From contig JAFLBB010000010.1 of NCBI GenBank assembly GCA_017304135.1, positions 1 through 64,000 on the forward strand: a stretch of DNA of 64,000 nt, read 5' to 3'. This stretch comes from Acidobacteriota bacterium (lineage in GTDB: Bacteria > Acidobacteriota > Terriglobia > Bryobacterales > Bryobacteraceae). Below are positions 1-64,000 of the stretch, in pieces. Every line of letters starts with the position of its first letter. The stretch's first letter is position 1. A model generated the notes under the pieces. It saw only the letters and a list, made by a program, of their open reading frames with translations, had not been told where the DNA came from and searched no databases. The translations under genes were made by a program, and so were the position numbers.

Positions 1-1936
1 CGCGGAGGCGGGGGCGTTGGGCGAGGGGCGTGCCGGTGAGGCCTTCGGCGCGGAGGAGGGCGCGGTCAGCAAGGGCGACGAGGGGCTTGTCTTCGGCGGG
101 TTTGGTGGACCAGAGCTCGACGCGTTCGCCCCCTAAGACGGACCAGGCGATGCCTTGGGCGGAGACGCCGGTGCGTGTGCCGGGGAAGTAAAAAGAGAGG
201 ATTTGGCGGGCGGTGGCGCCGCGTTCGGCGCGGGCTTCGGCGCCGGTTTGGCACATGCCGACGCCGTGGCCGGAGCCGTAGCCCTGGAGGCGGAGGGTGT
301 CGCCTTCATCGGTGAGTTGGAAGAGCGTGCTGGGGACGGTGGTCCAGCCGAAGGCGCGGCTGAGGAGGAAGCGGAAGTCACTCGCTTCGATGCGGGCGGA
401 GGCGGTTTGGAGGAAGTTGGCGCGGCCGGAGTGTTCGCGGGCGGCGACGCGGAGGGAGTCGAGCGACGAGAGGCCGAGGGCGCGGGCGGCGGCGGACTTG
501 GGGACGCGCGTGGACCAGGCCCCGCGTTTGCGGGCGATGCAGGCGTCGTCGGTTTGGGAGATGAGGTAGGGCGCGGCGGCTCCCCAGACGGCTTTGGCGG
601 AGGCGGTGACGCCGCCGCAGTGCTGGTGATAGAAGACCTCGGCGGGGCGGCCTTCAAACCAGACGAGTTCGGCTTCGGTGTCTTCAACGGCTTGGGCGAT
701 GGCGCGCGGGGGTTCGGCGAAGCGGATGTCCTGGCAGTGGGTGGTGTCGCAGTAGTCGAAACCTTGCCCGGAGTGGCGGCCTCGGTTTTTGACGGCGAAG
801 GTGCGGGCGGCGATGGCCATGGCGCGGAGGGCTTCGCGCTGGCGCATGGAGTGGGCTTCGCCGGAGAGGGTGTAGTAGACGTAGTCTTCGAGGCGCATTT
901 CGGCGACGGTGTGGACGCGGCCGGCGCGGGCGCTGATCTCGACGGTGGCGGGGATGGGGACGGGCTTGGTGCCGGGGGCGGCGAGTGTGGGGCGCGTGTA
1001 GCGAAGGGGCTTGGTGAGGGCGGCGGCGGTGAAGGTCTTGCCGTTGACGGTGAGGGATTCGGGCTTGAGTTCGGAGTAGAGAGAGATGCGGACGGTGTTG
1101 CCGCCGAGGGAGCGGGCGGTGGAGACGGCGGATTCGGGGGCAGCACCGCGCAGAGCTTGGAACGCCGCGCCGGCGAGGGGGGCGGCGTTGGATGCGCCAC
1201 GGCCTTGTTCGAGGAAGACGACGACGACGATTTCAGGCTTGTCGGCGGGGGCCCAGCCGGCGAACCAGGCGTGGGTGTAGGTGCGGGAGGGTCCGGCGGT
1301 GGTTCCGGTTTTGCCGGCGACGGCGAGGCCCTTGATGCCGGCGAGCTGGCCGGAGCCGTATTGGACGGAGCCGGCGAGGCCGTTGGCGACGTGGCCGTCG
1401 AGAGTGCGTTTGGCGGCCTGGAGGGCGAGTTGGCGGTAGGCTTTGGCGAGTTCGAGGGGAGTGACCTTGAGGCCCTCTTCGCCAATCGCGCCGAGGGTGA
1501 GGTTCTGCGCGGCGTAGGCGGTGAAGCCGTAGCGCTGGAGGAACGAAGGAGGCGGAGCGAAGCGGAGCTGGTCAAAGAAAGAGTTGCAGGAGTAGGCGAG
1601 GGCTTCCGAGGGGCCGAGGGGGATGGCGGCGTCGGGGTGGGCGCAGTCGAGGGTGTGGCCGGCGGCGGTGAGCTTGCGGCGGCAGACCATGCGGGGGATG
1701 GCCGCGCCTTTGTGTTCCCCACTCCAGGCGAGCCAGGTGAAGGGCTTCAGCGTGGAGCCGGGGGCGGCTTTGCGGGTGCGGGCTTTGTCGAGCTGGAAAC
1801 CGCCGAGGATGCGGCCCGTGGCGACATCCAACACGACGGCTGAGCCCGCCTGGGAGCCGAAGGCGCGCGCCAAGTCCGTATCGTAACTGGCGGCGCACAG
1901 TGGCAGGGCGCAGGCCAGCAGGCAGGTGAATCGCAT
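1..1936 (-). CDS. Penicillin-binding transpeptidase / SpoIID fusion protein (3' part beyond window)
   Basis: Reading the minus strand from ATG at 1936 gives an open frame of 645 codons with no stop before the window edge. It starts with a signal peptide (MRFTCLLACALPLCAA). The first ~250 residues carry the three penicillin-binding transpeptidase motifs in order: STLK (61-64), SCN (116-118) and KTGT (209-212). From about residue 330 a SpoIID/LytB domain follows, with LEDYVYYTLSGE (putative catalytic Glu360), an AMAIAARTFAV segment, then CDTTHCQ, and a later GHGVGMCQ segment. It would act on periplasmic peptidoglycan: SpoIID members are lytic transglycosylases of denuded glycan. The ATG overlaps the stop of the nucleoside hydrolase gene by one base (TAATG), so translation is probably coupled. 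The other long frames here are shadows. Whether the transpeptidase half is active is not known. Confidence 0.85.
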   Translation of the reverse strand, partial: MRFTCLLACALPLCAASYDTDLARAFGSQAGSAVVLDVATGRILGGFQLDKARTRKAAPGSTLKPFTWLAWSGEHKGAAIPRMVCRRKLTAAGHTLDCAHPDAAIPLGPSEALAYSCNSFFDQLRFAPPPSFLQRYGFTAYAAQNLTLGAIGEEGLKVTPLELAKAYRQLALQAAKRTLDGHVANGLAGSVQYGSGQLAGIKGLAVAGKTGTTAGPSRTYTHAWFAGWAPADKPEIVVVVFLEQGRGASNAAPLAGAAFQALRGAAPESAVSTARSLGGNTVRISLYSELKPESLTVNGKTFTAAALTKPLRYTRPTLAAPGTKPVPIPATVEISARAGRVHTVAEMRLEDYVYYTLSGEAHSMRQREALRAMAIAARTFAVKNRGRHSGQGFDYCDTTHCQDIRFAEPPRAIAQAVEDTEAELVWFEGRPAEVFYHQHCGGVTASAKAVWGAAAPYLISQTDDACIARKRGAWSTRVPKSAAARALGLSSLDSLRVAAREHSGRANFLQTASARIEASDFRFLLSRAFGWTTVPSTLFQLTDEGDTLRLQGYGSGHGVGMCQTGAEARAERGATARQILSFYFPGTRTGVSAQGIAWSVLGGERVELWSTKPAEDKPLVALADRALLRAEGLTGTPLAQRPRLR

Positions 1937-2967
1937 TAGCGTCTCACGAGTGAATCGGGCGGTTGGCTCGCCAACTGTATGAGCGCTTCGAGCGTCTTGG
2001 CTCGTTGTTCGGGGGTGAGGGTGAGGTATTGGTGGCGGCCGGAGGGGGCGGGTGTGAAGGTGGTTTTGCCTTCGGCGTCGACTTCGATGCGGCCGGGGGA
2101 GGAGAGGCCGAAGTAGCCGCGTGTGGGGCGGACGGCGTAGAGGACAGAGGTGAGATCCCAGGTGGGGCGGTCGTAGGGCATCTTCATGTAGTGGCGGTAG
2201 GCATCGACGACGGGGTGGTGGGGCGCGTAGTTGTAGTCCTGCTCGATGCTGGCGGCGGGATAGCGGATGGCGTCGCCGATCTCCCAGCCGGACGCGACGA
2301 TGGGAGTGGGCCAGTCGCGGAAGAGAGCGGTGGAGGCGGGGAGGTCGATTTTGACGTTGTACTCGGCTTTGCGTTCGACGCCGGGTGCGGGAAAGTGGCC
2401 GGCCATGGTGGAGAGGAGGCGGACCTTTTTGGCGATGAGGTCGCGCGCGCCGGGGAGGGTGAGGAGCTTGGCGAGGTTCGTGGAGAAGCCGACCTGAACG
2501 ATGACGACGGAGGCGTCGGGCTGGGCGGCGAGGATTTTGAGCAAGAGCGGCGCGGCTTCGGGGGCGTCGGCGCCGTTCGTGATGCGGCGCGGATAGAGGA
2601 GCAGACCGTGCTCGTCACGGCGCTCGGAGGGGACCTGGATCATCGGCGCGTCTTTAGGCGTGGGGCCGTTCTTCACGACGCCGATGGGCACGGAGCCGCG
2701 TCCGTAGAAGTGATTGACGAGATCGACGTAAGGGGCGGCGTAGCGGTTGTCCTTGGTGAGGGTGACGGCGAGCAGCTTCGCTTCGCCACGCGATTCGAGG
2801 GCGTGGATGACGGCAAGGGCGAGGGCGTCGTCAACGTCGTTGCCCATATCGGTGTCGAAGATGAGGCGGACGGGCGCGGCGAAGGATGTGGCGGTGAGGG
2901 CGAGGGTGAGGGCAAGTGATAGGGCGGGGGCGCGGAGCCAGGCGGGAAGCAGTCGCACAACTGACAT
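1936..2967 (-). CDS. Exported nucleoside hydrolase (inosine-uridine preferring family)
   Basis: Hydrolyses the N-glycosidic bond of ribonucleosides to base and ribose. The family signature is the Asp-rich calcium/ribose site near the N-terminus, here IFDTDMGNDVDDALALA, and the later VIVQVGFSTNLAKLL matches the second conserved block. The frame is open from 3009, but the ATG at 2967 is preferred because it begins directly with a signal peptide (basic residues, then LSLALTLALTATSFAAP), giving 343 aa, normal for the family. The export signal places the enzyme in the periplasm, as a scavenger of external nucleosides. Its stop overlaps the start of the downstream cell-wall fusion gene. A nucleoside phosphorylase and phosphopentomutase lie elsewhere in the window, fitting nucleoside use. 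Confidence 0.85.
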   Translation of the reverse strand: MSVVRLLPAWLRAPALSLALTLALTATSFAAPVRLIFDTDMGNDVDDALALAVIHALESRGEAKLLAVTLTKDNRYAAPYVDLVNHFYGRGSVPIGVVKNGPTPKDAPMIQVPSERRDEHGLLLYPRRITNGADAPEAAPLLLKILAAQPDASVVIVQVGFSTNLAKLLTLPGARDLIAKKVRLLSTMAGHFPAPGVERKAEYNVKIDLPASTALFRDWPTPIVASGWEIGDAIRYPAASIEQDYNYAPHHPVVDAYRHYMKMPYDRPTWDLTSVLYAVRPTRGYFGLSSPGRIEVDAEGKTTFTPAPSGRHQYLTLTPEQRAKTLEALIQLASQPPDSLVRR

Positions 2968-3388
2968 GGTAGTGGGTTCGCGGGGGGCTTGCTGGCCGGG
3001 AGAGTTCACGCGGCGCTGGGCTGCGGGGCGCGGTGGCGGTGTGCTTCGATCGTGGGGAAACGCGCGGACTGGGTGGAATGCTGTTCAGTTTGGGTTTGGA
3101 CGGGCAGTAGGACCTGCTTGCTCGATTCGCGGTGGTTGGACGTGCGGACATCTGATACTCTATCGAACCTCCTCGATTCGCGGATGGACAATTTCCTAAT
3201 TTGCCCAGTGAATTGACGGGCCTTGGCATCCCACCCCAACACCACGTTGTCTTCGAACACCGCGACCATGTGGTAGCGGTGGTGGTTACGACCGGTTCAA
3301 TGGCATGACCGGCCACGCAGGCCCCCGCAAGACGGCAATTGCGACCGCGGTCCGCGCCGCCGGTTCGTCGTTTGAATGGTTGGCTGCG
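2968..3388. other. Intergenic region, lower GC, with a 12-bp direct repeat
   Basis: About 420 bp without a convincing gene. Base composition is visibly less GC-rich than its neighbours. The 12-mer CTCGATTCGCGG occurs at 3121-3132 and again at 3172-3183. A minus-strand frame starting at 3269 (87 codons, with many A/T-ending codons) could be a decayed remnant, but no family was recognised. Confidence 0.4.
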
Positions 3389-3901
3389 TCATTCTGTCGC
3401 TGTTGAGCCCAGGCTGGCGAGAAGTTCGTCGAGTTGGTCAAGCGCCTCAGGCAGCGCGCCCGTCGATCCGGAGTTGGCGTCAAGCGCTTCCTTCGAGGGA
3501 TAGAGATCGTGCACCACTACCAACGTTCTGCCGGCGTTTTCCTCGAAGGTCACCGTGGTGACGGTCATGCCGCCATCGCCTTCCTCGTTCGTCCAAACGA
3601 GACGAGAATGGGGTGTCACTTCCAGGTACTTGCCGAAGAACTCCATGGTCGAACCCTGGTGGCTAAAGACCAAACGGTACCCGCCTCCCACACGAACATC
3701 CATCTCGCAGGAAAGCAGGTTCAGACCATACGACTTTGGCACCCACCACTGCCGGAACAGTTCTGCCTTGGTCCACGCCTCGAACACGAGGCGCGCCGGA
3801 CCGTTGACGGTTCGTGTAACGACGAGTTCGCGCTCGGACCTCCGTTCCACCGTCGTGTGGTTCTTCGTTGCGGCGGCTTCACTTTCTCTTCTTTCGTCCA
3901 T
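3389..3901 (-). CDS. SRPBCC / AHSA1-like protein
   Basis: A 170-aa member of the SRPBCC (Bet v1-like, Activator of Hsp90 ATPase homologue 1-like) family. Visible hallmarks are ERELVVTRTVNGPARLVFEAW at the start of the domain, the FRQWWVPKSY segment after the first helix, the G-rich GGGYRLVF turn, and a C-terminal amphipathic helix with LDQLDELLASL. The fold forms a hydrophobic ligand cavity; no ligand can be predicted. Its start overlaps the end of the upstream ArsR-type regulator by 23 bp, the standard ArsR-SRPBCC two-gene arrangement found widely in soil bacteria, so the two are co-translated. Cytoplasmic, no signal peptide. Confidence 0.85.
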   Translation of the reverse strand: MDERRESEAAATKNHTTVERRSERELVVTRTVNGPARLVFEAWTKAELFRQWWVPKSYGLNLLSCEMDVRVGGGYRLVFSHQGSTMEFFGKYLEVTPHSRLVWTNEEGDGGMTVTTVTFEENAGRTLVVVHDLYPSKEALDANSGSTGALPEALDQLDELLASLGSTATE

Positions 3902-4244
3902 CGGCTCTTTCCTTTCGTTTCAATTCCTCAACAACGTTGTCCAACTCGTCAAAGCGTGCGCTCCAGAGCTGGCGGTACTTTTCGATCCACTCCGCCTCTT
4001 CTTGCAGGCCGCGCAGGCCGAGCCTGCAGGTACGCACGCGTCCGACCTTCTCCGTGGTGACGAGCCCCGCCTGCTCCAGGACGCCGACATGCTTCTTCAT
4101 GCCCGTGAGGGTCATGTGGAACCTCTGGGCAAGCGCCGTGATCGAAGCGTCCGCACGCCCGAGTTGCTCCAGAACACCGCGCCGGGTGGCGTCAGAAAGT
4201 GCGCCAAACGAGGCATCGAAATTGGCCTGGACACACTGAACCAT
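3879..4244 (-). CDS. ArsR-family winged-helix transcriptional regulator
   Basis: A 121-aa HTH regulator. The segment FGALSDATRRGVLEQLGRAD is the typical ArsR first helix, followed by SITALAQRFHMTLTGMKKHV, the recognition helix region, and the wing VGRVRTCRL. No obvious metal-binding Cys cluster is seen, so it belongs with the non-metal members that control SRPBCC partners. The only upstream alternative start is a TTG at 4280; I chose ATG 4244 because the conserved domain begins right after it. This ATG lies inside a perfect 24-bp palindrome (4233-4256), a likely autoregulatory operator. No Shine-Dalgarno sequence is visible before it, so initiation may be leaderless or weak. The downstream SRPBCC gene overlaps by 23 bp. 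Confidence 0.85.
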   Translation of the reverse strand: MVQCVQANFDASFGALSDATRRGVLEQLGRADASITALAQRFHMTLTGMKKHVGVLEQAGLVTTEKVGRVRTCRLGLRGLQEEAEWIEKYRQLWSARFDELDNVVEELKRKERADGRKKRK

Positions 4245-4256
4245 ATGGTTCAGTGT
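4233..4256. promoter_or_regulatory. 24-bp perfect palindrome, probable ArsR operator
   Basis: ACACTGAACCAT is followed directly by its reverse complement ATGGTTCAGTGT with no spacer and no mismatch. The regulator's start codon is bases 4244-4242 read on the minus strand, so the palindrome straddles the start. ArsR proteins bind such inverted repeats in their own promoters; autorepression is inferred. Confidence 0.7.
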
Positions 4257-4364
4257 ACAACGTGGAGCGATGGCCTGCAATGGAAAACTGAGCGCCAGCT
4301 GGGTTGCCGGCCATTCGCTGCCCTCGCGGTCCGTCGCGCCGCCGCAATCTGAATGGTCGTGTGG

Positions 4365-5168
4365 CTAGGCGTGTTCGCCGTCGAGATAGGCGCGACCGGC
4401 GCGGGCGATGGCTTCGAGGAAGCGCAGGCCATCGTGCATGGTGCCGGTGTCGAACTGCGAGCCATCGTGATCGGTGGCGTTGCTGAGGACGGCGACGGTG
4501 GCGACGGCGGCTTGGCGGGCGATGCCGAAGGCGAAGAGAGAGGCGGCCTGCATTTCGACGGCGAGGACGCCCTGGCGGGCGTGGTCCTGGAGCTGCGAGG
4601 GGGTTTCGCGGTAGGGCGCATCGGTGGTCCACACGGGGCCGGCGTGGACTGGCCAATTGGTGGCGGCCAGTTCGCGTTGCAGGCAGCGCACGACGGCGGC
4701 GTCGCAGCGGGCTTCGGCTTGGGGGGCGAGGTAGTGATAGGAGGTGCCCTCGTCGCGAATCGCGGAATCGGCGACGACGAGACAGGGCAGGGGCAGGTTG
4801 GGTGAGATGCGTCCGGCGGAGGTGAGTCCGGTGAGGAAGCGGACTCCGGCGGCGTGGAGTTGTTCGGCGATGAGGACGGCGTAGGGTCCGCCGATGGTGC
4901 GGGCGATGATGCCGCAGCGCTGGCCGGCGAGGTTGATTTCCCACAGGGTGGTGTGGAAGCAGGCCCACTGCGGGCAGGGGGTGGCCTTGCCTTCGCGGAC
5001 GAGCCAGTCCGTGAGGTCGCCGTCGAATTCGAGGATGCAAATATCGGGGATCGTGCCTGGCTGGAGGCCGCGCGATTGGCGGACGTCTTCCATCAAGCGC
5101 TCGGGGGTGAAGGCGGAGGGCTCGTGGAGGGGATGCCGCAGGAGCGGGCAGGGATCGCGATCGGGCAT
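4365..5168 (-). CDS. Nucleoside phosphorylase (PNP/UDP phosphorylase family)
   Basis: A 267-aa enzyme that would cleave nucleosides with phosphate to a base and ribose-1-phosphate. The family signature is in the C-terminal half: GVLAVEMQAASLFAFG, where the Glu-Met pair contacts the ribose, preceded by a TTDAPYRET segment and followed by VAVLSNATDHDGSQFD. The frame continues upstream to 5330 as a shadow of the neighbouring gene; ATG 5168 is chosen because it lies two bases after the stop of the methyltransferase gene, in a coupled arrangement. No signal peptide, so cytoplasmic. The family signature has Gln where most members have Glu (VEMEAA), so the base specificity cannot be assigned. Ribose-1-phosphate would feed phosphopentomutase at 12592-13779. 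Confidence 0.8.
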   Translation of the reverse strand: MPDRDPCPLLRHPLHEPSAFTPERLMEDVRQSRGLQPGTIPDICILEFDGDLTDWLVREGKATPCPQWACFHTTLWEINLAGQRCGIIARTIGGPYAVLIAEQLHAAGVRFLTGLTSAGRISPNLPLPCLVVADSAIRDEGTSYHYLAPQAEARCDAAVVRCLQRELAATNWPVHAGPVWTTDAPYRETPSQLQDHARQGVLAVEMQAASLFAFGIARQAAVATVAVLSNATDHDGSQFDTGTMHDGLRFLEAIARAGRAYLDGEHA

Positions 5169-5170
5169 TG

Positions 5171-5791
5171 CTAGTGCGATTCCACGGCGCAGAAGCAGTA
5201 AAGGAATTGCTGCTGGGAGCCCCAGGGGGTGTCGTGGATCTCGTGGCGGCTTTCGAGGAGGCGGAAGCGGGCGCCGAATTCGCCGTGGAGGGAAGCAGCA
5301 TCGTAGCGCCGCACTTCGAGGCCGCTGCACTTGAGCGGGCCATCGGGGCCGAAGGTGCTGACGATGACGTGGCCGCCGGGTTTGACGGCGCGGGCGACCT
5401 GACGGACGTAGGCTTCGCGCTGGGCGGGATCGGTGAGGAAGTGGAAGACGGCGCGGTCGTGCCAGACGTCGAAGGCGCGTGCGGGGAAGGCGACGGTGTT
5501 GACGTCGGAGGCGATCCAGCAGACGCGCTCGGCGTCGGCGCCCAGGCGGGCCTGGGTAGCGGCGATGGCTTTGCTCGAGATATCGAGAACGGTGATGTCG
5601 GAGTAACCGCGAGCAAGCAGGTCGTCGACGAGGGTCGAAGCGCCGCCGCCGACGTCAATGATGCCGGCGTCGAGAAGGGGCGCGGCGCGCTCGATGAGGG
5701 TGAGCGAGGTTTCCAGATGAGGGCGGAACCAGCTCACCTCGTGGGCGGCTTTGGTGGCATACACGTTTTCCCAGTGAGTTTGGGAGTCCAT
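5171..5791 (-). CDS. Class I SAM-dependent methyltransferase
   Basis: A 206-aa Rossmann-fold methyltransferase. The AdoMet site is IIDVGGGASTLVDDLL (motif I), followed by ITVLDISSKAI (motif II with acidic residue), WIASDVNTVAF (motif III region) and FDVWHDRAVFHFL (motif IV). The N-terminal HWENVYATKAAHEVSWFRP resembles small-molecule or thiopurine-like methyltransferases, whose members start with a W..Y segment and end in W motifs. The substrate is not predictable. It is directly followed on the minus strand by the nucleoside phosphorylase with a two-base gap, so the two genes form a small operon. Cytoplasmic. Confidence 0.8.
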   Translation of the reverse strand: MDSQTHWENVYATKAAHEVSWFRPHLETSLTLIERAAPLLDAGIIDVGGGASTLVDDLLARGYSDITVLDISSKAIAATQARLGADAERVCWIASDVNTVAFPARAFDVWHDRAVFHFLTDPAQREAYVRQVARAVKPGGHVIVSTFGPDGPLKCSGLEVRRYDAASLHGEFGARFRLLESRHEIHDTPWGSQQQFLYCFCAVESH

Positions 5792-5832
5792 AGCCGGTAT
5801 TGTAACGCCGGGGGCGTGGCCCGCCGCGGGCG

Positions 5833-9180
<3,348 letters not shown>

Positions 9181-9249
9181 GCGAACCTCCCTTTGATAGT
9201 GGGGGGAAGCATATCATGGAGGTGGAGGCTTGTTAACCAAATTGACATT

Positions 9250-9275
9250 AAATCGTCACAATGCAGTAACGATTT
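9250..9275. promoter_or_regulatory. Short inverted repeat upstream of receptor 1
   Basis: AAATCGT (9250-9256) and ACGATTT (9269-9275) are perfect inverted arms with a 12-bp spacer, in an A/T-richer divergent intergenic region between receptor 1 and dinB. It could be an operator; nothing more specific is visible. Confidence 0.3.
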
Positions 9276-9332
9276 CACATCCGCTCGCGGGGCGCAGTTG
9301 AGTAACATGGAGGCTGGGGCGAAGGAACGGCG

Positions 9333-10580
9333 ATGCAGACTATCTTCCATGTCGACATGGACGCGTTCTTCGTGTCGGTGGAGGAGGTGTTCGATCCGTC
9401 GTTGAAGGGGAAGGCGGTGGTGGTGGGTGGTCCGGCGAATGCGCGGGGGGTGGTATCGGCGGCGTCGTATGAGGCGCGGAAATTTGGGGTGCATTCTGCG
9501 ATGCCGCTGCGGACGGCGTATCAGAAGTGCCCGCATGCGATCTTCCTGAACGGGCACCGGGAGCGGTATGCGGAGTATTCGCGGAAGGTGGAGCAGGAAC
9601 TGCGGGCGTTCACACCGCTGGTGAATATGGCGTCGATCGATGAGGCGTATCTGGATGTGACGGGGACGGGGCGGCTGCATGGTCCGCCGCTGGCAGCGGG
9701 ACACAAGTTGCATGAGCGTGTGCGGCGGGCGACGGGGCTGAACTGTTCGATTGGGATTTCGACGTCCAGGTTGGTGTCGAAGATCTGCTCGGATCAAGCC
9801 AAGCCGAACGGCGTGTTGTGGGTGGTGCCGGGGACGGAGGCGCGGTTTCTGGCGCCGCTCGATGTGCGCAAGATTCCTGGGGTGGGCAAGAAGACCGAGG
9901 AGGCGCTGCACCTGTGCGGCATCCGCAAGATCGGCGACCTGGCGAAGCTGGATGAGGAGTTTTTAGAGAGGCGCTTTGGCAAGTGGGGACTGGCGCTGGC
10001 GGGCAAGTCGAAGGGGCTGGATGCGGGCGGCTGGTTTGACTCGTCGTTCATTGAGGCCGAGGATCCGAAGTCGATCAGCCACGAGCACACGTTCGATGAG
10101 GACACGGCGGAGCGGGGGCGGCTGATTGCGACGATTGCGCATTTGAGCGAGATGGTGGGGCGGCGGCTGCGCGACCACGGCTTCTTTGCGCGCACGGTGC
10201 AGATCAAGCTGCGCGACGAGGAGTTTCACACGATCACGCGGGCGCATACGCTGGCGCAGGCGTCGCAGTTGGACACGGAGATCTTCGCCGAGGCGCGGGC
10301 GTTGTTTGAGAAGAATTGGAACCGCAAGCCGGTGCGGTTGATCGGCGTGCACGCGTCGAATCTGGAAGAGAGCGAGGGGCAGGCGAACCTGCTCGATCAG
10401 GGGACGAAGGATCGCTGGCGGGCGGCGATGTCGGCGGCGGACCGGTTGCGGGAGAAATTTGGAGACGACAGCGTGTCGCTGGCGGCGGGGCTGCAGGGGC
10501 GGTTCCGCCGCCGCGTGGATGAGACAAGCACGCAGCGGCTGGAACCGGAGAAAAAGGACAAGCCTAAGAGTTCGGGTTAG
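9333..10580 (+). CDS. dinB: DNA polymerase IV (Y-family translesion polymerase)
   Basis: A 415-aa error-prone polymerase. The Y-family signature FHVDMDAFFVSVEE (first catalytic Asp and steric gate region) opens the protein, and MASIDEAYLDVT supplies the second acidic pair. A helix-hairpin-helix segment (KIPGVGKKTEEALHLCGI) and a little-finger domain with LRDEEFHTITRAHTL follow. The C-terminus is a basic, proline-poor tail without an obvious clamp-binding QLSLF-type peptide. Start ATG 9333 has AAGGA six bases upstream. It is divergent from receptor 1 and convergent with tpiA, from which it is separated by only 10 bp with no visible terminator. No LexA-like box was recognised upstream. Confidence 0.93.
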   Translation: MQTIFHVDMDAFFVSVEEVFDPSLKGKAVVVGGPANARGVVSAASYEARKFGVHSAMPLRTAYQKCPHAIFLNGHRERYAEYSRKVEQELRAFTPLVNMASIDEAYLDVTGTGRLHGPPLAAGHKLHERVRRATGLNCSIGISTSRLVSKICSDQAKPNGVLWVVPGTEARFLAPLDVRKIPGVGKKTEEALHLCGIRKIGDLAKLDEEFLERRFGKWGLALAGKSKGLDAGGWFDSSFIEAEDPKSISHEHTFDEDTAERGRLIATIAHLSEMVGRRLRDHGFFARTVQIKLRDEEFHTITRAHTLAQASQLDTEIFAEARALFEKNWNRKPVRLIGVHASNLEESEGQANLLDQGTKDRWRAAMSAADRLREKFGDDSVSLAAGLQGRFRRRVDETSTQRLEPEKKDKPKSSG

Positions 10581-10590
10581 AAGTTGACGG

Positions 10591-11349
10591 CTAGAAATTG
10601 ACGATGGACGCGAAGCCGACCGGGTCGAGGCTGGCGCCGCCGACGAGGGAGCCGTCGATATCGACCTGCGCCATGAGGCCTTTGACGTTGTCGGGCTTGA
10701 CACTGCCGCCGTAGAGGATGCGGACGGCCTGAGCGGCGTCCTTGCCGTACTTGGCTTCGACGAGCGAGCGTATGCAGCGGTGGGCGTCGGCGGCCATTTC
10801 GGGCGTGGCGACCTTGCCTGTGCCGATGGCCCAGACGGGCTCATAGGCAATGACGATCTTGGCGAAATCGCCGGCCGAGAGCGGGGCGATGCCGCCGGTG
10901 AACTGCGTGCGGAGGACGTCTTCAGTCTTGCCGGACTCGCGCTCTTCGAGGCGTTCGCCGACGCAGACGACGGGGAGAAGGCCGGAGGCCAGCGCGGCCT
11001 GGGTGCGCTTTAGGACCGTGGCGTCGGTTTCGCCGAAGAACTGGCGGCGTTCGCTATGGCCGATGATGACGGCTGAGCAGCCGGCGGCCTTGATCATGGG
11101 AGCGGAGACCTCGCCGGTGAAGGCGCCTTCCTTGGTTTCCCAGAAGCAGTTCTGCGCACCGACGGCGACGTTGCTGCCGGCGGTGGCGCTGACGGCAGCG
11201 GCCAGGTCGACGAAGGGCGGGCAGATCAACACATCGGCGTGTGTGGAGGCCGACACCAGCGGGAGGAACTTTTCGAAGAACTCCGCTGTCTGGGCCGGGG
11301 TCTTGAACATTTTCCAGTTGCCGGCCATCAGCGGTTTGCGTGCGCTCAT
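10591..11349 (-). CDS. tpiA: Triosephosphate isomerase
   Basis: A 252-aa cytoplasmic glycolytic enzyme interconverting dihydroxyacetone phosphate and glyceraldehyde-3-phosphate. Visible active-site features are the N-terminal AGNWKMFK (catalytic Lys), AVIIGHSERRQFFGE (catalytic His), AYEPVWAIGTGKVATPEMA (catalytic Glu with the flexible loop), and the phosphate-binding YGGSVKPDNV and LVGGASLDP segments. Length is normal. It is the last gene of the minus-strand operon that starts with yebC; it lies 50 bp after the phosphodiesterase gene. Position after deoB is consistent with funnelling deoxyribose-derived triose phosphate into glycolysis, although no deoC is seen in the window. Confidence 0.97.
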   Translation of the reverse strand: MSARKPLMAGNWKMFKTPAQTAEFFEKFLPLVSASTHADVLICPPFVDLAAAVSATAGSNVAVGAQNCFWETKEGAFTGEVSAPMIKAAGCSAVIIGHSERRQFFGETDATVLKRTQAALASGLLPVVCVGERLEERESGKTEDVLRTQFTGGIAPLSAGDFAKIVIAYEPVWAIGTGKVATPEMAADAHRCIRSLVEAKYGKDAAQAVRILYGGSVKPDNVKGLMAQVDIDGSLVGGASLDPVGFASIVNF

Positions 11350-11399
11350 GTACTCTCCTTACTTGTCATAGCCTGCGCGATGGGTGCGCGGCAGGCGGC

Positions 11400-12626
11400 T
11401 TACTTCTTGGGAAACTCGATGCCCAACACGGCGGCAAGGCGTCCGGCGATCGACAACATGTCGATCTCGGGCAGACGTTCGCGCTTCACGCCGGGACCCC
11501 AGAGCGCATACGTGGCGCGGTAGTCCTTGCGGAGCGGCCAGTAGCCGTGGGCGCCGCTGACGGCGCGCGGTTCCGGCTTGCCGAACTGCACGTGTTCCAT
11601 CGGCTCAAAGAGGAAGCTCCCTTTCATTGTCGGCCATAAGCGGTCGATCTCGCCGGAGGGGATTTCGCGGCCGAGGCCGTAGGCGGATTCGCCGGTGTGG
11701 CGGCGAAGGAGGGCGGCGACGGCGGGGTCCTTCGTCCAGGCGAGTGTGCCGCGGAGGGTGAGTTCGCCGGTGAGTCCTTCGCGGGCGAGGAGTTCGCGGG
11801 GATCGGCGAGGCGGTCGACGCGTTCGAAGCCGTGGTCGCTGACGAGGGCGAGGCACATGTCCTTGGGCAAAGCCTGCATCATCTGGCCGATGAGTTCGTC
11901 GACGTATTCGAGCTTGGCTTTGGAGCGCTTGGAGAAGGGGCCGGCGGCGTGGGCTTCTTCGTCGTGATCAACGAGGTGGAGGAGGATGAGGCCGGGCTTT
12001 TCGCGCTTCAGGAGATAGAGCGTGGCCAGCGTGCGCGTGCGGTCGTCCATCCATTCCTGGGGGAAGGAGGGATACTCGGCGGCGATGCTATCCATGAGGC
12101 CCGGTGTAGCGTGCTTTTCGTGGGCCTCCATATCCATGCCGGCGCCGCGGCGTTCGAAGACCTCGGGGATGTTGAAGTCGATGGCGGCGTCGACAGTGAC
12201 GGGCCATTCGACGGCCGCCGTCTTGATGCCTGCCTCGCGGGCGGCGTCGTAGAGCGGGGTGGCCTTGAGGTATTTGCGGAACCAGTAGCGGCCGCCGCCT
12301 TCTTCCTTGGGGCGGTCGTTGTTGAGGATGCCGTGGACGTCGGAGGTGACGCCGGTGATGAGGGTGGTGTGCGAGGGCCAGGTGACGGTGGGGACGACGC
12401 CGGCAACGCCATCGGCCCAGGCGCCTTCGCGGGTGATCTTGCGGAGATTCGGAATTTTGAGTCCCAAACTGTCGGCATCACGGAGGTAGCGGTGGTCGAG
12501 TCCGTCGACGGAGATGACGAGAAGCTTGCGGGGCTTTTCGGCGGCGGCTGCGACAGCGGTGGCGAAGACGCCGAGACCGAGACGGAGGGCGTTACGGCGC
12601 GAGAGCGGGGAGGAGACTGGTTCCAT
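11400..12626 (-). CDS. Secreted alkaline-phosphatase-superfamily phosphodiesterase/pyrophosphatase
   Basis: A 408-aa protein of the type I phosphodiesterase/nucleotide pyrophosphatase family in the alkaline phosphatase superfamily. The N-terminus [21 protein letters not shown] is a Tat-like signal. Metal and nucleophile motifs are visible: [14 protein letters not shown] (first metal Asp), [16 protein letters not shown] with the probable Thr nucleophile, [15 protein letters not shown] and [10 protein letters not shown]. It would hydrolyse phosphodiesters or pyrophosphates outside the cytoplasm; the substrate is uncertain. Its first 35 bp overlap the end of deoB, and tpiA follows 50 bp later, so all are one operon. 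Confidence 0.8.
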
Positions 12627-13779
12627 GTTCGATCCTGGTGCCGAAGTTGCCGGCCACGGTTTGGCCGATGTCGGCGAGGGTTTCGCGTGTGCCGAGGGCG
12701 GCGCCGGGCTTCACGCGCGCACCGCAGGCGAGCAGCGGCACGTACTCGCGGCTGTGGTCGGTGGAAGGCGTGGTGGGGTCGCAGCCGTGGTCGGCGGTGA
12801 GGATGAGGAGGTCGTCGGGGTGCATGCGGGCGAGGAGTTCGGGCAGCCACGCGTCGAACTCTTCGAGTGCGGTGGCGTAGCCTTCGACGTTGTTGCGGTG
12901 GCCGTAGAGCATGTCGAAATCGACGAGGTTGGTCCAGAGCAGGGCGGCGGTTTCGCCGTTGAGTTCGTCGAGCGCTTCGAGGGTTTTCACCATGCCGTCG
13001 GCGTTGGTTTTGGTTTTGACGTGGGGTCCGATGCCACGGCCTAAGAATACGTCGTAGATCTTGCCGACACTATAAACAATGGGTTTCGGATTGGTGGCGG
13101 CGAGCTGATCGAGGAGCATGCCGCGGCGCGGGGGCGTGGCGAAATCCTTGCGATTGGAGGTGCGGGTGTAGGCGCCGCTGGAGCCGAGGAAGGGGCGGGC
13201 GATGACGCGGCCCACCTCGTGGGGACCGGTAAGGATGGCGCGGGCGGCTTCGCACATGCGGTAGAGCTCGGGGATCGGGATGACCTCTTCGTGGGCGGCG
13301 ATCTGAAAGACGCTGTCGGCTGAGGTGTAGACGATGGGCTTGCCGGTGCGGACGTGTTCGTCGCCGAGCTCAGCGATGATCTCGGTGCCGCTGGCGGGCT
13401 TGTTGGCGAGCCAGCCGCGGCCGATGGCGCGCTCGAAGGCGTCCATGACGTCCGGCGGGAAGCCGTGCGGATACATGGGCAGGGGTTGGTCAAGCAAGAT
13501 GCCGGCCATCTCCCAGTGTCCGGTGGTGGTGTCCTTGCCGGGAGAGCGGAGGGCGATCTTGCCGTAAGCTCCGGTGGGGGCGGCGGCGGGAGCGAGGCCG
13601 GCCAGGGGCTTGATGTTGCCGAGGCCGATGCGGCAGAGGTTGGGAAGAGCCAGGCCGCGGTGGCGGGCGATGTTGCCGAGGGTGTCGCTGCCTTCGTCGC
13701 CATAGGCAGCGGCGTCGGGCATCTCACCGATGCCGACGCTGTCGAGGACGATCCAGATGATGCGGCGGTAAGGGGCCAT
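12592..13779 (-). CDS. deoB: Phosphopentomutase
   Basis: A 395-aa cytoplasmic enzyme that interconverts ribose-1-phosphate (or the deoxy form) and ribose-5-phosphate. The start [20 protein letters not shown] is the hallmark of DeoB, with GSDTLGNIA next (catalytic Thr region), and [12 protein letters not shown] further on. The C-terminal [20 protein letters not shown] carries the second metal site. It would convert the ribose-1-phosphate made by the nucleoside phosphorylase at 4365-5168. It starts 7 bp after the TlpA-like gene and overlaps the downstream phosphodiesterase by 35 bp. Confidence 0.95.
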
Positions 13780-13786
13780 GGCGGAC

Positions 13787-15043
13787 CTACTTTTCGGCGA
13801 GCGCCTGTTGGATGCGGTCGCTCAGCATGTCAGTGAACTTCTCCATGATGTAGCCGTTCATGCGCGCGGAGACCTCGCCTCGGGTGTTGAAGACGACGGT
13901 GGTGGGAATGGAGCTGACGCGGAGGAGCGAGGCGAGGCCGTCGTCGAAGTAGACGGTTTTCTTCCAGCCGTTCTTGTCGAGGAAGGGCTTGACGAGGGAG
14001 CGGTCCTCGTCGGTGCTGAGGTTGAGGAAGACGACATCGGGGTTGGAGGCGAAGCGCTGCTTCACGGCCTCGTAGAGGGGCTGCTGGGCGCGGCAGGGGC
14101 CGCACCAGGTGGCCCAGAAGTCGATGACGACGACCTTGCCGCGGAGCTTGGCGAGCTCGAACTTTTCGCCACCGAGACCGCTGATGGTGAACTCCATGGG
14201 CTCGCTGACGAAGACGTTGGGGTCGATGGCGCGAAGGCGGGTTTTGCGGTCATCGATGGCCTTCTTCACGCGATCATAGGCGGCGAGCAGGTGTTCGCCC
14301 AGGGCTGAATCGGAGATTCCGGCCTTTTTCTGCCATTCGGCGAGACGGGCGCGGTCCTTGGCGCGGCCTTCGGATTCGGTCTGCTCGCTGGTGAGCATGA
14401 AGGCTTCGCAGAGGTGGGGGACTGCCTCGGCGGTCTTCCCTGCCCTGTCGAGCCAGCGGGCGAGTTCGCGGGCGGACTCGGCGGAAGGGGCTTCGGCGAA
14501 GCTCTTGCGGGCGAGTTCGATGGCTTCGGCGGGTTTGCCGAGGTTGCCGGTGGCGCGGCTCTGGTAGACGTAGGCTTTGCCGAGCAGGATCTGGCGCTGC
14601 TCCCACTGCGCGGCGGCGCCGGGAGTGCCCGGCGAGAGTTCGGCCTGGGCGCGGACGGCGGCTTCCAGTTTCTGCGCGTATTCGAGGGCGCGGCGGGCGT
14701 TGGCGGCGTCATCGGTGGAGAGCAACTGGCGGGCAACGCGTTCGAGCAGGTCGGCGTTGGTGGTTTCGCGGGCGAGCACGCGTTCTCCATAGAGGACGGT
14801 GCGGCGCCCGTCGCGCAGTTCGATGCTCGCCTTGACGAGGGCGCGCTCGAGTTCGGGGCGCTGGATGGTTTGCGGGTACTTTTGCAGGTGGCGCTCAATG
14901 GCGCGGATGAACTCCACCTGGCTCGATCCGGCTTCGCTCAAGCCGGCGCGGAGGTCAGCCTGTTCGTTAGCTGGGACGTCCTGGGCTGTGAGGGGGACGA
15001 CGAGCGCGCAGGCAAGCAGCGCGGCGATGAGAAGCCGCATCAT
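13787..15043 (-). CDS. Periplasmic TlpA/ResA-like thioredoxin with N-terminal helical repeat region
   Basis: A 418-aa exported protein. The signal peptide is [18 protein letters not shown]. Residues ~30-260 form a helical region resembling tetratricopeptide repeats ([34 protein letters not shown] and similar). The C-terminal ~150 residues are a TlpA/ResA thioredoxin domain with redox-active [11 protein letters not shown] and the cis-Pro segment [10 protein letters not shown]. It should reduce disulfides in the periplasm, perhaps of apocytochromes. Its ATG overlaps the upstream gene's stop by four bases; deoB follows by 7 bp. Why a redox protein sits among nucleoside genes is unclear. Confidence 0.82.
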
Positions 15044-15660
15044 TCAGCTGCCTTTCCATTGGCGCGGATGGTGGCGGCGAGGCCGGCGGCGCGTTCGCGG
15101 GCCATGTTGAGGTAGGAGTCGTTTTTGGCCACGCGGTCAAGCCAGGGCAGGAACTGATCGGAGGCCACGAGGCGGCCGCGTTCCATGGCGGCCTGGAACT
15201 GCAGCAGCACCTTGTTCACGCCGAGTTTGTCGAAGCGCACGGCGCGTTCGAGGGCGAAGACGTGCTGTTCGGTTTCGGCGATCTTCTCGAACCATTCCTG
15301 AATGGCCTTGCCGTCGAGGTCGGTGGTGAAGTTGAACTTCACTTCGTTCTTTGTGGCGCCGTCTTCCCAACGATAGGTCTTGTCGCCCATTTTGGCGACC
15401 TTGAGGCCGGACTCGAGTTCGCGTTTGAAGTAGTCGAGCTTGGCTGCGAGCTCAAAGATCTGTTGTGTGTCGGCTTCGGCGAGTTTGAACTTGAGGGGCT
15501 GCTGATCGTCGGGGGCTTCTTTATAGAGGACGTCGCCGGATTGTTCGAGGGTGATTTCGACGAAGGCCGGCGTGCTGCCGGGGAAGGACTTGGAGTAGAC
15601 GATACGGGGAGCGGCCGGGGCGAGCGCGGCGACGACGAGAAGTGTGGCGAGGAGTTTCAT
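15040..15660 (-). CDS. Conserved secreted protein of unknown function
   Basis: A 206-aa protein with a clear signal peptide ([20 protein letters not shown]). I recognise no family. The body is mostly polar, with [19 protein letters not shown] near the start, a [20 protein letters not shown] helix in the middle and several Lys/Glu-rich helices. No Cys occurs, so it is not a substrate of the neighbouring thioredoxin's disulfide chemistry. It overlaps ruvC upstream and the TlpA-like gene downstream by four bases each, so it is firmly part of this operon. Its role is unknown; a periplasmic accessory of the TlpA-like protein is only a guess. Confidence 0.75.
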
Positions 15661-16166
15661 GCGCGCACCGCCGCTTTGTTCAGGCCGAGGGATTCGAAGC
15701 GCGCCCGGGTGGCTTCACAGACGGCGACGGCGAGCGCGTCGCAGGCGTCGGGCAAGTGGACGGGGGTGGCTTCGCCGAGCAGCGACTTCATCATGAATTG
15801 CACTTGTTCCTTGGCGGCGTGTCCGTGGCCGACGACGCTCTTTTTCACCTCGAGGGCGGAGTGCTCACTCACCGCCAGGCCCGCTTCGGCCGAGACGAGC
15901 AGGGCGACGCCGCGCACCTGGGCGAGTTTGAGCGCGCTTTGGGCGTTGGCGGCGTGGAAGACCTCCTCTACCGAGGCGCGTTCAGGGGCATGGGCGGCGA
16001 TGACCTCACGCAGGCCTTGGGCGATACGGAGAAGGCGCTCGGCCATGGGGTGGCGCGGGTTGGTGCGGATCGTGCCGGCGGCGACGAGCAGGTGGCGCAG
16101 GCCGTCGGAGTCGATGACACCGTATCCGGTCCGTTCGGTTCCGCAGTCGATGCCCAGTATGCGCAC
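15657..16166 (-). CDS. ruvC: Crossover junction endodeoxyribonuclease RuvC
   Basis: A 169-aa Holliday-junction resolvase. The first catalytic Asp is in [19 protein letters not shown], the Glu in [20 protein letters not shown] and the final acidic pair in [15 protein letters not shown], all in the usual order and spacing. Length is typical. It follows yebC by 15 bp, the common yebC-ruvC order, but ruvA and ruvB are not present next to it in this window. Its last four bases overlap the start of the secreted protein gene. The overlaps suggest translational coupling along the operon. Confidence 0.95.
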
Positions 16167-16181
16167 CCTGGCCTCAGCCGG

Positions 16182-16925
16182 TTATTCCATGCCTTCGAGT
16201 TCGCTCTCGTCGATATCGAAGTTTGAGTAGACGTCCTGCACGTCGTCATGGTCGTCAAGCGTTTCGTGCAGTTTGAGCATGGCCCTGGCCTGGGAGCCTT
16301 CGAGCTTGACGAGGTTGTCGGCGACGTAGGAAAGTTCGGCCGATTCGGTAGCGATGCCGGCCTTTTGCAGCGCGTCGATGACGGCCTGGTGGCAATCGAC
16401 GGGGGAGAGGATTTCGAACTGTTCGCCGTCGTTGAGGATGTCCTCGGCGCCGGCTTCCAGGCAGACGTCCATCAGTTTCTCTTCGGTGGCCAGTTCTTGA
16501 TTGATGAAGATCTGGCTGCGGCGTTTGAACATCCAGGCGACGCTGCCGGGCTCGCCGAGGTTGCCGCCGTGCTTGCCAAAGACGTGACGGATTTCGCTGG
16601 CGGTGCGGTTGCGGTTGTCGGTGGCGATGGAGACCAGGACGGCGGCGCCGCCGGGGCCATAGCCTTCGTACATGATCTCTTCGATCTGGCCGCCTTCGAG
16701 TTCGCCGGTGCCGCGCATGATGCCGCGCTTGATGTTGTCGGCGGGCATGGAAACGGCTTTGGCGGCCGTGATGGCGGTGCGCAGGCGGGCGTTTGAGTCG
16801 GGGTCGCCGCCGCTGCGCGCGGCGATGACGATTTCCTTGATCAAGCGGGTGAAGACCTTGCCACGCTTGGAATCAAGCGCGGCCTTCTTGTGCTTAATCG
16901 TGTGCCATTTAGAGTGTCCTGACAT
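16182..16925 (-). CDS. yebC: YebC/PmpR-family translation/transcription factor
   Basis: A 247-aa cytoplasmic protein. The start SGHSKWHTIKHKKAALDSKR is diagnostic of the YebC/PmpR family, followed by FTRLIKEIVIAARSGGDPD, MPADNIKRGIMRGTGE and the GPGGAAVLVSIATDNRNRT segment. Members have been described as DNA-binding regulators and, more recently, as factors helping ribosomes through difficult (for example polyproline) stretches. It is the first gene of the operon running down to tpiA. The C-terminal acidic tail (SNFDIDESELEGME) is unremarkable. The upstream region to 17023 is short and includes the terminator of receptor 2. Confidence 0.95.
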   Translation of the reverse strand: MSGHSKWHTIKHKKAALDSKRGKVFTRLIKEIVIAARSGGDPDSNARLRTAITAAKAVSMPADNIKRGIMRGTGELEGGQIEEIMYEGYGPGGAAVLVSIATDNRNRTASEIRHVFGKHGGNLGEPGSVAWMFKRRSQIFINQELATEEKLMDVCLEAGAEDILNDGEQFEILSPVDCHQAVIDALQKAGIATESAELSYVADNLVKLEGSQARAMLKLHETLDDHDDVQDVYSNFDIDESELEGME

Positions 16926-17023
16926 ACCGGGTCTTTACGAGTGAAATGGAGTTGTTGCAGGGGTGCTGCTGAATCTTTCAAGATAACACGCGGCGGAGCG
17001 GGGGCGGGGTGAATGGGGCGCTG

Positions 17024-17068
17024 GGGAAAGAAAAAAGGCCCTGCCTCCGGGGGGGAGACAGGGCCTTT
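17024..17068 (-). terminator. Rho-independent terminator of receptor 2
   Basis: On the minus strand AAAGGCCCTG (17068-17059) pairs perfectly with CAGGGCCTTT (17043-17034) around a 15-base loop, followed by a T-rich tail (TTTTTTCTTT). It starts 17 bp after the receptor 2 stop codon. Confidence 0.85.
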
Positions 17069-17084
17069 GGTTTGCGCGGGTTCC

Positions 17085-20000
17085 TTAGAACACGAAGCGG
17101 GCGCCCAACTGAATGAAGCGCGCGTTCTGGCCGACGGTGGTGTACTGCCCGAAGTCGGGGGCAGTGATGACGCGGCTGACGTCCTGGAACGAGGTGTTGT
17201 TGAACACGTTATAGAGCTCGGCACGGAACTGGAAGCGGACCGATTCCGTGATGTTGAAGTTCTTATAGATGTTCCAATCGAAGTTGCGCTCGCCGTTGAG
17301 GCGGAGGACGTTGCGGCCCATGCCGCCGAAGTTGCCGAGCAGGGGCTGGGAGAGGCCGAGGCTGGTGGCGTAGCTGGAAACAGCCTGGACGCCGTCGGGG
17401 CTGGCCGTGCCGAAGGGAGCGCCGGCCGAGCGGGCGGGCTTCCAATCGATGTTCACGGGCCCGCTGGCATTGGGGCGGACCTGGCCGCCGCCGCCGAGCA
17501 CGGTGAGCGGGTTAAGGCCGCGGCGGACGCCGGAGTCGAGGGTGACCGGGAAGCCGGTGCGGAAGCTGGTGATGCCGGAGAAGCCCCAGCCGGCGACGAT
17601 GGTGCGGACGAAGCGGTTGCTCGAGCCACGCAGCCAGGGCAGCTCCCAGTTATGGGTGAGGACGAGGCGCTGGTTCAAGTCAAACTGCGAAACCGAGCGG
17701 TTGTCGCGGTTGTTGAGGGGGTTCTGCTGGTTGGAGCTGTCGTTGATGAGCACGCCCAACACGTCGCTGCCATCGTCGATGGACTTGGCGAAGGTGTAGG
17801 AGGCCGACAGGGTGAGGTTGCTCATGCGCTTGCTCACTTCGAACTGGGCCGAATGGTAGTTGGAGTTGGCCGAGCTGTCGACCCAAACGATGCCGTTGTA
17901 GCGGGGGTCGATGCGGTTGCTGACGGTGGTGGCGCCGCCGCTCTGGCGAGTGAACTGGGACTGGAAGGCGGCCAGACGGGCGGTTTCATCGGCGACGCTG
18001 GTGGCGGCGCGCTCGGGGGCGGCCACGAGATTGAGGTCGCGCGAGCGCGACAGGTAGTTGCCCTTGGTGCCGACGTAGTTGGCTTTGACGACGAGACCGC
18101 TGAGGACTTCGCGCTGGATGCCGACGTTGAACTGGTGGACCTGGGGATTGCGCAGGTTCTGGTCGATGGCCGGCGAGATGGCGCCGAAGTTGCGGACGGT
18201 CTGGGACAGGCTGCCGACCTGAGACAGGGTCTCACGCTGGATCTGGGCCGTGCCGGCGGCGAGGGCGGCGAAGCTGTTGGCACCGGTGATGCCACCGCCG
18301 GTGAGCGAGGCGGTGATCATGAGCGGCGGCAGGAAGCGCTGGTTGGTGATGGGGTTGAGGAAGATGAAGTCGTAGGCGACGCCGTAGCCGCCGCGGATGA
18401 CGGTCTTCTGGTCGCCGAAGGGCGTCCAAGCGAAGCCGAGGCGGGGGCCCCAGTTGTAGTTGCTTTGGAAGGAAGGCTTGCCCGACTCCATCAAGCCGAA
18501 CGGGCCGCCGCCGGCAGCGCCGTAGGCGGCATTGTTGTTGAGGTTGAGGTTGGAGATGCGGCCGTTCACTTCGGTGGGGCCACCGGCGAACTCCATACGC
18601 AGGCCGAGGTTGACGGTGAGGTTGCGGCTCACCTTCCAATCGTCCTGGACGTAGCCAAAGACGTTGTTCACGCGGTTGTTGCGGTTGGAGTCGCCGAGGC
18701 GCTGCTGGTAGACGGCGGGCGTGCCGGACCCGAAAGCGGCGAAGGAGGCGAACTGGAAGACGGGGCGGACGAGCGCATCGAAGACGCTGTCGGCCTGCAG
18801 GTAGTAATACTGGCCGCCGAACTTGACGTTGTGCGCGCCCTTAATGAGGGTGAAGTTGTCGGTGAACTCATAGGTTTTCTGCTCGCGGCCCTGAGGAAGG
18901 CCTTCCCAGACGCCGAGGCTGGTGACACCGGCATCCTGGAAGATGAGGCGGACGCCGAGCGGATAGGGCGTGTCGATGGGGAAGCCGGCGTCGCTCTGGC
19001 CGAAGCCGAAGCGGAACTCATTGACCATGGTGGGCGAGAAAGTGTGGGTGTGGGCGGCGAGGGCCTGGCGCGGGGAGCCGGCGTTGTTGGCGCCGAAGCC
19101 GGGCAGGTTGGAGCCGACAAAGGTCAAACTGGTGGAGGCGCTGACCTGATTGGAGGGGTTATAGCGGACCCACAGGGTGTCTTTGGCGGTGAGATTGAAG
19201 TCGCCGCGGAGGTTCACCTTCCAGACGTCGGAGACGTTGGGGGCGGCGGTGGTGATCTGGCCGGTGGGATCGGTGGGGACCTTGTACTGATCGAGGAGGG
19301 CCTTGGCCGTGGGGTCAGTGACGGCGGCGACCTGAGTGGGGGTGGGGACGCGGGCAATGCGCGTGGCGCCGGCGCCGCGCTGCTTCTGGCCTTCGTAGGC
19401 CACGTTGAAGAAGGCCTTGTTGCGGAGGTCGACCACCTTGGGGATGTAGACCGGGCCGCCGACGACGAAGCCGTACTGGTTGAAGCGGGTGATGTTGGTC
19501 TTGCCGGTGGTATCAAAGAAGGGGCGGGCGTTGAGCTTATCGTTCTGGAAATACTCAAACAGCTCGCCGTGCAGGGCGTTGCCGCCGTTCTTGGTGAGGT
19601 AGAGCACCTGGGCGCTGGAGTTGCGGCCGTATTCGGCGCTGAAGTTGTTGGTGATCACCTTCACTTCGGCGATGGTATTGAAGATGAGCGGGGTGAGCGC
19701 GCCGCCGGTGCCGGTGACCGACACGTCGGTGGTGGTGATGCCGTCGACGGTGATGTTGTTGCCGCGGCCACGGCCGCCGTTGGAGTTGAAGCTGCCCGAG
19801 CTGAGGAATGAGTTGTTCGCGGTGACCGGAGCGACGCCGGGCAGCACGAGGGCGAACAGGTTCGGGTTGCGGTTCACCGGGATATCGAGCACAGCTTTGC
19901 CGACCACGGCGGTCTGAATCTGGGCGTTTTGGGTATCCAACTGTGCCACGGCGTCGGTGACGGTGACGGTTTCGGTGACCTGGCCGACTTCGAGCGCGAA

Positions 20001-20309
20001 GCGCAAGCTGGTGATTTCACCGGCGCGGACGCTGGCTTGGGAAGTGGTAGTGCGGAAGCCGCTGGCCTCGGCCTTCACTTCATAGGAACCGATTCGCAGA
20101 AGGGCAAAGTTGAACGTGCCTTCCGAGTTCACCTGGCCTTCGCGGAGTTCACCGGTATCGAGGCTTCTCAAGGTGACTTTGGCCTGGGAGACGGCGCCAC
20201 CCTGTCCATCCAGCACGACCCCACGCAGATCACCCGTGATCTGCGCCGAAGCAACCGTTGCCGATGCCAGGAGGGATGCCGCCAGGAGGAGATGTGAATA
20301 CTGTTTCAT
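17085..20309 (-). CDS. Oar-like TonB-dependent outer-membrane receptor 2
   Basis: A 1074-aa outer-membrane receptor of the same type as receptor 1. The signal peptide MKQYSHLLLAASLLASATVA is followed by a carboxypeptidase-regulatory-like domain (GDLRGVVLDGQGGAVSQAKV to SYEVKAEASGFRTT), a plug (VAQLDTQNAQIQTAVVGKAV, VNRNPNLFALVLPGV) and a barrel ending in terminal Phe (RFVF). The frame is open up to 20417, but ATG 20309 begins the signal peptide and has AAAGGA eight bases upstream. The probable substrate is unknown; Acidobacteriota carry many paralogues, presumably for different polymers or peptides. It is followed by a strong terminator and preceded by a conspicuous set of inverted repeats, so it is a single-gene transcript. 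Confidence 0.92.
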   Translation of the reverse strand: MKQYSHLLLAASLLASATVASAQITGDLRGVVLDGQGGAVSQAKVTLRSLDTGELREGQVNSEGTFNFALLRIGSYEVKAEASGFRTTTSQASVRAGEITSLRFALEVGQVTETVTVTDAVAQLDTQNAQIQTAVVGKAVLDIPVNRNPNLFALVLPGVAPVTANNSFLSSGSFNSNGGRGRGNNITVDGITTTDVSVTGTGGALTPLIFNTIAEVKVITNNFSAEYGRNSSAQVLYLTKNGGNALHGELFEYFQNDKLNARPFFDTTGKTNITRFNQYGFVVGGPVYIPKVVDLRNKAFFNVAYEGQKQRGAGATRIARVPTPTQVAAVTDPTAKALLDQYKVPTDPTGQITTAAPNVSDVWKVNLRGDFNLTAKDTLWVRYNPSNQVSASTSLTFVGSNLPGFGANNAGSPRQALAAHTHTFSPTMVNEFRFGFGQSDAGFPIDTPYPLGVRLIFQDAGVTSLGVWEGLPQGREQKTYEFTDNFTLIKGAHNVKFGGQYYYLQADSVFDALVRPVFQFASFAAFGSGTPAVYQQRLGDSNRNNRVNNVFGYVQDDWKVSRNLTVNLGLRMEFAGGPTEVNGRISNLNLNNNAAYGAAGGGPFGLMESGKPSFQSNYNWGPRLGFAWTPFGDQKTVIRGGYGVAYDFIFLNPITNQRFLPPLMITASLTGGGITGANSFAALAAGTAQIQRETLSQVGSLSQTVRNFGAISPAIDQNLRNPQVHQFNVGIQREVLSGLVVKANYVGTKGNYLSRSRDLNLVAAPERAATSVADETARLAAFQSQFTRQSGGATTVSNRIDPRYNGIVWVDSSANSNYHSAQFEVSKRMSNLTLSASYTFAKSIDDGSDVLGVLINDSSNQQNPLNNRDNRSVSQFDLNQRLVLTHNWELPWLRGSSNRFVRTIVAGWGFSGITSFRTGFPVTLDSGVRRGLNPLTVLGGGGQVRPNASGPVNIDWKPARSAGAPFGTASPDGVQAVSSYATSLGLSQPLLGNFGGMGRNVLRLNGERNFDWNIYKNFNITESVRFQFRAELYNVFNNTSFQDVSRVITAPDFGQYTTVGQNARFIQLGARFVF

Positions 20310-20429
20310 TCTGGTCCTTTCCCCATAGTTGTGCATAGAGCAGCAATTTCGAGTGGGTTTGTCGTCTAGATGAAGCAATCTTCGTTCCAGATGCAAAACT
20401 CTTTCAAATACTTGCATATACGCAACTGT

Positions 20430-20480
20430 GGAAACCGTTTCCTACAAGTTTCAGTATGATTGCTACTGTTTTAGGAAACG
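20430..20480. promoter_or_regulatory. Nested inverted repeats, possible LacI-type operators, upstream of receptor 2
   Basis: GGAAACCGTTTCC (20430-20442) is a near-perfect palindrome resembling LacI/GalR-family operators. CGTTTCCTA (20436-20444) also pairs with TAGGAAACG (20472-20480), with an inner CAGTA/TACTG pair (20452-20456, 20464-20468). This lies about 120 bp upstream of the receptor 2 start. The regulator is not in the window. Confidence 0.45.
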
Positions 20481-20492
20481 AAGCGGCGGAAT

Positions 20493-20519
20493 GGAGGCGG
20501 CCGGGTGGCGGCCGCCTCC
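20493..20519. terminator. GC-rich hairpin after nrfA, possible terminator
   Basis: GGAGGCGGCC (20493-20502) and GGCCGCCTCC (20510-20519) pair perfectly with a 7-base loop. It lies about 60 bp beyond the nrfA stop (minus strand) but has no good U-tract, so its terminating role is uncertain. Confidence 0.45.
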
Positions 20520-20576
20520 TGGATTCGCATTTCTTTCCCCACGCTGTGAGCGTGAGAAAGGAACCGTTCAGCCTGG

Positions 20577-21950
20577 TTATCTCAGGTCGCGAAGGGCGAG
20601 CTGCCCTTTGCGGGAGAAGTCGAGCGAATCGGCCAGGACACGCAGCGACTCACCGGGGGCGTGGAAGCCGGTGGAGTTTTCGGCTTCGACGAAGTCGAGG
20701 TAGAACTGCGCCTTGCGTTGGAAGCCCCAGGCGGGGGTGAGCTGAGCGTCGGTGGCGCCCTTTTCACGAGCGGCGCGGATGTCGGCAATGAGGGCGACGA
20801 GGGCGTCCATGGCGACGTTGCGGGTTTGGAAGAAACGGTTCTGAATCTCCTCGACGCGGCCTTTCATTTCCTGTTCGCTAAAGTGGTGGCAGCCCTGGCA
20901 GGCGCGGTTGATGTTGTTCAGCGGGCTGCGCACGTGGTGGTCGCTGATTTTCTGCCCGCCCTCGCGCTTGTAGGGCATGTGGCAGTCGGCGCAGGCGACG
21001 CCGGAGCGGGCGTGCACGCCCTGGCTCCACATTTCGAACTCAGGGTGCTGGGCCTTGAGCACGGGGGCGCCGGTGTCGCGGTGGACCCAGTCCTTGTGCT
21101 GCACCTCATCGTAGTAAGCGGTGATGTTTTCCACCTTGAGGCCTTTGTGCCAGGGGTAGGTGAGACGTTTCTGGTCGCCCTTGAAGTAGTACTCGACGTG
21201 GCACTGGCCGCAGACATAACTGCGCATCTCCTGGGCGCTGGCCATGGTGTTGACGTCGTAGTTGGCCACGCCTTGCGAGGCCTTGAGGTTGCGAATGCCT
21301 TCGAGGAAGCCGGGGCGGGTGACGCGCAGTTGCATGGTTTGCGGCTCGTGGCAGTCGATGCAGCTCACGGGGTGCTTCACGTTTTTCGTGGCTTCCCCGT
21401 AAGGCATCATGTTGATCTTTTCGAAGCCGGCGAAGAGGTCGCCGTTGCCGAGCTTCTTCATGGCGACATAGGTGGAAGCGTGGCAGTTGAGGCAGGTGCC
21501 GGGCTGCTTGAACTCAGTGACGCGGCGGGTGTTGCGCTGGTCGATGAGCATGTAGGCGTGGCCGCGCTCTTCGCGGAAGTCGACGCCGAAGGCATAGCCG
21601 GCCCACATGGTCTTGAGGCGCGGGTCCTCGTCGATTTTGCTTTGGGTGACGACTGAGCGCGGGTCAGCCTGGCTGGGCAAGTGGGGCATGGCCTCGGAGC
21701 CGCCATAGCGGGTGCGCTCCATGTCGACGGTGCGTTTGTAGGCGTCGTATTGGAGGGGGAAGTTCTTGCCCCACACGGCGGGATCGTCGGTATCGTCGGT
21801 CACTTCAACGACGCGGAAGAAGGTGTGTTTGCCCTCCTCTTTGCGTTCGACGATGTTGACCAGCAACGCGCTGATGCCGATGGTGACGGCGGCCGTGACA
21901 ATGATGGTCACGGGCAGAACCTTGCCCCATCCTGATTTCACTTCGCTCAT
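20577..21950 (-). CDS. nrfA: Cytochrome c nitrite reductase catalytic subunit NrfA (CXXCH-type heme 1)
   Basis: A 457-aa periplasmic pentaheme enzyme that reduces nitrite to ammonium with six electrons. Start ATG 21950 is preceded by GGAG; residues ~10-32 are a hydrophobic signal anchor. Five heme sites are seen: CLNCH (153-157), CIDCH (197-201), CGQCH (247-251), CADCH (320-324) and CQGCH (351-355). Catalytic-site neighbours HVEYYF after heme 3 and KAQHPEFEMW before heme 4 match known NrfA. The first site is CXXCH, where classical NrfA has CXXCK with Lys as ligand of the catalytic heme; CXXCH forms are a known natural variant. It follows nrfH by 10 bp, and together they form the membrane-attached NrfHA complex that accepts electrons from the quinol pool. 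Confidence 0.95.
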   Translation of the reverse strand: MSEVKSGWGKVLPVTIIVTAAVTIGISALLVNIVERKEEGKHTFFRVVEVTDDTDDPAVWGKNFPLQYDAYKRTVDMERTRYGGSEAMPHLPSQADPRSVVTQSKIDEDPRLKTMWAGYAFGVDFREERGHAYMLIDQRNTRRVTEFKQPGTCLNCHASTYVAMKKLGNGDLFAGFEKINMMPYGEATKNVKHPVSCIDCHEPQTMQLRVTRPGFLEGIRNLKASQGVANYDVNTMASAQEMRSYVCGQCHVEYYFKGDQKRLTYPWHKGLKVENITAYYDEVQHKDWVHRDTGAPVLKAQHPEFEMWSQGVHARSGVACADCHMPYKREGGQKISDHHVRSPLNNINRACQGCHHFSEQEMKGRVEEIQNRFFQTRNVAMDALVALIADIRAAREKGATDAQLTPAWGFQRKAQFYLDFVEAENSTGFHAPGESLRVLADSLDFSRKGQLALRDLR

Positions 21951-21960
21951 CCTGTGCTCC

Positions 21961-22425
21961 TTACTGATGCCCAACCCGGGCGTGGCAACTGAGGCACGAC
22001 ACGCCGGCGCGGTGATTTCTGGTGGATTGAATGCCGTCGACCAGGTCGGCATGACACTTCACGCATGAGCTTTCGGTGACCTGGTGGTTGCGGCCGGTGA
22101 TCTGGATCTCGTCGGGGAAACGTCCGGTGGTGAAGGCCCAGGAGTGCCAGAAGCCGTTGAGGGCTTTCGTGGCGTACTTGCCGACCGTGCCGGGCGGCGT
22201 GTGGCAGTCATTGCAGACGGCGACGCCGCGGTGGCTGCCCTTCCTCCATCCGGCCATTTGGGCCTGCATGACGTGGCAGTTGGCGCAGGCTTGCGGATCG
22301 TTGGTCATGTAGCTGCCGCCCTTGGCGTAGCCGAAGGTGAAGACGCCGAGGCCGGACAGGAGCCCGACGGTGACGCCCAACACCAGCACCAGGCCGGTCG
22401 ATCCGAAACGTGAATGGCTCCTCAT
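21961..22425 (-). CDS. nrfH: Cytochrome c nitrite reductase small subunit NrfH
   Basis: A 154-aa NapC/NirT-family tetraheme quinol dehydrogenase. One membrane anchor (GLVLVLGVTVGLLSGLGVFT, residues ~11-33) precedes a periplasmic domain with four heme motifs: CANCH (47-51), CNDCH (71-75), CVKCH (121-125) and CLSCH (144-148). The segment NDPQACANCHVMQAQM is characteristic, with the Met near heme 1. It passes electrons from membrane quinol to NrfA. The frame is open to 22518; ATG 22425 is favoured because GAAGAGG lies six bases upstream. The promoter region to the divergent porin holds a CRP/FNR-like palindrome. Confidence 0.92.
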   Translation of the reverse strand: MRSHSRFGSTGLVLVLGVTVGLLSGLGVFTFGYAKGGSYMTNDPQACANCHVMQAQMAGWRKGSHRGVAVCNDCHTPPGTVGKYATKALNGFWHSWAFTTGRFPDEIQITGRNHQVTESSCVKCHADLVDGIQSTRNHRAGVSCLSCHARVGHQ

Positions 22426-22561
22426 GCGCATCCTCTTCCCATGCATTCCAAACGCCACTGTGTGGCCGGGCGGATTCCGGGCGATTTTCCAGCAGCCTGG
22501 AGCCGGCATGAGGTGCACGCAGCCCCACTTGACAGGCAGCGCCCCCAGTTTGAACCCAGTT

Positions 22562-22577
22562 TGTGACTTCCGTCACA
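22562..22577. promoter_or_regulatory. CRP/FNR-type operator between nrfHA and the porin gene
   Basis: TGTGACTTCCGTCACA is a perfect palindrome with the exact TGTGA-N6-TCACA pattern of CRP-superfamily sites. It is about 137 bp upstream of nrfH and 51 bp upstream of the porin ATG, and a TATATAAG sequence follows at 22587-22594 on the plus strand. The binding regulator is inferred, not seen. Confidence 0.6.
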
Positions 22578-22627
22578 TGGAGACACTATATAAGGTTTGG
22601 GGAATGCGGCACGGCAACTGCAAAGTC

Positions 22628-24076
22628 ATGATCGTGCAACGGATTTCTTACGGTTTACTCCTTTTTGGCCTGGTGGCGTCCATGGCTGCCCAGGAACCCA
22701 TCAGATGGGGCGAGGTAACGGTGCAGGCCTCGGTGCGGTCGCGGCTGGAATTGTGGGACTGGTTTGGCGCGGGGGAAGCTTCGCGCTACGGATACCTCGG
22801 CAACCAGGCACGGTTGGGGTTTTCACAGAGCAAGACGAATTTGGACTGGCAGTTGGAGTTCATGGCGCCCATTTTGCTCGGGCTGCCCGATGACGCCGTG
22901 CAGGCAGCACCGCAGGGGGTGTTGGGGCTGGGGGGGAACTACTTCGCGGCCAATGACCGCAAACGCAATGCGGCGATGGTGTTCCCGAAGAACGCGTTTG
23001 TGCGGTTCAAGAACCTGGGCGGGGATAAGACGCAGTCGCTGCGGCTGGGGCGGTTTGAGTACATTGACGGCTCGGAGGTGGTTCCCAAGGACCCCACGCT
23101 GGCGTGGTTGAAGGCGAATCGCATCAATCAGCGAATACTGGGGAGCTTTGGCTGGTCGCACGTGGGGCGCAGTTTTGATGGGGCGCATTATGTGCTGAAC
23201 CGGCCGGGAGGGAACTTGACGGTATTGGCGGCGGTGCCCACGCGGGGCGTGTTTCAGGTGGATGGGTGGGGGTGGAATCGCGCGGCGGTTGGTTATGCGG
23301 CATACACGGCGCCGGTGAAGCCGGCCAAGGGCGCGGCGGAGTTGCGGCTGTTCGGCATGTACTATCACGACTGGCGGCGCGTGGTGAAGACGGACAATCG
23401 GGCGGCGGCGGCGCGTGCCGCGGACCTGGCCAACATCAGCCTGGCGACTTTTGGCGGACACTACTTGCATGCGCATCCGACGGCGGCCGGCGCCGTGGAT
23501 GTGAGCCTGTGGGGGGCGGCGCAGACGGGGCGGTGGGGGCGGCTGGATCATCGCTCGGGGGCTTTCCTGGCCGAGGTGGGTTTCCAGCCGGCGAAGGTGG
23601 CCTGGAAGCCGTGGATTCGCGGCGCCTATTACTATGGCTCGGGCGACGGCGACCCGAGCGACTCGACGCACGGCAGCTTCTTTCAGGTGATGCCGACGCC
23701 GCGGCCGTTCGCACGCACCCCGTTCTACGACATGATCAACAACCGTGACGCCATGGCTCAGTTGGTGCTGCGGCCGAAGCCGGTGGTGAGTGTGATGGGC
23801 GAGTTTCACAACCTGTCGCTGGCCTCGCCGAACGATCTCTGGTACCTCGGCGGAGGCGTGTTCCAGCCGTGGAGCTTTGGCTACATTGGGCGGCCTTCAC
23901 AGGGTAAGTCGGGGCTGGCGAACTTATACGATGTGAGCGTGGATTACAAAGTGAATGCGCACACGTCACTTACTGTATATTTCGGCTATATGCAGGCGCT
24001 TGGGGTGACCGAGGCCATTTACCCGCGCGGCTCCGATGGGCGGTTCGGTTACGTGGAGTGGATGTACAAGTTTTGA
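22628..24076 (+). CDS. Alginate-export-type outer-membrane beta-barrel protein
   Basis: A 482-aa outer-membrane channel of the alginate_exp (AlgE-like) family. The signal peptide ISYGLLLFGLVASMAAQEP is followed by WGEVTVQASVRSRLELWDWF, the family's typical first strand, then many alternating beta-strands, for example LEFMAPILLGLPDDAV and FLAEVGFQPAKVAWKPWIRG; it ends in aromatic Phe (VEWMYKF). The frame begins far upstream at 22337, inside nrfH's antisense; ATG 22628 is chosen because it begins the signal peptide. Homologous barrels often sit beside nitrite/nitrate or metal-respiration genes and may let substrate across the outer membrane, so a role in nitrite uptake is plausible but unproven. 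No alginate synthesis genes are nearby. Confidence 0.78.
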   Translation: MIVQRISYGLLLFGLVASMAAQEPIRWGEVTVQASVRSRLELWDWFGAGEASRYGYLGNQARLGFSQSKTNLDWQLEFMAPILLGLPDDAVQAAPQGVLGLGGNYFAANDRKRNAAMVFPKNAFVRFKNLGGDKTQSLRLGRFEYIDGSEVVPKDPTLAWLKANRINQRILGSFGWSHVGRSFDGAHYVLNRPGGNLTVLAAVPTRGVFQVDGWGWNRAAVGYAAYTAPVKPAKGAAELRLFGMYYHDWRRVVKTDNRAAAARAADLANISLATFGGHYLHAHPTAAGAVDVSLWGAAQTGRWGRLDHRSGAFLAEVGFQPAKVAWKPWIRGAYYYGSGDGDPSDSTHGSFFQVMPTPRPFARTPFYDMINNRDAMAQLVLRPKPVVSVMGEFHNLSLASPNDLWYLGGGVFQPWSFGYIGRPSQGKSGLANLYDVSVDYKVNAHTSLTVYFGYMQALGVTEAIYPRGSDGRFGYVEWMYKF

Positions 24077-24082
24077 GCGCGG

Positions 24083-25525
24083 CTAGTCGGCGGGCACGGT
24101 GAATTTGTCGCCGGTGTCGGCGGCCCACTGGCGCATGCGGTCGGCGAGTTTCTTGCGGACGGCGCGGTAGCGGTTGTTGTGGGCGAGGTTGATCTGCTCG
24201 AGGGGATCCTCGTTGAGATTGAAGAGCAGCCAGGTCTGGCTGTCGAAGCAACAGTATTTCCAGCCGTCCTTGGTGATGACGCCGCGCCAGGCTTTGTTGA
24301 TGGAATCGCCGTGGCCGGTGGGGACGACGATGCCGGCGTAGGCGGAGTCGGGGTCGCTGCCTGCGGGCGCGCCGCCGGGGCGGTCGATGCGGACGTGGCT
24401 GAGGTCGCGGCCCTGCATCCAGGCGGGGGGCTTGATGCCGGCGAGACCGAGCGAGGTAGGGGCGATGTCGACGTGGTTCATCATCGTCTCGGGACGGCCT
24501 GTCTTCCAACCTTCATAACGCGCCTGGCCGCCGCACATGATGAACGGCACGCGGATGGACTCTTCGAACGGGTTCGTCTTGCGGTACATGCCTTGTGAGC
24601 CGTGCATGTCGCCGTGATCGCTGAAGAAGATGATGTGGGTGTTCTCCCATTGCCCGTTTTTGCGCAGGGCGGCGACGACGCGGCCAACGTTGGCGTCCCA
24701 GTTTTCGATCATGGCGTAGTAGCCGGCCAGTTCGCGGCGGGCGCGCTCGGTGGTTTCGCGGACGTTGGGGACGTTGCCGCGCATTTCGAGCTTGGCCGGA
24801 TTATAGCGGGCCATGTACTCCGGAGGGGCGACGTAGGGATCGTGCGGTGGCTGGACGCTCAGGGCGGCGAAGAAGGTTTCGTTCTTCTGCTTACGCTCGT
24901 CGAGGTACTTCAGGAGTAAGTTGGTCAGTTCGTCGGTTTCGTAGCCGGGGAGACGGTAGTGAAAGGCATCGCGGCCTTCGCCGCCGTGAACCCAGGAGTC
25001 GTACTGGCTATTGTTGTTCTCGTAGCCGATCCAGGTCTTGAAGCCGCCGCGCTTGGAAAGGGGCGTGATATGGTGACCGCCGCGGCCGTCGCGCTCATGC
25101 CAGCCGCTGAGGTGCCACTTGCCGAAGTAGCCGGTGTGATAGCCGTTGTCGTTGAAGACATCGGCGATGGTTTTCTGGCCGTCGGGGAGCGGATATTCGT
25201 GGCCGGGGACGCACTTATGGGCGTAGAGTCCGGTGACGAGGCTTCCGCGAAAAGGGCAGCAGAGCGGCGCGCCGGAGATGGCGTTGGGCAGGACGACGCC
25301 TTCGCGTGCGAGGGTGTCCAGATTCGGTGTGACGGCGTTGGGGTCGCCGTTGAAGCCGAGGGCCTGGGCGCGGTGTTGATCGCCGAAGAGCCAGAGGATG
25401 TTGGGGCGCTGGGGTGGGCCGCCTGGGGAGCGTTGAGTTTGGGTGGCCGGGCGCTGTGTTTGGGCGGCGGCTTGGGGGAGCATGCCGGCGGGGAGGCTGG
25501 TCTTGAGGAAATCGCGGCGTTCCAT
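24083..25525 (-). CDS. Sulfatase (formylglycine-dependent)
   Basis: A 480-aa arylsulfatase-type hydrolase. The N-terminus MERRDFLKTSLPAG is a Tat-type signal start. The family core is visible: RPNILWLFGDQHRAQALGF (metal Asp region), the formylglycine motif CCPFRGSLVTG, where the first Cys is converted to formylglycine in C-x-P-x-R, GYHTGYFGKWHL and IIFFSDHGDMHG. It would cleave sulfate esters outside the cytoplasm, e.g. in sulfated polysaccharides; the substrate is unknown. The frame is open to 25657, but ATG 25525 begins the Tat signal. It follows msrQ by 23 bp on the same strand, a gene pairing with no obvious functional link, and no formylglycine-generating enzyme is in the window. Confidence 0.9.
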   Translation of the reverse strand: MERRDFLKTSLPAGMLPQAAAQTQRPATQTQRSPGGPPQRPNILWLFGDQHRAQALGFNGDPNAVTPNLDTLAREGVVLPNAISGAPLCCPFRGSLVTGLYAHKCVPGHEYPLPDGQKTIADVFNDNGYHTGYFGKWHLSGWHERDGRGGHHITPLSKRGGFKTWIGYENNNSQYDSWVHGGEGRDAFHYRLPGYETDELTNLLLKYLDERKQKNETFFAALSVQPPHDPYVAPPEYMARYNPAKLEMRGNVPNVRETTERARRELAGYYAMIENWDANVGRVVAALRKNGQWENTHIIFFSDHGDMHGSQGMYRKTNPFEESIRVPFIMCGGQARYEGWKTGRPETMMNHVDIAPTSLGLAGIKPPAWMQGRDLSHVRIDRPGGAPAGSDPDSAYAGIVVPTGHGDSINKAWRGVITKDGWKYCCFDSQTWLLFNLNEDPLEQINLAHNNRYRAVRKKLADRMRQWAADTGDKFTVPAD

Positions 25526-25548
25526 GGTCGCCGACGATTCTATCGTGT

Positions 25549-26139
25549 CTATCGTGAGGCAGGCTGGGGCCGCTTGTTCACAAGCCGCAGGGAGAGGAGC
25601 GCGAGGAGGATGAGTCCGTACATGGCGGGCAGGCGGATGTCGGACTTCACGAGCCACCAGTAATGCACGACGCCGGCGGCGGCGGCGAGGTAAGCCAGCC
25701 TGTGGAGCCGCTGCCAGTTTTTGCCGAGGCGGCGGATCCAGCCCGTGGTGGAGGTGATGGCCAGCGGGAGCAGGCAGAGGAAGCCGGCCATGCCCGCGGT
25801 GACGAACTTACGTTTGGCGACGTCGGCCCACATTTCGGCAGGGTCGAAGAATTTGTCGAGCCAGACCCAGGTCATGAGGTGGAGGAAGGCGTAGAAGAAG
25901 GCCCATAGGCCGAGCATGCGGCGGAAGCGGATGAGGTCAGGCGCGCCTAGCAGGCGGCGGGCGGGGGTGATGGCGAGCGAAACGAGCAACAGGCGCAGCG
26001 TCCAATCGCCGGTGCCGCGCGTGATGGCTTCAATGGGATTGGGCCCGAGGTTGTTGGTGAACGCGCCATACGTGAACCAGAGCGCTGGAAGGAGGCACAG
26101 CAGCCACACGAGGGCCTTGCTCCACTTACTCCGCAACAT
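25549..26139 (-). CDS. msrQ: MsrQ, heme-binding membrane subunit of the periplasmic methionine sulfoxide reductase
   Basis: A 196-aa inner-membrane b-type cytochrome with about six transmembrane segments (for example ALVWLLCLLPALWFTYGAF, AFFYAFLHLMTWVWL, LAYLAAAAGVVHYWWLV). Conserved features are the NPIEAITRGTGDWTLRLLL start, His residues in HLMTW, RLHRLAYL and VVHYWW that bind heme. MsrQ transfers electrons from the respiratory chain to MsrP. It follows msrP by 29 bp, the normal pairing. Length is normal. Confidence 0.92.
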   Translation of the reverse strand: MLRSKWSKALVWLLCLLPALWFTYGAFTNNLGPNPIEAITRGTGDWTLRLLLVSLAITPARRLLGAPDLIRFRRMLGLWAFFYAFLHLMTWVWLDKFFDPAEMWADVAKRKFVTAGMAGFLCLLPLAITSTTGWIRRLGKNWQRLHRLAYLAAAAGVVHYWWLVKSDIRLPAMYGLILLALLSLRLVNKRPQPASR

Positions 26140-26168
26140 GATTCAAATTCCCCGGGGCGACAGTCACC

Positions 26169-27089
26169 TTAGTAATACTTCTTCAGGTCCATGCCCGCGT
26201 AAAGCGAGGCGACCTGATCGCCGTAGCCGTTGAACATGAGCGTTTTGCGCTTGAAGAACTCGCCCAGGCGGCGTTCGCTCGACTGGCTCCAGCGGGGGTG
26301 ATCGACTTCGGGGTTCACATTGGAGTAGAAGCCATACTCGCGGCCGTTGATGATCTTCCAGGAGCAGGCCGGTTCGGTTTCCACCAGCCGCACCTTGACG
26401 ATCGACTTGATGCCCTTGAAGCCGTATTTCCACGGGATCACCATGCGCACCGGCGCGCCGTTCTGTTTAGGCAAGGCCTCGCCGTACATGCCGTAGGTGA
26501 GCAGCGTAAGGGGGTGCATGGCTTCGTCCATGCGCAGGCCTTCGCGGTAGGGGAACTCGATGCCGGCCATCTCCGAGCGCAGCATGGTGTTGTCGTGGAG
26601 CGTCTCGAATGCGACATACTTCGCTTTGGCCGTGGGCTCGACGCTCTTGAGGAGGTGGGAGAGCGAATAGCCGATCCAGGGCACGACCACCGACCAGGCC
26701 TCGACGCAACGCATGCGGTAGATGCGCTCTTCGAGCGGGGCCAGTTTCATGAGCGCATCGAGATCGAACTTGCGCGGCTTGGCGCAGTGGCCTTCGACGC
26801 TCACCACCCAGGGGCTGGTTTTGAGCTTGCCGGCGTTGCGCACTGGGTCGCCTTTGCCCGTGCCGTATTCGTAGAAATTGTTGTAGGTGGTGACGTCTTC
26901 TCTCGCGTTCACCTTTTCGCCCTGCGTGACGAAGCCCTTGGTGACACCTTCCAGCTTCTGCGCGCGGGCATCCACGGCGGCGAGCAGGAGCCCGCCGGTG
27001 GCGGCGGCGAGAAAGCGGCGGCGGTTGGCATACACCTCGCGCGGAGTGATCTGCGACCAACGATACTCGGGCGCTTGCCGAATCAACAT
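26169..27089 (-). CDS. msrP: MsrP, molybdopterin-dependent periplasmic methionine sulfoxide reductase
   Basis: A 306-aa Tat-exported protein. The signal has [20 protein letters not shown], and [14 protein letters not shown] begins the mature domain. The molybdenum-ligating Cys lies in [18 protein letters not shown], and [18 protein letters not shown] is a family block. It repairs oxidised methionine in periplasmic proteins using electrons from MsrQ. The N-terminal 25 residues before the Tat motif are unusually long but common in this family (start [10 protein letters not shown]..). The long antisense frames are shadows. The ATG at 27089 is 95 bp from the divergent S9 peptidase region. Confidence 0.95.
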
Positions 27090-27208
27090 ACCCAGTCCTC
27101 CCAGAACAACATCATGTCATGAAGCCCGGCGGTTATTCCCGGGCCGAGTGGCGTTATTTGTAGTGCCCTGTTTCGTGCGCGGCTGTGGGGCGCGGCGCAC
27201 GGCAACGT

Positions 27209-27214
27209 TATAAT
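27209..27214 (+). promoter_or_regulatory. Candidate -10 box of the S9 peptidase gene
   Basis: TATAAT is present 12 bp upstream of the chosen ATG, so transcription would begin at or near the start codon (a very short leader). No clear -35 element was seen. Confidence 0.35.
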
Positions 27215-27226
27215 GATGATCCTCCC

Positions 27227-29215
27227 ATGCCGAAGGTCACGCCATTCTTCTCTCTTGCCACCATTTTCGCGGTTTGCCTCTCCGCCGCGCCATTCACGGC
27301 GGGCGACCTCACGCGGCTGCGCTCGGTGGGGGCCGCCGTTTTTTCGCCTGATGGGCGGTTCATCGCTTACACGGTGGAGAACAACGACACGCCGGGCAAG
27401 CCGTATTCGCAGATCTGGCTGCACACGATCGCCACCAATACCTCTACGCCGCTCACGACGGGAAAGGATTCGTCGTCCGAGCCGGTGTGGTCGCCCGATT
27501 CGACGCGGCTCGCTTACTCGGGCCGTCACAATGGGAAATCGGCGCTGATGGTGACGCCGGTGCCGGCGTTGTCGCCGAAGTTTTTGGCCGAGTTGGATGG
27601 CACGAACAATCCTCTCCCTTCGATGGGCAACCGCTTTACGTGGTCGCCTGACGGCCGCCGCATTGCGTTTGTCTCGGCGGTGCCGGGGCCGGAGACAGCC
27701 GAGGCCACGGGCGACCCTGTCGTCATCACGCGCTATCTGTATAAACCAGACGCGGATGAGGGCAACACGCGTTTCAATGACAACAAGCGGCTGCACATTT
27801 TTCTCGTCGAGGCGGCGGGCGGGGCGGTGCGCGCACTGACGACGGGCAACCACTATGAGCACTCGATCGACTGGTCGCCTGACGGCAGCGAGATCGCCTT
27901 CGTCTCCAACCGCGAGCCGAACGAGGACCAGTTCTTCAACTACGACCTGTTTGCGCTGCGGGTGGCCGATGGGAGCATGCGGCGGCTGACGGCGACGGAG
28001 AACATCGAATACCGGCCGCGCTGGTCGCCGGATGGGAAGAGCATCGTGCATCAGGGTTGCAAGCGCGGGCTCACGGATCTGGAGACGACGATGGAGGACA
28101 CGCACACGTGGGTGATCAACGCCGACGGGAGCGGGCGGCGCGAGTTGGTTGCGCTGGACAACCGGCAGGGCGAACCGGTGTGGGCGCCCGAGGGGAACGC
28201 GGTTTACTTTACGGTGCGGGAGCGCGGCAACACGGCGCTGTATCGTGCGCCGTTGAGCGGCGGCGCGGCGGAGGCGGTGATCCGCAAGCCGGGCACAGTG
28301 GGGGCGTTTTCGGTGGGGCGCGGTGGGCGGCTTGCGTATGCGTTTTCGAGTCCCAGCGACACGGCGCAGCTGTTCCTGGATGACAAGCAGTTGACGAACC
28401 TGAACGCAGCGCTGATGAAGGAGCGCGAGGTGGCGCCGGTGGAGAGCTTCCGGTACATCAGCAACGACAATAAGTGGGAGGTGGAGGCGTTTCTGACGCG
28501 CCCGCTGGGCATGACGGCGAACTCGAAGCACCCGCTGATCGTGGTAATTCATGGCGGGCCGCACGGCATGCAAGGCCCGGCGTTTAACTTCCGCAATCAG
28601 GTGTATGCGAGCAAAGGTTGGGCGACGCTGATGGTGAACTACCGCGGCTCGATCGGCTACGGGCAGGCGTTCTCCGATGGCGTGTTCGGCGACCAGAACG
28701 GCAACGAGGCGCAGGATGTTCTCTACGGCGTGAGCGCGGCCATGCGGCGCAACCTGTGGATTGATCGCGACCGCATCGGCGTGGAGGGCGTCTCCTACGG
28801 CGGGCAGTTGAGCGCGTGGCTGATCACGCAGACGCGGCTGTTCAAGTCGTCGATTCCCACGGCGGCGATCATCAACTTAGTCAGCTACAACTACACCACT
28901 TACTACAACCAGTATGAGCAGATGACCTTCGGCGTCTTTCCGCACCAGGGCAATTTGATGGATACGCTATGGGAGCGCTCGGCGCTGAAGCACGTGGCCA
29001 AGGCGGCCACGCCGACGCTGCTCGTGCATGGGGAGAACGACAACGACGTGCCGGTGTCGGAGGCCGAGCAGTTCTACATCGCGCTGAAGGATGTGGGCGT
29101 GGAGACGGTGTTTGTGCGGTATCCGCGCGAGGGGCACGGGCTGAAGGAAGTGAAACACGTCATTGACTGGACGGAGCGCTCGATGCGCTGGCACGAGTCG
29201 CATTTTCCGAAATGA
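27227..29215 (+). CDS. S9-family prolyl oligopeptidase-like peptidase
   Basis: A 662-aa two-domain peptidase. A signal peptide-like N-terminus (FFSLATIFAVCLSAAPFTAG) is followed by a beta-propeller with WSPDG-type repeats (VWSPDSTRLAYSG, FTWSPDGRRIAFVSA, DWSPDGSEIAFVSN, RWSPDGKSIVHQG). The C-terminal alpha/beta-hydrolase holds GVEGVSYGGQLSAWL with the catalytic Ser, HGENDNDVPVSEAEQFY with the Asp, and PREGHGLK with the His. It likely degrades peptides in the periplasm. The frame can begin with GTG 27185, but ATG 27227 starts the signal peptide. It is divergent from msrP and convergent with the kinase gene. Confidence 0.9.
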   Translation: MPKVTPFFSLATIFAVCLSAAPFTAGDLTRLRSVGAAVFSPDGRFIAYTVENNDTPGKPYSQIWLHTIATNTSTPLTTGKDSSSEPVWSPDSTRLAYSGRHNGKSALMVTPVPALSPKFLAELDGTNNPLPSMGNRFTWSPDGRRIAFVSAVPGPETAEATGDPVVITRYLYKPDADEGNTRFNDNKRLHIFLVEAAGGAVRALTTGNHYEHSIDWSPDGSEIAFVSNREPNEDQFFNYDLFALRVADGSMRRLTATENIEYRPRWSPDGKSIVHQGCKRGLTDLETTMEDTHTWVINADGSGRRELVALDNRQGEPVWAPEGNAVYFTVRERGNTALYRAPLSGGAAEAVIRKPGTVGAFSVGRGGRLAYAFSSPSDTAQLFLDDKQLTNLNAALMKEREVAPVESFRYISNDNKWEVEAFLTRPLGMTANSKHPLIVVIHGGPHGMQGPAFNFRNQVYASKGWATLMVNYRGSIGYGQAFSDGVFGDQNGNEAQDVLYGVSAAMRRNLWIDRDRIGVEGVSYGGQLSAWLITQTRLFKSSIPTAAIINLVSYNYTTYYNQYEQMTFGVFPHQGNLMDTLWERSALKHVAKAATPTLLVHGENDNDVPVSEAEQFYIALKDVGVETVFVRYPREGHGLKEVKHVIDWTERSMRWHESHFPK

Positions 29216-29224
29216 GCGGGGAGG

Positions 29225-29752
29225 TCAGCTGCCCAGCTTCCGTGCCGCTTCGCGCACGCGTTCCATTTCCAGGCGGCTGATGCTGTTGGCTCTGCCTTCG
29301 CGTTCGAGGGCGGTGAGGATGGCGATGGCTTCCTGGTAGGCGGCGAGGGCGGGCTGTTTGTTGCCGGCCTTGACGAGCACGTCGCCCATGGCGCCGAAGG
29401 CCTCGGCCACTTCGCCGCGGGCGCCCGCATTCATCGGGTTTTCCTTGGAGAGCTTGACGCGCACGGCAAGGGCCTTCTGGACGAGCCCCAGGGCGAGTTG
29501 CCATTTGCCTTCGAGCAGCAGGGCGCGGGCGGTGAAGATCTCGTTGGTGGCGAGCAGCGTGCGCGTGCGCACTTCGTTGGGGTCAAACCCGGCCAGGCGC
29601 GTGTAGCGCTCGCGGCCCTTCTGCAGCTCTTCCAGACCCTGCTTCACCTGGCCGGCCTGCACGAGGCCGTTGCCGTAGAACGAATAGTCCTGGGCCACGG
29701 CGACCTGGTATTGGACATTGCCGGGATGCTTGCGAAGGAGGGCCTCATCGAT
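29225..29752 (-). pseudogene. Frameshifted C-terminal TPR part of the Ser/Thr kinase gene
   Basis: This stretch continues the kinase's tetratricopeptide region in another reading frame. Read from about 29752 it gives IDEALLRKHPGNVQYQ, VAVAQDYSFYGNGLVQAGQ, then further TPR-like helices to the TGA at 29225. A first Met at 29698 could let it be read alone as 157 aa, but its natural beginning is the kinase frame, whose own ending (SMRPSFASIPAM...) is nonsense-like. The link is one missing A on the coding strand: CTG GAA, then ATC GAT GAG would be in frame with GAAATC instead of GAATC. Full length would be about 812 aa. Confidence 0.8.
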
Positions 29753-31662
29753 TCCAGGGCACGCCGTGAATGTTCGAGGCCGTCCTTGTAGTTTTTCTGG
29801 AAGAGGAGAATGCTCGACATGCGGTAGTGAGCCAGGGCGAGGCTGCGCTGGTCGCTTTCGTTGTCAGGATCGCGGCGGGCGATCTGCTGGTAAGCATCGA
29901 ACGCTTTCTTGCGGTTTTCGAGTACGCCGTCCCACTGGGCCATGAGCGAGAAGCTACCGCTGAGCGAGGTGTAGGTGGCCGCCAGCGAACGCCGCATGTC
30001 GATGTTCTCCGGGTCGGCTTCGAGCAGGGCGAGGCGAATGGCGAGGGCCTTGCGGTCATACTCGAGGGCGCCGGGGAAGTCGCCGACGGCGCGGAGGATG
30101 GAGCTCATGCGGAGGTAGGTGCGGGCGAGGTCGTCGCGCTGGGTGGGGCTGCTTTCGTCGAAGATGCTCTCGCGGATCTTTTCCGCCTTGCGGTAGCTGG
30201 CGAGGGCGGCGGCGGTGTCGCCGAGGTTGGCTGAAGAGGGCCGGCCCTGCACATCGCCGATCTTCTCGTACGCCGCGGCGAGTTCTTCTTGCAGTTGCGC
30301 GTCGCCGGAGCTTTCACTGGCCAGGCGGTCGAGGTAACCGATGGCGTTGCGCACCATGCGGGCGCGGACGCTGGTGGAGCTGGGCAACTGGGCCACGGCG
30401 TCGTCCATGTCGAAGATGAAGCTGTTGGCGAGCTTGCGCACGTCGCTAAAGAGGCGCTGGGAACGCTCATAATTCTCGCGTGCGAGGCGGGCCTGCCAGA
30501 TGGTCATGCCGAGGCCGGCGAGCAGCGAGAGTGTGACGGCGGTGACGGCGAGCACGAGCGCACGGTGGCGGCGGACGAACTTCTTCACGCGATAGGTGGC
30601 CGTGGTGGGGTGGGCCGAGATGGGGAGCGATTCGCGGTGGCGGCGGAGGTCCTCGGCGAGCGCATCGACGGAGGGATAGCGCAGCGCGGTTTCGAACTCC
30701 ATGGCCTTGAGGGCGATGTTGTCGAGGTCGCCCTTAAGGTCGTCCTTGGCGGTGACCTCGCTGGGCAGGGGCGGCGTTTTCAGCGAGAGCAGGGTGAGGA
30801 TTTGCGGCGGCGACTGGCCGGTGAGATCGAAGGGCTGCTGGCCGGTGAGCAGGAAATACATCAGGCGGCCGAGCGAGTAGGCGTCACTGGAGGGCGAGAG
30901 CGGTTCGCCGCGCAACTGTTCGGGGCTGGCCCAGGCGGGGGTGAGCGCTTCAAGCGTCATTTCACCGGCGCTGGAGGATTCGGGATCGATTAGCCGGGCG
31001 ATGCCGAAATCGAGCAGCTTCGGCTGGCCCTCGGCATTCACCAGGATGTTGTGCGGCTTGAGGTCGCCGTGGACGATGAGGTTGCGATGGGCGAAGGCGA
31101 CGGCCGAGCAGATGGCCTCGAAGAGGCGCAGGCGTTCCTGCAACGACGGGCTCTTGGTCCGGACGTACTCGTCGAGCGGAATGCCGTCGACGAATTCGGT
31201 GACCAGGAAGGGGACGCCGTCGCCGGCGATGCCGCCGTCGATGAGGCGCGTGATGTTGGGATGGGATAGGCGGGCCAGGATCTGCCGCTCCATGCGGAAG
31301 CGGCGGTGGACGTATTCATTGAGGACGCTGACGCGGATGAGCTTCAAGGCCACGCGCATGGTGAAGCCATCGACCTCGCGCGAGGCCAGATAAACGGCGC
31401 CCATGCCGCCCTGGCCGAGCATGCGCTCGAGGCGGTAGGGGCCGATCTGCTCGCCCACGCGCGGATCGGGCAGGGCCTTCATCTGCTGGGAATTCAGGAA
31501 CGCGCCGGCTTCGGTGTAGGAGGCCAGCAGCGAGTCGACCTCGTGGCGCAGGCTCATCTCCGTGCCGCAGGCTTCGCTGAGGTACACGTCGCGCTCCGGC
31601 GCGGGCACGTCGAGCGCGCCTGCGAGGATCGATTTCACGCGTTGCCAGCGGTCCGGCGTCAT
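29644..31662 (-). CDS. Ser/Thr protein kinase with membrane anchor and C-terminal TPR (frameshifted)
   Basis: An ORF of 672 codons. Residues ~75-330 form a Hanks-type kinase: glycine loop MLGQGGMGAVYLA, Lys107 in VALKLIRV, catalytic loop HGDLKPHNIL (198-207), DFG 218-220. The loop is HGD, not the common HRD, so it is a non-RD kinase. After a juxtamembrane segment, a hydrophobic stretch (~365-390, LVLAVTAVTLSLLAGLG) anchors the protein; the C-terminal half is TPR-like and lies outside the cytoplasm. This acidobacterial type has an upstream ECF sigma gene, as here (29 bp gap). The last ~36 codons (after about 29754) run in a wrong frame; the rest of the TPR domain follows in another frame. The sequence therefore describes a broken gene or a base-call error. 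Confidence 0.85.
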   Translation of the reverse strand: MTPDRWQRVKSILAGALDVPAPERDVYLSEACGTEMSLRHEVDSLLASYTEAGAFLNSQQMKALPDPRVGEQIGPYRLERMLGQGGMGAVYLASREVDGFTMRVALKLIRVSVLNEYVHRRFRMERQILARLSHPNITRLIDGGIAGDGVPFLVTEFVDGIPLDEYVRTKSPSLQERLRLFEAICSAVAFAHRNLIVHGDLKPHNILVNAEGQPKLLDFGIARLIDPESSSAGEMTLEALTPAWASPEQLRGEPLSPSSDAYSLGRLMYFLLTGQQPFDLTGQSPPQILTLLSLKTPPLPSEVTAKDDLKGDLDNIALKAMEFETALRYPSVDALAEDLRRHRESLPISAHPTTATYRVKKFVRRHRALVLAVTAVTLSLLAGLGMTIWQARLARENYERSQRLFSDVRKLANSFIFDMDDAVAQLPSSTSVRARMVRNAIGYLDRLASESSGDAQLQEELAAAYEKIGDVQGRPSSANLGDTAAALASYRKAEKIRESIFDESSPTQRDDLARTYLRMSSILRAVGDFPGALEYDRKALAIRLALLEADPENIDMRRSLAATYTSLSGSFSLMAQWDGVLENRKKAFDAYQQIARRDPDNESDQRSLALAHYRMSSILLFQKNYKDGLEHSRRALESMRPSFASIPAMSNTRSPWPRTIRSTATASCRPAR

Positions 31663-31691
31663 CCCTGCCCCGACACAACCCGCCTGCCGTG

Positions 31692-32294
31692 TCAGCCCTC
31701 CCCTTCCGCCTTGCGTGAGATTTCACGGAACAGCCAGGCGCGGGCGGCCGCCCATTCGCGCTTGACGGTGGCCGGCGAGACACCGACCACTTCGGCGGTC
31801 TCCTCAATGGACAAGCCGGTGAAGAAGCGCAGTTCGACGATGCGCGCCTGCTGCTCGTCGAGTTCGCCGAGGCGGGTGAGCGCATCGTGCAGGGCGAGGA
31901 TTTCCACATCGCGCTTTTCGGGCACGCCGATGGCTTCGTCGAGCGAGAGCACGCCGACACCGCCGCCGCGCTTTTCGGCCTTATGGGCGCGGGCGTGATC
32001 GACCAGGATGCGGCGGATCATCTGGGCGGCGATGCCGAAGAAGTGGGCGCGGTTCTGCCAGACGACATTTTTCTGGTCGACGAGCTTGAGATACGCCTCG
32101 TTGACGAGGGCGGTGCTTTGCAGGGTGTGGTCCTGCCGTTCGCGGCGCATGTAGCTGGCCGCCAGGCGGCGCAGTTCGTCGTAGACCACGGGGGTCAACT
32201 GGTCCAGCGCGTTCTGGTCGCCCCCGCTCCAGTTGCGCAGGAGCACTGTTACATCGGGTGTGTCCATCTTCCGTCTCTTCTTTTCCAGGAGCAT
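31692..32294 (-). CDS. ECF-type RNA polymerase sigma factor
   Basis: A 200-aa sigma-70-family factor of the ECF group common in Acidobacteriota and Planctomycetota. Region 2 is [20 protein letters not shown] with [10 protein letters not shown] and a following [19 protein letters not shown] segment; region 4 is [19 protein letters not shown] and [20 protein letters not shown]. It would direct transcription of a small regulon. Start uncertain: ATG 32294 gives 200 aa, ATG 32267 gives [12 protein letters not shown] (191 aa). It lies 29 bp upstream of the Ser/Thr kinase-TPR gene on the same strand, so the kinase may govern it. No anti-sigma factor is adjacent. Confidence 0.88.
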
Positions 32295-32777
32295 TGTTGA
32301 TCCGGTTCCTCTTGTGATCCACGCGTAATTTGGTGGAGAGAAATCGAACCGAACATCGCTTTGCCCAACCTTGGGAGGCGAATGCCTCGTTTGCGCCGCC
32401 GTGTCGCCGGCCCAGGCTGACGTTACGGCGTCCCTTCCCTATTCTACTGGCTTCGGGACTGTGCTTCAGGTTACACCGGCAGGTTACGCCGAGGAAGAAC
32501 AGAGCCTGTCGCCGGACCGGGTCCGGCCGCTCCCTGGTGGTGCGGAAGCGGGAGGATCGGACCATGCTACTCGATCCGCGGGCCAAAGCGTATCGACGAA
32601 ATTCCTCCAGCGGAAGTTCCGCCGCCGCGGCGCGGGTGACGGCACGGAGCAAACGTTATGGCCAAACGCGTCCCCAGGGGACGATGGCCGGAGTTCTCGA
32701 CAAGGTGGCTGAGGCGATCGCATAGACCCTCAGCGCTGCGTCGAGGCGGGCGGGCTGCCCCTCCTGGCGGCTCGCCC
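32295..32777. other. Intergenic region with no recognised gene family
   Basis: About 480 bp between the sigma factor and a membrane protein gene. Several overlapping frames exist on both strands but none resembles a known family. CGTCCCC-A-GGGGACG (32669-32683) is a small perfect hairpin. Only the small plus-strand frame listed separately has a good ribosome-binding site. Confidence 0.4.
32564..32725 (+). CDS. Possible small protein (53 aa), unknown function
   Basis: ATG 32564 is preceded by GGGAGGA at a good distance (about 8 bases). The frame encodes MLLDPRAKAYRRNSSSG and a basic, Ser/Ala/Arg-rich body that ends in a short helix-like LDKVAEAIA. I recognise no family and there is no signal peptide, Cys or membrane segment. 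It lies alone between the sigma factor and the membrane protein. It may be a real small basic protein or chance. Confidence 0.3.
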   Translation: MLLDPRAKAYRRNSSSGSSAAAARVTARSKRYGQTRPQGTMAGVLDKVAEAIA

Positions 32778-33125
32778 TTACCTCACCCGCAACGTGTAAT
32801 AGAGCAGGTAGAGGGCGAGGAAGCCGGCGTAGAGGCAGCCTTCGCCGGGGTTGGTGCGGATGACGGCCCAGAGGACAGCGGCGATGGCCAGGACGACGGC
32901 GGCGGCTGTGGCGTGGAGCAGCCCCTTACCGCCGAAGCCGGCCACGGTGACCAGCATGGCGAGCAGCAGCGCCGGAATACCGATGGTGAGTGCGGCCTTG
33001 GCCACGTCCTCGCTGCCTGAGCCGCTGCGGAAGCCTTCAAAGCCCTTGCCGACGACGAGGATGAGGGCGAAGAGAGCGAGTCCGAGCGCGCACCCGATGC
33101 CGAGGAGCCAGCGGAGGAGGGTCAT
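32778..33125 (-). CDS. Small integral membrane protein of unknown function
   Basis: A 115-aa protein with about four membrane segments: LLGIGCALGLALFALILVVG, ALTIGIPALLLAMLVTVAGF, LHATAAAVVLAIAAVLWAVI and CLYAGFLALYLLYYTLRV. No family was recognised and no catalytic motif is visible. The frame is open to 33260, but that extension crosses the toxin-antitoxin operator and promoter; ATG 33125 begins directly at the first hydrophobic region, so it is preferred. It is divergent from the antitoxin gene. No partner gene is evident. Confidence 0.65.
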   Translation of the reverse strand: MTLLRWLLGIGCALGLALFALILVVGKGFEGFRSGSGSEDVAKAALTIGIPALLLAMLVTVAGFGGKGLLHATAAAVVLAIAAVLWAVIRTNPGEGCLYAGFLALYLLYYTLRVR

Positions 33126-33153
33126 CCAGAAGTATGCTAGCGCACCGGGCAAA

Positions 33154-33172
33154 GTGCAATCATTGATTGCAC
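33154..33172. promoter_or_regulatory. Perfect inverted repeat, operator of the toxin-antitoxin pair
   Basis: GTGCAATCA-T-TGATTGCAC, two 9-base arms around a single T, located 16 bp before the antitoxin ATG. FitA/VapB antitoxins with ribbon-helix-helix domains bind such repeats and repress their own operon. Confidence 0.75.
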
Positions 33173-33188
33173 CGGTTACCATAAAACT

Positions 33189-33437
33189 ATGGCAAGCATC
33201 ACCATCCGGCGCTTGGACGACGCCACGAAGGAGCGCCTGCGGGCACAGGCCGCGCGCCACGGCCGTTCGATGGAAGAGGAGGCACGTGCGATTCTCACTG
33301 TGGCGGTGTCCACCCCCGGGCCTTCCTGCGAGAACCTCGCCGAACTCATTCGAAGACGATTTGAGCCGCTGGGCGGGGTAGAGTTGGAGATCCCGCCCCG
33401 GTCGCCTGCTCGCCCAGCGCCTGATTTCACGGCATGA
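33189..33437 (+). CDS. FitA/VapB-type ribbon-helix-helix antitoxin
   Basis: An 82-aa protein. The N-terminal MASITIRRLDDATKERLRAQ followed by AARHGRSMEEEARAIL is the ribbon-helix-helix (Arc-type) DNA-binding domain, close to the known FitA start pattern. The C-terminal ~40 residues are the disordered toxin-binding tail (LIRRRFEPLGGVELEIPP). The product neutralises the PIN toxin downstream and, with it, represses the operon through the inverted repeat at 33154-33172. Its stop overlaps the toxin start by four bases (ATGA). Confidence 0.9.
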   Translation: MASITIRRLDDATKERLRAQAARHGRSMEEEARAILTVAVSTPGPSCENLAELIRRRFEPLGGVELEIPPRSPARPAPDFTA

Positions 33438-33856
33438 TCATCCTCGACACGAATGTGTTGTCGGAGGCGCTTCGGCCGGTTCCGAGTGAACAGGTGCTGC
33501 GATGGATGGGGAAAGTGCCTGCCGCGAGTTTCTACACGACGGCCATCACTCAGGCCGAGATTTTCGCCGGTCTTGCGATGATGCCGGAAGGCGCTCGCAA
33601 GGCTTCCCTCATCACGGCGGCAACTGCACTGCTTGAGATCGACCTCGGCTCGCGCGTCCTGCCATTCGACTCCGACGCGGCGCGTCTCTATCCTGAGATT
33701 GCCGTGACCCGTTCACGAATGGGGCGGCCCAGCAGCAGCTTTGATCTCCAGATTGCCGCCATTGCGCGCTCCCGGGGTGCGGCGCTAGCGACGAGGAATA
33801 CAGGGGATTTCGAACACTGCGGCATTGAAGTGGTGAACCCCTGGGTGGATGGGTGA
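33434..33856 (+). CDS. vapC: FitB/VapC-type PIN-domain toxin ribonuclease
   Basis: A 140-aa PIN-domain RNase. Acidic active-site residues appear in order: MIILDTNVLSEALRP (Asp5, Glu11), ITQAEIFAGLAMMPEGARK (Glu), LPFDSDAARLYPEI and SSFDLQIAAIARSRG (Asp). The start is very similar to FitB, whose PIN fold depends on FitA. VapC-type toxins usually cleave tRNA or rRNA. It overlaps the antitoxin gene by four bases, so translation is coupled. Both catalytic and structural positions look intact, so the pair should be functional. Confidence 0.92.
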   Translation: MIILDTNVLSEALRPVPSEQVLRWMGKVPAASFYTTAITQAEIFAGLAMMPEGARKASLITAATALLEIDLGSRVLPFDSDAARLYPEIAVTRSRMGRPSSSFDLQIAAIARSRGAALATRNTGDFEHCGIEVVNPWVDG

Positions 33857-33907
33857 TCGGGCGGCAGCCGGCGACGCCGTCGATCCCCAGGCCCCGGCCT
33901 CATCCGC

Positions 33908-33913
33908 TATAAT
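33908..33913 (+). promoter_or_regulatory. Candidate -10 box upstream of yceD
   Basis: TATAAT lies 66 bp before the yceD ATG; no clear -35 hexamer is seen 17 bp upstream. It may drive the yceD-rpmF-plsX run. Confidence 0.4.
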
Positions 33914-33978
33914 AGAGTTTTGCCGCCATCCGCAAGGCCGTAGTTGTGTGCCTGCGCGGACAGCCCACCGGATCCACC

Positions 33979-34515
33979 ATGTTCTTTAGCGTCAAGGAGT
34001 TGGAACTCGAACCGATTGCGTTCGATCTCCAATTGGCGGCGGGCACGATCGACCTCAAGCCGGGAGATGTGCTGCAATCGCAGCCGTTGCGGGTGACCGG
34101 CGAAGCCGAATATAGGGAAGCCCTGGAGCAGATCCGGTTGCGCGGTGAGTTGGCGGGCGAAGTGGAATGTGCCTGTGATCGCTGCCTGGAGCGCTTTGGC
34201 GTCCCGGTGAACTGCAAGTTCGACCTGGTGTACGAACCAGCGGAGCGGGCTCCCGATCAGCCCGAAGTGAACCTCTCAGAGGACGACGTCGAGGTTGGGT
34301 TTTATGAAAACGGCGGGTTGGAACTCGCCGACGCGGTGCGCGAGCAGATTCTGTTGCTGATGCCCATGCAACGGCTTTGCCGCGACACCTGCCAGGGCAT
34401 GTGCCCGGTGTGCGGTGTGAACCGCAACGAGCAGCAGTGCCAGTGCAGCGAACCGCGCACCGAAGAACGCTGGGCCGCCCTGCGGGACTACCATCCCAGC
34501 CGGGCGCAAAAATGA
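33979..34515 (+). CDS. yceD: YceD/DUF177 family protein (rRNA accumulation)
   Basis: A 178-aa cytoplasmic protein. The conserved DUF177 core is visible: RLRGELAGEVECACDRCLERFGVPV (the first Cys pair) and the C-terminal block LCRDTCQGMCPVCGVNRNEQQCQC, which supplies the other cysteines, probably for a zinc site. Members affect 23S rRNA levels and sit before rpmF, as here (59 bp gap). The frame begins with a GTG at 33946, but ATG 33979 starts the conserved segment MFFSVKELELEP. It opens the housekeeping run that continues into plsX. Confidence 0.9.
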   Translation: MFFSVKELELEPIAFDLQLAAGTIDLKPGDVLQSQPLRVTGEAEYREALEQIRLRGELAGEVECACDRCLERFGVPVNCKFDLVYEPAERAPDQPEVNLSEDDVEVGFYENGGLELADAVREQILLLMPMQRLCRDTCQGMCPVCGVNRNEQQCQCSEPRTEERWAALRDYHPSRAQK

Positions 34516-34574
34516 ACGCACCGCCGGCTCCGGCCGTGCAATAATAAGGACTTTGATCTCAATCAGGTAGCACC

Positions 34575-34754
34575 ATGCCGAATCCAAAACGACGCCACTC
34601 CAAGCGCCGCACCTCCACCCGCCGCGCTCACGATTTTCTGAAGAAGCCCGCTATTGCCGAGTGCCCCGAGTGTCACCAGGCAATGGTGCCTCACCGTGCC
34701 TGTCCGCATTGCGGCAAGTACAAGACCCGCGAAGTGATCGAAGTCCAGGAATAG
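34575..34754 (+). CDS. rpmF: 50S ribosomal protein L32
   Basis: A 59-aa protein encoded between yceD and plsX. It reads MPNPKRRHSKRRTSTRRAHD, then AECPECHQAMVPHRACPHCG, which is L32 including its zinc-ribbon CxxC...CxxC. L32 is part of the large ribosomal subunit. The yceD-rpmF-plsX order is highly conserved in bacteria. plsX follows 18 bp later. Confidence 0.97.
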   Translation: MPNPKRRHSKRRTSTRRAHDFLKKPAIAECPECHQAMVPHRACPHCGKYKTREVIEVQE

Positions 34755-34772
34755 CCGGCTACGGCTACCCCC

Positions 34773-35801
34773 ATGGTCACCATTGCCGTCGACGCCATGG
34801 GCGGGGACAACGCCCCGCGCATTGAGGTCGAGGGAGCCATTGCGGCTTCTCAAGCCTTCGGCGTCAAGATTTTATTGGTGGGCCGTGAGGAGATGGTGCG
34901 TCCGGAGTTGGACAAGCATGGCGGGTGGAAGCACCTGCCGATCGAGATTGTCCACGCCTCGGAAGTGATCACAATGGAGGACTCGGCCGCTAAAGCGGTC
35001 CGGTCAAAAAAGGACTCCTCGATCCGCATCGCCAGCCGGCTGGTGCGCGATGGCGTCGCCGACGGTCTGGTTTCAGCGGGCAACACCGGCGCCGTGATGG
35101 CGACGGCGAAGATGGTGCAAGGCATCGTCCATGGCGTGGAGCGGCCGTCGTTGGCCACCACGCTGCCCACCAGCACAGGCAACCCGGCGGTGTTGCTGGA
35201 TGTCGGCGCGAATGTCGATTCCACCCCGCGCATGCTGGCGCAATTTGCCGTGATGGGCGAGATCTACGCCCGCAACATCCTGCATCTGGCCAATCCGCGC
35301 GTGGGGCTGCTCTCCATCGGCGAAGAAGAGCACAAGGGCAACGAACTCACCAAAGCAGCCACTCCCCTGCTGAAACTGCTGCCGATCAACTTCATTGGGA
35401 ATGTTGAGGGCCGCGACCTGTATAGAGGAAGTGTTGACGTGGTGGTGTGCGACGGGTTCACCGGCAACGTGGCGCTGAAGATCAGCGAAGGCGTGGCGGA
35501 ACTGGTGATGCACTCGCTGCGCGAGTCGCTCACGTCGTCGTTGTTGGGCAAGATTGGCGCCTATTTGGCCAAGGGCGGATTCCGGAAGTTCAAACGCCGC
35601 GTCGACTATTCTGAATATGGCGGCGCGCCGCTGCTTGGCGTCAAGGGCGTCTGCATCATCTGCCATGGCTCGTCGAACACCAATGCCATGAAGAACGCCA
35701 TCCGCGTGGCCGCCGAGTTTGCGCGGGAGAAACTGAATGCCAAAATCGAGGATGAACTGCACCGCTCGACCGCTTCCGAACTGGCCGCATCGGCTGAGTA
35801 G
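34773..35801 (+). CDS. plsX: Phosphate acyltransferase PlsX
   Basis: A 342-aa enzyme that makes acyl-phosphate from acyl-ACP as the first step of phospholipid synthesis. The family start [20 protein letters not shown] is clear, followed by [38 protein letters not shown] and [17 protein letters not shown]. Length is typical. Its last 65 bp overlap the start of the DsbD-like gene. Cytoplasmic, peripheral to the membrane. Confidence 0.97.
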
Positions 35802-37707
35802 ATCCGCACCCTTCCTGGCCCTCCTGCTGTTCTTCGCCGCCGGCGCCGGCGCTCAAACCAAACACCCTGTTTCGTGGCAACTGACGGCTGAGCCGCAGCC
35901 TGTGGCCCCGGGGGCAACCGTACTGCTGCAGTTCAAGGCCACGATCGACGAAGGCTGGCATCTCTATTCGCCCACGACGCCGCCGGGCCCGATTCCGACT
36001 GAGTTGAAGCTCGACGACAACGCGGCGGTGGCCTCGTTCACCAATCATCAGCCGGAGCCGAAGAAGATCTTCGATCCAAATTTCAATAACGAGTCGCAGA
36101 GCTTTGAGAAGGAAGTGGTGTTTCTCATCGAAGCCAAACTGGCGGCGACGCTGCCGGAGACGCTGGAGCTTGCGGCCTCAAGCCGCTATCAGGTTTGTTC
36201 GGACACGACATGCCTGCGCCCGGTGAGGCGCACGGCGACCTTAGCGTTGAGCACGAAGCCCGTGGCCGGTGCGACGGCGCGCAGCATTCCGGCGGGCTAC
36301 TCGGCAGTGCCCGCGCCTGGGGGCGCACCGCCCGCGGCGACATCGACCGGACCCGCCCCCACCAGCGCACCGCCGCAAAGCATGCTCGGCTTTCTCGCCG
36401 TGGCCTTCGGCTTTGGCATCGCCTCCATCTTCACGCCGTGTGTGTTTCCGATGATCCCGTTCACGGTGTCGGCGTTTCTCGGTGGGGGCAGCCTTGTGCC
36501 AGGACCTGGGCAACCGGCTCCGCCACCAACGTCGAGCCCACTGGTGAAGGCGCTCGTCTTCTGCCTTGGTATCATCCTCATCTTCACGGCGCTGGGCATT
36601 GGGGCCACTGCCGCGCTGGGACCGTTCGGCGTGGTGCAGATCGGTTCGAGCCCGTGGGTGAACGGGTTCATCACGCTGGTCTTTGTCGCGTTCGGACTGA
36701 GCCTGCTAGGAGCGTTTGAAATCACGCTGCCGTCGGGACTGGTGAACCGCATGAACAATGCCTCGCAGGGCGCGGGTCTGCTGCCGATGCTGCTGATGGG
36801 CCTCACCTTTGCGCTGACCTCGTTTGCCTGTGTCGGCCCGTTCATGGGGACGCTGCTGGCGGCCTCGGTGCAAGGCGATAAGCTGCAGCCGGCGCTGGGC
36901 ATGCTGAGCTTCGCCACCGGGCTGGCCTCGCCGTTCTTCTTCCTGGCCCTGTTTCCCGGCTATCTGAAGAACCTGCCGCGTTCGGGCGGATGGCTGGTGC
37001 GGGTGAAAGTGGTGATGGGCTTTCTCGTGCTGGCCGCGGCGGTGAAGTACATCTCCACGGTCGATGTCGTGCTGCACTGGGACCTCTTCACGCGGGAACG
37101 TGTGCTTGCCTCGTGGATGGTGTTGCTGGCGATGCCTGGGCTTTATTTGTTGGGCTTCCTGCGCATGGAGGGCATCAAGGCCGAGGAAACGGTGGGCGTT
37201 TCCCGCTCGTTGATTGGCGCGCTGTTCCTGATCCTCAGCGTGAGCCTGTTGCCGGGTATGTTCGGCGCGCCGTTGGGTGAGTTGGACGCCTTCCTGCCCA
37301 GCGCGAAATCGACGCCGTTTGCTGGCTCCGCCTCCGGCCCGAAGCTCGATTGGATGAAGGACGACTACGCGGGCGCGCTGGCCCGTGCCAAGGCCGAGAA
37401 TAAGCCGCTGTTTGTGAACTTCACCGGCTATGCGTGCACGAACTGCAAGTGGATGAAGTCGAATATGTTCACTAAGCCGGAGATCGCCGCCGAACTGGCC
37501 AAGTATGTGCTGGTGGAACTCTACACCGACGGCACCGACGCGGCCAGCGAAACCAACCGCAATTTGCAGGAAGGCCGCTACCAGACGGTCTCCATTCCGC
37601 ACTATGTCGTGCTTGACGGCAATGAGGCCGTGCGCGCCAGCCAGGTGGGGCTGACGAAAGATACGCAGGCATTCAAAGCCTTCCTCACGAAAGGTCTCGG
37701 TTCATGA
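35737..37707 (+). CDS. DsbD-like thiol:disulfide interchange protein
   Basis: A 656-aa inner-membrane protein that carries electrons from the cytoplasm to periplasmic thiols. Order of parts: signal peptide ([15 protein letters not shown]); periplasmic N-terminal DsbD-alpha-like domain ([14 protein letters not shown] to [10 protein letters not shown], with its Cys pair); CcdA-type membrane domain of about eight helices ([35 protein letters not shown], both with a Cys that forms the transfer pair); C-terminal thioredoxin-like domain with [14 protein letters not shown]. It resembles the DsbD family in domain order and length. The ATG lies within plsX. The 3' end overlaps the M28 peptidase gene by four bases. 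It could serve the TlpA-like protein or the c-type cytochromes NrfHA. Confidence 0.88.
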
Positions 37708-39737
37708 CGTTTCCCGCACGCGCCGCACTGGCGGCTGCACTCGCCCTTCCTCTGTTTGCGCAAGCCCCCGCTCCGCTACGCGGCTATCCGGCGGCGCGCG
37801 TCACCGAACAACATGCGCTCGAAGCCAAGGCCCGCGCCCTGCCTGACCCGGTGCGCGCGCGCCAATACCTGGAAGCGATGGCCGCCGACCCGCACCACGC
37901 GGGTTCGGAGGCATCAAAGAAGGTTGCGCAGTACGCGGCGAACCTGATGCGCTCGTGGGGGCTGGAGACGCGTATCGAAGAGTTTGAAGCGCTGCTTCCC
38001 TACCCCACTTCGCGGCGGCTGGAGTTGCTTGGCCCGGCGCCTTACACGGCGCGGCTGTTTGAGCCCTTTCTCAAAGACGACCCCGATTCGACCGACACCA
38101 ACCAACTGCCCACTTACAACGCTTACTCAGCGACGGGCGACGTGACGAGTGAACTTGTCTATGTCAACTTCGGCATTCCGGCCGATTATGAGCAGTTGAA
38201 CAAGCTCGGCATCAGCGTGAAAGGCAAGATCGTAATTGCCCGCTACGGCCGTTCCTGGCGCGGCACGAAAGCCAAGACGGCGCAGGAGAACGGGGCGATT
38301 GGGTGCATCATTTATTCCGACCCGCACGAGGACGGCTACTTCCAGGGCGACGCTTTCCCGAAGGGCCCGTGGCGTCCGGCTGAGAGCGCGCAGCGCGGCA
38401 GCATCATGGACATGCCGGTGTATGTGGGCGATCCGCTGTCGCCGGGGTGGGCCAGCGAGAAGGGCGCGCGCAAGCTCGACCGTGCCGAGGCGGCGACGAT
38501 CATGAAGATCCCGGTGCTGCCCATCAGCTACGCCGACGCACGGCCGTTTCTCGAAGCCTTGCAAGGTCCGGTGGCTCCGGTGGAGTGGCGCGGCGCGCTG
38601 CCGCTCACCTATCACATTGGGCCGAGCGCGGCGCGGGTGCGGCTGGCGGTGGATTTCGATTGGACGACGAAGCCGCTCTACAACGTAATCGCCACCATTG
38701 CCGGCTCGGAGCGGCCGGATGAATGGGTGATCTACGGCAACCATCACGACGCCTGGGTGAACGGCGCGGCCGATCCGGTAAGCGGCGCGGCGGCGCTGCT
38801 GGAGACGGCGCGCTCGCTGGGCGAACTGGTGAAGACGGGCTGGAAACCGAAGCGCACGATCAAGCTGGCGCTGTGGGATGGCGAGGAGTTTGGACTGCTC
38901 GGTTCCACGGAATGGGTGGAGAAGCATCGCGACGAGCTAAAGAAGAAGACCGCGCTCTACATCAACACGGACGCCAATACGGGCGGCCGGTTTGGCGTGG
39001 GCGGGTCAGGCACGCTGGAGGCGTTTTTCGCCGAGGTGATGCGCGACGCGCTGGAGGCCAAGGACCGGCCGGAGAAGAGCGAACTAGGCCCGCTGGGCGC
39101 GGGCTCCGACTATGTCGCCTTCGTGCATCACGCCGGCATTGCGAGCCTGAACATGGGCTTTGGCGGGGCGGGCGGCTCGGGCACGTATCACTCCATCTAC
39201 GATTCGACGGCCTGGTTCCTGGCGCACATGGATAAGGACTTTGTCGCTTCGCGCAAGCTGAGCCAGGTGACGGCGACGGCGCTGCTGCGGGCGAGCGAAT
39301 CGCCGGTTGTGCCAGTAGGCTTCGCGGCCGTGGAGCGCAATGTGCGGCAGTGGATCACGGGAGCCAAGGACAAGCTGGACATTGCGCCGGTGATTGCGGA
39401 GCTCGACAAGCTGGCGCCGCTGGCGGCTGCTTATGAGAAGGCTCTGGCGGCGAACTCGAATCTGAGCGGGGCGAAGCTGGCCCGCTTGAACGCGCTGCTG
39501 ATCGGCGCCGAGCAGGCGCTGACGCGGCCGCGCGGATTGCCGCAGCGCGAGTGGTACAAGAACCAGATGTCGGCGCCAGGGCTTTACACCGGCTATGGTT
39601 CGGTGACGCTGCCGGCGGTGAACGAATCGCTGCAACTGGGCCGCATGAATGAAGCCCAGGCGGGCATTGCCGAGCTCACGGCGTCGCTGGCGGCCTTCCG
39701 CTCGGTGGCGCAACAGGCGGTTGAACTGCTGCTGTAG
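37704..39737 (+). CDS. M28-family zinc peptidase, glutamate carboxypeptidase II-like
   Basis: A 677-aa exported metallopeptidase with the three-domain layout of glutamate carboxypeptidase II (PSMA-like). A signal peptide (ARAALAAALALPLFAQAPAP) precedes a protease-associated domain region and the M28 catalytic domain. Zinc ligands are in YGNHHDAWVNGAADP (His and Asp), LWDGEEFGLLGSTEW (Glu pair), and a later GSGTYHSIYDSTAW (His). The ending is a transferrin-receptor-like dimerisation domain. It would remove C-terminal glutamate-like residues from peptides in the periplasm. Overlaps the DsbD-like gene by four bases; it precedes the dipeptide epimerase, which suggests peptide use. Confidence 0.9.
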   Translation: MTFPARAALAAALALPLFAQAPAPLRGYPAARVTEQHALEAKARALPDPVRARQYLEAMAADPHHAGSEASKKVAQYAANLMRSWGLETRIEEFEALLPYPTSRRLELLGPAPYTARLFEPFLKDDPDSTDTNQLPTYNAYSATGDVTSELVYVNFGIPADYEQLNKLGISVKGKIVIARYGRSWRGTKAKTAQENGAIGCIIYSDPHEDGYFQGDAFPKGPWRPAESAQRGSIMDMPVYVGDPLSPGWASEKGARKLDRAEAATIMKIPVLPISYADARPFLEALQGPVAPVEWRGALPLTYHIGPSAARVRLAVDFDWTTKPLYNVIATIAGSERPDEWVIYGNHHDAWVNGAADPVSGAAALLETARSLGELVKTGWKPKRTIKLALWDGEEFGLLGSTEWVEKHRDELKKKTALYINTDANTGGRFGVGGSGTLEAFFAEVMRDALEAKDRPEKSELGPLGAGSDYVAFVHHAGIASLNMGFGGAGGSGTYHSIYDSTAWFLAHMDKDFVASRKLSQVTATALLRASESPVVPVGFAAVERNVRQWITGAKDKLDIAPVIAELDKLAPLAAAYEKALAANSNLSGAKLARLNALLIGAEQALTRPRGLPQREWYKNQMSAPGLYTGYGSVTLPAVNESLQLGRMNEAQAGIAELTASLAAFRSVAQQAVELLL

Positions 39738-39775
39738 GCGGGTGGGGACGCGCGCGGCGCGTTACCATCGCAGGT

Positions 39776-40897
39776 ATGGACCGCGCAGATATCGACCGCC
39801 GCTGTTTCTTCGGTGCGATGGCGGGAGCCGCCGGGGCTGCCTTGGCCGCGCCCCACGCCGCATCGGCCGCGCCCAACGCCCCCATCGCGCGCCCAATGCG
39901 CCTCTTCCTGCGCCACACCTGGACGACCACGATGTCGTCCAGCGATTACCGCGACACGATCCTCTACACGCTGCATCATGGCGGCGTTGAGGCACACGGC
40001 GAGGGCGCGCCCATTATTCGCTATCACGAGTCGGCTGAGAGCGGCTGCGAGGCCATCAACACGAAGCTTGGCCAGAACTTCTTTCTCGACTTTCCGCCCG
40101 AGCAATTCGACAAAACACTGCGCGAGGTGAACCGGCGCATTCCCGGCGAATGGGCGGCCAAGGCCGCCGTGGCCGCCGCCGTGCTGGATTGGAACGGCAA
40201 GCGGCTTGGCGTGCCTGTGTACCGCCTCTTCGGGCTTGACCCCACCGAGGGCCCGCTGACCACTTTCTCCATCGGCATCGACACGCCGGAGAAGACGCGC
40301 GAGAAGGTGCGCGAGGCGGCGCCATATCCGGTGTTGAAGATCAAGGTTGGGCTCGACAGCGACGAAGCCACGATCAACGCCGTGCGCGCCGAAACGAAAA
40401 AGCCGCTGCGCGTGGACGCCAACGAGGGCTGGAAGACAAAGGAAGAAGCGCTCGAAAAGATCCAATGGCTGGAGACGCAGGGCGTGGAGTTGATCGAGCA
40501 GCCGCTGCCGGCGGCGCAACTGGCCGATATGGACTGGCTGCGGCAACGTGTGAAGATCCCCGTCTTCGCCGACGAAGCCTGTTTGCAGGCGGCCGATGTG
40601 GCTAAGCTCGCGCCCTATTGCGACGGCGTGAACATCAAGCTCGACAAGTGCGGCGGCGTTCTGGAGGCGTACCGCATGATCCAGACGGCGCGCACGCTGG
40701 GGCTGAAGGTGATGGCCGGCTGCATGGTGTCGAGTTCGCTGGCCATCACCGCGGCCGCGCAACTTGCTCCGCTGCTTGACTACGCCGACCTGGACGGCAA
40801 CCTGCTGCTGCGCGAGGACCCGTTCACGGGCGTGAAGGTGGTGGATGGCCGGCTTGTGCTGCCGGACAAACCGGGGCTGGGAGTCAGCAAGGCATGA
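39776..40897 (+). CDS. Exported dipeptide epimerase-like enolase-superfamily enzyme
   Basis: A 373-aa mandelate racemase/muconate lactonizing-type enzyme. Catalytic parts of the dipeptide (L-Ala-D/L-Glu) epimerase group are visible: PVLKIKVGLDS (KxK with catalytic Lys), RVDANEGW (metal Asp), VELIEQPLP (metal Glu), PVFADEAC (metal Asp), NIKLDKCGG (second catalytic Lys). The N-terminus DRADIDRRCFFGAMAGAAG looks like a Tat signal, unusual because such epimerases are normally cytoplasmic. It may epimerise peptidoglycan-derived dipeptides outside the cytoplasm. Starts 39 bp after the M28 peptidase; overlaps the next gene by four bases. Confidence 0.82.
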   Translation: MDRADIDRRCFFGAMAGAAGAALAAPHAASAAPNAPIARPMRLFLRHTWTTTMSSSDYRDTILYTLHHGGVEAHGEGAPIIRYHESAESGCEAINTKLGQNFFLDFPPEQFDKTLREVNRRIPGEWAAKAAVAAAVLDWNGKRLGVPVYRLFGLDPTEGPLTTFSIGIDTPEKTREKVREAAPYPVLKIKVGLDSDEATINAVRAETKKPLRVDANEGWKTKEEALEKIQWLETQGVELIEQPLPAAQLADMDWLRQRVKIPVFADEACLQAADVAKLAPYCDGVNIKLDKCGGVLEAYRMIQTARTLGLKVMAGCMVSSSLAITAAAQLAPLLDYADLDGNLLLREDPFTGVKVVDGRLVLPDKPGLGVSKA

Positions 40898-41358
40898 GGC
40901 GCCGGCTGCCGTTGCTCGCCGCTCTGGTTGCGTTGGCCGCGCTGGCTCTGCCGTTGGGGGCCGAGTTCCATCGCATCCGCATCACCTACACGCCGACGGG
41001 GTGCGTCGATTGCCCGCGTTCGCTGGAGGGGCGGTTGAAGAAGACGCGCGGGGTGGAAGAGGTGAAGCTCGATCCCGAAGGTGAGGTGGTCATTCGGCTG
41101 GCGCCGGGCAACCGGGAGCGGCTGGAGTTGATCCGCGACTTCATTGAGCAGGGCGGCGAGCGCATCCAGACGATCGAAGTGGAGGCCAGCGGGGCGTTGG
41201 AACGCGAGGGGGAGGACTTTGTGTTCGTGCTCGCCGGGCTGGAGACGCGCTATCCGGTGATTGGCGCGAAAGCACCCGCCGCGAGGGTGCGCATCCAGGC
41301 TCACACAAGCAGCGCCCGTCCGCTTGCGTTTACCATCGACAGGACCGCCGCCGAATAA
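40894..41358 (+). CDS. Exported heavy-metal-associated (HMA)-like domain protein
   Basis: A 154-aa protein with signal peptide (LLAALVALAALALPLGAEF). Residues ~27-85 resemble a heavy-metal-associated domain: ITYTPTGCVDCPRSLEG has the CxxC pair, followed by LKKTRGVEEVKLDPEGEVVI, the typical helix-strand pattern. The rest is a beta-rich tail with no recognised family. It may bind copper or another soft metal in the periplasm. It overlaps the epimerase gene by four bases, and dnaG starts directly after its stop (TAAATG), so it is inserted in a housekeeping operon. Function is inferred only from the CxxC-containing fold. Confidence 0.65.
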   Translation: MRRRLPLLAALVALAALALPLGAEFHRIRITYTPTGCVDCPRSLEGRLKKTRGVEEVKLDPEGEVVIRLAPGNRERLELIRDFIEQGGERIQTIEVEASGALEREGEDFVFVLAGLETRYPVIGAKAPAARVRIQAHTSSARPLAFTIDRTAAE

Positions 41359-43092
41359 ATGGACTTTGCCAGCCAGTTGAAAGCCTCGATCGACATTGTT
41401 CGTGTCGTGGGTGAATACGTGCGGCTGCAGAAGGCGGGCCCGAATTCGTATAAAGGCCTGTGCCCGTTTCACACGGAGAAGACACCCTCGTTCCACGTGC
41501 GGCCGACGCACCAGTGGTTCCACTGCTTCGGGTGCGGCAAGAAGGGCTCGGCGATCGACTTCGTGATGGAGATCGAAGCGTTGAGCTTTTGGGAAGCTTG
41601 CGTGCAGTTGGCTGAGCGCTACGGCATCCCGCTGCCCAAGCGCAATGAGCCGTCGGACGCCGAGACGAAGAAGCGGGCCGGAGCGTATGAGGCGCAGGAG
41701 ATCGCGCAAAAGGCCTACCGCGCGGCGTATCAGTCGCAGGCGGGAGAACAGGCACGGGCGTATGTGGCGCGGCGCGGCGTGAGCGCAGAATTGCAGGAGG
41801 AGTTCGGGCTGGGCTACGCGGCGGGGAATAACCTCATCACGCGGGCGCTGGAGAAAGCCGGCTTTTCGCCGCAGCAGATGGAGGACAGCGGCCTGGCGCT
41901 GCCCAGCCAGCATGGCCCGGGGTTCTATGACCGTTTCCGCAACCGCCTCATGTTTCCGCTGCACAGCGAGACTGGCAAGCTGATCGCCTTTGCCGGACGC
42001 GCGCTGGCCGAGGGCGATGAGCCGAAGTACATGAACTCGCCGGAGACGGCCATCTACCGCAAGAGCTCTGTGCTCTACAACCTCCACCGGGCGCGGAAGC
42101 CGATTCGCGATAAGGGGTACTCGATCCTCGTCGAGGGTTACATGGATGTCATCGGGTTGCATGGGGCGGGCTTTCAGAACGCGATTGCCCCATGTGGCAC
42201 GGCGTTCACGACGAGCCAGGTGCAGATGCTGCACAGGCATTCGGAAAACGTGGTGGTGAACTTCGATCCGGACAAAGCCGGCATCGCCGCCGCCGAACGG
42301 GCCATCCAACTGCTGCTGGATGAGAGCATGCGTATCAAGGTGCTGGAGTTGGAGGGTGGTCTGGACCCGGATGAGTTTGTGAACGCGAATGGCGCGGAGG
42401 CGTATGTGGAGGCGATCCGCCGCGCGCCGCGGTACTTCCACTGGCTGGCCGGGCGGGCGCGTTCGAAGTTCGATATGACTTCGGGCGAAGGCCGCATGGC
42501 GGGGCTGCAGTTTTTGATTCCCGCCATCCAGCGCATCCCCGACAAGCTGGAGCGCGCCGCCATCGCCGAGGACGTGGCCGCCTATCTCGGTGTCGACCGT
42601 TCGCTGGTGCTGGACCAGTTCCGCAAGATGGCCGTTTCGCGCGCCACGCCGGCGCCGCCGCCACCGCCGGAAGCGGGCATTCCGGCCAATGAACGTCTGC
42701 TGCTGCGCTGCCTGCTGCGCTCAGCCGAGGTGCGTGACCAATTGTGCGAACGGCTGGCCGTGCTGGTGGAGGAGCAGCCTCCGCGGGCGGCGGCGATTTT
42801 CCGGGCGATTCTGGCCGCCGGAGAGCCGTTGGACTTCGCCGCCGTCGAATCGAGGCTCTCGGATTCCGACCGCACCCTGCTGACGCGGCTCGCTTTTGCC
42901 GATGAGATGGAGCACGAGGATTTGGACCTGAGCCAGGCGCAGGCCTGTTTGTCGCGTATGGAAGCATCGGGCCAGGAATCGCAGCGCACGCGGTTGAAGC
43001 AGCGCATCCGGGAGGCCGAGCGCGAGGGACGGCTGGAGGAGGCCATGGCGTTGATGGAGGAGTTGAATCGGAGCGCGCGCTCCGCGGGCTGA
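41359..43092 (+). CDS. dnaG: DNA primase
   Basis: A 577-aa cytoplasmic primase that makes RNA primers for replication. The zinc-binding N-domain is CPFHTEKTPSFHVRPTHQWF with HCFGCGKKGSAIDFVMEIE. The TOPRIM part includes FAGRALAEGDEPKYMNSPET, ILVEGYMDVIGLHGAGF and VVNFDPDKAGIAAAERAI. The C-terminal helicase-binding domain is less conserved. Start ATG touches the previous stop. rpoD follows 149 bp later, the macromolecular synthesis order dnaG-rpoD. Confidence 0.97.
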   Translation: MDFASQLKASIDIVRVVGEYVRLQKAGPNSYKGLCPFHTEKTPSFHVRPTHQWFHCFGCGKKGSAIDFVMEIEALSFWEACVQLAERYGIPLPKRNEPSDAETKKRAGAYEAQEIAQKAYRAAYQSQAGEQARAYVARRGVSAELQEEFGLGYAAGNNLITRALEKAGFSPQQMEDSGLALPSQHGPGFYDRFRNRLMFPLHSETGKLIAFAGRALAEGDEPKYMNSPETAIYRKSSVLYNLHRARKPIRDKGYSILVEGYMDVIGLHGAGFQNAIAPCGTAFTTSQVQMLHRHSENVVVNFDPDKAGIAAAERAIQLLLDESMRIKVLELEGGLDPDEFVNANGAEAYVEAIRRAPRYFHWLAGRARSKFDMTSGEGRMAGLQFLIPAIQRIPDKLERAAIAEDVAAYLGVDRSLVLDQFRKMAVSRATPAPPPPPEAGIPANERLLLRCLLRSAEVRDQLCERLAVLVEEQPPRAAAIFRAILAAGEPLDFAAVESRLSDSDRTLLTRLAFADEMEHEDLDLSQAQACLSRMEASGQESQRTRLKQRIREAEREGRLEEAMALMEELNRSARSAG

Positions 43093-43241
43093 CCCCCGCC
43101 CGTGCGGCCTCGTGCGGTGTGCTTGAATAGGAAGGAAGGTTTGGGGCGTTGTGATGAGATCGGTGGAATGCAGAGGTGTTGGGCGGGCCCGTCCATTGCT
43201 CCTAGGAGCGGCTGGGCCAAGGCCACGGTAAGGGAACCCTG

Positions 43242-44861
<1,620 letters not shown>

Positions 44862-45548
44862 AGGCGCCGCACCGCCTCCAGGCTGGCCTCGGGCACGAGG
44901 TGTTCCCACGGCTTGCCGTCGCGCATGTGCTGGCGGACCTGAGTGGAGCTGACCTCGTGGAAGTCACCCGAAAGCGCCAGCGGCTCAATGCCGTGGGCGA
45001 GGTGGGGAGGAGCCGCGAACTCGCCTTGCCGCGCGGCCACCAGCAGACGGTATTCGAGCAACTGCTCGGCCATGGGGGGGAGTCCCTCGTACGGCCAGTT
45101 CACGATGCGCTCGGCCGCATCGCGTCCGCACAGCAGGCACACCTCGACGCCGGGAACGATGCACCGCAGTTCGCGCGCCATGTCGAGAAACAGCCCGCCT
45201 TCACTGACGGCCGCGGCGATGGCGCCGCCGACGAGGGGACGCAGCAGGTCGAGCCGCGCCGCAAGACCGACATCGCCGTAGTCCTTATGCGGGAAGGTCC
45301 GCGGCAGCACGGCGATGGCTGCATCGCAGCGGCCGAGCGCCGCCCGCAGCAGCGCCTCATGGGCCCGCGTGGGGGGATGGAAGGCGGCGGGCAAAAGTGC
45401 CACGGCGCGAACGTCCGGCGAAAGTGCGCCGATGATCTCCACACGTTGAAGATAGCAGGGGCCGGCGCGGGAACGGGCAGCGGCCGTCGCGGAGAAAGGC
45501 TTGCGGCGGTCGCCTGTGTTGGCGAGTAGCGCGTAACCACGGGCTCCG

Positions 45549-45577
45549 TTGGGAACGCCTGTAAGCCGTGGTATAGT
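45549..45577 (+). promoter_or_regulatory. Sigma-70-type promoter of the molybdenum hydroxylase operon
   Basis: TTGGGA (45549-45554), 17-bp spacer, TATAGT (45572-45577). Transcription would begin near 45584, giving a ~78-base leader before the GTG start. Confidence 0.6.
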
Positions 45578-45661
45578 TTCATCGTTACCAGCGTCTTTTC
45601 TGAGGAGCATTGAGCCGATTGCTCTGGCAAAACCTCTTTTCAAATGCAAGGAGAGTGTGGC

Positions 45662-46330
45662 GTGAGTTCTACAACAAAGCCTGACCACGAACTCCAGCCC
45701 GCAACCTCGTCCGGCGTGTCGCGCCGCGGTTTTCTGGGAACCGCCAGCGCAACGGCCGGAGCCGTGGGGAGTGGACTTCTGGAGCAAAGCGCACAAGCCG
45801 CCCCGCCCGCAGGGGTGATGGGGCCCGGGGAGACAGAGATCACCCTGACCATCAACGGCAAGGCCACGAAGGTGAAGGTCGAGACGCGCACGACGCTGCT
45901 CGATGCCTGCCGCGAACGACTGGAGATCACCGGCGCCAAACGTGTGTGCGACCGCGGCACCTGCGGCGCCTGCACGATGATCGTGAACGGCAAGACGGTA
46001 TATGGCTGCACCACGCTCGCCGTTGACAATGTCGGCAAGAAGATTGAGACCATCGAGAACCTGACGGCCGGCGCCAAGCCGCACCCAATCGTTCCCGCGT
46101 TTTCCAACAACGATGCCCTGCAGTGCGGCTATTGCACGCCGGGCATGGTGATGGCCTCCAAGGGCCTGCTGGACCGCACGCCGAACCCAACCTATGACCA
46201 GGTGAAAGCTGGACTCGGCGGTAACCTGTGCCGCTGCGGCACCTACGTCGGCATCCGCAAGGCCGTGCTCGAAGCGGCCAAGGAACTGCGCGCCTCCGGT
46301 GGGCGCAAGAGTGGAGGAAGCAATGCCTAA
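45662..46330 (+). CDS. 2Fe-2S subunit of a xanthine dehydrogenase-family molybdenum hydroxylase
   Basis: A 222-aa protein. A Tat signal (SRRGFLGTASATAGAVGSGL) precedes the ferredoxin-like domain (ITLTINGKATKVKVETRTTL, then KRVCDRGTCGACTMIVNGKT with four Cys) and the second 2Fe-2S helical domain (LQCGYCTPGMVMASKGLL and GNLCRCGTYVGIRKAV). The GTG at 45662 has GGAG eight bases upstream, better than ATG 45644. It starts a three-gene operon like the periplasmic PaoABC (aldehyde oxidoreductase) system, where only this subunit has the Tat signal and carries its partners across the membrane. Substrate unknown. Confidence 0.93.
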   Translation: MSSTTKPDHELQPATSSGVSRRGFLGTASATAGAVGSGLLEQSAQAAPPAGVMGPGETEITLTINGKATKVKVETRTTLLDACRERLEITGAKRVCDRGTCGACTMIVNGKTVYGCTTLAVDNVGKKIETIENLTAGAKPHPIVPAFSNNDALQCGYCTPGMVMASKGLLDRTPNPTYDQVKAGLGGNLCRCGTYVGIRKAVLEAAKELRASGGRKSGGSNA

Positions 46331-48479
46331 TTACAGCTATCCCCCGATGGAACAGCGCCGCGTGATGGGCAAGCGCATCACGCGCCTCGATGGCATGGAG
46401 AAGGCCGCGGGCAAGGCTAAGTACAACTCCGATGTGCGGCCGAAGGGCACCATTCACGCCGTCGGCGTGTTCAGCCCGCATGCCCACGCCCGCGTGAAGT
46501 CGGTGGACACCTCGGCCGCGCAGCAGGCGCCGGGCTTTGCCGCCGTGAGCGTGGTTGCCGCGCCGGGAGCGGAGGTGAACTGGGCGGGGCAGGAAATCGC
46601 CTTCGTCGCCGCGCAGACCGAAGAGCAGGCCCGCGATTGCGCGCGGCTGATCAAAGTGGAGTACGAGGCATTGCCGCACCTGGTGCGGGAAGAGAACCTG
46701 GCCAAAGCCGGTTCACGCGGCAAGCCCGCGGGCGAACAGGTGACCGGTGATCCGGAGGCCGCCTTCTCCGCTGCGGGCGCGGTGACGCACGAAGCCGAGT
46801 ACGGCATTCCCGTCATCACGCACTGCTGCCTGGAACCGCATGGCCAGATTGTGGCCTGGGACGGGGCGGCCAACAAGATCGAATACTGGCCTTCAACGCA
46901 GGCCATCTCAGCCGTCGGCGGCGATCTGGCCAAGCAACTGGAACTGCCCGCCACCCAAGTGCACTCGCATCAGGACCACATCGGCGGCGGCTTTGGCTCG
47001 AAGTTCCAGTCGGACCTGTGGGGCGCGCACGCAGCCAAGCTATCCAAGATGGCCGGCGGCAAGCCTGTGAAGCTCTACCTGGAACGGCGCGAGGAGTTGA
47101 CCATCGCCGGCGTGAGACCGTCGGTGTTCGGCAAGGTGAAGCTGTCGGCCAGTGCGAGCGGGGAGATGACGGGCTGGGATTCCACCACCTGGATGACGGG
47201 CGGGTTTGCCGGCGGCGGTTTGAACGCCGACCTGCTGCCCTACGTCTTCCGCAATGTGGCCAACCGCCGCATCAATCACACAGCGGTGTCGACCAACAAC
47301 GGCGCTTCGCGCGCCTGGCGCGCGCCGAACCATCCGCAGGTCTGCTACATCACCTGCGCGGCCATGGAGGACCTGGCCGCGAAGTTGAAGATGGACCCGA
47401 TGGAGTTCTTCCTGAAGAACCTCGACAAGACGCCGCGCGCGGATACGTACAAAGCCCAGATTCTGAAAGCCGCCGAGATGATCGCGTGGAAACAGAACTG
47501 GAAGCCGCGCGGCTCCTCCACGGGAACCGTGAAGCGCGGCCTCGGCCTCGCACTCGGCACCTGGGGCGGCGCGGGCCATGCTTCGCGCTGCCGCACGACG
47601 ATCAACCCCGATGGCTCAGTGCTGATCGAAATCGGCTCGCAGGATCTCGGCACCGGCACGCGCACGATCATCACGCAAGTGGTGGCCGAAACGCTTGGGC
47701 TGCCGATGGGCGGCATCACCCTGAAGCTAGGAGACAACAACTACCCGGCCTCGGGCGCCTCGGGCGGATCGACCACGGTGGGCGGCGTCAGCGCCTCGTC
47801 GCGGAAGGCTTCGGTGGACGCGCTGGATAAGCTGTTCGCCGCGGTAGCTCCTGCGCTTGGCGTTCCAGCCGACCAGTTGGAAGCGGTCGACTCGAAGATC
47901 CAGGTGAAGGGCAATGCGGCCAAATCGATGACCTGGAAAGCGGCCTGCGCCAAACTGGGCGTGAGCGCCATTATCGCGGAAAACGCCAACGATCCGCGCA
48001 ACCCCGGCGGACTTACCACGGGCGGCGTCGGCGGCTGCCAGATGGCCGATGTTTCGGTGGACACCGAGACCGGCATCGTGAAGATCAACAAAGTCGTCGC
48101 CGTACAGGACGTCGGCCTGGTGATCAACCCGAAGACCTCCGACAGCCAGGTGTACGGCGGCGTCATCATGGGCATCTGCGCGGCGCTGATGGAAGAGCGC
48201 GTCATGGATGAAATGACGGGCCGCTTCCTGAACGCCGACATGGAGTTCTACAAGCTGGCCGGCGCTGGTGATATCGGGGAAATCGAAGTCCACATGGACA
48301 TCACCCCCGACCATGACAAGCGCGGCGTGATCGGCATCGGCGAGCCGGCCACGGTGCCCACCATCGCCTGCATCGCCAACGCCGTGGCCAACGCCATCGG
48401 CGTGCGCGTGCCGGTGCTGCCGCTCACTCCCAAGAACGTTTTGAATGCGCTGCACAACACGACAAGGAGGTTGGCCTAA
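46323..48479 (+). CDS. Molybdopterin-binding catalytic subunit of a xanthine dehydrogenase-family enzyme
   Basis: A 718-aa catalytic subunit. ATG 46323 has GGAGG five bases upstream and overlaps the 2Fe-2S gene by 8 bp. Family features: RITRLDGMEKAAGKAKYNSD at the N-terminus, HQDHIGGGFGSKFQ, the pterin contact region GSQDLGTGTRTI, and VIGIGEPATVPTIACIANAV with the catalytic Glu near the C-terminus. It hydroxylates an aldehyde or heterocyclic substrate using water. The active-site residues that decide between carbon monoxide dehydrogenase and aldehyde oxidase (for example a Cys loop) were not seen, so it is not a CO dehydrogenase by this evidence. No signal peptide; probably exported with the Tat-bearing small subunit. 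Confidence 0.92.
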   Translation: MPNYSYPPMEQRRVMGKRITRLDGMEKAAGKAKYNSDVRPKGTIHAVGVFSPHAHARVKSVDTSAAQQAPGFAAVSVVAAPGAEVNWAGQEIAFVAAQTEEQARDCARLIKVEYEALPHLVREENLAKAGSRGKPAGEQVTGDPEAAFSAAGAVTHEAEYGIPVITHCCLEPHGQIVAWDGAANKIEYWPSTQAISAVGGDLAKQLELPATQVHSHQDHIGGGFGSKFQSDLWGAHAAKLSKMAGGKPVKLYLERREELTIAGVRPSVFGKVKLSASASGEMTGWDSTTWMTGGFAGGGLNADLLPYVFRNVANRRINHTAVSTNNGASRAWRAPNHPQVCYITCAAMEDLAAKLKMDPMEFFLKNLDKTPRADTYKAQILKAAEMIAWKQNWKPRGSSTGTVKRGLGLALGTWGGAGHASRCRTTINPDGSVLIEIGSQDLGTGTRTIITQVVAETLGLPMGGITLKLGDNNYPASGASGGSTTVGGVSASSRKASVDALDKLFAAVAPALGVPADQLEAVDSKIQVKGNAAKSMTWKAACAKLGVSAIIAENANDPRNPGGLTTGGVGGCQMADVSVDTETGIVKINKVVAVQDVGLVINPKTSDSQVYGGVIMGICAALMEERVMDEMTGRFLNADMEFYKLAGAGDIGEIEVHMDITPDHDKRGVIGIGEPATVPTIACIANAVANAIGVRVPVLPLTPKNVLNALHNTTRRLA

Positions 48480-49456
48480 TGAACGCCTTTGAATACGCCT
48501 CTCCGGCTACGCTCAAGGAAGCCCTCGGGCTATTGGGTAACTCCTGGTCCGACGCGGCGGTTCTCGCCGGCGGCACCGATCTGTTGAGCCTGATGAAGGA
48601 CCACATCGCCGAACCGAAGCGTGTGGTCAATATCAAGGGCATCAAGGAACTGGGCGGCATCACGAAGTCAGGCGGCGGGCTGCGCATCGGCGCCAACGCC
48701 ACCGTGGATGAGTTGATGGAAAGCGCCGCCGTGCGCGCCGAGTATCCTTCGCTTGTGGCCGCCGCGCGCGGCATCGATTCACCGCAGGTGCGCAACATGG
48801 GCACCGTGGTGGGCGACCTGTGCCAGCGACCGCGCTGCTGGTATTACCGCAACGGCTTCGGCCTGCTGGCGATGAAGGGCGGCAAGAGCCTGGTGGAAAG
48901 CGGCCAGAATGAGTTTCACTCAATCTTCTCGAGCGGCCCGGCGAAGTTTGTCAGCGCCTCCAGCTTTGGTCCGGCGTTGATCGCGCTCGGCGCCAAAGTG
49001 AAGATCGCCAGCGCCTCGGGCAGTCGCGAGGTGGCCGTGGCCGACTTCTTCAAAGCGCCCACCGGCGACGGCGACCGCGAGATCGATCTCAAGCCGAATG
49101 AGATCGTCACCGAGATCGTCGTGCCCGCCGCCAAGGGCGCCAAGAACGCCACCTACGAGGTGCGCAACAAGGAAGGGCTCGACTGGCCGCTGGCCACGGC
49201 GAGCGTCGTCCTCACGATGAAGGGCGCCAACGTCGCCACGGCGAAGATCGTACTCGGCCACGTCGGGCCGACGCCGGTGGTTGCCGCCGATGCCGCCAGT
49301 TCGCTCGCCGGCAAAGCGATCAACGAAGAGACGGCCACGGCCGCGGGCAAAGCCGCCGTCGCCGGTGCGAAGCCACTCTCGGACAACGGCTACAAGGTGC
49401 AACTGGCGGCCGTGGCCGTCAAGCGCGCCCTGCTGGCCGCCGCGGGCAAGGCGTAA
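48479..49456 (+). CDS. FAD-binding subunit of the molybdenum hydroxylase
   Basis: A 325-aa subunit. The FAD PCMH-type N-domain includes FEYASPATLKEALGLL, AAVLAGGTDLLSLMKDH and TVVGDLCQRPRCWYYRNG. The CQRPRC segment is the place where PaoB/YagS-type flavin subunits carry Cys residues for a [4Fe-4S] cluster. The C-terminal domain is typical. It passes electrons from the 2Fe-2S clusters to an acceptor. Starts by sharing one base (TAATG) with the upstream stop and is the last gene before the hairpin terminator at 49476-49512. Confidence 0.92.
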   Translation: MNAFEYASPATLKEALGLLGNSWSDAAVLAGGTDLLSLMKDHIAEPKRVVNIKGIKELGGITKSGGGLRIGANATVDELMESAAVRAEYPSLVAAARGIDSPQVRNMGTVVGDLCQRPRCWYYRNGFGLLAMKGGKSLVESGQNEFHSIFSSGPAKFVSASSFGPALIALGAKVKIASASGSREVAVADFFKAPTGDGDREIDLKPNEIVTEIVVPAAKGAKNATYEVRNKEGLDWPLATASVVLTMKGANVATAKIVLGHVGPTPVVAADAASSLAGKAINEETATAAGKAAVAGAKPLSDNGYKVQLAAVAVKRALLAAAGKA

Positions 49457-49475
49457 CGCACACACACCCGAACCG

Positions 49476-49512
49476 CGAAACCCCCGGCGGCCCCGAGCCT
49501 CCGGGGGTTTCG
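49476..49512 (+). terminator. Terminator hairpin of the molybdenum hydroxylase operon
   Basis: CGAAACCCCCGG (49476-49487) pairs perfectly with CCGGGGGTTTCG (49501-49512), 12 bp with a 13-base loop, starting 20 bp after the last stop. The T-tract is weak (TATTCT). Confidence 0.7.
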
Positions 49513-49531
49513 TATTCTGGAGGACAGCATC

Positions 49532-49747
49532 ATGGAAACCACCGGATCGAGCCTCATCAACGACGACCGCTGCGACCTCCTGCGCTGGAAGGGCCTCTAC
49601 ATCCAGGCCGAGTGGGACCCCAGTGTGCCGCACTCGGGCGACCGTAATTTCTGGTGCCACAAGACGCAAACCTGCACCGGGCCCGATGGGCGCATCGTGG
49701 ACGACTACGAGTGCAATGAAACGCGCTCCTGCTACAAGCCGCTGTAG
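49532..49747 (+). CDS. Small cysteine-containing protein, unknown function
   Basis: A 71-aa protein with a strong ribosome-binding site (GGAGG eight bases before the ATG). It has no signal peptide. Five Cys are at 14, 42, 48, 61 and 67; the middle WCHKTQTCTGPDGRIVDDYE and end ECNETRSCYKPL suggest a small metal- or disulfide-stabilised domain. I recognise no family. It lies between the terminator of the preceding operon and the promoter of the S8-CHAT protease unit, so it may be a separate short transcript. A role as a substrate, inhibitor or activator of the neighbouring proteases is only a hypothesis. Confidence 0.65.
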   Translation: METTGSSLINDDRCDLLRWKGLYIQAEWDPSVPHSGDRNFWCHKTQTCTGPDGRIVDDYECNETRSCYKPL

Positions 49748-49775
49748 GCCCGGCGCCGCGCCGCGGCCGCTTTGC

Positions 49776-49804
49776 TTGACTCCGCCCGCCCCCTTGCGTA
49801 GACT
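49776..49804 (+). promoter_or_regulatory. Sigma-70-type promoter of the S8-CHAT unit
   Basis: TTGACT (49776-49781), 17-bp spacer, TAGACT (49799-49804): a close match to consensus at the right spacing. Transcription would start near 49811, giving a ~119-base leader to the S8 start. Confidence 0.65.
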
Positions 49805-49820
49805 CGCTCCCAGATTCCAT

Positions 49821-49859
49821 GCGCTTCCGGAGGGGAAGCGCCGGGGCCACTGGGGGCCC
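49821..49859 (+). other. Two tandem hairpins in the S8 gene leader
   Basis: GCGCTTCC (49821-49828) pairs with GGAAGCGC (49834-49841) around the loop GGAGG. A second stem is GGGCC (49844-49848) with GGCCC (49855-49859). Both lie between the promoter and the S8 start codon, so they would be in the leader RNA. A regulatory role is inferred. Confidence 0.5.
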
Positions 49860-49929
49860 TAACCTAACCACGCACCATCCCGGCGCGCCTGCTGTGAGGC
49901 GCCAAGCCGCGGCATCATCGGGAGGACAC

Positions 49930-51123
49930 ATGAAACGTGAACATGTTATTTTGCGGACCTTCGGTCCGGGCAGCGGGGGCGGCTTTCTGAGCGGAGGTCC
50001 GGGCGGGCTGCCCGCGGCCGCACCTGCGCCGGCCCGCGTCGGTGTTGAGATGGAGATGCTGAGCGCAGGCGATGCGGCCAGGATAGCCAAGAAGCAAGAG
50101 GTGGCCGCGGTGGCCCCGGTGATGCCGATGAAACTCGTCGAGCCGCTCGATGAGGGCCTGGCCGCACCTACGGCCGCCGGGGTTGATTGGGGCGTGGAGG
50201 CCGTCGGGGCGCTGAACTCGCCGTTCACTGGAGACGGCATCGTCGTGGCCGTGCTCGACACCGGCATCGACGCCGCGCATGCGGCCTTTCAAGGAGTGAC
50301 GCTCGTGCAGCGCAGCTTCACCGGCAGCGCCGACGCAAGCGACGACCACGGCCACGGCACGCATTGCGCCGGCACCATCTTCGGCCGCGACGTGACCGGC
50401 GTGCGCATCGGCGTGGCCCGCAGCGTGAAGAAAGCCCTCATCGGCAAGGTGCTCGGGCCCGGCGGCGGCGGCAGCCACCAGATTGTCCAGGCCATTCAAT
50501 GGGCCGTCACCGAAGGCGCCAACGTCATCTCGATGTCGCTGGGCATGGACTTTCCCGGCTACCAGAAACAGCTCGTCACCCAGGCCGGCATGCCGGAGGA
50601 GGTGGCCACCTCGATGGCGCTGGAAGGCTACCGCATGAACGTTTTGCTGTTTGAGCGCCTCGCCGCGATGGTGCTGGCGATGAGCGACTTCATGCAGACC
50701 ACGCTGCTCATTGCCGCCGCCGGCAACGAAAGCCGCACCAACATCGACCCCGACTTCAAGATCGCCGTCGCCCCGCCCGCGGTGTCTGAAGGCATGATCT
50801 CAGTGGCCGCGCTCGGGCGCACGGCCAATGGCCTCACGCCAGCTTCGTTCTCCAACACCGGCGCGCTCATTGCCGGACCGGGCGTGGCCATCACCTCGGC
50901 CAAGCGCGGCGGCGGGCTGGTTTCGATGAGCGGCACAAGCATGGCCACACCGTGCGTGGCCGGCGTGGCCGCGTTGTGGGCGCAGAAACTCAGCGCCGCC
51001 GGGCCGCTCAACACGAAGATCCTCACGGCGCGGCTGCTTGCCTCCGGCACGAGCAACGGCATCGCCCCCGGCGTCGCGCCGGGCGACATCGGCAGCGGTC
51101 TTGTCCAGGCCCCGGCGAACTAG
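49930..51123 (+). CDS. Cytoplasmic subtilisin-like (S8) protease with putative I9-like prodomain
   Basis: A 397-aa protein. ATG 49930 is chosen because GGGAGG lies five bases upstream; the longer frame from 49819 lacks support. The catalytic set is complete: Asp110 in VVAVLDTGIDAAH, His142 in DDHGHGTHCAGTI, Asn266 in IAAAGNESRT, Ser337 in SMSGTSMATPCVAG. The first ~75 residues (HVILRTFGPGSGGG, glycine/proline run, then VEMEMLSAGDAARIAKKQEV) resemble a short prodomain. No signal peptide or membrane segment, so it acts in the cytoplasm, where a prodomain could keep it inactive. A 45-residue insert (~210-255) separates two core strands. The CHAT protease gene follows by 36 bp. Confidence 0.9.
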   Translation: MKREHVILRTFGPGSGGGFLSGGPGGLPAAAPAPARVGVEMEMLSAGDAARIAKKQEVAAVAPVMPMKLVEPLDEGLAAPTAAGVDWGVEAVGALNSPFTGDGIVVAVLDTGIDAAHAAFQGVTLVQRSFTGSADASDDHGHGTHCAGTIFGRDVTGVRIGVARSVKKALIGKVLGPGGGGSHQIVQAIQWAVTEGANVISMSLGMDFPGYQKQLVTQAGMPEEVATSMALEGYRMNVLLFERLAAMVLAMSDFMQTTLLIAAAGNESRTNIDPDFKIAVAPPAVSEGMISVAALGRTANGLTPASFSNTGALIAGPGVAITSAKRGGGLVSMSGTSMATPCVAGVAALWAQKLSAAGPLNTKILTARLLASGTSNGIAPGVAPGDIGSGLVQAPAN

Positions 51124-51159
51124 CCGCGCGGGCGTGGCATCATAACCAGGGAGATTCGT

Positions 51160-53286
51160 TTGAAACAGATCACCTTTGAGCTGTTGCGGCACGGGCCGCC
51201 CAACAACCAGTTGCTCTCGCCGCTCACGCAGTATCTGGCCCTCTGCGAGAACCACCCGGCCACCACGCTCCAGATGCCCTTTGAGCACAACCAGTTCCTG
51301 CACCGCCACCGCGCGCTGAGCTACGCGCTGCGCGGCAACGATCCGACGGGGAACCTGGATGAAGCGCGCTCGTTCCAGGTGAAGGACACGGCGCGGGTTC
51401 TCGGCGAACTGCTGGGCCAGGTGCCGGGCCTGGTGGCCGAGATGAACCGCGACCACGTGAACGGGGGCGACGCCTGCGCCGAGCGGGAAGGCAGCCGCGC
51501 CACGCATTTCCGCATGGTTTTGTCGGCCTCTGAGCTGGCCTTACTGCCCTTTGAGCTCGCCCTCTCGCCGCCCGGCTTCCCCGGCGCGGGTGAACCGCTT
51601 CTGCTCCAACTGCAAGACCCGGTGTGCCTCACCCGCGAGGTGCGCCGCATCGCCGAACGTACGCTGACGTGGCCGCAACAGCCGAGGGTGCTCTTCATCT
51701 CCGCCTTTCCTGGCAACTCGGCGCCGCAGGGCCTCGTGCCGCGCCACCTGCGCATTCTTCACCAGTTGCTCGACCCGTGGGCCGATTACTCGCAGCCCGA
51801 GGAGTCGCGGCTCAAGCACCTCATCACGCATCTGGACAACGCAACCAGCGACGACATCGCACAGGCCTGCGCCGGCGAGCAATATTCGCATGTGCACATT
51901 CTCGCCCACGGCAAGGAGTATCGCGACGGGTTCGACTTCCGTTACGGGCTCGCGCTCGAAAACCGGCTCGCTCCCGGCACGTCCGATGTCGTCAGCGGGG
52001 AACGCCTCGCCACGGCGCTGCGGCCGATGCAATCGCAGCCCGGCCGGCAGGGGTCGCGGCCGCTGGTGGTGACGCTCGCCAGTTGCGATTCCGGCAATCA
52101 GGGCACGGTGTATGGACTCGGCGGCAGCGTCGCCCACGCCTTGCACCAGGCCGAAATTCCGATCGTCATCGCCAGCCAGTTCCCGCTCTCCGTCGATGCC
52201 TCGCGCGAATTCGTCCTGCTGCTCTATGAGGCCCTGCTGTGGGGCAAGGACCCGCGCATCGCGCTGAACACCCTGCGCCGCCGCCTGCACACCCTCTACG
52301 CGAATACGCACGACTGGGCCAGCGTCTCGGCCTACGCATCCCTGCCGGAGAACTTCGAACAGTGGCTGGCTGAAGCCGAGACCCACCAGAATATCCGCGG
52401 CATGGAAGCGGCCCTCAGCTTCGCCGACTCGGTTACGGAAAAAGTGGACGAAGAACGCGGGACGCCGACGGGATCCAGCCCCACCCCCACGCCGCCGCCC
52501 ACGCCCGGCGTGAAAACGGACGACCTCACCGCGCTGCTGGACACCGCGTCGCGGCGAATGGACGAAGGGCGCGCGCGCATTGAGGCCCTGTTCCCGCGGC
52601 AGCCGCACAACGTTGCGAAGCTGGCCGGCAAACTCGCCGCCATTGAGAAGCGCTGCGCGCAAGCCTGTTTTTACTTCGCCGACAAGAGCCCAAATCGCGG
52701 CGCCGAACTGACCCGGCGCTGGCAGTCCATGTTGCACAAGTCGCGCCAACACTACTGGCTTGTCTTTGAAACCGACCGCAGCCAGTCGTGGGCGATCTTG
52801 CAGTATCTCTCGCTCGACCTCATTCTGCGGCGGCTGCACAGCCCGCTGTCCGACCCCGAGCTTACGCTTGACCCACACGAGGAGCACAACCAGCCCGCCG
52901 TGCTGTGGAAGCTCGTCCACGATCTTTCGCTCAACGATCTGCGCGGGAAGGACGAGAAGTTCCGTCTGTGGGCGCTCGGCAATCTTGTCGAACTCTATCT
53001 GCTGGCGCCTCTGGTCGACAAGCTCCAGATCGAGTTGCCCGCCAGCCGCAAGCCGCCTCGGGCGCCCGCCGCGGCGCAGGCGGGTGCAATCGGGCGCGAC
53101 CGGGCGATCCAACATGCGCGCACGCTGATCGACATCGCCGGCCCGGCCTCGTGGGATGTCTACTGCACGCGGCGGCAGGTTCTTCGTTACGCGATCTGGT
53201 TTCCTGAGATCGCCGACGTCGGCGGTGTCAACGACCTGGCATGGGAACTGGCTCGCATTCTGCCGGCCAAGCAGCCGGTGAGTTAA
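51160..53286 (+). CDS. CHAT-domain (caspase-like) protease with C-terminal domain of unknown function
   Basis: A 708-aa cytoplasmic protein. The frame starts with TTG 51160, with CAGGGAG five bases upstream. The CHAT core (residues ~120-400) has the catalytic pair His250 in SHVHILAHGKEYRDG and Cys309 in VVTLASCDSGNQG, plus IVIASQFPLSVDASREFV. Residues 1-115 form an N-terminal domain (KQITFELLRHGPPNNQLLSP..) of no recognised family. After a proline-rich linker (SSPTPTPPPTPG, ~439-450), residues ~455-708 are a helical region (ALLDTASRRMDEGRARIEAL, LQYLSLDLILRRLHSPLSDP) unlike any domain I know. CHAT proteases cut protein substrates after activation, for example in gasdermin and Craspase systems; the substrate here is unknown. 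It follows the S8 protease by 36 bp. Confidence 0.87.
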   Translation: MKQITFELLRHGPPNNQLLSPLTQYLALCENHPATTLQMPFEHNQFLHRHRALSYALRGNDPTGNLDEARSFQVKDTARVLGELLGQVPGLVAEMNRDHVNGGDACAEREGSRATHFRMVLSASELALLPFELALSPPGFPGAGEPLLLQLQDPVCLTREVRRIAERTLTWPQQPRVLFISAFPGNSAPQGLVPRHLRILHQLLDPWADYSQPEESRLKHLITHLDNATSDDIAQACAGEQYSHVHILAHGKEYRDGFDFRYGLALENRLAPGTSDVVSGERLATALRPMQSQPGRQGSRPLVVTLASCDSGNQGTVYGLGGSVAHALHQAEIPIVIASQFPLSVDASREFVLLLYEALLWGKDPRIALNTLRRRLHTLYANTHDWASVSAYASLPENFEQWLAEAETHQNIRGMEAALSFADSVTEKVDEERGTPTGSSPTPTPPPTPGVKTDDLTALLDTASRRMDEGRARIEALFPRQPHNVAKLAGKLAAIEKRCAQACFYFADKSPNRGAELTRRWQSMLHKSRQHYWLVFETDRSQSWAILQYLSLDLILRRLHSPLSDPELTLDPHEEHNQPAVLWKLVHDLSLNDLRGKDEKFRLWALGNLVELYLLAPLVDKLQIELPASRKPPRAPAAAQAGAIGRDRAIQHARTLIDIAGPASWDVYCTRRQVLRYAIWFPEIADVGGVNDLAWELARILPAKQPVS

Positions 53287-53312
53287 TCGGCCCGCTATCC
53301 TGAGACCAGCAC

Positions 53313-53585
53313 ATGGGCTTCGCACTGTGGACCGACGACGACACCGCCTGGGCTGCCGGCACGCATGAATACCGGCCGATGGGCATCGCCGTGATCGCGC
53401 GGTCGAGTGTGTTTGCGGCGCGCGACTTCCGTCCGGCGCGCCGTCTGCCCGTGCGTTCCGGACCTCATTTCCGGGGCCTGTTTGCCTCGCTCGGCGACAT
53501 GAACGCGTTCCTTGGCCGGAGCCGGTCACAAGACGCGAAAAAAAATATGCGGCAGGGTTCAAGCCGACAGCTGGCAATCACTTAG
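53313..53585 (+). CDS. Small protein (90 aa) of unknown function
   Basis: A 90-aa frame starting 26 bp after the CHAT gene. GC-rich third positions fit a real gene until about residue 73; the end (AKKNMRQGSSRQLAIT) is A/T-richer. It reads GFALWTDDDTAWAAGTHEYR, then AARDFRPARRLPVRSGPHFR and SLGDMNAFLGR. No family recognised, no Cys, no membrane segment or signal. The ribosome-binding site is weak (GAGACCAGCAC before ATG). It may be a substrate, adaptor or unrelated. Confidence 0.45.
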   Translation: MGFALWTDDDTAWAAGTHEYRPMGIAVIARSSVFAARDFRPARRLPVRSGPHFRGLFASLGDMNAFLGRSRSQDAKKNMRQGSSRQLAIT

Positions 53586-53671
53586 CGCGAGATTTCGAGT
53601 CCTCGCCGGGGGCCTCGCCGATCCGATTTTCCGAATCCTCGTCCTACACTCGGAACGCGAGAGGATTCGCC

Positions 53672-55033
53672 ATGAACCGCACCCCATTCCTCACCCCGTT
53701 CCGCCTCCGGCTGGCCGCACTCGAAGAAGGCAGCGGCGGCGCGCTTCGCCTGCCCCCCTTCACCACCACCCTATCGGACGCGCAAGCGCGCGTGGACCCT
53801 GTCACGGGAGACGCCGTGCTCACTTGCATGCCACTTGATGACGGCCTGCGGCTGGGCTTGACCGAGCGCGAAGAACAACGCCTGCGGGCCCATCTTTATG
53901 ACGCCGGCGCGGCGCGCCTGGGGCGCAGGCTGGCAGCGTTTCCCGCTGTTGCGGGCGAGGTCCCGGTGGTCGATCTCGCTTTGCCCGCACTCGAAAAACG
54001 AATGGCCCCGGCGCGGGCGGAGATGTGGCGGGGAGCAGACGGCGAGGCCGGCGATGGCGGATACGCTCAGGCCATCGCCTCGGGCTGGCTGGCGGCACGG
54101 CAGGACGCGGCGCCGCTGCCGCCGCTGAGCTGGTCGCACGAATGCCGGCTCTCGGGCCACATGGCGCGCGCGTTGCTGAAGCCGCTGTGGGAGTCGTATC
54201 AGGGCGCATCGCCGATGGCTTCGATTCCGGCCAACGCGGCCTACCAGGCGCGGATGGAAGTGACGCTGCCGGGCCATGCGATGAGCGGCTGGTACGGGCT
54301 CGGGCCGGAGCGCACGCATGGGTTCTTCAAATCGTTGACGCGGGTCTCGGCATCGGTCCAGCGGGCGTTGCGCAACTGGCTGCCGCTGCTCTGGATGGGC
54401 GACGGCGAACTGTTTCACACGCCGAGGGAGGGTGTGTCGCTGCTCGCCTATGCGTCGCTGCCGGCGCTGCTGGCGCGCTCGCGGCGCAACTATACCTACG
54501 ATCCGGTGGACAACTCAAGCTGGCTGCAGGCGCTCACCTACGCCACGCGGCGGCTGCAGAAACAACTGCAGGTCTGGTATCCGGCGCTGGCCGCGCTGGA
54601 CCATCCTGCTGCTGAACTGGTTCACCCGCGCTGGCATTCCCGTTGGAGCGGCGACCTGATGCGCAACGGCAAACGGATTCAGACGCTGCTGGCCAATGAG
54701 GCGTGGCTGATCGATCAGTTCGTCAACTTCGCCGCCGGTATGGAAGACCTTGCCGGCCGGCCATCGTTGAACGGTTGCATCCGTACAGGACGCGAGTTGC
54801 ACGGGGCCTTGGACGCGCGGCTGCGGCGCTGGTGGGACGGCCGCCAGGCGCAGGCCGTGAACAGCCTTCTTCTCATCGAGGCCACCTCGGCGCTGACGCG
54901 GGAGCCGGTGACCCTCTCCATTTCCCTACGCAAACTGGTGTCGCGACAGGCCCCCGAAGGGCCTCTGGTCATGTCGGCGCACCGGGGCCCAGAGGCCCCG
55001 GCGGATCCGTCTGATGCGGGCGAGGCCGCTTAG
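53672..55033 (+). CDS. 453-aa protein of unknown function, last gene of the S8-CHAT region
   Basis: GAGAGGATTCGCC precedes ATG 53672, a reasonable ribosome-binding site. The protein has no signal peptide, membrane segment or known motif. It seems to have an N-terminal ~120-residue part ([40 protein letters not shown]) and a mostly helical, Trp/Arg-rich body ([40 protein letters not shown]). Cys: three or fewer, none in a pattern. The unstructured Pro/Ala-rich tail ends at AGEAA. I recognise no family. It follows the S8, CHAT and 90-aa genes on the same strand (86 bp gap), so it could be a target or effector of the proteases, but nothing direct shows that. It overlaps the YgjV-like gene by four bases, convergently. 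Confidence 0.75.
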
Positions 55034-55275
55034 TCCCCGGCGGGCTGCCCGGCATCGCGGCGCCGCTCGGCGACCACGCTCGCCAGTGCCATCGCCGCCA
55101 CAACCACATTGGCGACAATCACGGGCGCGGCTTGGATCATCACGCCGTAGCCGATCCACAGCAGCGCGGCAAGGGCCTGCACAATGCGCAGCGAGGCCGG
55201 CTTGCGGAAGAAGTAGGAGCAGGCAAACACCGCCGTGGCCACCCATCCGATCGATTGCAGGAGGATCTCTTTCAT
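55030..55275 (-). CDS. YgjV-family small membrane protein
   Basis: An 81-aa inner-membrane protein with three hydrophobic segments ([60 protein letters not shown]) and a basic C-terminus. The pattern resembles YgjV (Imp-YgjV) proteins, distantly similar to SemiSWEET/MtN3 transporters, but function is unknown. The longer frame to 55443 is a shadow; ATG 55275 begins the first helix. It lies 13 bp downstream of the HAD phosphatase gene on the same strand, probably one transcript. Confidence 0.72.
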
Positions 55276-55288
55276 CGTGGTCGCGGCC

Positions 55289-56113
55289 TCAGGCCGTCGC
55301 CTCCGGCCGCGGCTCCTGCCGGGCGATGATGAGCGAATCGGTGCGCACCTTGCTCCATTCCTGCAGCGCGAAGCCGTGCGCCGCAAACAGCGCTCGGACG
55401 CGTTGTGAATCCCAGCCGGCCACCTCTTCGAGCACCGGCACAAGCACGCTCAAGGCGTCTTCGCTGATCACGGTGCGGCGCGCGAGCTGGGCGATGAACC
55501 TGGCTTCGGAAACGGCGATGGTCAGCCCGTCGCGGCTGTTCAGGTGCATCATCACGTGGACGTCGGAGCTGCCATCGCCGACATAGACGACGTGATCGTG
55601 GCTGAGCTGGTGGCGCTGCACCAGTTCCTCCAGCACGGCCACTTTGCCGTAGCCCGCTGGAACACGCACGATGGACTCAATCTCGCCCGTCTCGGCGTGA
55701 TAGCGGAAGCGTGTGCCGATGATGTGATCGGGCGGCACGATACCCTCCAGCGCCGACTGGATCACCTCTTCCGGCGCCGCTGAGATCACATAGAAGTGGA
55801 AGTGATTGCCCTCCAACCCTTCAACCATGCGCAACAGCGCGGGGATGTTCTTCTTGAGGCGGATGCGCTTGCCCACTTCGTGCAAATGTTCCCGCCGTAC
55901 GCGGCGATACTCCGGATCATGCTGCAGCAGGTAGGCCAGTTCCCCGCCCTGCTGAACCAGGTGGATGCGCGACAGCCCCTCCACCTTCTCGGCGAACCGC
56001 TCGGCGCCAAGCATCTCGCTCAGCACGAAGCCGGAATCGTTGAAACTCAAGGTCTGATCAAAGTCGCTGGCGATTAAGTACGTACGGTTCCCGCGTTTGA
56101 AGTCTGCGGTCAT
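55289..56113 (-). CDS. HAD-superfamily phosphatase (SerB/HAD-IB-like)
   Basis: A 274-aa cytoplasmic hydrolase. Motif I is [15 protein letters not shown] with the nucleophile Asp and acid Asp; motif II is [13 protein letters not shown]; motif III Lys lies near [12 protein letters not shown]; motif IV is [17 protein letters not shown]. The helical cap (residues ~25-95) suits HAD subclass I. The substrate is not predictable; phosphoserine-like compounds and small sugars are possibilities. AGGAGA lies nine bases before the ATG. It shares a transcript with the YgjV-like gene. Confidence 0.85.
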
Positions 56114-56392
56114 GGTGATGGTTCTCCTGTGGAAGTTGCGGCCCGAGTGTATAGGATGGCTCCCATACGATGTAGTGGTGATGTCAGCCGGATGAAAGCG
56201 GGAGCGCGTGGTCTGCTTTCGGACTGAAGGCCGGAAACGGTTCCGGAGCAGGCGAGAGAATTACTGGGGATGGGCTACGTGGCCGCTTTCATATCATAGC
56301 ATTCTTCACGACTGCGTGGTGGTGCGGTTTACCGCGGTTGATTTTCACGAACAGGCCGATTTTGTTTCGGAGCATGGGCCCGGCCATTTACA

Positions 56393-58657
56393 ATGATGAG
56401 ACGGCCCATGCTCGATTCGAATCTCCCGGAGGGGACTGACCACAACTTCCAAGAACTGCTCCGCACAGCGGCGCAGGAGACCGGGATCCAGCCGGAATTT
56501 TGGGATATTTTCGGCCACAAGCACGAGCTGACACCGGAATTGGCGCAGCGATTACTTGGCGTGATGGGCCTGGACGCCTCTGGCCAAGCGGCTCTCGAGC
56601 GCTCGTTGCGGGCGCGGCGGGCGCGGGAATGGGAGCAACTGGCGCCGGCCGTGGCCGTGGTCGAACAGGGAGCGGTGAGCGTGTCGGTGAAGGCCGCAGG
56701 GAGCCCCGGAGCTCGCCTGCACTGGAGACTGGAATGGGAAGAGGGCGGCGTCCACGAGGGCTGGTTTGAGTGGACCTCGCTTGCACTTCTCACCGAACGT
56801 AACGGCAAGAGCGAGCGGCAGTGGCGCTGCCCGGTGGACGCACCGCTCGGCTATCACACGCTGCGGTTGCGCTGGGCGTCGGCCGAAGGAACCTCGCAGC
56901 AGATGGCGACGCGGTTGATCGTGTGTCCTTCGCGGGCCTACCTGCCGCCGTTCCTGGAGCGTGGGGAAAAACGGGCCGGCCTGGCGGTGAGCTTGTACGG
57001 AGTCCACTCGGAGAAGACGTGGGGATGCGGCGACTTCACGGCGCTGCGTGGCGTGATTGACTGGGTGGCGGCGAACGCCGGCGGCAGTTTCGTGGCCCTC
57101 AACCCGCTGCACGCCATCTTCAACCGGCAGCCGTACAACACGAGCCCGTATCTGCCGAGCACCATTTTCTATCGCAATTTCCTGTACCTCGACATCGCGG
57201 CCATTCCCGAGGTGGCGAGCAATGCAGTGGCACAGCGGCTGCTCGCCTCCGAACGCATCCAGGCCGAGATACGCGCACTGAACGGCAGCGAGTATGTGGA
57301 GTATGAGCGCGTGGCGCGCCTCAAGCGGCTCTTCCTGCTACTGGCCTTCCGCGAGTTCTACCGAACGCATTGGGTGCGGGAGACTGAACGCGGGCTGGCG
57401 TTCGCGCGCTATGTTGCGGCCGAGGGCGTGCGGCTGGAGGAGTTCGCGCTGTTCTCGGCGCTCGATCAGTGGCTGCACAAGAAGTATCCCGATGTCTGGG
57501 TCTGGCCGCAGTGGCCTGAAGAGTATCACCAACCGGGCAGCAAGGCGTGCCGTGACTACCAGAAGACACACCTGCGCAGCGTGCTCTTCTACAAATTCGT
57601 GCAGTGGCAGATCGATCAGCAGGCAGAGGCGGCGCAAGCCCATGCCGTGAGCCGGGGACTGGAGATCGGCCTGTTCCACGATTTGCCGCTGGCCAATGAC
57701 CGCTGCGGGGCCGACCTGTGGTCGGCTCGTGAGTTCTTCATGGAAGGCTGCCGGGTCGGTTCGCCGCCCGATGATTTTTCACCGAATGGCCAGGATTGGA
57801 GCTTCCCGCCTCCGAACAAGGACCGCCACTTAGCCGACGGCTACCGCCATTACGCTGACTCCATCCGCCGCAGCGCGCGGCACGGTGGAGCGTTGCGCAT
57901 CGATCACGTGATGCGCCTCTTTCGCCTGTATTGGATTCCCGATGGCTTCGATGCGCGCACGGGCGCCTACGTGCGCGACAACGCGGAGGACCTGCTGCGC
58001 GTGCTGGCTCTCGAGAGCGTGCGCCAGAAGGTGCTCATTGTCGGCGAGGATCTGGGCACCGTGGAGCCGCGCATGCGGGAGATGCTGGAACGCTTCGGCA
58101 TTCTCAGCTACCGCCTGTTCTACTTCGAGCGCAAGGAGGGCGGAAAGCTCATTCCTCCCGCCGCATACCCGCCACAGGCGCTGGTGAGTTCGACGACGCA
58201 TGATCTGCCCACGCTGGCCGGCTACTGGTGTGGCCGCGACATTGACGCGCGCGAACGGGCGGGCCTGCTGCCCAACGACGGCACCGCTGAGCGCATGCGC
58301 GCCGAACGTATCGCCGACAAGCAGCATATGCTCGACGCGCTGCACCTGGAAGCACTGCTGCCGCCGGACTATCCTCGCGACGCGGCGCTGCTTCCCGAGT
58401 TGACCGGTGAGTTGCACAACGCCATCATCGGCTTCCTCGCCCTGTCGCCCTCGATGCTGCTGACGCTGAATCAGGAGGACCTCACCAAGGAGGTCGACCA
58501 GCAGAACCTGCCCGCCACCACGCATCAATATCCCAACTGGCGGCGCAAGATGAAGTACAGCGTGGAGCAACTGCACGGGGATCAACACGCGCTGGATTTC
58601 GCGCAGATGTTGCGCCACTGGCTGGGGCGGTCCGGACGGTCATCCTCGGAAAGCTGA
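56393..58657 (+). CDS. malQ: 4-alpha-glucanotransferase (amylomaltase, GH77)
   Basis: A 754-aa cytoplasmic glycogen/maltodextrin enzyme that transfers alpha-1,4-glucan segments. After a beta-sandwich N-domain, GH77 motifs appear: LYGVHSEKTWGCGDFTAL, LNPLHAIFNRQPYNTSPYLP, GGALRIDHVMRLFRLYW (nucleophile Asp), KVLIVGEDLGTVEPRMREML (acid/base Glu) and SSTTHDLPTLAGYW (third Asp). Length agrees with the long (E. coli-like) MalQ type. The start is uncertain: a TACAAT hexamer overlaps ATG 56393, and ATG 56408 is the alternative. Convergent with murB. No other glycogen gene in the window. Confidence 0.93.
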   Translation: MMRRPMLDSNLPEGTDHNFQELLRTAAQETGIQPEFWDIFGHKHELTPELAQRLLGVMGLDASGQAALERSLRARRAREWEQLAPAVAVVEQGAVSVSVKAAGSPGARLHWRLEWEEGGVHEGWFEWTSLALLTERNGKSERQWRCPVDAPLGYHTLRLRWASAEGTSQQMATRLIVCPSRAYLPPFLERGEKRAGLAVSLYGVHSEKTWGCGDFTALRGVIDWVAANAGGSFVALNPLHAIFNRQPYNTSPYLPSTIFYRNFLYLDIAAIPEVASNAVAQRLLASERIQAEIRALNGSEYVEYERVARLKRLFLLLAFREFYRTHWVRETERGLAFARYVAAEGVRLEEFALFSALDQWLHKKYPDVWVWPQWPEEYHQPGSKACRDYQKTHLRSVLFYKFVQWQIDQQAEAAQAHAVSRGLEIGLFHDLPLANDRCGADLWSAREFFMEGCRVGSPPDDFSPNGQDWSFPPPNKDRHLADGYRHYADSIRRSARHGGALRIDHVMRLFRLYWIPDGFDARTGAYVRDNAEDLLRVLALESVRQKVLIVGEDLGTVEPRMREMLERFGILSYRLFYFERKEGGKLIPPAAYPPQALVSSTTHDLPTLAGYWCGRDIDARERAGLLPNDGTAERMRAERIADKQHMLDALHLEALLPPDYPRDAALLPELTGELHNAIIGFLALSPSMLLTLNQEDLTKEVDQQNLPATTHQYPNWRRKMKYSVEQLHGDQHALDFAQMLRHWLGRSGRSSSES

Positions 58658-58712
58658 GCGCGGCCGCGGGCGGGGGTAGGCGGTGGACGGCGAAAGCGAT
58701 GTAGGGCGGCGC

Positions 58713-59696
58713 TCAGAAGCCGATGTACTGAACCTCTTCTTCCAACTGGATGCCGAAGCGCGCGCGCACGCGCGCTTTGAGGTCGTTGATGAGCGCGCAG
58801 AGGTCCTCCGATTTTCCTTCCCCATCGTTGTAGATGGTGTTGGCGTGATAGGCGGCCACCTGGATGTCGCCGCGCCGCATGCCCTTGGCGCCGACCTGAT
58901 CGAGCAGCCATCCGGCGGGCAGTTTGCCTTCGATCACCACGCCGGGCGGGAGAGCCGCGCAGAGCTGTTCGGGGAGTTCGCTCACGAGGAGGTTTTTGAA
59001 GATACTGCCGGCGCAGCGCATGGAGGGCGGGTACTTGGCGTCGCGGATCGAGCGGATCTCCTCGGCTCGGCGGCGCATGGCCTCGGCGCTGCCAGGGGGC
59101 AGGGTGAGGGTGACCGAGAGGATGATCCAGTCCTTATTGTGCTTGAAGATACTGTCGCGGTAGCCAAAGCGGCAGCCGTCGTGATCCAGTCCGCGCAGGA
59201 CGCGCCCATCAAAAAAGCGCACGCCTTCCACGGCCGCGCCGATGGAGTTGCCGTAGGCGCCGGCATTGCCGTAGACGGCTCCGCCGACCCAGCCGGGGAT
59301 GCGCGTCATGGTATGGAGGCCTTCGAGTCCGGCGGAGATGGTGAAATCGACGAGGTCCTGCAGTTCGGCGCCGGATTCGGCGTAAACCGAGGCTTCGCGC
59401 AGTTCCAGGCGCGCGCCGCGAAAGCGGAGAATGACACCGGGGAATCCGTCGTCGGAGGCGATCAGGTTGGTGCCCGCGCCGAGAGCGAGCCAGGGCAAGC
59501 CGAGCGTACGCACGGCTCGCATGCCTTCCAGAAAGAGGTTTTCATCGCTGGTTTCAGCCAGCAGGCGTACGTCGCCTCCAATCTGGAAGCGGGTCAACTC
59601 GCGCAGCGGTACGTCCTCGCGCACCTGAAGTCCGAGGTTACTGAGATGATGGGCGAATTGCGAGTAGGAGGAAGGCCGAGACACGGCTAGAATCAT
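58713..59696 (-). CDS. murB: UDP-N-acetylenolpyruvoylglucosamine reductase
   Basis: A 327-aa flavoenzyme in peptidoglycan precursor synthesis, reducing UDP-GlcNAc-enolpyruvate to UDP-MurNAc with NADPH. Family blocks: PLRELTRFQIGGDVRLLAET, WLALGAGTNLIASDDGFPGV (FAD loop), GWVGGAVYGNAGAYGNSIGA, RFGYRDSIFKHNKDWIILSV and CAGSIFKNLLVSELPEQLCA (catalytic Ser region). The start is only 22 bp from the divergent DUF2461 gene, so both promoters must overlap or the true start is slightly downstream. It stands apart from other mur genes. Confidence 0.94.
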   Translation of the reverse strand: MILAVSRPSSYSQFAHHLSNLGLQVREDVPLRELTRFQIGGDVRLLAETSDENLFLEGMRAVRTLGLPWLALGAGTNLIASDDGFPGVILRFRGARLELREASVYAESGAELQDLVDFTISAGLEGLHTMTRIPGWVGGAVYGNAGAYGNSIGAAVEGVRFFDGRVLRGLDHDGCRFGYRDSIFKHNKDWIILSVTLTLPPGSAEAMRRRAEEIRSIRDAKYPPSMRCAGSIFKNLLVSELPEQLCAALPPGVVIEGKLPAGWLLDQVGAKGMRRGDIQVAAYHANTIYNDGEGKSEDLCALINDLKARVRARFGIQLEEEVQYIGF

Positions 59697-59718
59697 CTAG
59701 TATACCGAGGTTCACAAC

Positions 59719-60408
59719 ATGATTCCCGTTGAAGGCATCCGCTTTCTCAAACAACTCAAGAAGAATAATTACCGCGAGTGGTTCCAGGCCCATAAGCCGG
59801 TATTTGAAGAGAAGTTGCGCGCACCCATGGAAGCAGTGGTGGACAACGTCAACCAGGCGCTGGCTGCCGGCGCGCCGGACTATGTCACCGACGCCAAGAA
59901 AGCCATCTTCAGGATTTACCGCGACACGCGTTTCAGTCCGGACAAGACGCCCTATAAGACGCATCTCGGAGCCCTGTTTCCCAAGCGCGGGATGGGGAAA
60001 CTGACGGCCGCTTCCTTCTATTTCCACGTCGCGCCGGAAGGGATCGTGGTGGCCGGGGGCGTGTATTTCGCCGAACCGAAGACGCTACTGCAATTACGAA
60101 CCTATTTATCGGAGAACCACCGCGAGTTGGAGGCGTTGCTGAAACCGAAGCGGGTGAAGGAGCTGTGCGGCGAGCTGCATGGCGATGCGCTGAGCCGGCC
60201 GCCGAAGGGCTTTCCGGCCGACCATGCGGCGATCGAACTGATCAAACGCAAGCAGTGGTACTTCGACCTTACCTTGCCGGCGGAAGAGGCTTCGCAGCCG
60301 GGGTTTGCGAAGACCATCTCGAAGCGGTTTCTGGCCATGCTGCCGGTTGTGGAGTTTCTCAACCGGGCGATCCCGATTCCGAAACGGACGGACGAGTGGC
60401 TGAGGTAA
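59719..60408 (+). CDS. DUF2461 family protein
   Basis: A 229-aa cytoplasmic protein of the DUF2461 (TIGR02453) family. Recognised blocks: GIRFLKQLKKNNYREWFQAH, RIYRDTRFSPDKTPYKTHLG and KLTAASFYFHVAPEGIVVAG. Function unknown; no catalytic motif is agreed. It is divergent from murB with only 22 bp between the starts. An inverted-repeat element lies about 70 bp downstream. Confidence 0.9.
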   Translation: MIPVEGIRFLKQLKKNNYREWFQAHKPVFEEKLRAPMEAVVDNVNQALAAGAPDYVTDAKKAIFRIYRDTRFSPDKTPYKTHLGALFPKRGMGKLTAASFYFHVAPEGIVVAGGVYFAEPKTLLQLRTYLSENHRELEALLKPKRVKELCGELHGDALSRPPKGFPADHAAIELIKRKQWYFDLTLPAEEASQPGFAKTISKRFLAMLPVVEFLNRAIPIPKRTDEWLR

Positions 60409-60479
60409 GAAGCCGGGCGCGGCGAGGTAAGAAGAATCCCCTGCGAGGGCAGGGTGATAGATGATATCGTTTGAGAGGG

Positions 60480-60532
60480 CGTCTCCGCACGAAACGTTGG
60501 ATGGTTGGGGAAAGGGTGCTCGTGCGGAGACG
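60480..60532. repeat. 13-bp perfect inverted repeat with 27-bp loop
   Basis: CGTCTCCGCACGA (60480-60492) and TCGTGCGGAGACG (60520-60532) are exact inverted copies. The loop is purine-rich (GGTTGGGGAAAGGGTG). There is no U-tract after either arm, so a simple terminator is unlikely. It lies in the 223-bp gap between the DUF2461 and nuoH genes, which otherwise shows no gene. Confidence 0.6.
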
Positions 60533-60631
60533 TTATCCCCTCAGCAGCTAATGACGGACGATCCTGAAAAGGGTTTTGCCCGTGGAATCAATTTTCCTGT
60601 GAATTGTTGCCGGCCTTAGTGTGCGCGGAGG

Positions 60632-61822
60632 TTACGAGATGCGCAGCATGCCGACGATGGCGTTGAGCAGGATGGCTCCAAGCGCCACGGGGATCATGAT
60701 TTTCCAGCCGATGTTCATCAACTGGTCGTAGCGGAAGCGGGGGAATGTGCCGCGCAGCCAGATCATGAGATAGACGAAGCCGCCTACTTTGATCAGGAAC
60801 CAGAAGGGGCTGGAGACGACGGCATTGACGGGCGGGATGAGCACCACTCCGGCGAGGAGGATCATGAACAGGCCGACGCCCGTCATGCCGATGGCGTGCG
60901 GGCGCCAGGTGAGCTTTCGTGCCAGGCGCAGGCTGCCGAGGCCAATCAATAGAAACAACAGGGCCGGGAAACCGTAGTTGAACGGTAGCTCGAGCCAGCT
61001 TACGTTGGGGAACGGCCGCAGCCAGCCGCCGAGAAAGAGCGTGACGGCGACAGCGGAGACGACAAAGATGTTGGCGTACTCGGCGAGGAAGTAGAGCGCC
61101 CAGCGGAAGCCGCTGTATTCGGTGTGGAAGCCGGCGACGAGTTCGGATTCGGCCTCGGGCAGGTCAAACGGGGCGCGGTTGGTTTCGGCCACCGCCGAGA
61201 TGACATAGACGACGAACGGGATGAGCATCAGGCCGTAGTTGTCGAAGATGAACCAGATGTGGCGCTCCTGCTGGGCGCGGACGATGCCGGCCATGCTGAG
61301 CGTGCCGGCGGCCATGACGCCCGACAGCAGGGCCAGGGCGAGGGCGACCTCGTAGCTCACCAACTGGGCGGCGCTACGCAGGGCGCCGAGCAGCGAGTAG
61401 TGGCTGTTGGAGGCCCAGCCGCCGAGGACGATGCCGAGAATGCCCACCGACGACATGGCCGAGATGACGAGCAGGCCGACGTTCACATCGGCCACGTACA
61501 CGCCGCTGGCGAAGGGGATGACGCAGAAAGCCGAGAGCGCAGTGAAGGTGGAGATGACCGGGGCGAACCAGAAGAGCGCTTTGTCGGATTCCTCGGGGAT
61601 GATGTCTTCCTTGAGGAGCAGCTTCAAGGCGTCGGCGATGGGTTGCAGCAAACCGTGCGGACCGACGCGCATCGGCCCGAGGCGCACCTGCATGTCGGCC
61701 AGCACCTTGCGTTCGACCAGCACGATGTAACCGGCCACCAGCGGGAACAGACCGATGATGAGCGCCGTGAGCAGCAGCGGCGTGAACCAGGGGTGGGCGA
61801 GGATGGCTTGGAGCATGTCCAT
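60632..61822 (-). CDS. nuoH: NADH-quinone oxidoreductase subunit H
   Basis: A 396-aa integral membrane subunit of respiratory complex I, next to the quinone site. Signature blocks: LVAGYIVLVERKVLADMQVR, LGPMRVGPHGLLQPIADALK, NRAPFDLPEAESELVAGFHT and GTFPRFRYDQLMNIGWKIM. About eight to nine membrane helices are visible. It follows nuoN by 6 bp and is the last gene of this part, an unusual position because nuoH normally lies between nuoG and nuoI. Confidence 0.96.
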   Translation of the reverse strand: MDMLQAILAHPWFTPLLLTALIIGLFPLVAGYIVLVERKVLADMQVRLGPMRVGPHGLLQPIADALKLLLKEDIIPEESDKALFWFAPVISTFTALSAFCVIPFASGVYVADVNVGLLVISAMSSVGILGIVLGGWASNSHYSLLGALRSAAQLVSYEVALALALLSGVMAAGTLSMAGIVRAQQERHIWFIFDNYGLMLIPFVVYVISAVAETNRAPFDLPEAESELVAGFHTEYSGFRWALYFLAEYANIFVVSAVAVTLFLGGWLRPFPNVSWLELPFNYGFPALLFLLIGLGSLRLARKLTWRPHAIGMTGVGLFMILLAGVVLIPPVNAVVSSPFWFLIKVGGFVYLMIWLRGTFPRFRYDQLMNIGWKIMIPVALGAILLNAIVGMLRIS

Positions 61823-61828
61823 GGCGGA

Positions 61829-63298
61829 TTACCTGAGCAGAGAGGTTCCGGCGAAGCGGATGATCGGTTCCGGATAGAGGCCGATCGCCAGCGTGGCAAG
61901 GGCGGTGACGGCAAAGCCGACGCGCGCGCCCCAACCGGGCAGGGCGGGCAGCAATTGGCCGGCCTCGTTGAGGAACATGGCGCGCACGATGCGGAAGTAG
62001 TAATAGATGGACACGGCGACGAAGAGGGCGGCGGTGATGGCCAGCGCGTAGTGGCCGGTTTCGACGAGCGAGAGAAAGATGTAGTACTTGGCGATGAAGC
62101 CGGCCGTGGGCGGGATGCCGCCGAGCGAGAGCAGGAAGAGGGCCATCAACAGAGCGTGGCCGGGCGAGCGGTGGATGAGGCCGTTGAGGTCGTCGATGTC
62201 GTCGCCGGTCATGCCCTTCTGACGCAGGGAGATGAGCACGAGGAAGGCGCCGGTGTTCATGAAGGTGTAGACGAACAGGTAGATGCAGATGCCGGTGAGC
62301 CCGGTGCGGTTGCCGGCGATGAGGCCGAGCAGGATGTAGCCGGCGTGCGAGATGGAGCTGAAGGCGAGCAGGCGTTTCAGGTTCGTCTGGCTGAGGGCGC
62401 TGAAGTTGCCGATGGTGAGGCTGAGCACGACGGCGACGGCGAGCATGGGTTCCCAATTGATGCGGTGCGGGGCCAGCGTGCCGAGGAAGAGGCGCACGAG
62501 CACGGCAACCGAAGCGGCCTTGGAGGCAACCGAGAGATAGGCGGTGACGGGCGTTGGTGCGCCTTCGTATGCGTCGGGCGCCCACATGTGGAAGGGGGCG
62601 GCGCCGACCTTGAAGAGCAGGCCAACGAGCGTGGTGACGATGGCCAGCAGGAGGAGCGGATCGGTGGCGGGGCGCTGGGCGAGTTCGGCGGCGATCTTGG
62701 GCAGGCGCGTCGAACCGGTGATGGCATAGAGCAGCGAGAAGCCATAGGCGAGGAAGCCGCTGGAAAACGCGCCGAGGAGGAGGTATTTCATGGCCGCTTC
62801 ATTGGAGCGGCGGTCAGAGCGCAGGAAGCCAACGAGGATGTAGAAGGTGACGGCCATCAGCTCAATGCCGATGAAGATGGTGACCAGTTCGGTGCCCGAG
62901 GCGAGGAAGTACATGCCGCACTGGGCCAGGAGGATGAGGCCGTAGAACTCGCCGTGATGCTCGCCCTCCACTTCGAGGTAGCGGTAGGAGATGATGGCCA
63001 CCAGCACCGCGGCGGCGACAAAGATGGCGTTGAAGAAGATGGAGAAGCCGTCGATGATGAGGCCGTCGGAGAAGGCGCGCAGGGCGGGGATCGACTGGTC
63101 TTCGAGGAAGCGGTATTGGCGGTAGAGGGCGAGGCCGGCGAAGAACTCACCGAGCAGGGCGAAGAAGATGAGCCAGCGCTTCTGCCGCGGATGGGGCAGC
63201 ACGAAGAAGTCGAGCATCAGGATGGCGCAGCCGAACAGGGCCAGCAGAAGCGCAGGAAGCAGGGAGAAGTGATCAGTGGGTGTGTAGAACTGGTTCAT
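61829..63298 (-). CDS. nuoN: NADH-quinone oxidoreductase subunit N
   Basis: A 489-aa antiporter-like membrane subunit of complex I. The Mrp-antiporter core is visible: LLLGAFSSGFLAYGFSLLYA, FKVGAAPFHMWAPDAYEGAP (conserved Lys and the His/Trp block), LKRLLAFSSISHAGYILLGL and FLLSLGGIPPTAGFIAKYYI. Around 14 helices are expected. It overlaps nuoM by four bases and is followed by nuoH after 6 bp. Confidence 0.96.
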   Translation of the reverse strand: MNQFYTPTDHFSLLPALLLALFGCAILMLDFFVLPHPRQKRWLIFFALLGEFFAGLALYRQYRFLEDQSIPALRAFSDGLIIDGFSIFFNAIFVAAAVLVAIISYRYLEVEGEHHGEFYGLILLAQCGMYFLASGTELVTIFIGIELMAVTFYILVGFLRSDRRSNEAAMKYLLLGAFSSGFLAYGFSLLYAITGSTRLPKIAAELAQRPATDPLLLLAIVTTLVGLLFKVGAAPFHMWAPDAYEGAPTPVTAYLSVASKAASVAVLVRLFLGTLAPHRINWEPMLAVAVVLSLTIGNFSALSQTNLKRLLAFSSISHAGYILLGLIAGNRTGLTGICIYLFVYTFMNTGAFLVLISLRQKGMTGDDIDDLNGLIHRSPGHALLMALFLLSLGGIPPTAGFIAKYYIFLSLVETGHYALAITAALFVAVSIYYYFRIVRAMFLNEAGQLLPALPGWGARVGFAVTALATLAIGLYPEPIIRFAGTSLLR

Positions 63299-64000
63299 CG
63301 CGCGCCTCCCTGTGCCGTGTGCGGTGCGGCATGCGGCGCCTGGGCGAGCGCTGGCGAGGGCGGGCGGTCCTGATAGTAACCGGGACGGACGCGCTCGACG
63401 ATGCGGGCGACAGGACGCTCGATGATCTCAAAGTAAGGCTTCGGGTAAAGGCCGATGGAGAAGGCCCAGAGGATGAAGGGGGCAAAGACGGCCAATTCGC
63501 GCCACGAGAGGTCGGCCAGGTGGTTGTTCTTGGCGTTGGTGATCTGGCCGAGGGTGGTGCGCTGGTAGAGCCACAGCAAATAAGCCGCGCCGATGACGAC
63601 ACCGGGTACAGCCATCGCCGCCCACCAGCGGTTGGCTTCGAATGCGCCTTGCAGGATGGTGAACTCACCGACGAAGCCGTTGAGCAGCGGCAGGCCGGCC
63701 GAGCTGAGCACGGCAAAGGCGAAGACGGTGGCAAACAGCGGCATGCGGTGGGCCAGGCCGCCGTATTCGCTGATCTCACGCGTGTGGCGGCGCTCATAGA
63801 CGACGCCGACGATCAGGAAGAGCATGCCGGTGGAGATGCCGTGGTTCAACTGCTGGATGACGCTGCCGGCGATGCCGTTGGGGTTGAGCGAGAAGATGCC
63901 GAGCGTGCAGAAGCCAAGGTGGCTGACGGAGGAGTAGGCGACGAGGCGCTTCCAGTCCTGCTGCATCAGGCAGACGAGCGCGCCATAGAGGATGCCGATG
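63295..64000 (-). CDS. nuoM: NADH-quinone oxidoreductase subunit M (C-terminal part, cut by window edge)
   Basis: The reading frame is open to the right edge; the visible ~234 residues are the C-terminal half of NuoM. Reading begins GILYGALVCLMQQDWKRLVA, then YSSVSHLGFCTLGIFSLNPN, ILFLIVGVVYERRHTREI-type and LPLLNGFVGEFTILQGAFEA segments, typical of the antiporter-like subunit. The N-terminal helices lie beyond 64000. Its stop overlaps the nuoN start by four bases. Confidence 0.95.
   Translation of the reverse strand, partial: IGILYGALVCLMQQDWKRLVAYSSVSHLGFCTLGIFSLNPNGIAGSVIQQLNHGISTGMLFLIVGVVYERRHTREISEYGGLAHRMPLFATVFAFAVLSSAGLPLLNGFVGEFTILQGAFEANRWWAAMAVPGVVIGAAYLLWLYQRTTLGQITNAKNNHLADLSWRELAVFAPFILWAFSIGLYPKPYFEIIERPVARIVERVRPGYYQDRPPSPALAQAPHAAPHTAQGGAR

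Follow-up and report, generated by a model that had tools for sequence, protein, structure and literature searches.

The window analysed here, a continuous stretch of 64,000 nucleotides, carries a subtilisin-type (S8) protease gene directly followed by a CHAT protease gene. The two are proposed, at a probability of roughly one half, to form a two-gene conflict module. In such a module, the CHAT protein would sense a signal through a TPR-S-like C-terminal domain and release an exchangeable partner effector, in this genome an S8 zymogen. The features of the locus are as follows.

49776..49804, + strand: sigma-70-like promoter, TTGACT-17-TAGACT, upstream of the S8 gene (one found against 0.3 expected)
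49930..51123, + strand: S8 (subtilisin-type) serine protease, 397 aa (Pfam Peptidase_S8, E 3.7e-35; D110/H142/N266/S337)
49930..50187, + strand: S8 N-terminal region, residues 1-86, with a YVILR-like motif and 'aPvMPxkLIxP', both kept in the subfamily
50548..50697, + strand: insert specific to the subfamily, within the catalytic domain of S8 at about residues 207-256 (DFPGY...ALEGYR.N..LFE), seen in close subfamily members
51160..53286, + strand: CHAT protease, 708 aa, with a helical domain at its C terminus; start codon TTG (Pfam CHAT, E 2.3e-20)
51160..51654, + strand: CHAT N-terminal part, residues 1-165, with the conserved family signature RxGPpHNQLLSPLTxY
51667..52347, + strand: active CHAT domain, residues 170-396, with H250 and C309 (invariance in 81/81; SAVED-CHAT alignment)
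52348..53283, + strand: C-terminal alpha-helical domain, residues 397-708, candidate TPR-S-like sensor (TPR-S comparisons)

The two proteases and their domains

The initial annotation described two intact proteases, 36 bp apart, behind one promoter and without export signals. This is borne out by the Pfam matches, by hydropathy, which revealed neither a signal peptide nor a TM-like stretch at either N terminus, and by the single sigma-70-like site. The S8 protease is probably located in the cytoplasm. The catalytic residues named at that time are likewise intact. The Asp/His/Ser triad and oxyanion Asn of S8 lie in subtilase motifs and do not vary among 12 subfamily members, while the catalytic His and Cys of the CHAT domain, which place the protein among the clan CD CHAT peptidases, are identical in all 81 sequences. 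The mechanical list of open reading frames begins the S8 gene at 49819, which is unlikely; the likelier start is the ATG at 49930, preceded by GGGAGGACAC. The TTG start of the CHAT gene is common to both congeners. In these the intergenic gap is 10 bp, and the sigma-70-like site is not conserved.

S8 homologues of the subfamily are 44-58% identical and have the two N-terminal motifs and the insert of approximately 50 residues in common. The insert is mostly missing from distant S8 proteins (such as L134 and L136), and is bypassed when the subfamily profile is aligned to a solved intracellular subtilisin. The earlier suggestion of a prodomain-like region could not be substantiated: conservation of residues 1-86 within the subfamily is partial, and a profile search returned no inhibitor domain among solved structures or Pfam families. 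The region is a possible candidate for an autoinhibitory prodomain. A conserved LIxP motif at residues 69-72 was judged by eye against the short LIPY-type propeptide of the intracellular subtilisins (ISP), with no profile match. The AlphaFold2 model of S8, built without an alignment, has a pLDDT of 29.

The CHAT protein is modelled by AlphaFold2 at a pLDDT of 88 and a pTM of 0.90. Residues 1-396 of the model resemble TPR-CHAT and separase with Z of about 20-24 (TPR-CHAT up to 23.8; separase about 21), and SAVED-CHAT (8tl0) aligns to residues 170-413 with Z 20.8. From this model, residues 1-165 are probably the pseudo-protease half of a fold like that of separase and TPR-CHAT. A proline-rich linker (residues 431-450, pLDDT 57-62) separates the first long helix after CHAT from the remaining helical domain, and the stretch 430-455 varies in length and sequence among homologues. 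Within the C-terminal domain, R498, W544, E611, Q673 and R676 are near-invariant across the CHAT family.

This C-terminal domain was formerly assigned to no recognised family, a view now revised in favour of a probable remote kinship with TPR-S (PF20308). The TPR-S domain was defined in 2020; it has been proposed to sense NAD+-derived signals and is related to ASK kinases. The Pfam model matches 35 of 50 CHAT family members (best 5e-9), directly behind CHAT in those inspected, and passes its cut-off in two of them (L022, 33 bits; G120, 34.3 bits). The window CHAT protein itself does not match the Pfam model. When the C-terminal alignment of the window family was compared by hhalign with three strong TPR-S proteins, values of 72-79% were obtained (E 1.5e-5 to 3e-5), against 0.5% for a control TPR region. 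At loose thresholds, the TPR-S model also matches widely in other genomes. The Foldseek/VIA structure lists spanned CHAT residues 1-410 and hence barely the helical part; the absence of ASK1 from them carries no weight in either direction. With moderate confidence, the domain is regarded here as TPR-S-like.

Distribution of the CHAT family and its partners

The host is a soil bacterium of the Acidobacteria, order Bryobacterales, in which the CHAT family is rare (matches in 8 of 200 genomes). The S8-CHAT pair is present in all three genomes found of its genus: the window genome, G108 and G218. A fourth genome of the family (G083) has an S8 that is 48% identical, without a window-type CHAT. Where the sequences align, the congeners share 68-71% identity with the window in S8 and about 54% in CHAT, and their gene order is the same. 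Between congeners, both genes have a dN/dS of 0.23-0.35 at a dS of 0.5-1.1, which indicates purifying selection and thus long retention of the pair. The genes downstream, namely a 90-aa ORF, a 453-aa ORF and a 750-aa malQ-looking gene, are common to the genus. This points to vertical inheritance of a locus that appears stable and shows no evident mobile island. Two of these downstream genes were considered as module members and set aside. The 90-aa (53313-53585) and 453-aa (53672-55033) ORFs both look like real genes, but neither is found beside the phosphoesterase-CHAT loci L018-L022, and relatives of the 453-aa protein are present in 29 of 121 related genomes, mostly without a match of the window CHAT family.

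A scan of 84,980 species, with one genome per species and an alignment as the query, yielded 80 CHAT loci; a single CHAT sequence as the query gave zero matches in the same collection. An upstream partner adjoins CHAT in nearly all 80 loci. In about 70, across several phyla and including isolates of Azotobacter and Rheinheimera, it is a phosphoesterase of the calcineurin-like type, about 495 aa long (assigned by eye at L041, L047 and L054), a share that may be inflated since the seeds of the scan were phosphoesterase-associated CHAT members. The gap between the two genes is mostly -4 to 20 bp. The metal ligands of the phosphoesterase (D23, H25, D64, N119, H120, H170, H389 and H391) hardly vary among the 66 copies aligned. 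Elsewhere the position is taken by other, rarer partners. The partner in G174 is an MBL hydrolase that matches PADLOC LmuA (E 3e-68) and NCBIfam Avs1a (E 7e-61; 206 bits, below the cut-off of 420). TIR/TPR proteins are the partners in L094 and L106, and in three Bacteroidota the partner is a protein of 240 aa without a family assignment. No specific model for this CHAT or phosphoesterase family exists in NCBIfam 2026 or PADLOC 2023. Searches of the literature on CHAT together with metallophosphoesterase, calcineurin or subtilisin turned up no account of the module; the original TPR-S definition lay outside their coverage.

In the window, the CHAT half is a member of this family and the position directly upstream is occupied by S8 in place of the phosphoesterase. 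The adjacency of S8 and CHAT, whose conservation across species the initial annotation proposed to check, holds in all three genomes of the genus, with order kept, and among the loci covered is confined to that genus: besides the window, only two of the 80 scan loci have it. On a CHAT tree of 81 rows, the three members paired with S8 group together (support 100), inside a larger clade of 14 rows (99) in which all 11 remaining rows are phosphoesterase-associated; this nesting is independent of the seeding. Most simply read, S8 took the place of the phosphoesterase in the partner slot. A search of the window genome, run without a positive control, found no phosphoesterase of the partner family elsewhere in it. 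As the usual partner of CHAT is a phosphoesterase, the constant element is CHAT and not the protease pair.

Contexts of the S8 subfamily and related systems

The S8 subfamily adjoins other proteases and conflict-type genes on several replicons. It lies beside an EAD1-trypsin-NACHT-FGS gene (L027), a NACHT gene (L129), a class 3 lipase (L123) and a protein that looks by eye to be of the caspase clan, with no Pfam match (L122). On a Sphingomonas plasmid, a C14 caspase and S8 are followed by a second CHAT and a TIR gene. An Agrobacterium pTi plasmid has CHAT before S8 and TIR after it, a Bradyrhizobium plasmid has S8 and then trypsin, and a Sinorhizobium plasmid has CHAT before a more distant copy of S8. 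Neither the pTi nor the Sinorhizobium CHAT protein matches the window CHAT by BLAST, so that S8 and CHAT were probably coupled on more than one occasion. The occurrence of S8 beside CHAT, caspase, trypsin and NACHT on unrelated replicons makes coupling to a second protease a recurring theme. The probable repeated origin of the S8-CHAT coupling is the best evidence that the two proteases are functionally linked. The S8 gene stands alone in several Acidobacteria and can thus work without CHAT.

Several described systems resemble parts of the locus. The SAVED-CHAT protein is reportedly a signal-activated CHAT protease that acts on a further protease. Its likeness to the window protein lies in the CHAT fold, whereas its sensor is SAVED in place of a TPR-like array and its second protease is a caspase in place of S8. 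A Pfam scan found no SAVED domain in the window CHAT, and the PADLOC SAVED_CHAT model covers only residues 224-398, the CHAT part. The SAVED-CHAT/PCaspase cascade belongs to type III-B CRISPR (Steens et al. 2024, as cited in PMC11417357). No CRISPR genes and no Cas7-11 were seen beside the window locus. The TPR-CHAT protein (Csx29) of Craspase shares the fold of a pseudo-protease and an active CHAT half, but its TPR array is N-terminal to CHAT, whereas the helical array of the window model is C-terminal. TPR-S proteins resemble the C-terminal domain of the CHAT family; the window protein differs in falling below Pfam detection, in being fused to CHAT and in its pairing with S8.

The EACC1-caspase and EAD/trypsin/NACHT conflict systems are modular, caspase-based and well described (Kaur et al. 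2020, PMC7159879; 2021, PMC8195603). They, too, combine one unchanging caspase-like protease with changeable effectors in operons of modular build, and a subfamily S8 is the neighbour of the EAD1-trypsin-NACHT-FGS gene at L027. The 5′ gene of the EACC1-caspase system, however, encodes a small EACC1 transmembrane protein, where that of the window is an S8 without a TM-like stretch or EAD; in the CHAT family the variability lies in the 5′ gene rather than in a domain fused behind the caspase. IetAS (AAA ATPase and S8) likewise has an S8 protease in a defence setting, but the window S8 matches IetS only shortly and weakly (28 bits over 63 residues) and has no AAA partner. The ISP are also cytoplasmic S8 proteases without a signal peptide and are the best solved relatives of the subfamily profile (7xr8, E 2e-46); the window S8 differs in its insert, its longer N-terminal region and its CHAT operon.

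Proposed mechanism and competing readings

The best guess for the locus is a regulated role in conflict or signalling, given the conserved operon, the intact catalytic residues, the cytoplasmic look and the conflict-type partners and contexts (Avs1a/LmuA-like MBL, TIR, NACHT and EAD1-trypsin). The joint system foreseen in the initial annotation is upheld to that extent; its restriction to an S8-CHAT pair is not, with that pair confined to one genus. As CHAT is constant, the partner is variable and the partners include matches to known-defence-effector models, the role of activator most likely falls to CHAT and that of effector to the partner. The TPR-S-like domain would sense a signal, possibly a nucleotide, and the activated CHAT, in the most likely order, would cleave or allosterically release the S8 zymogen. 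The activation of S8 could consist of the proteolytic removal of an inhibitory N-terminal region, analogous to the action of SAVED-CHAT on a second protease. The released S8 would then damage the cell or a specific target, in a role presumably directed against invaders, and a link to phage may be envisaged. By analogy with the SAVED-CHAT cascade, an ordered S8/CHAT proteolytic cascade is plausible. Four points count against a conflict module of this kind. The flanks of the CHAT family hold few defence-type genes, in a raw count that includes no background rate; inheritance within the genus appears stable; the S8 subfamily can stand alone, as in several Acidobacteria; and the TPR-S assignment is remote, with no Pfam match in the window protein.

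The partner slot could instead hold an off-switch, with the phosphoesterase destroying a nucleotide signal, S8 degrading active CHAT, and CHAT acting as the effector. The practically invariant metal ligands of the phosphoesterase would suit this, as would the nucleotide reportedly proposed as the TPR-S ligand, and the single slot has to take enzymes of three chemistries. Nonetheless, the Avs1a/LmuA-like MBL in that slot resembles an effector and S8 occurs in conflict contexts without a window-type CHAT, which leaves this reading unlikely. The order of events might also be reversed, such that S8 initiates and cuts CHAT, for example in the 430-455 linker, to yield CHAT as the executioner. This is rather improbable: S8 is transcribed first and the proline-rich linker is modelled at low confidence, but the linker is not conserved in homologues and CHAT is constant across partners, as a regulator would be. 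Similarly poor odds attach to ordinary regulated intracellular proteolysis, in turnover or development, by two proteases that share a transcript without acting on one another. Although the apparently vertical inheritance, the downstream genes common to the genus and the stand-alone S8 of several genomes agree with it, the tight operon, the exchange of partners with defence-type enzymes and the rarity of the CHAT family in the order do not.

The conflict module with CHAT as activator is preferred here. A wider version of it is more tentative, and the odds lean somewhat against it: an as yet undescribed, multi-phylum immune or cell-suicide module, built of a CHAT with a TPR-S-like sensor and an exchangeable enzyme, that in one lineage has become a true caspase-subtilisin cascade of two proteases. 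If true, a widespread protease-controlled module would be added to bacterial regulated cell death. The family would also provide a natural swap experiment, in which the same CHAT activator meets partners of different types (phosphoesterase, nuclease-like MBL, protease) and the role of the partner slot becomes directly testable. The S8-CHAT pair itself would represent a bacterial proteolytic cascade of two clans, parallel to the caspase cascades of animals.

Genes behind the protease pair

Two features follow the S8–CHAT protease pair:
53313-53585, 90-aa ORF (small protein) between CHAT and the next gene
53672-55033, 453-aa protein, no family assigned

The 90-aa ORF has no match in Pfam. It is 78-82% identical to its counterparts in the two further genomes of the genus that carry the pair, which makes it better conserved there than either S8 or CHAT, and its dN/dS is 0.15-0.21. 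The 453-aa protein is probably independent of the protease pair, since remote relatives occur in 29 of 121 related genomes.

Partners, settings and decay of CHAT genes

At three Bacteroidota loci of the CHAT family (L090, 5222-5944; L096; L104), the upstream partner is a 240-aa protein with the N-terminal start MGLxxQF. A phosphoesterase–CHAT pair is carried by a 37.6-kb Methylobacterium plasmid (L133), where genes for a Dam methylase and another metallophosphoesterase lie nearby. The window genome encodes two more CHAT proteins of a different kind on contigs C316 and C287 (frames of 893 and 880 aa), the one on C287 seemingly near ECF sigma factor-like genes.

Decay occurs among both CHAT and S8 genes. 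In genome G064 (locus L021, 8976-10914), CHAT is split over two frames, although the phosphoesterase next to it looks intact, and the S8 copies of G360 (L121) and G588 (L124) contain stop codons within the matched stretch.

S8 proteases in other settings

A conjugative plasmid, the Agrobacterium pTi (L130), carries a dense cluster in which two CHAT genes, two S8 genes and two TIR genes are joined by a caspase gene. More distant S8 proteases occur in Palleronia, Methylobacterium, Vibrio and Deinococcus (L134, L135, L136 and L137), and a 75-80-aa ORF comes after each of them. This is a pairing of a different kind, in which the small ORF is possibly an inhibitor or adaptor.
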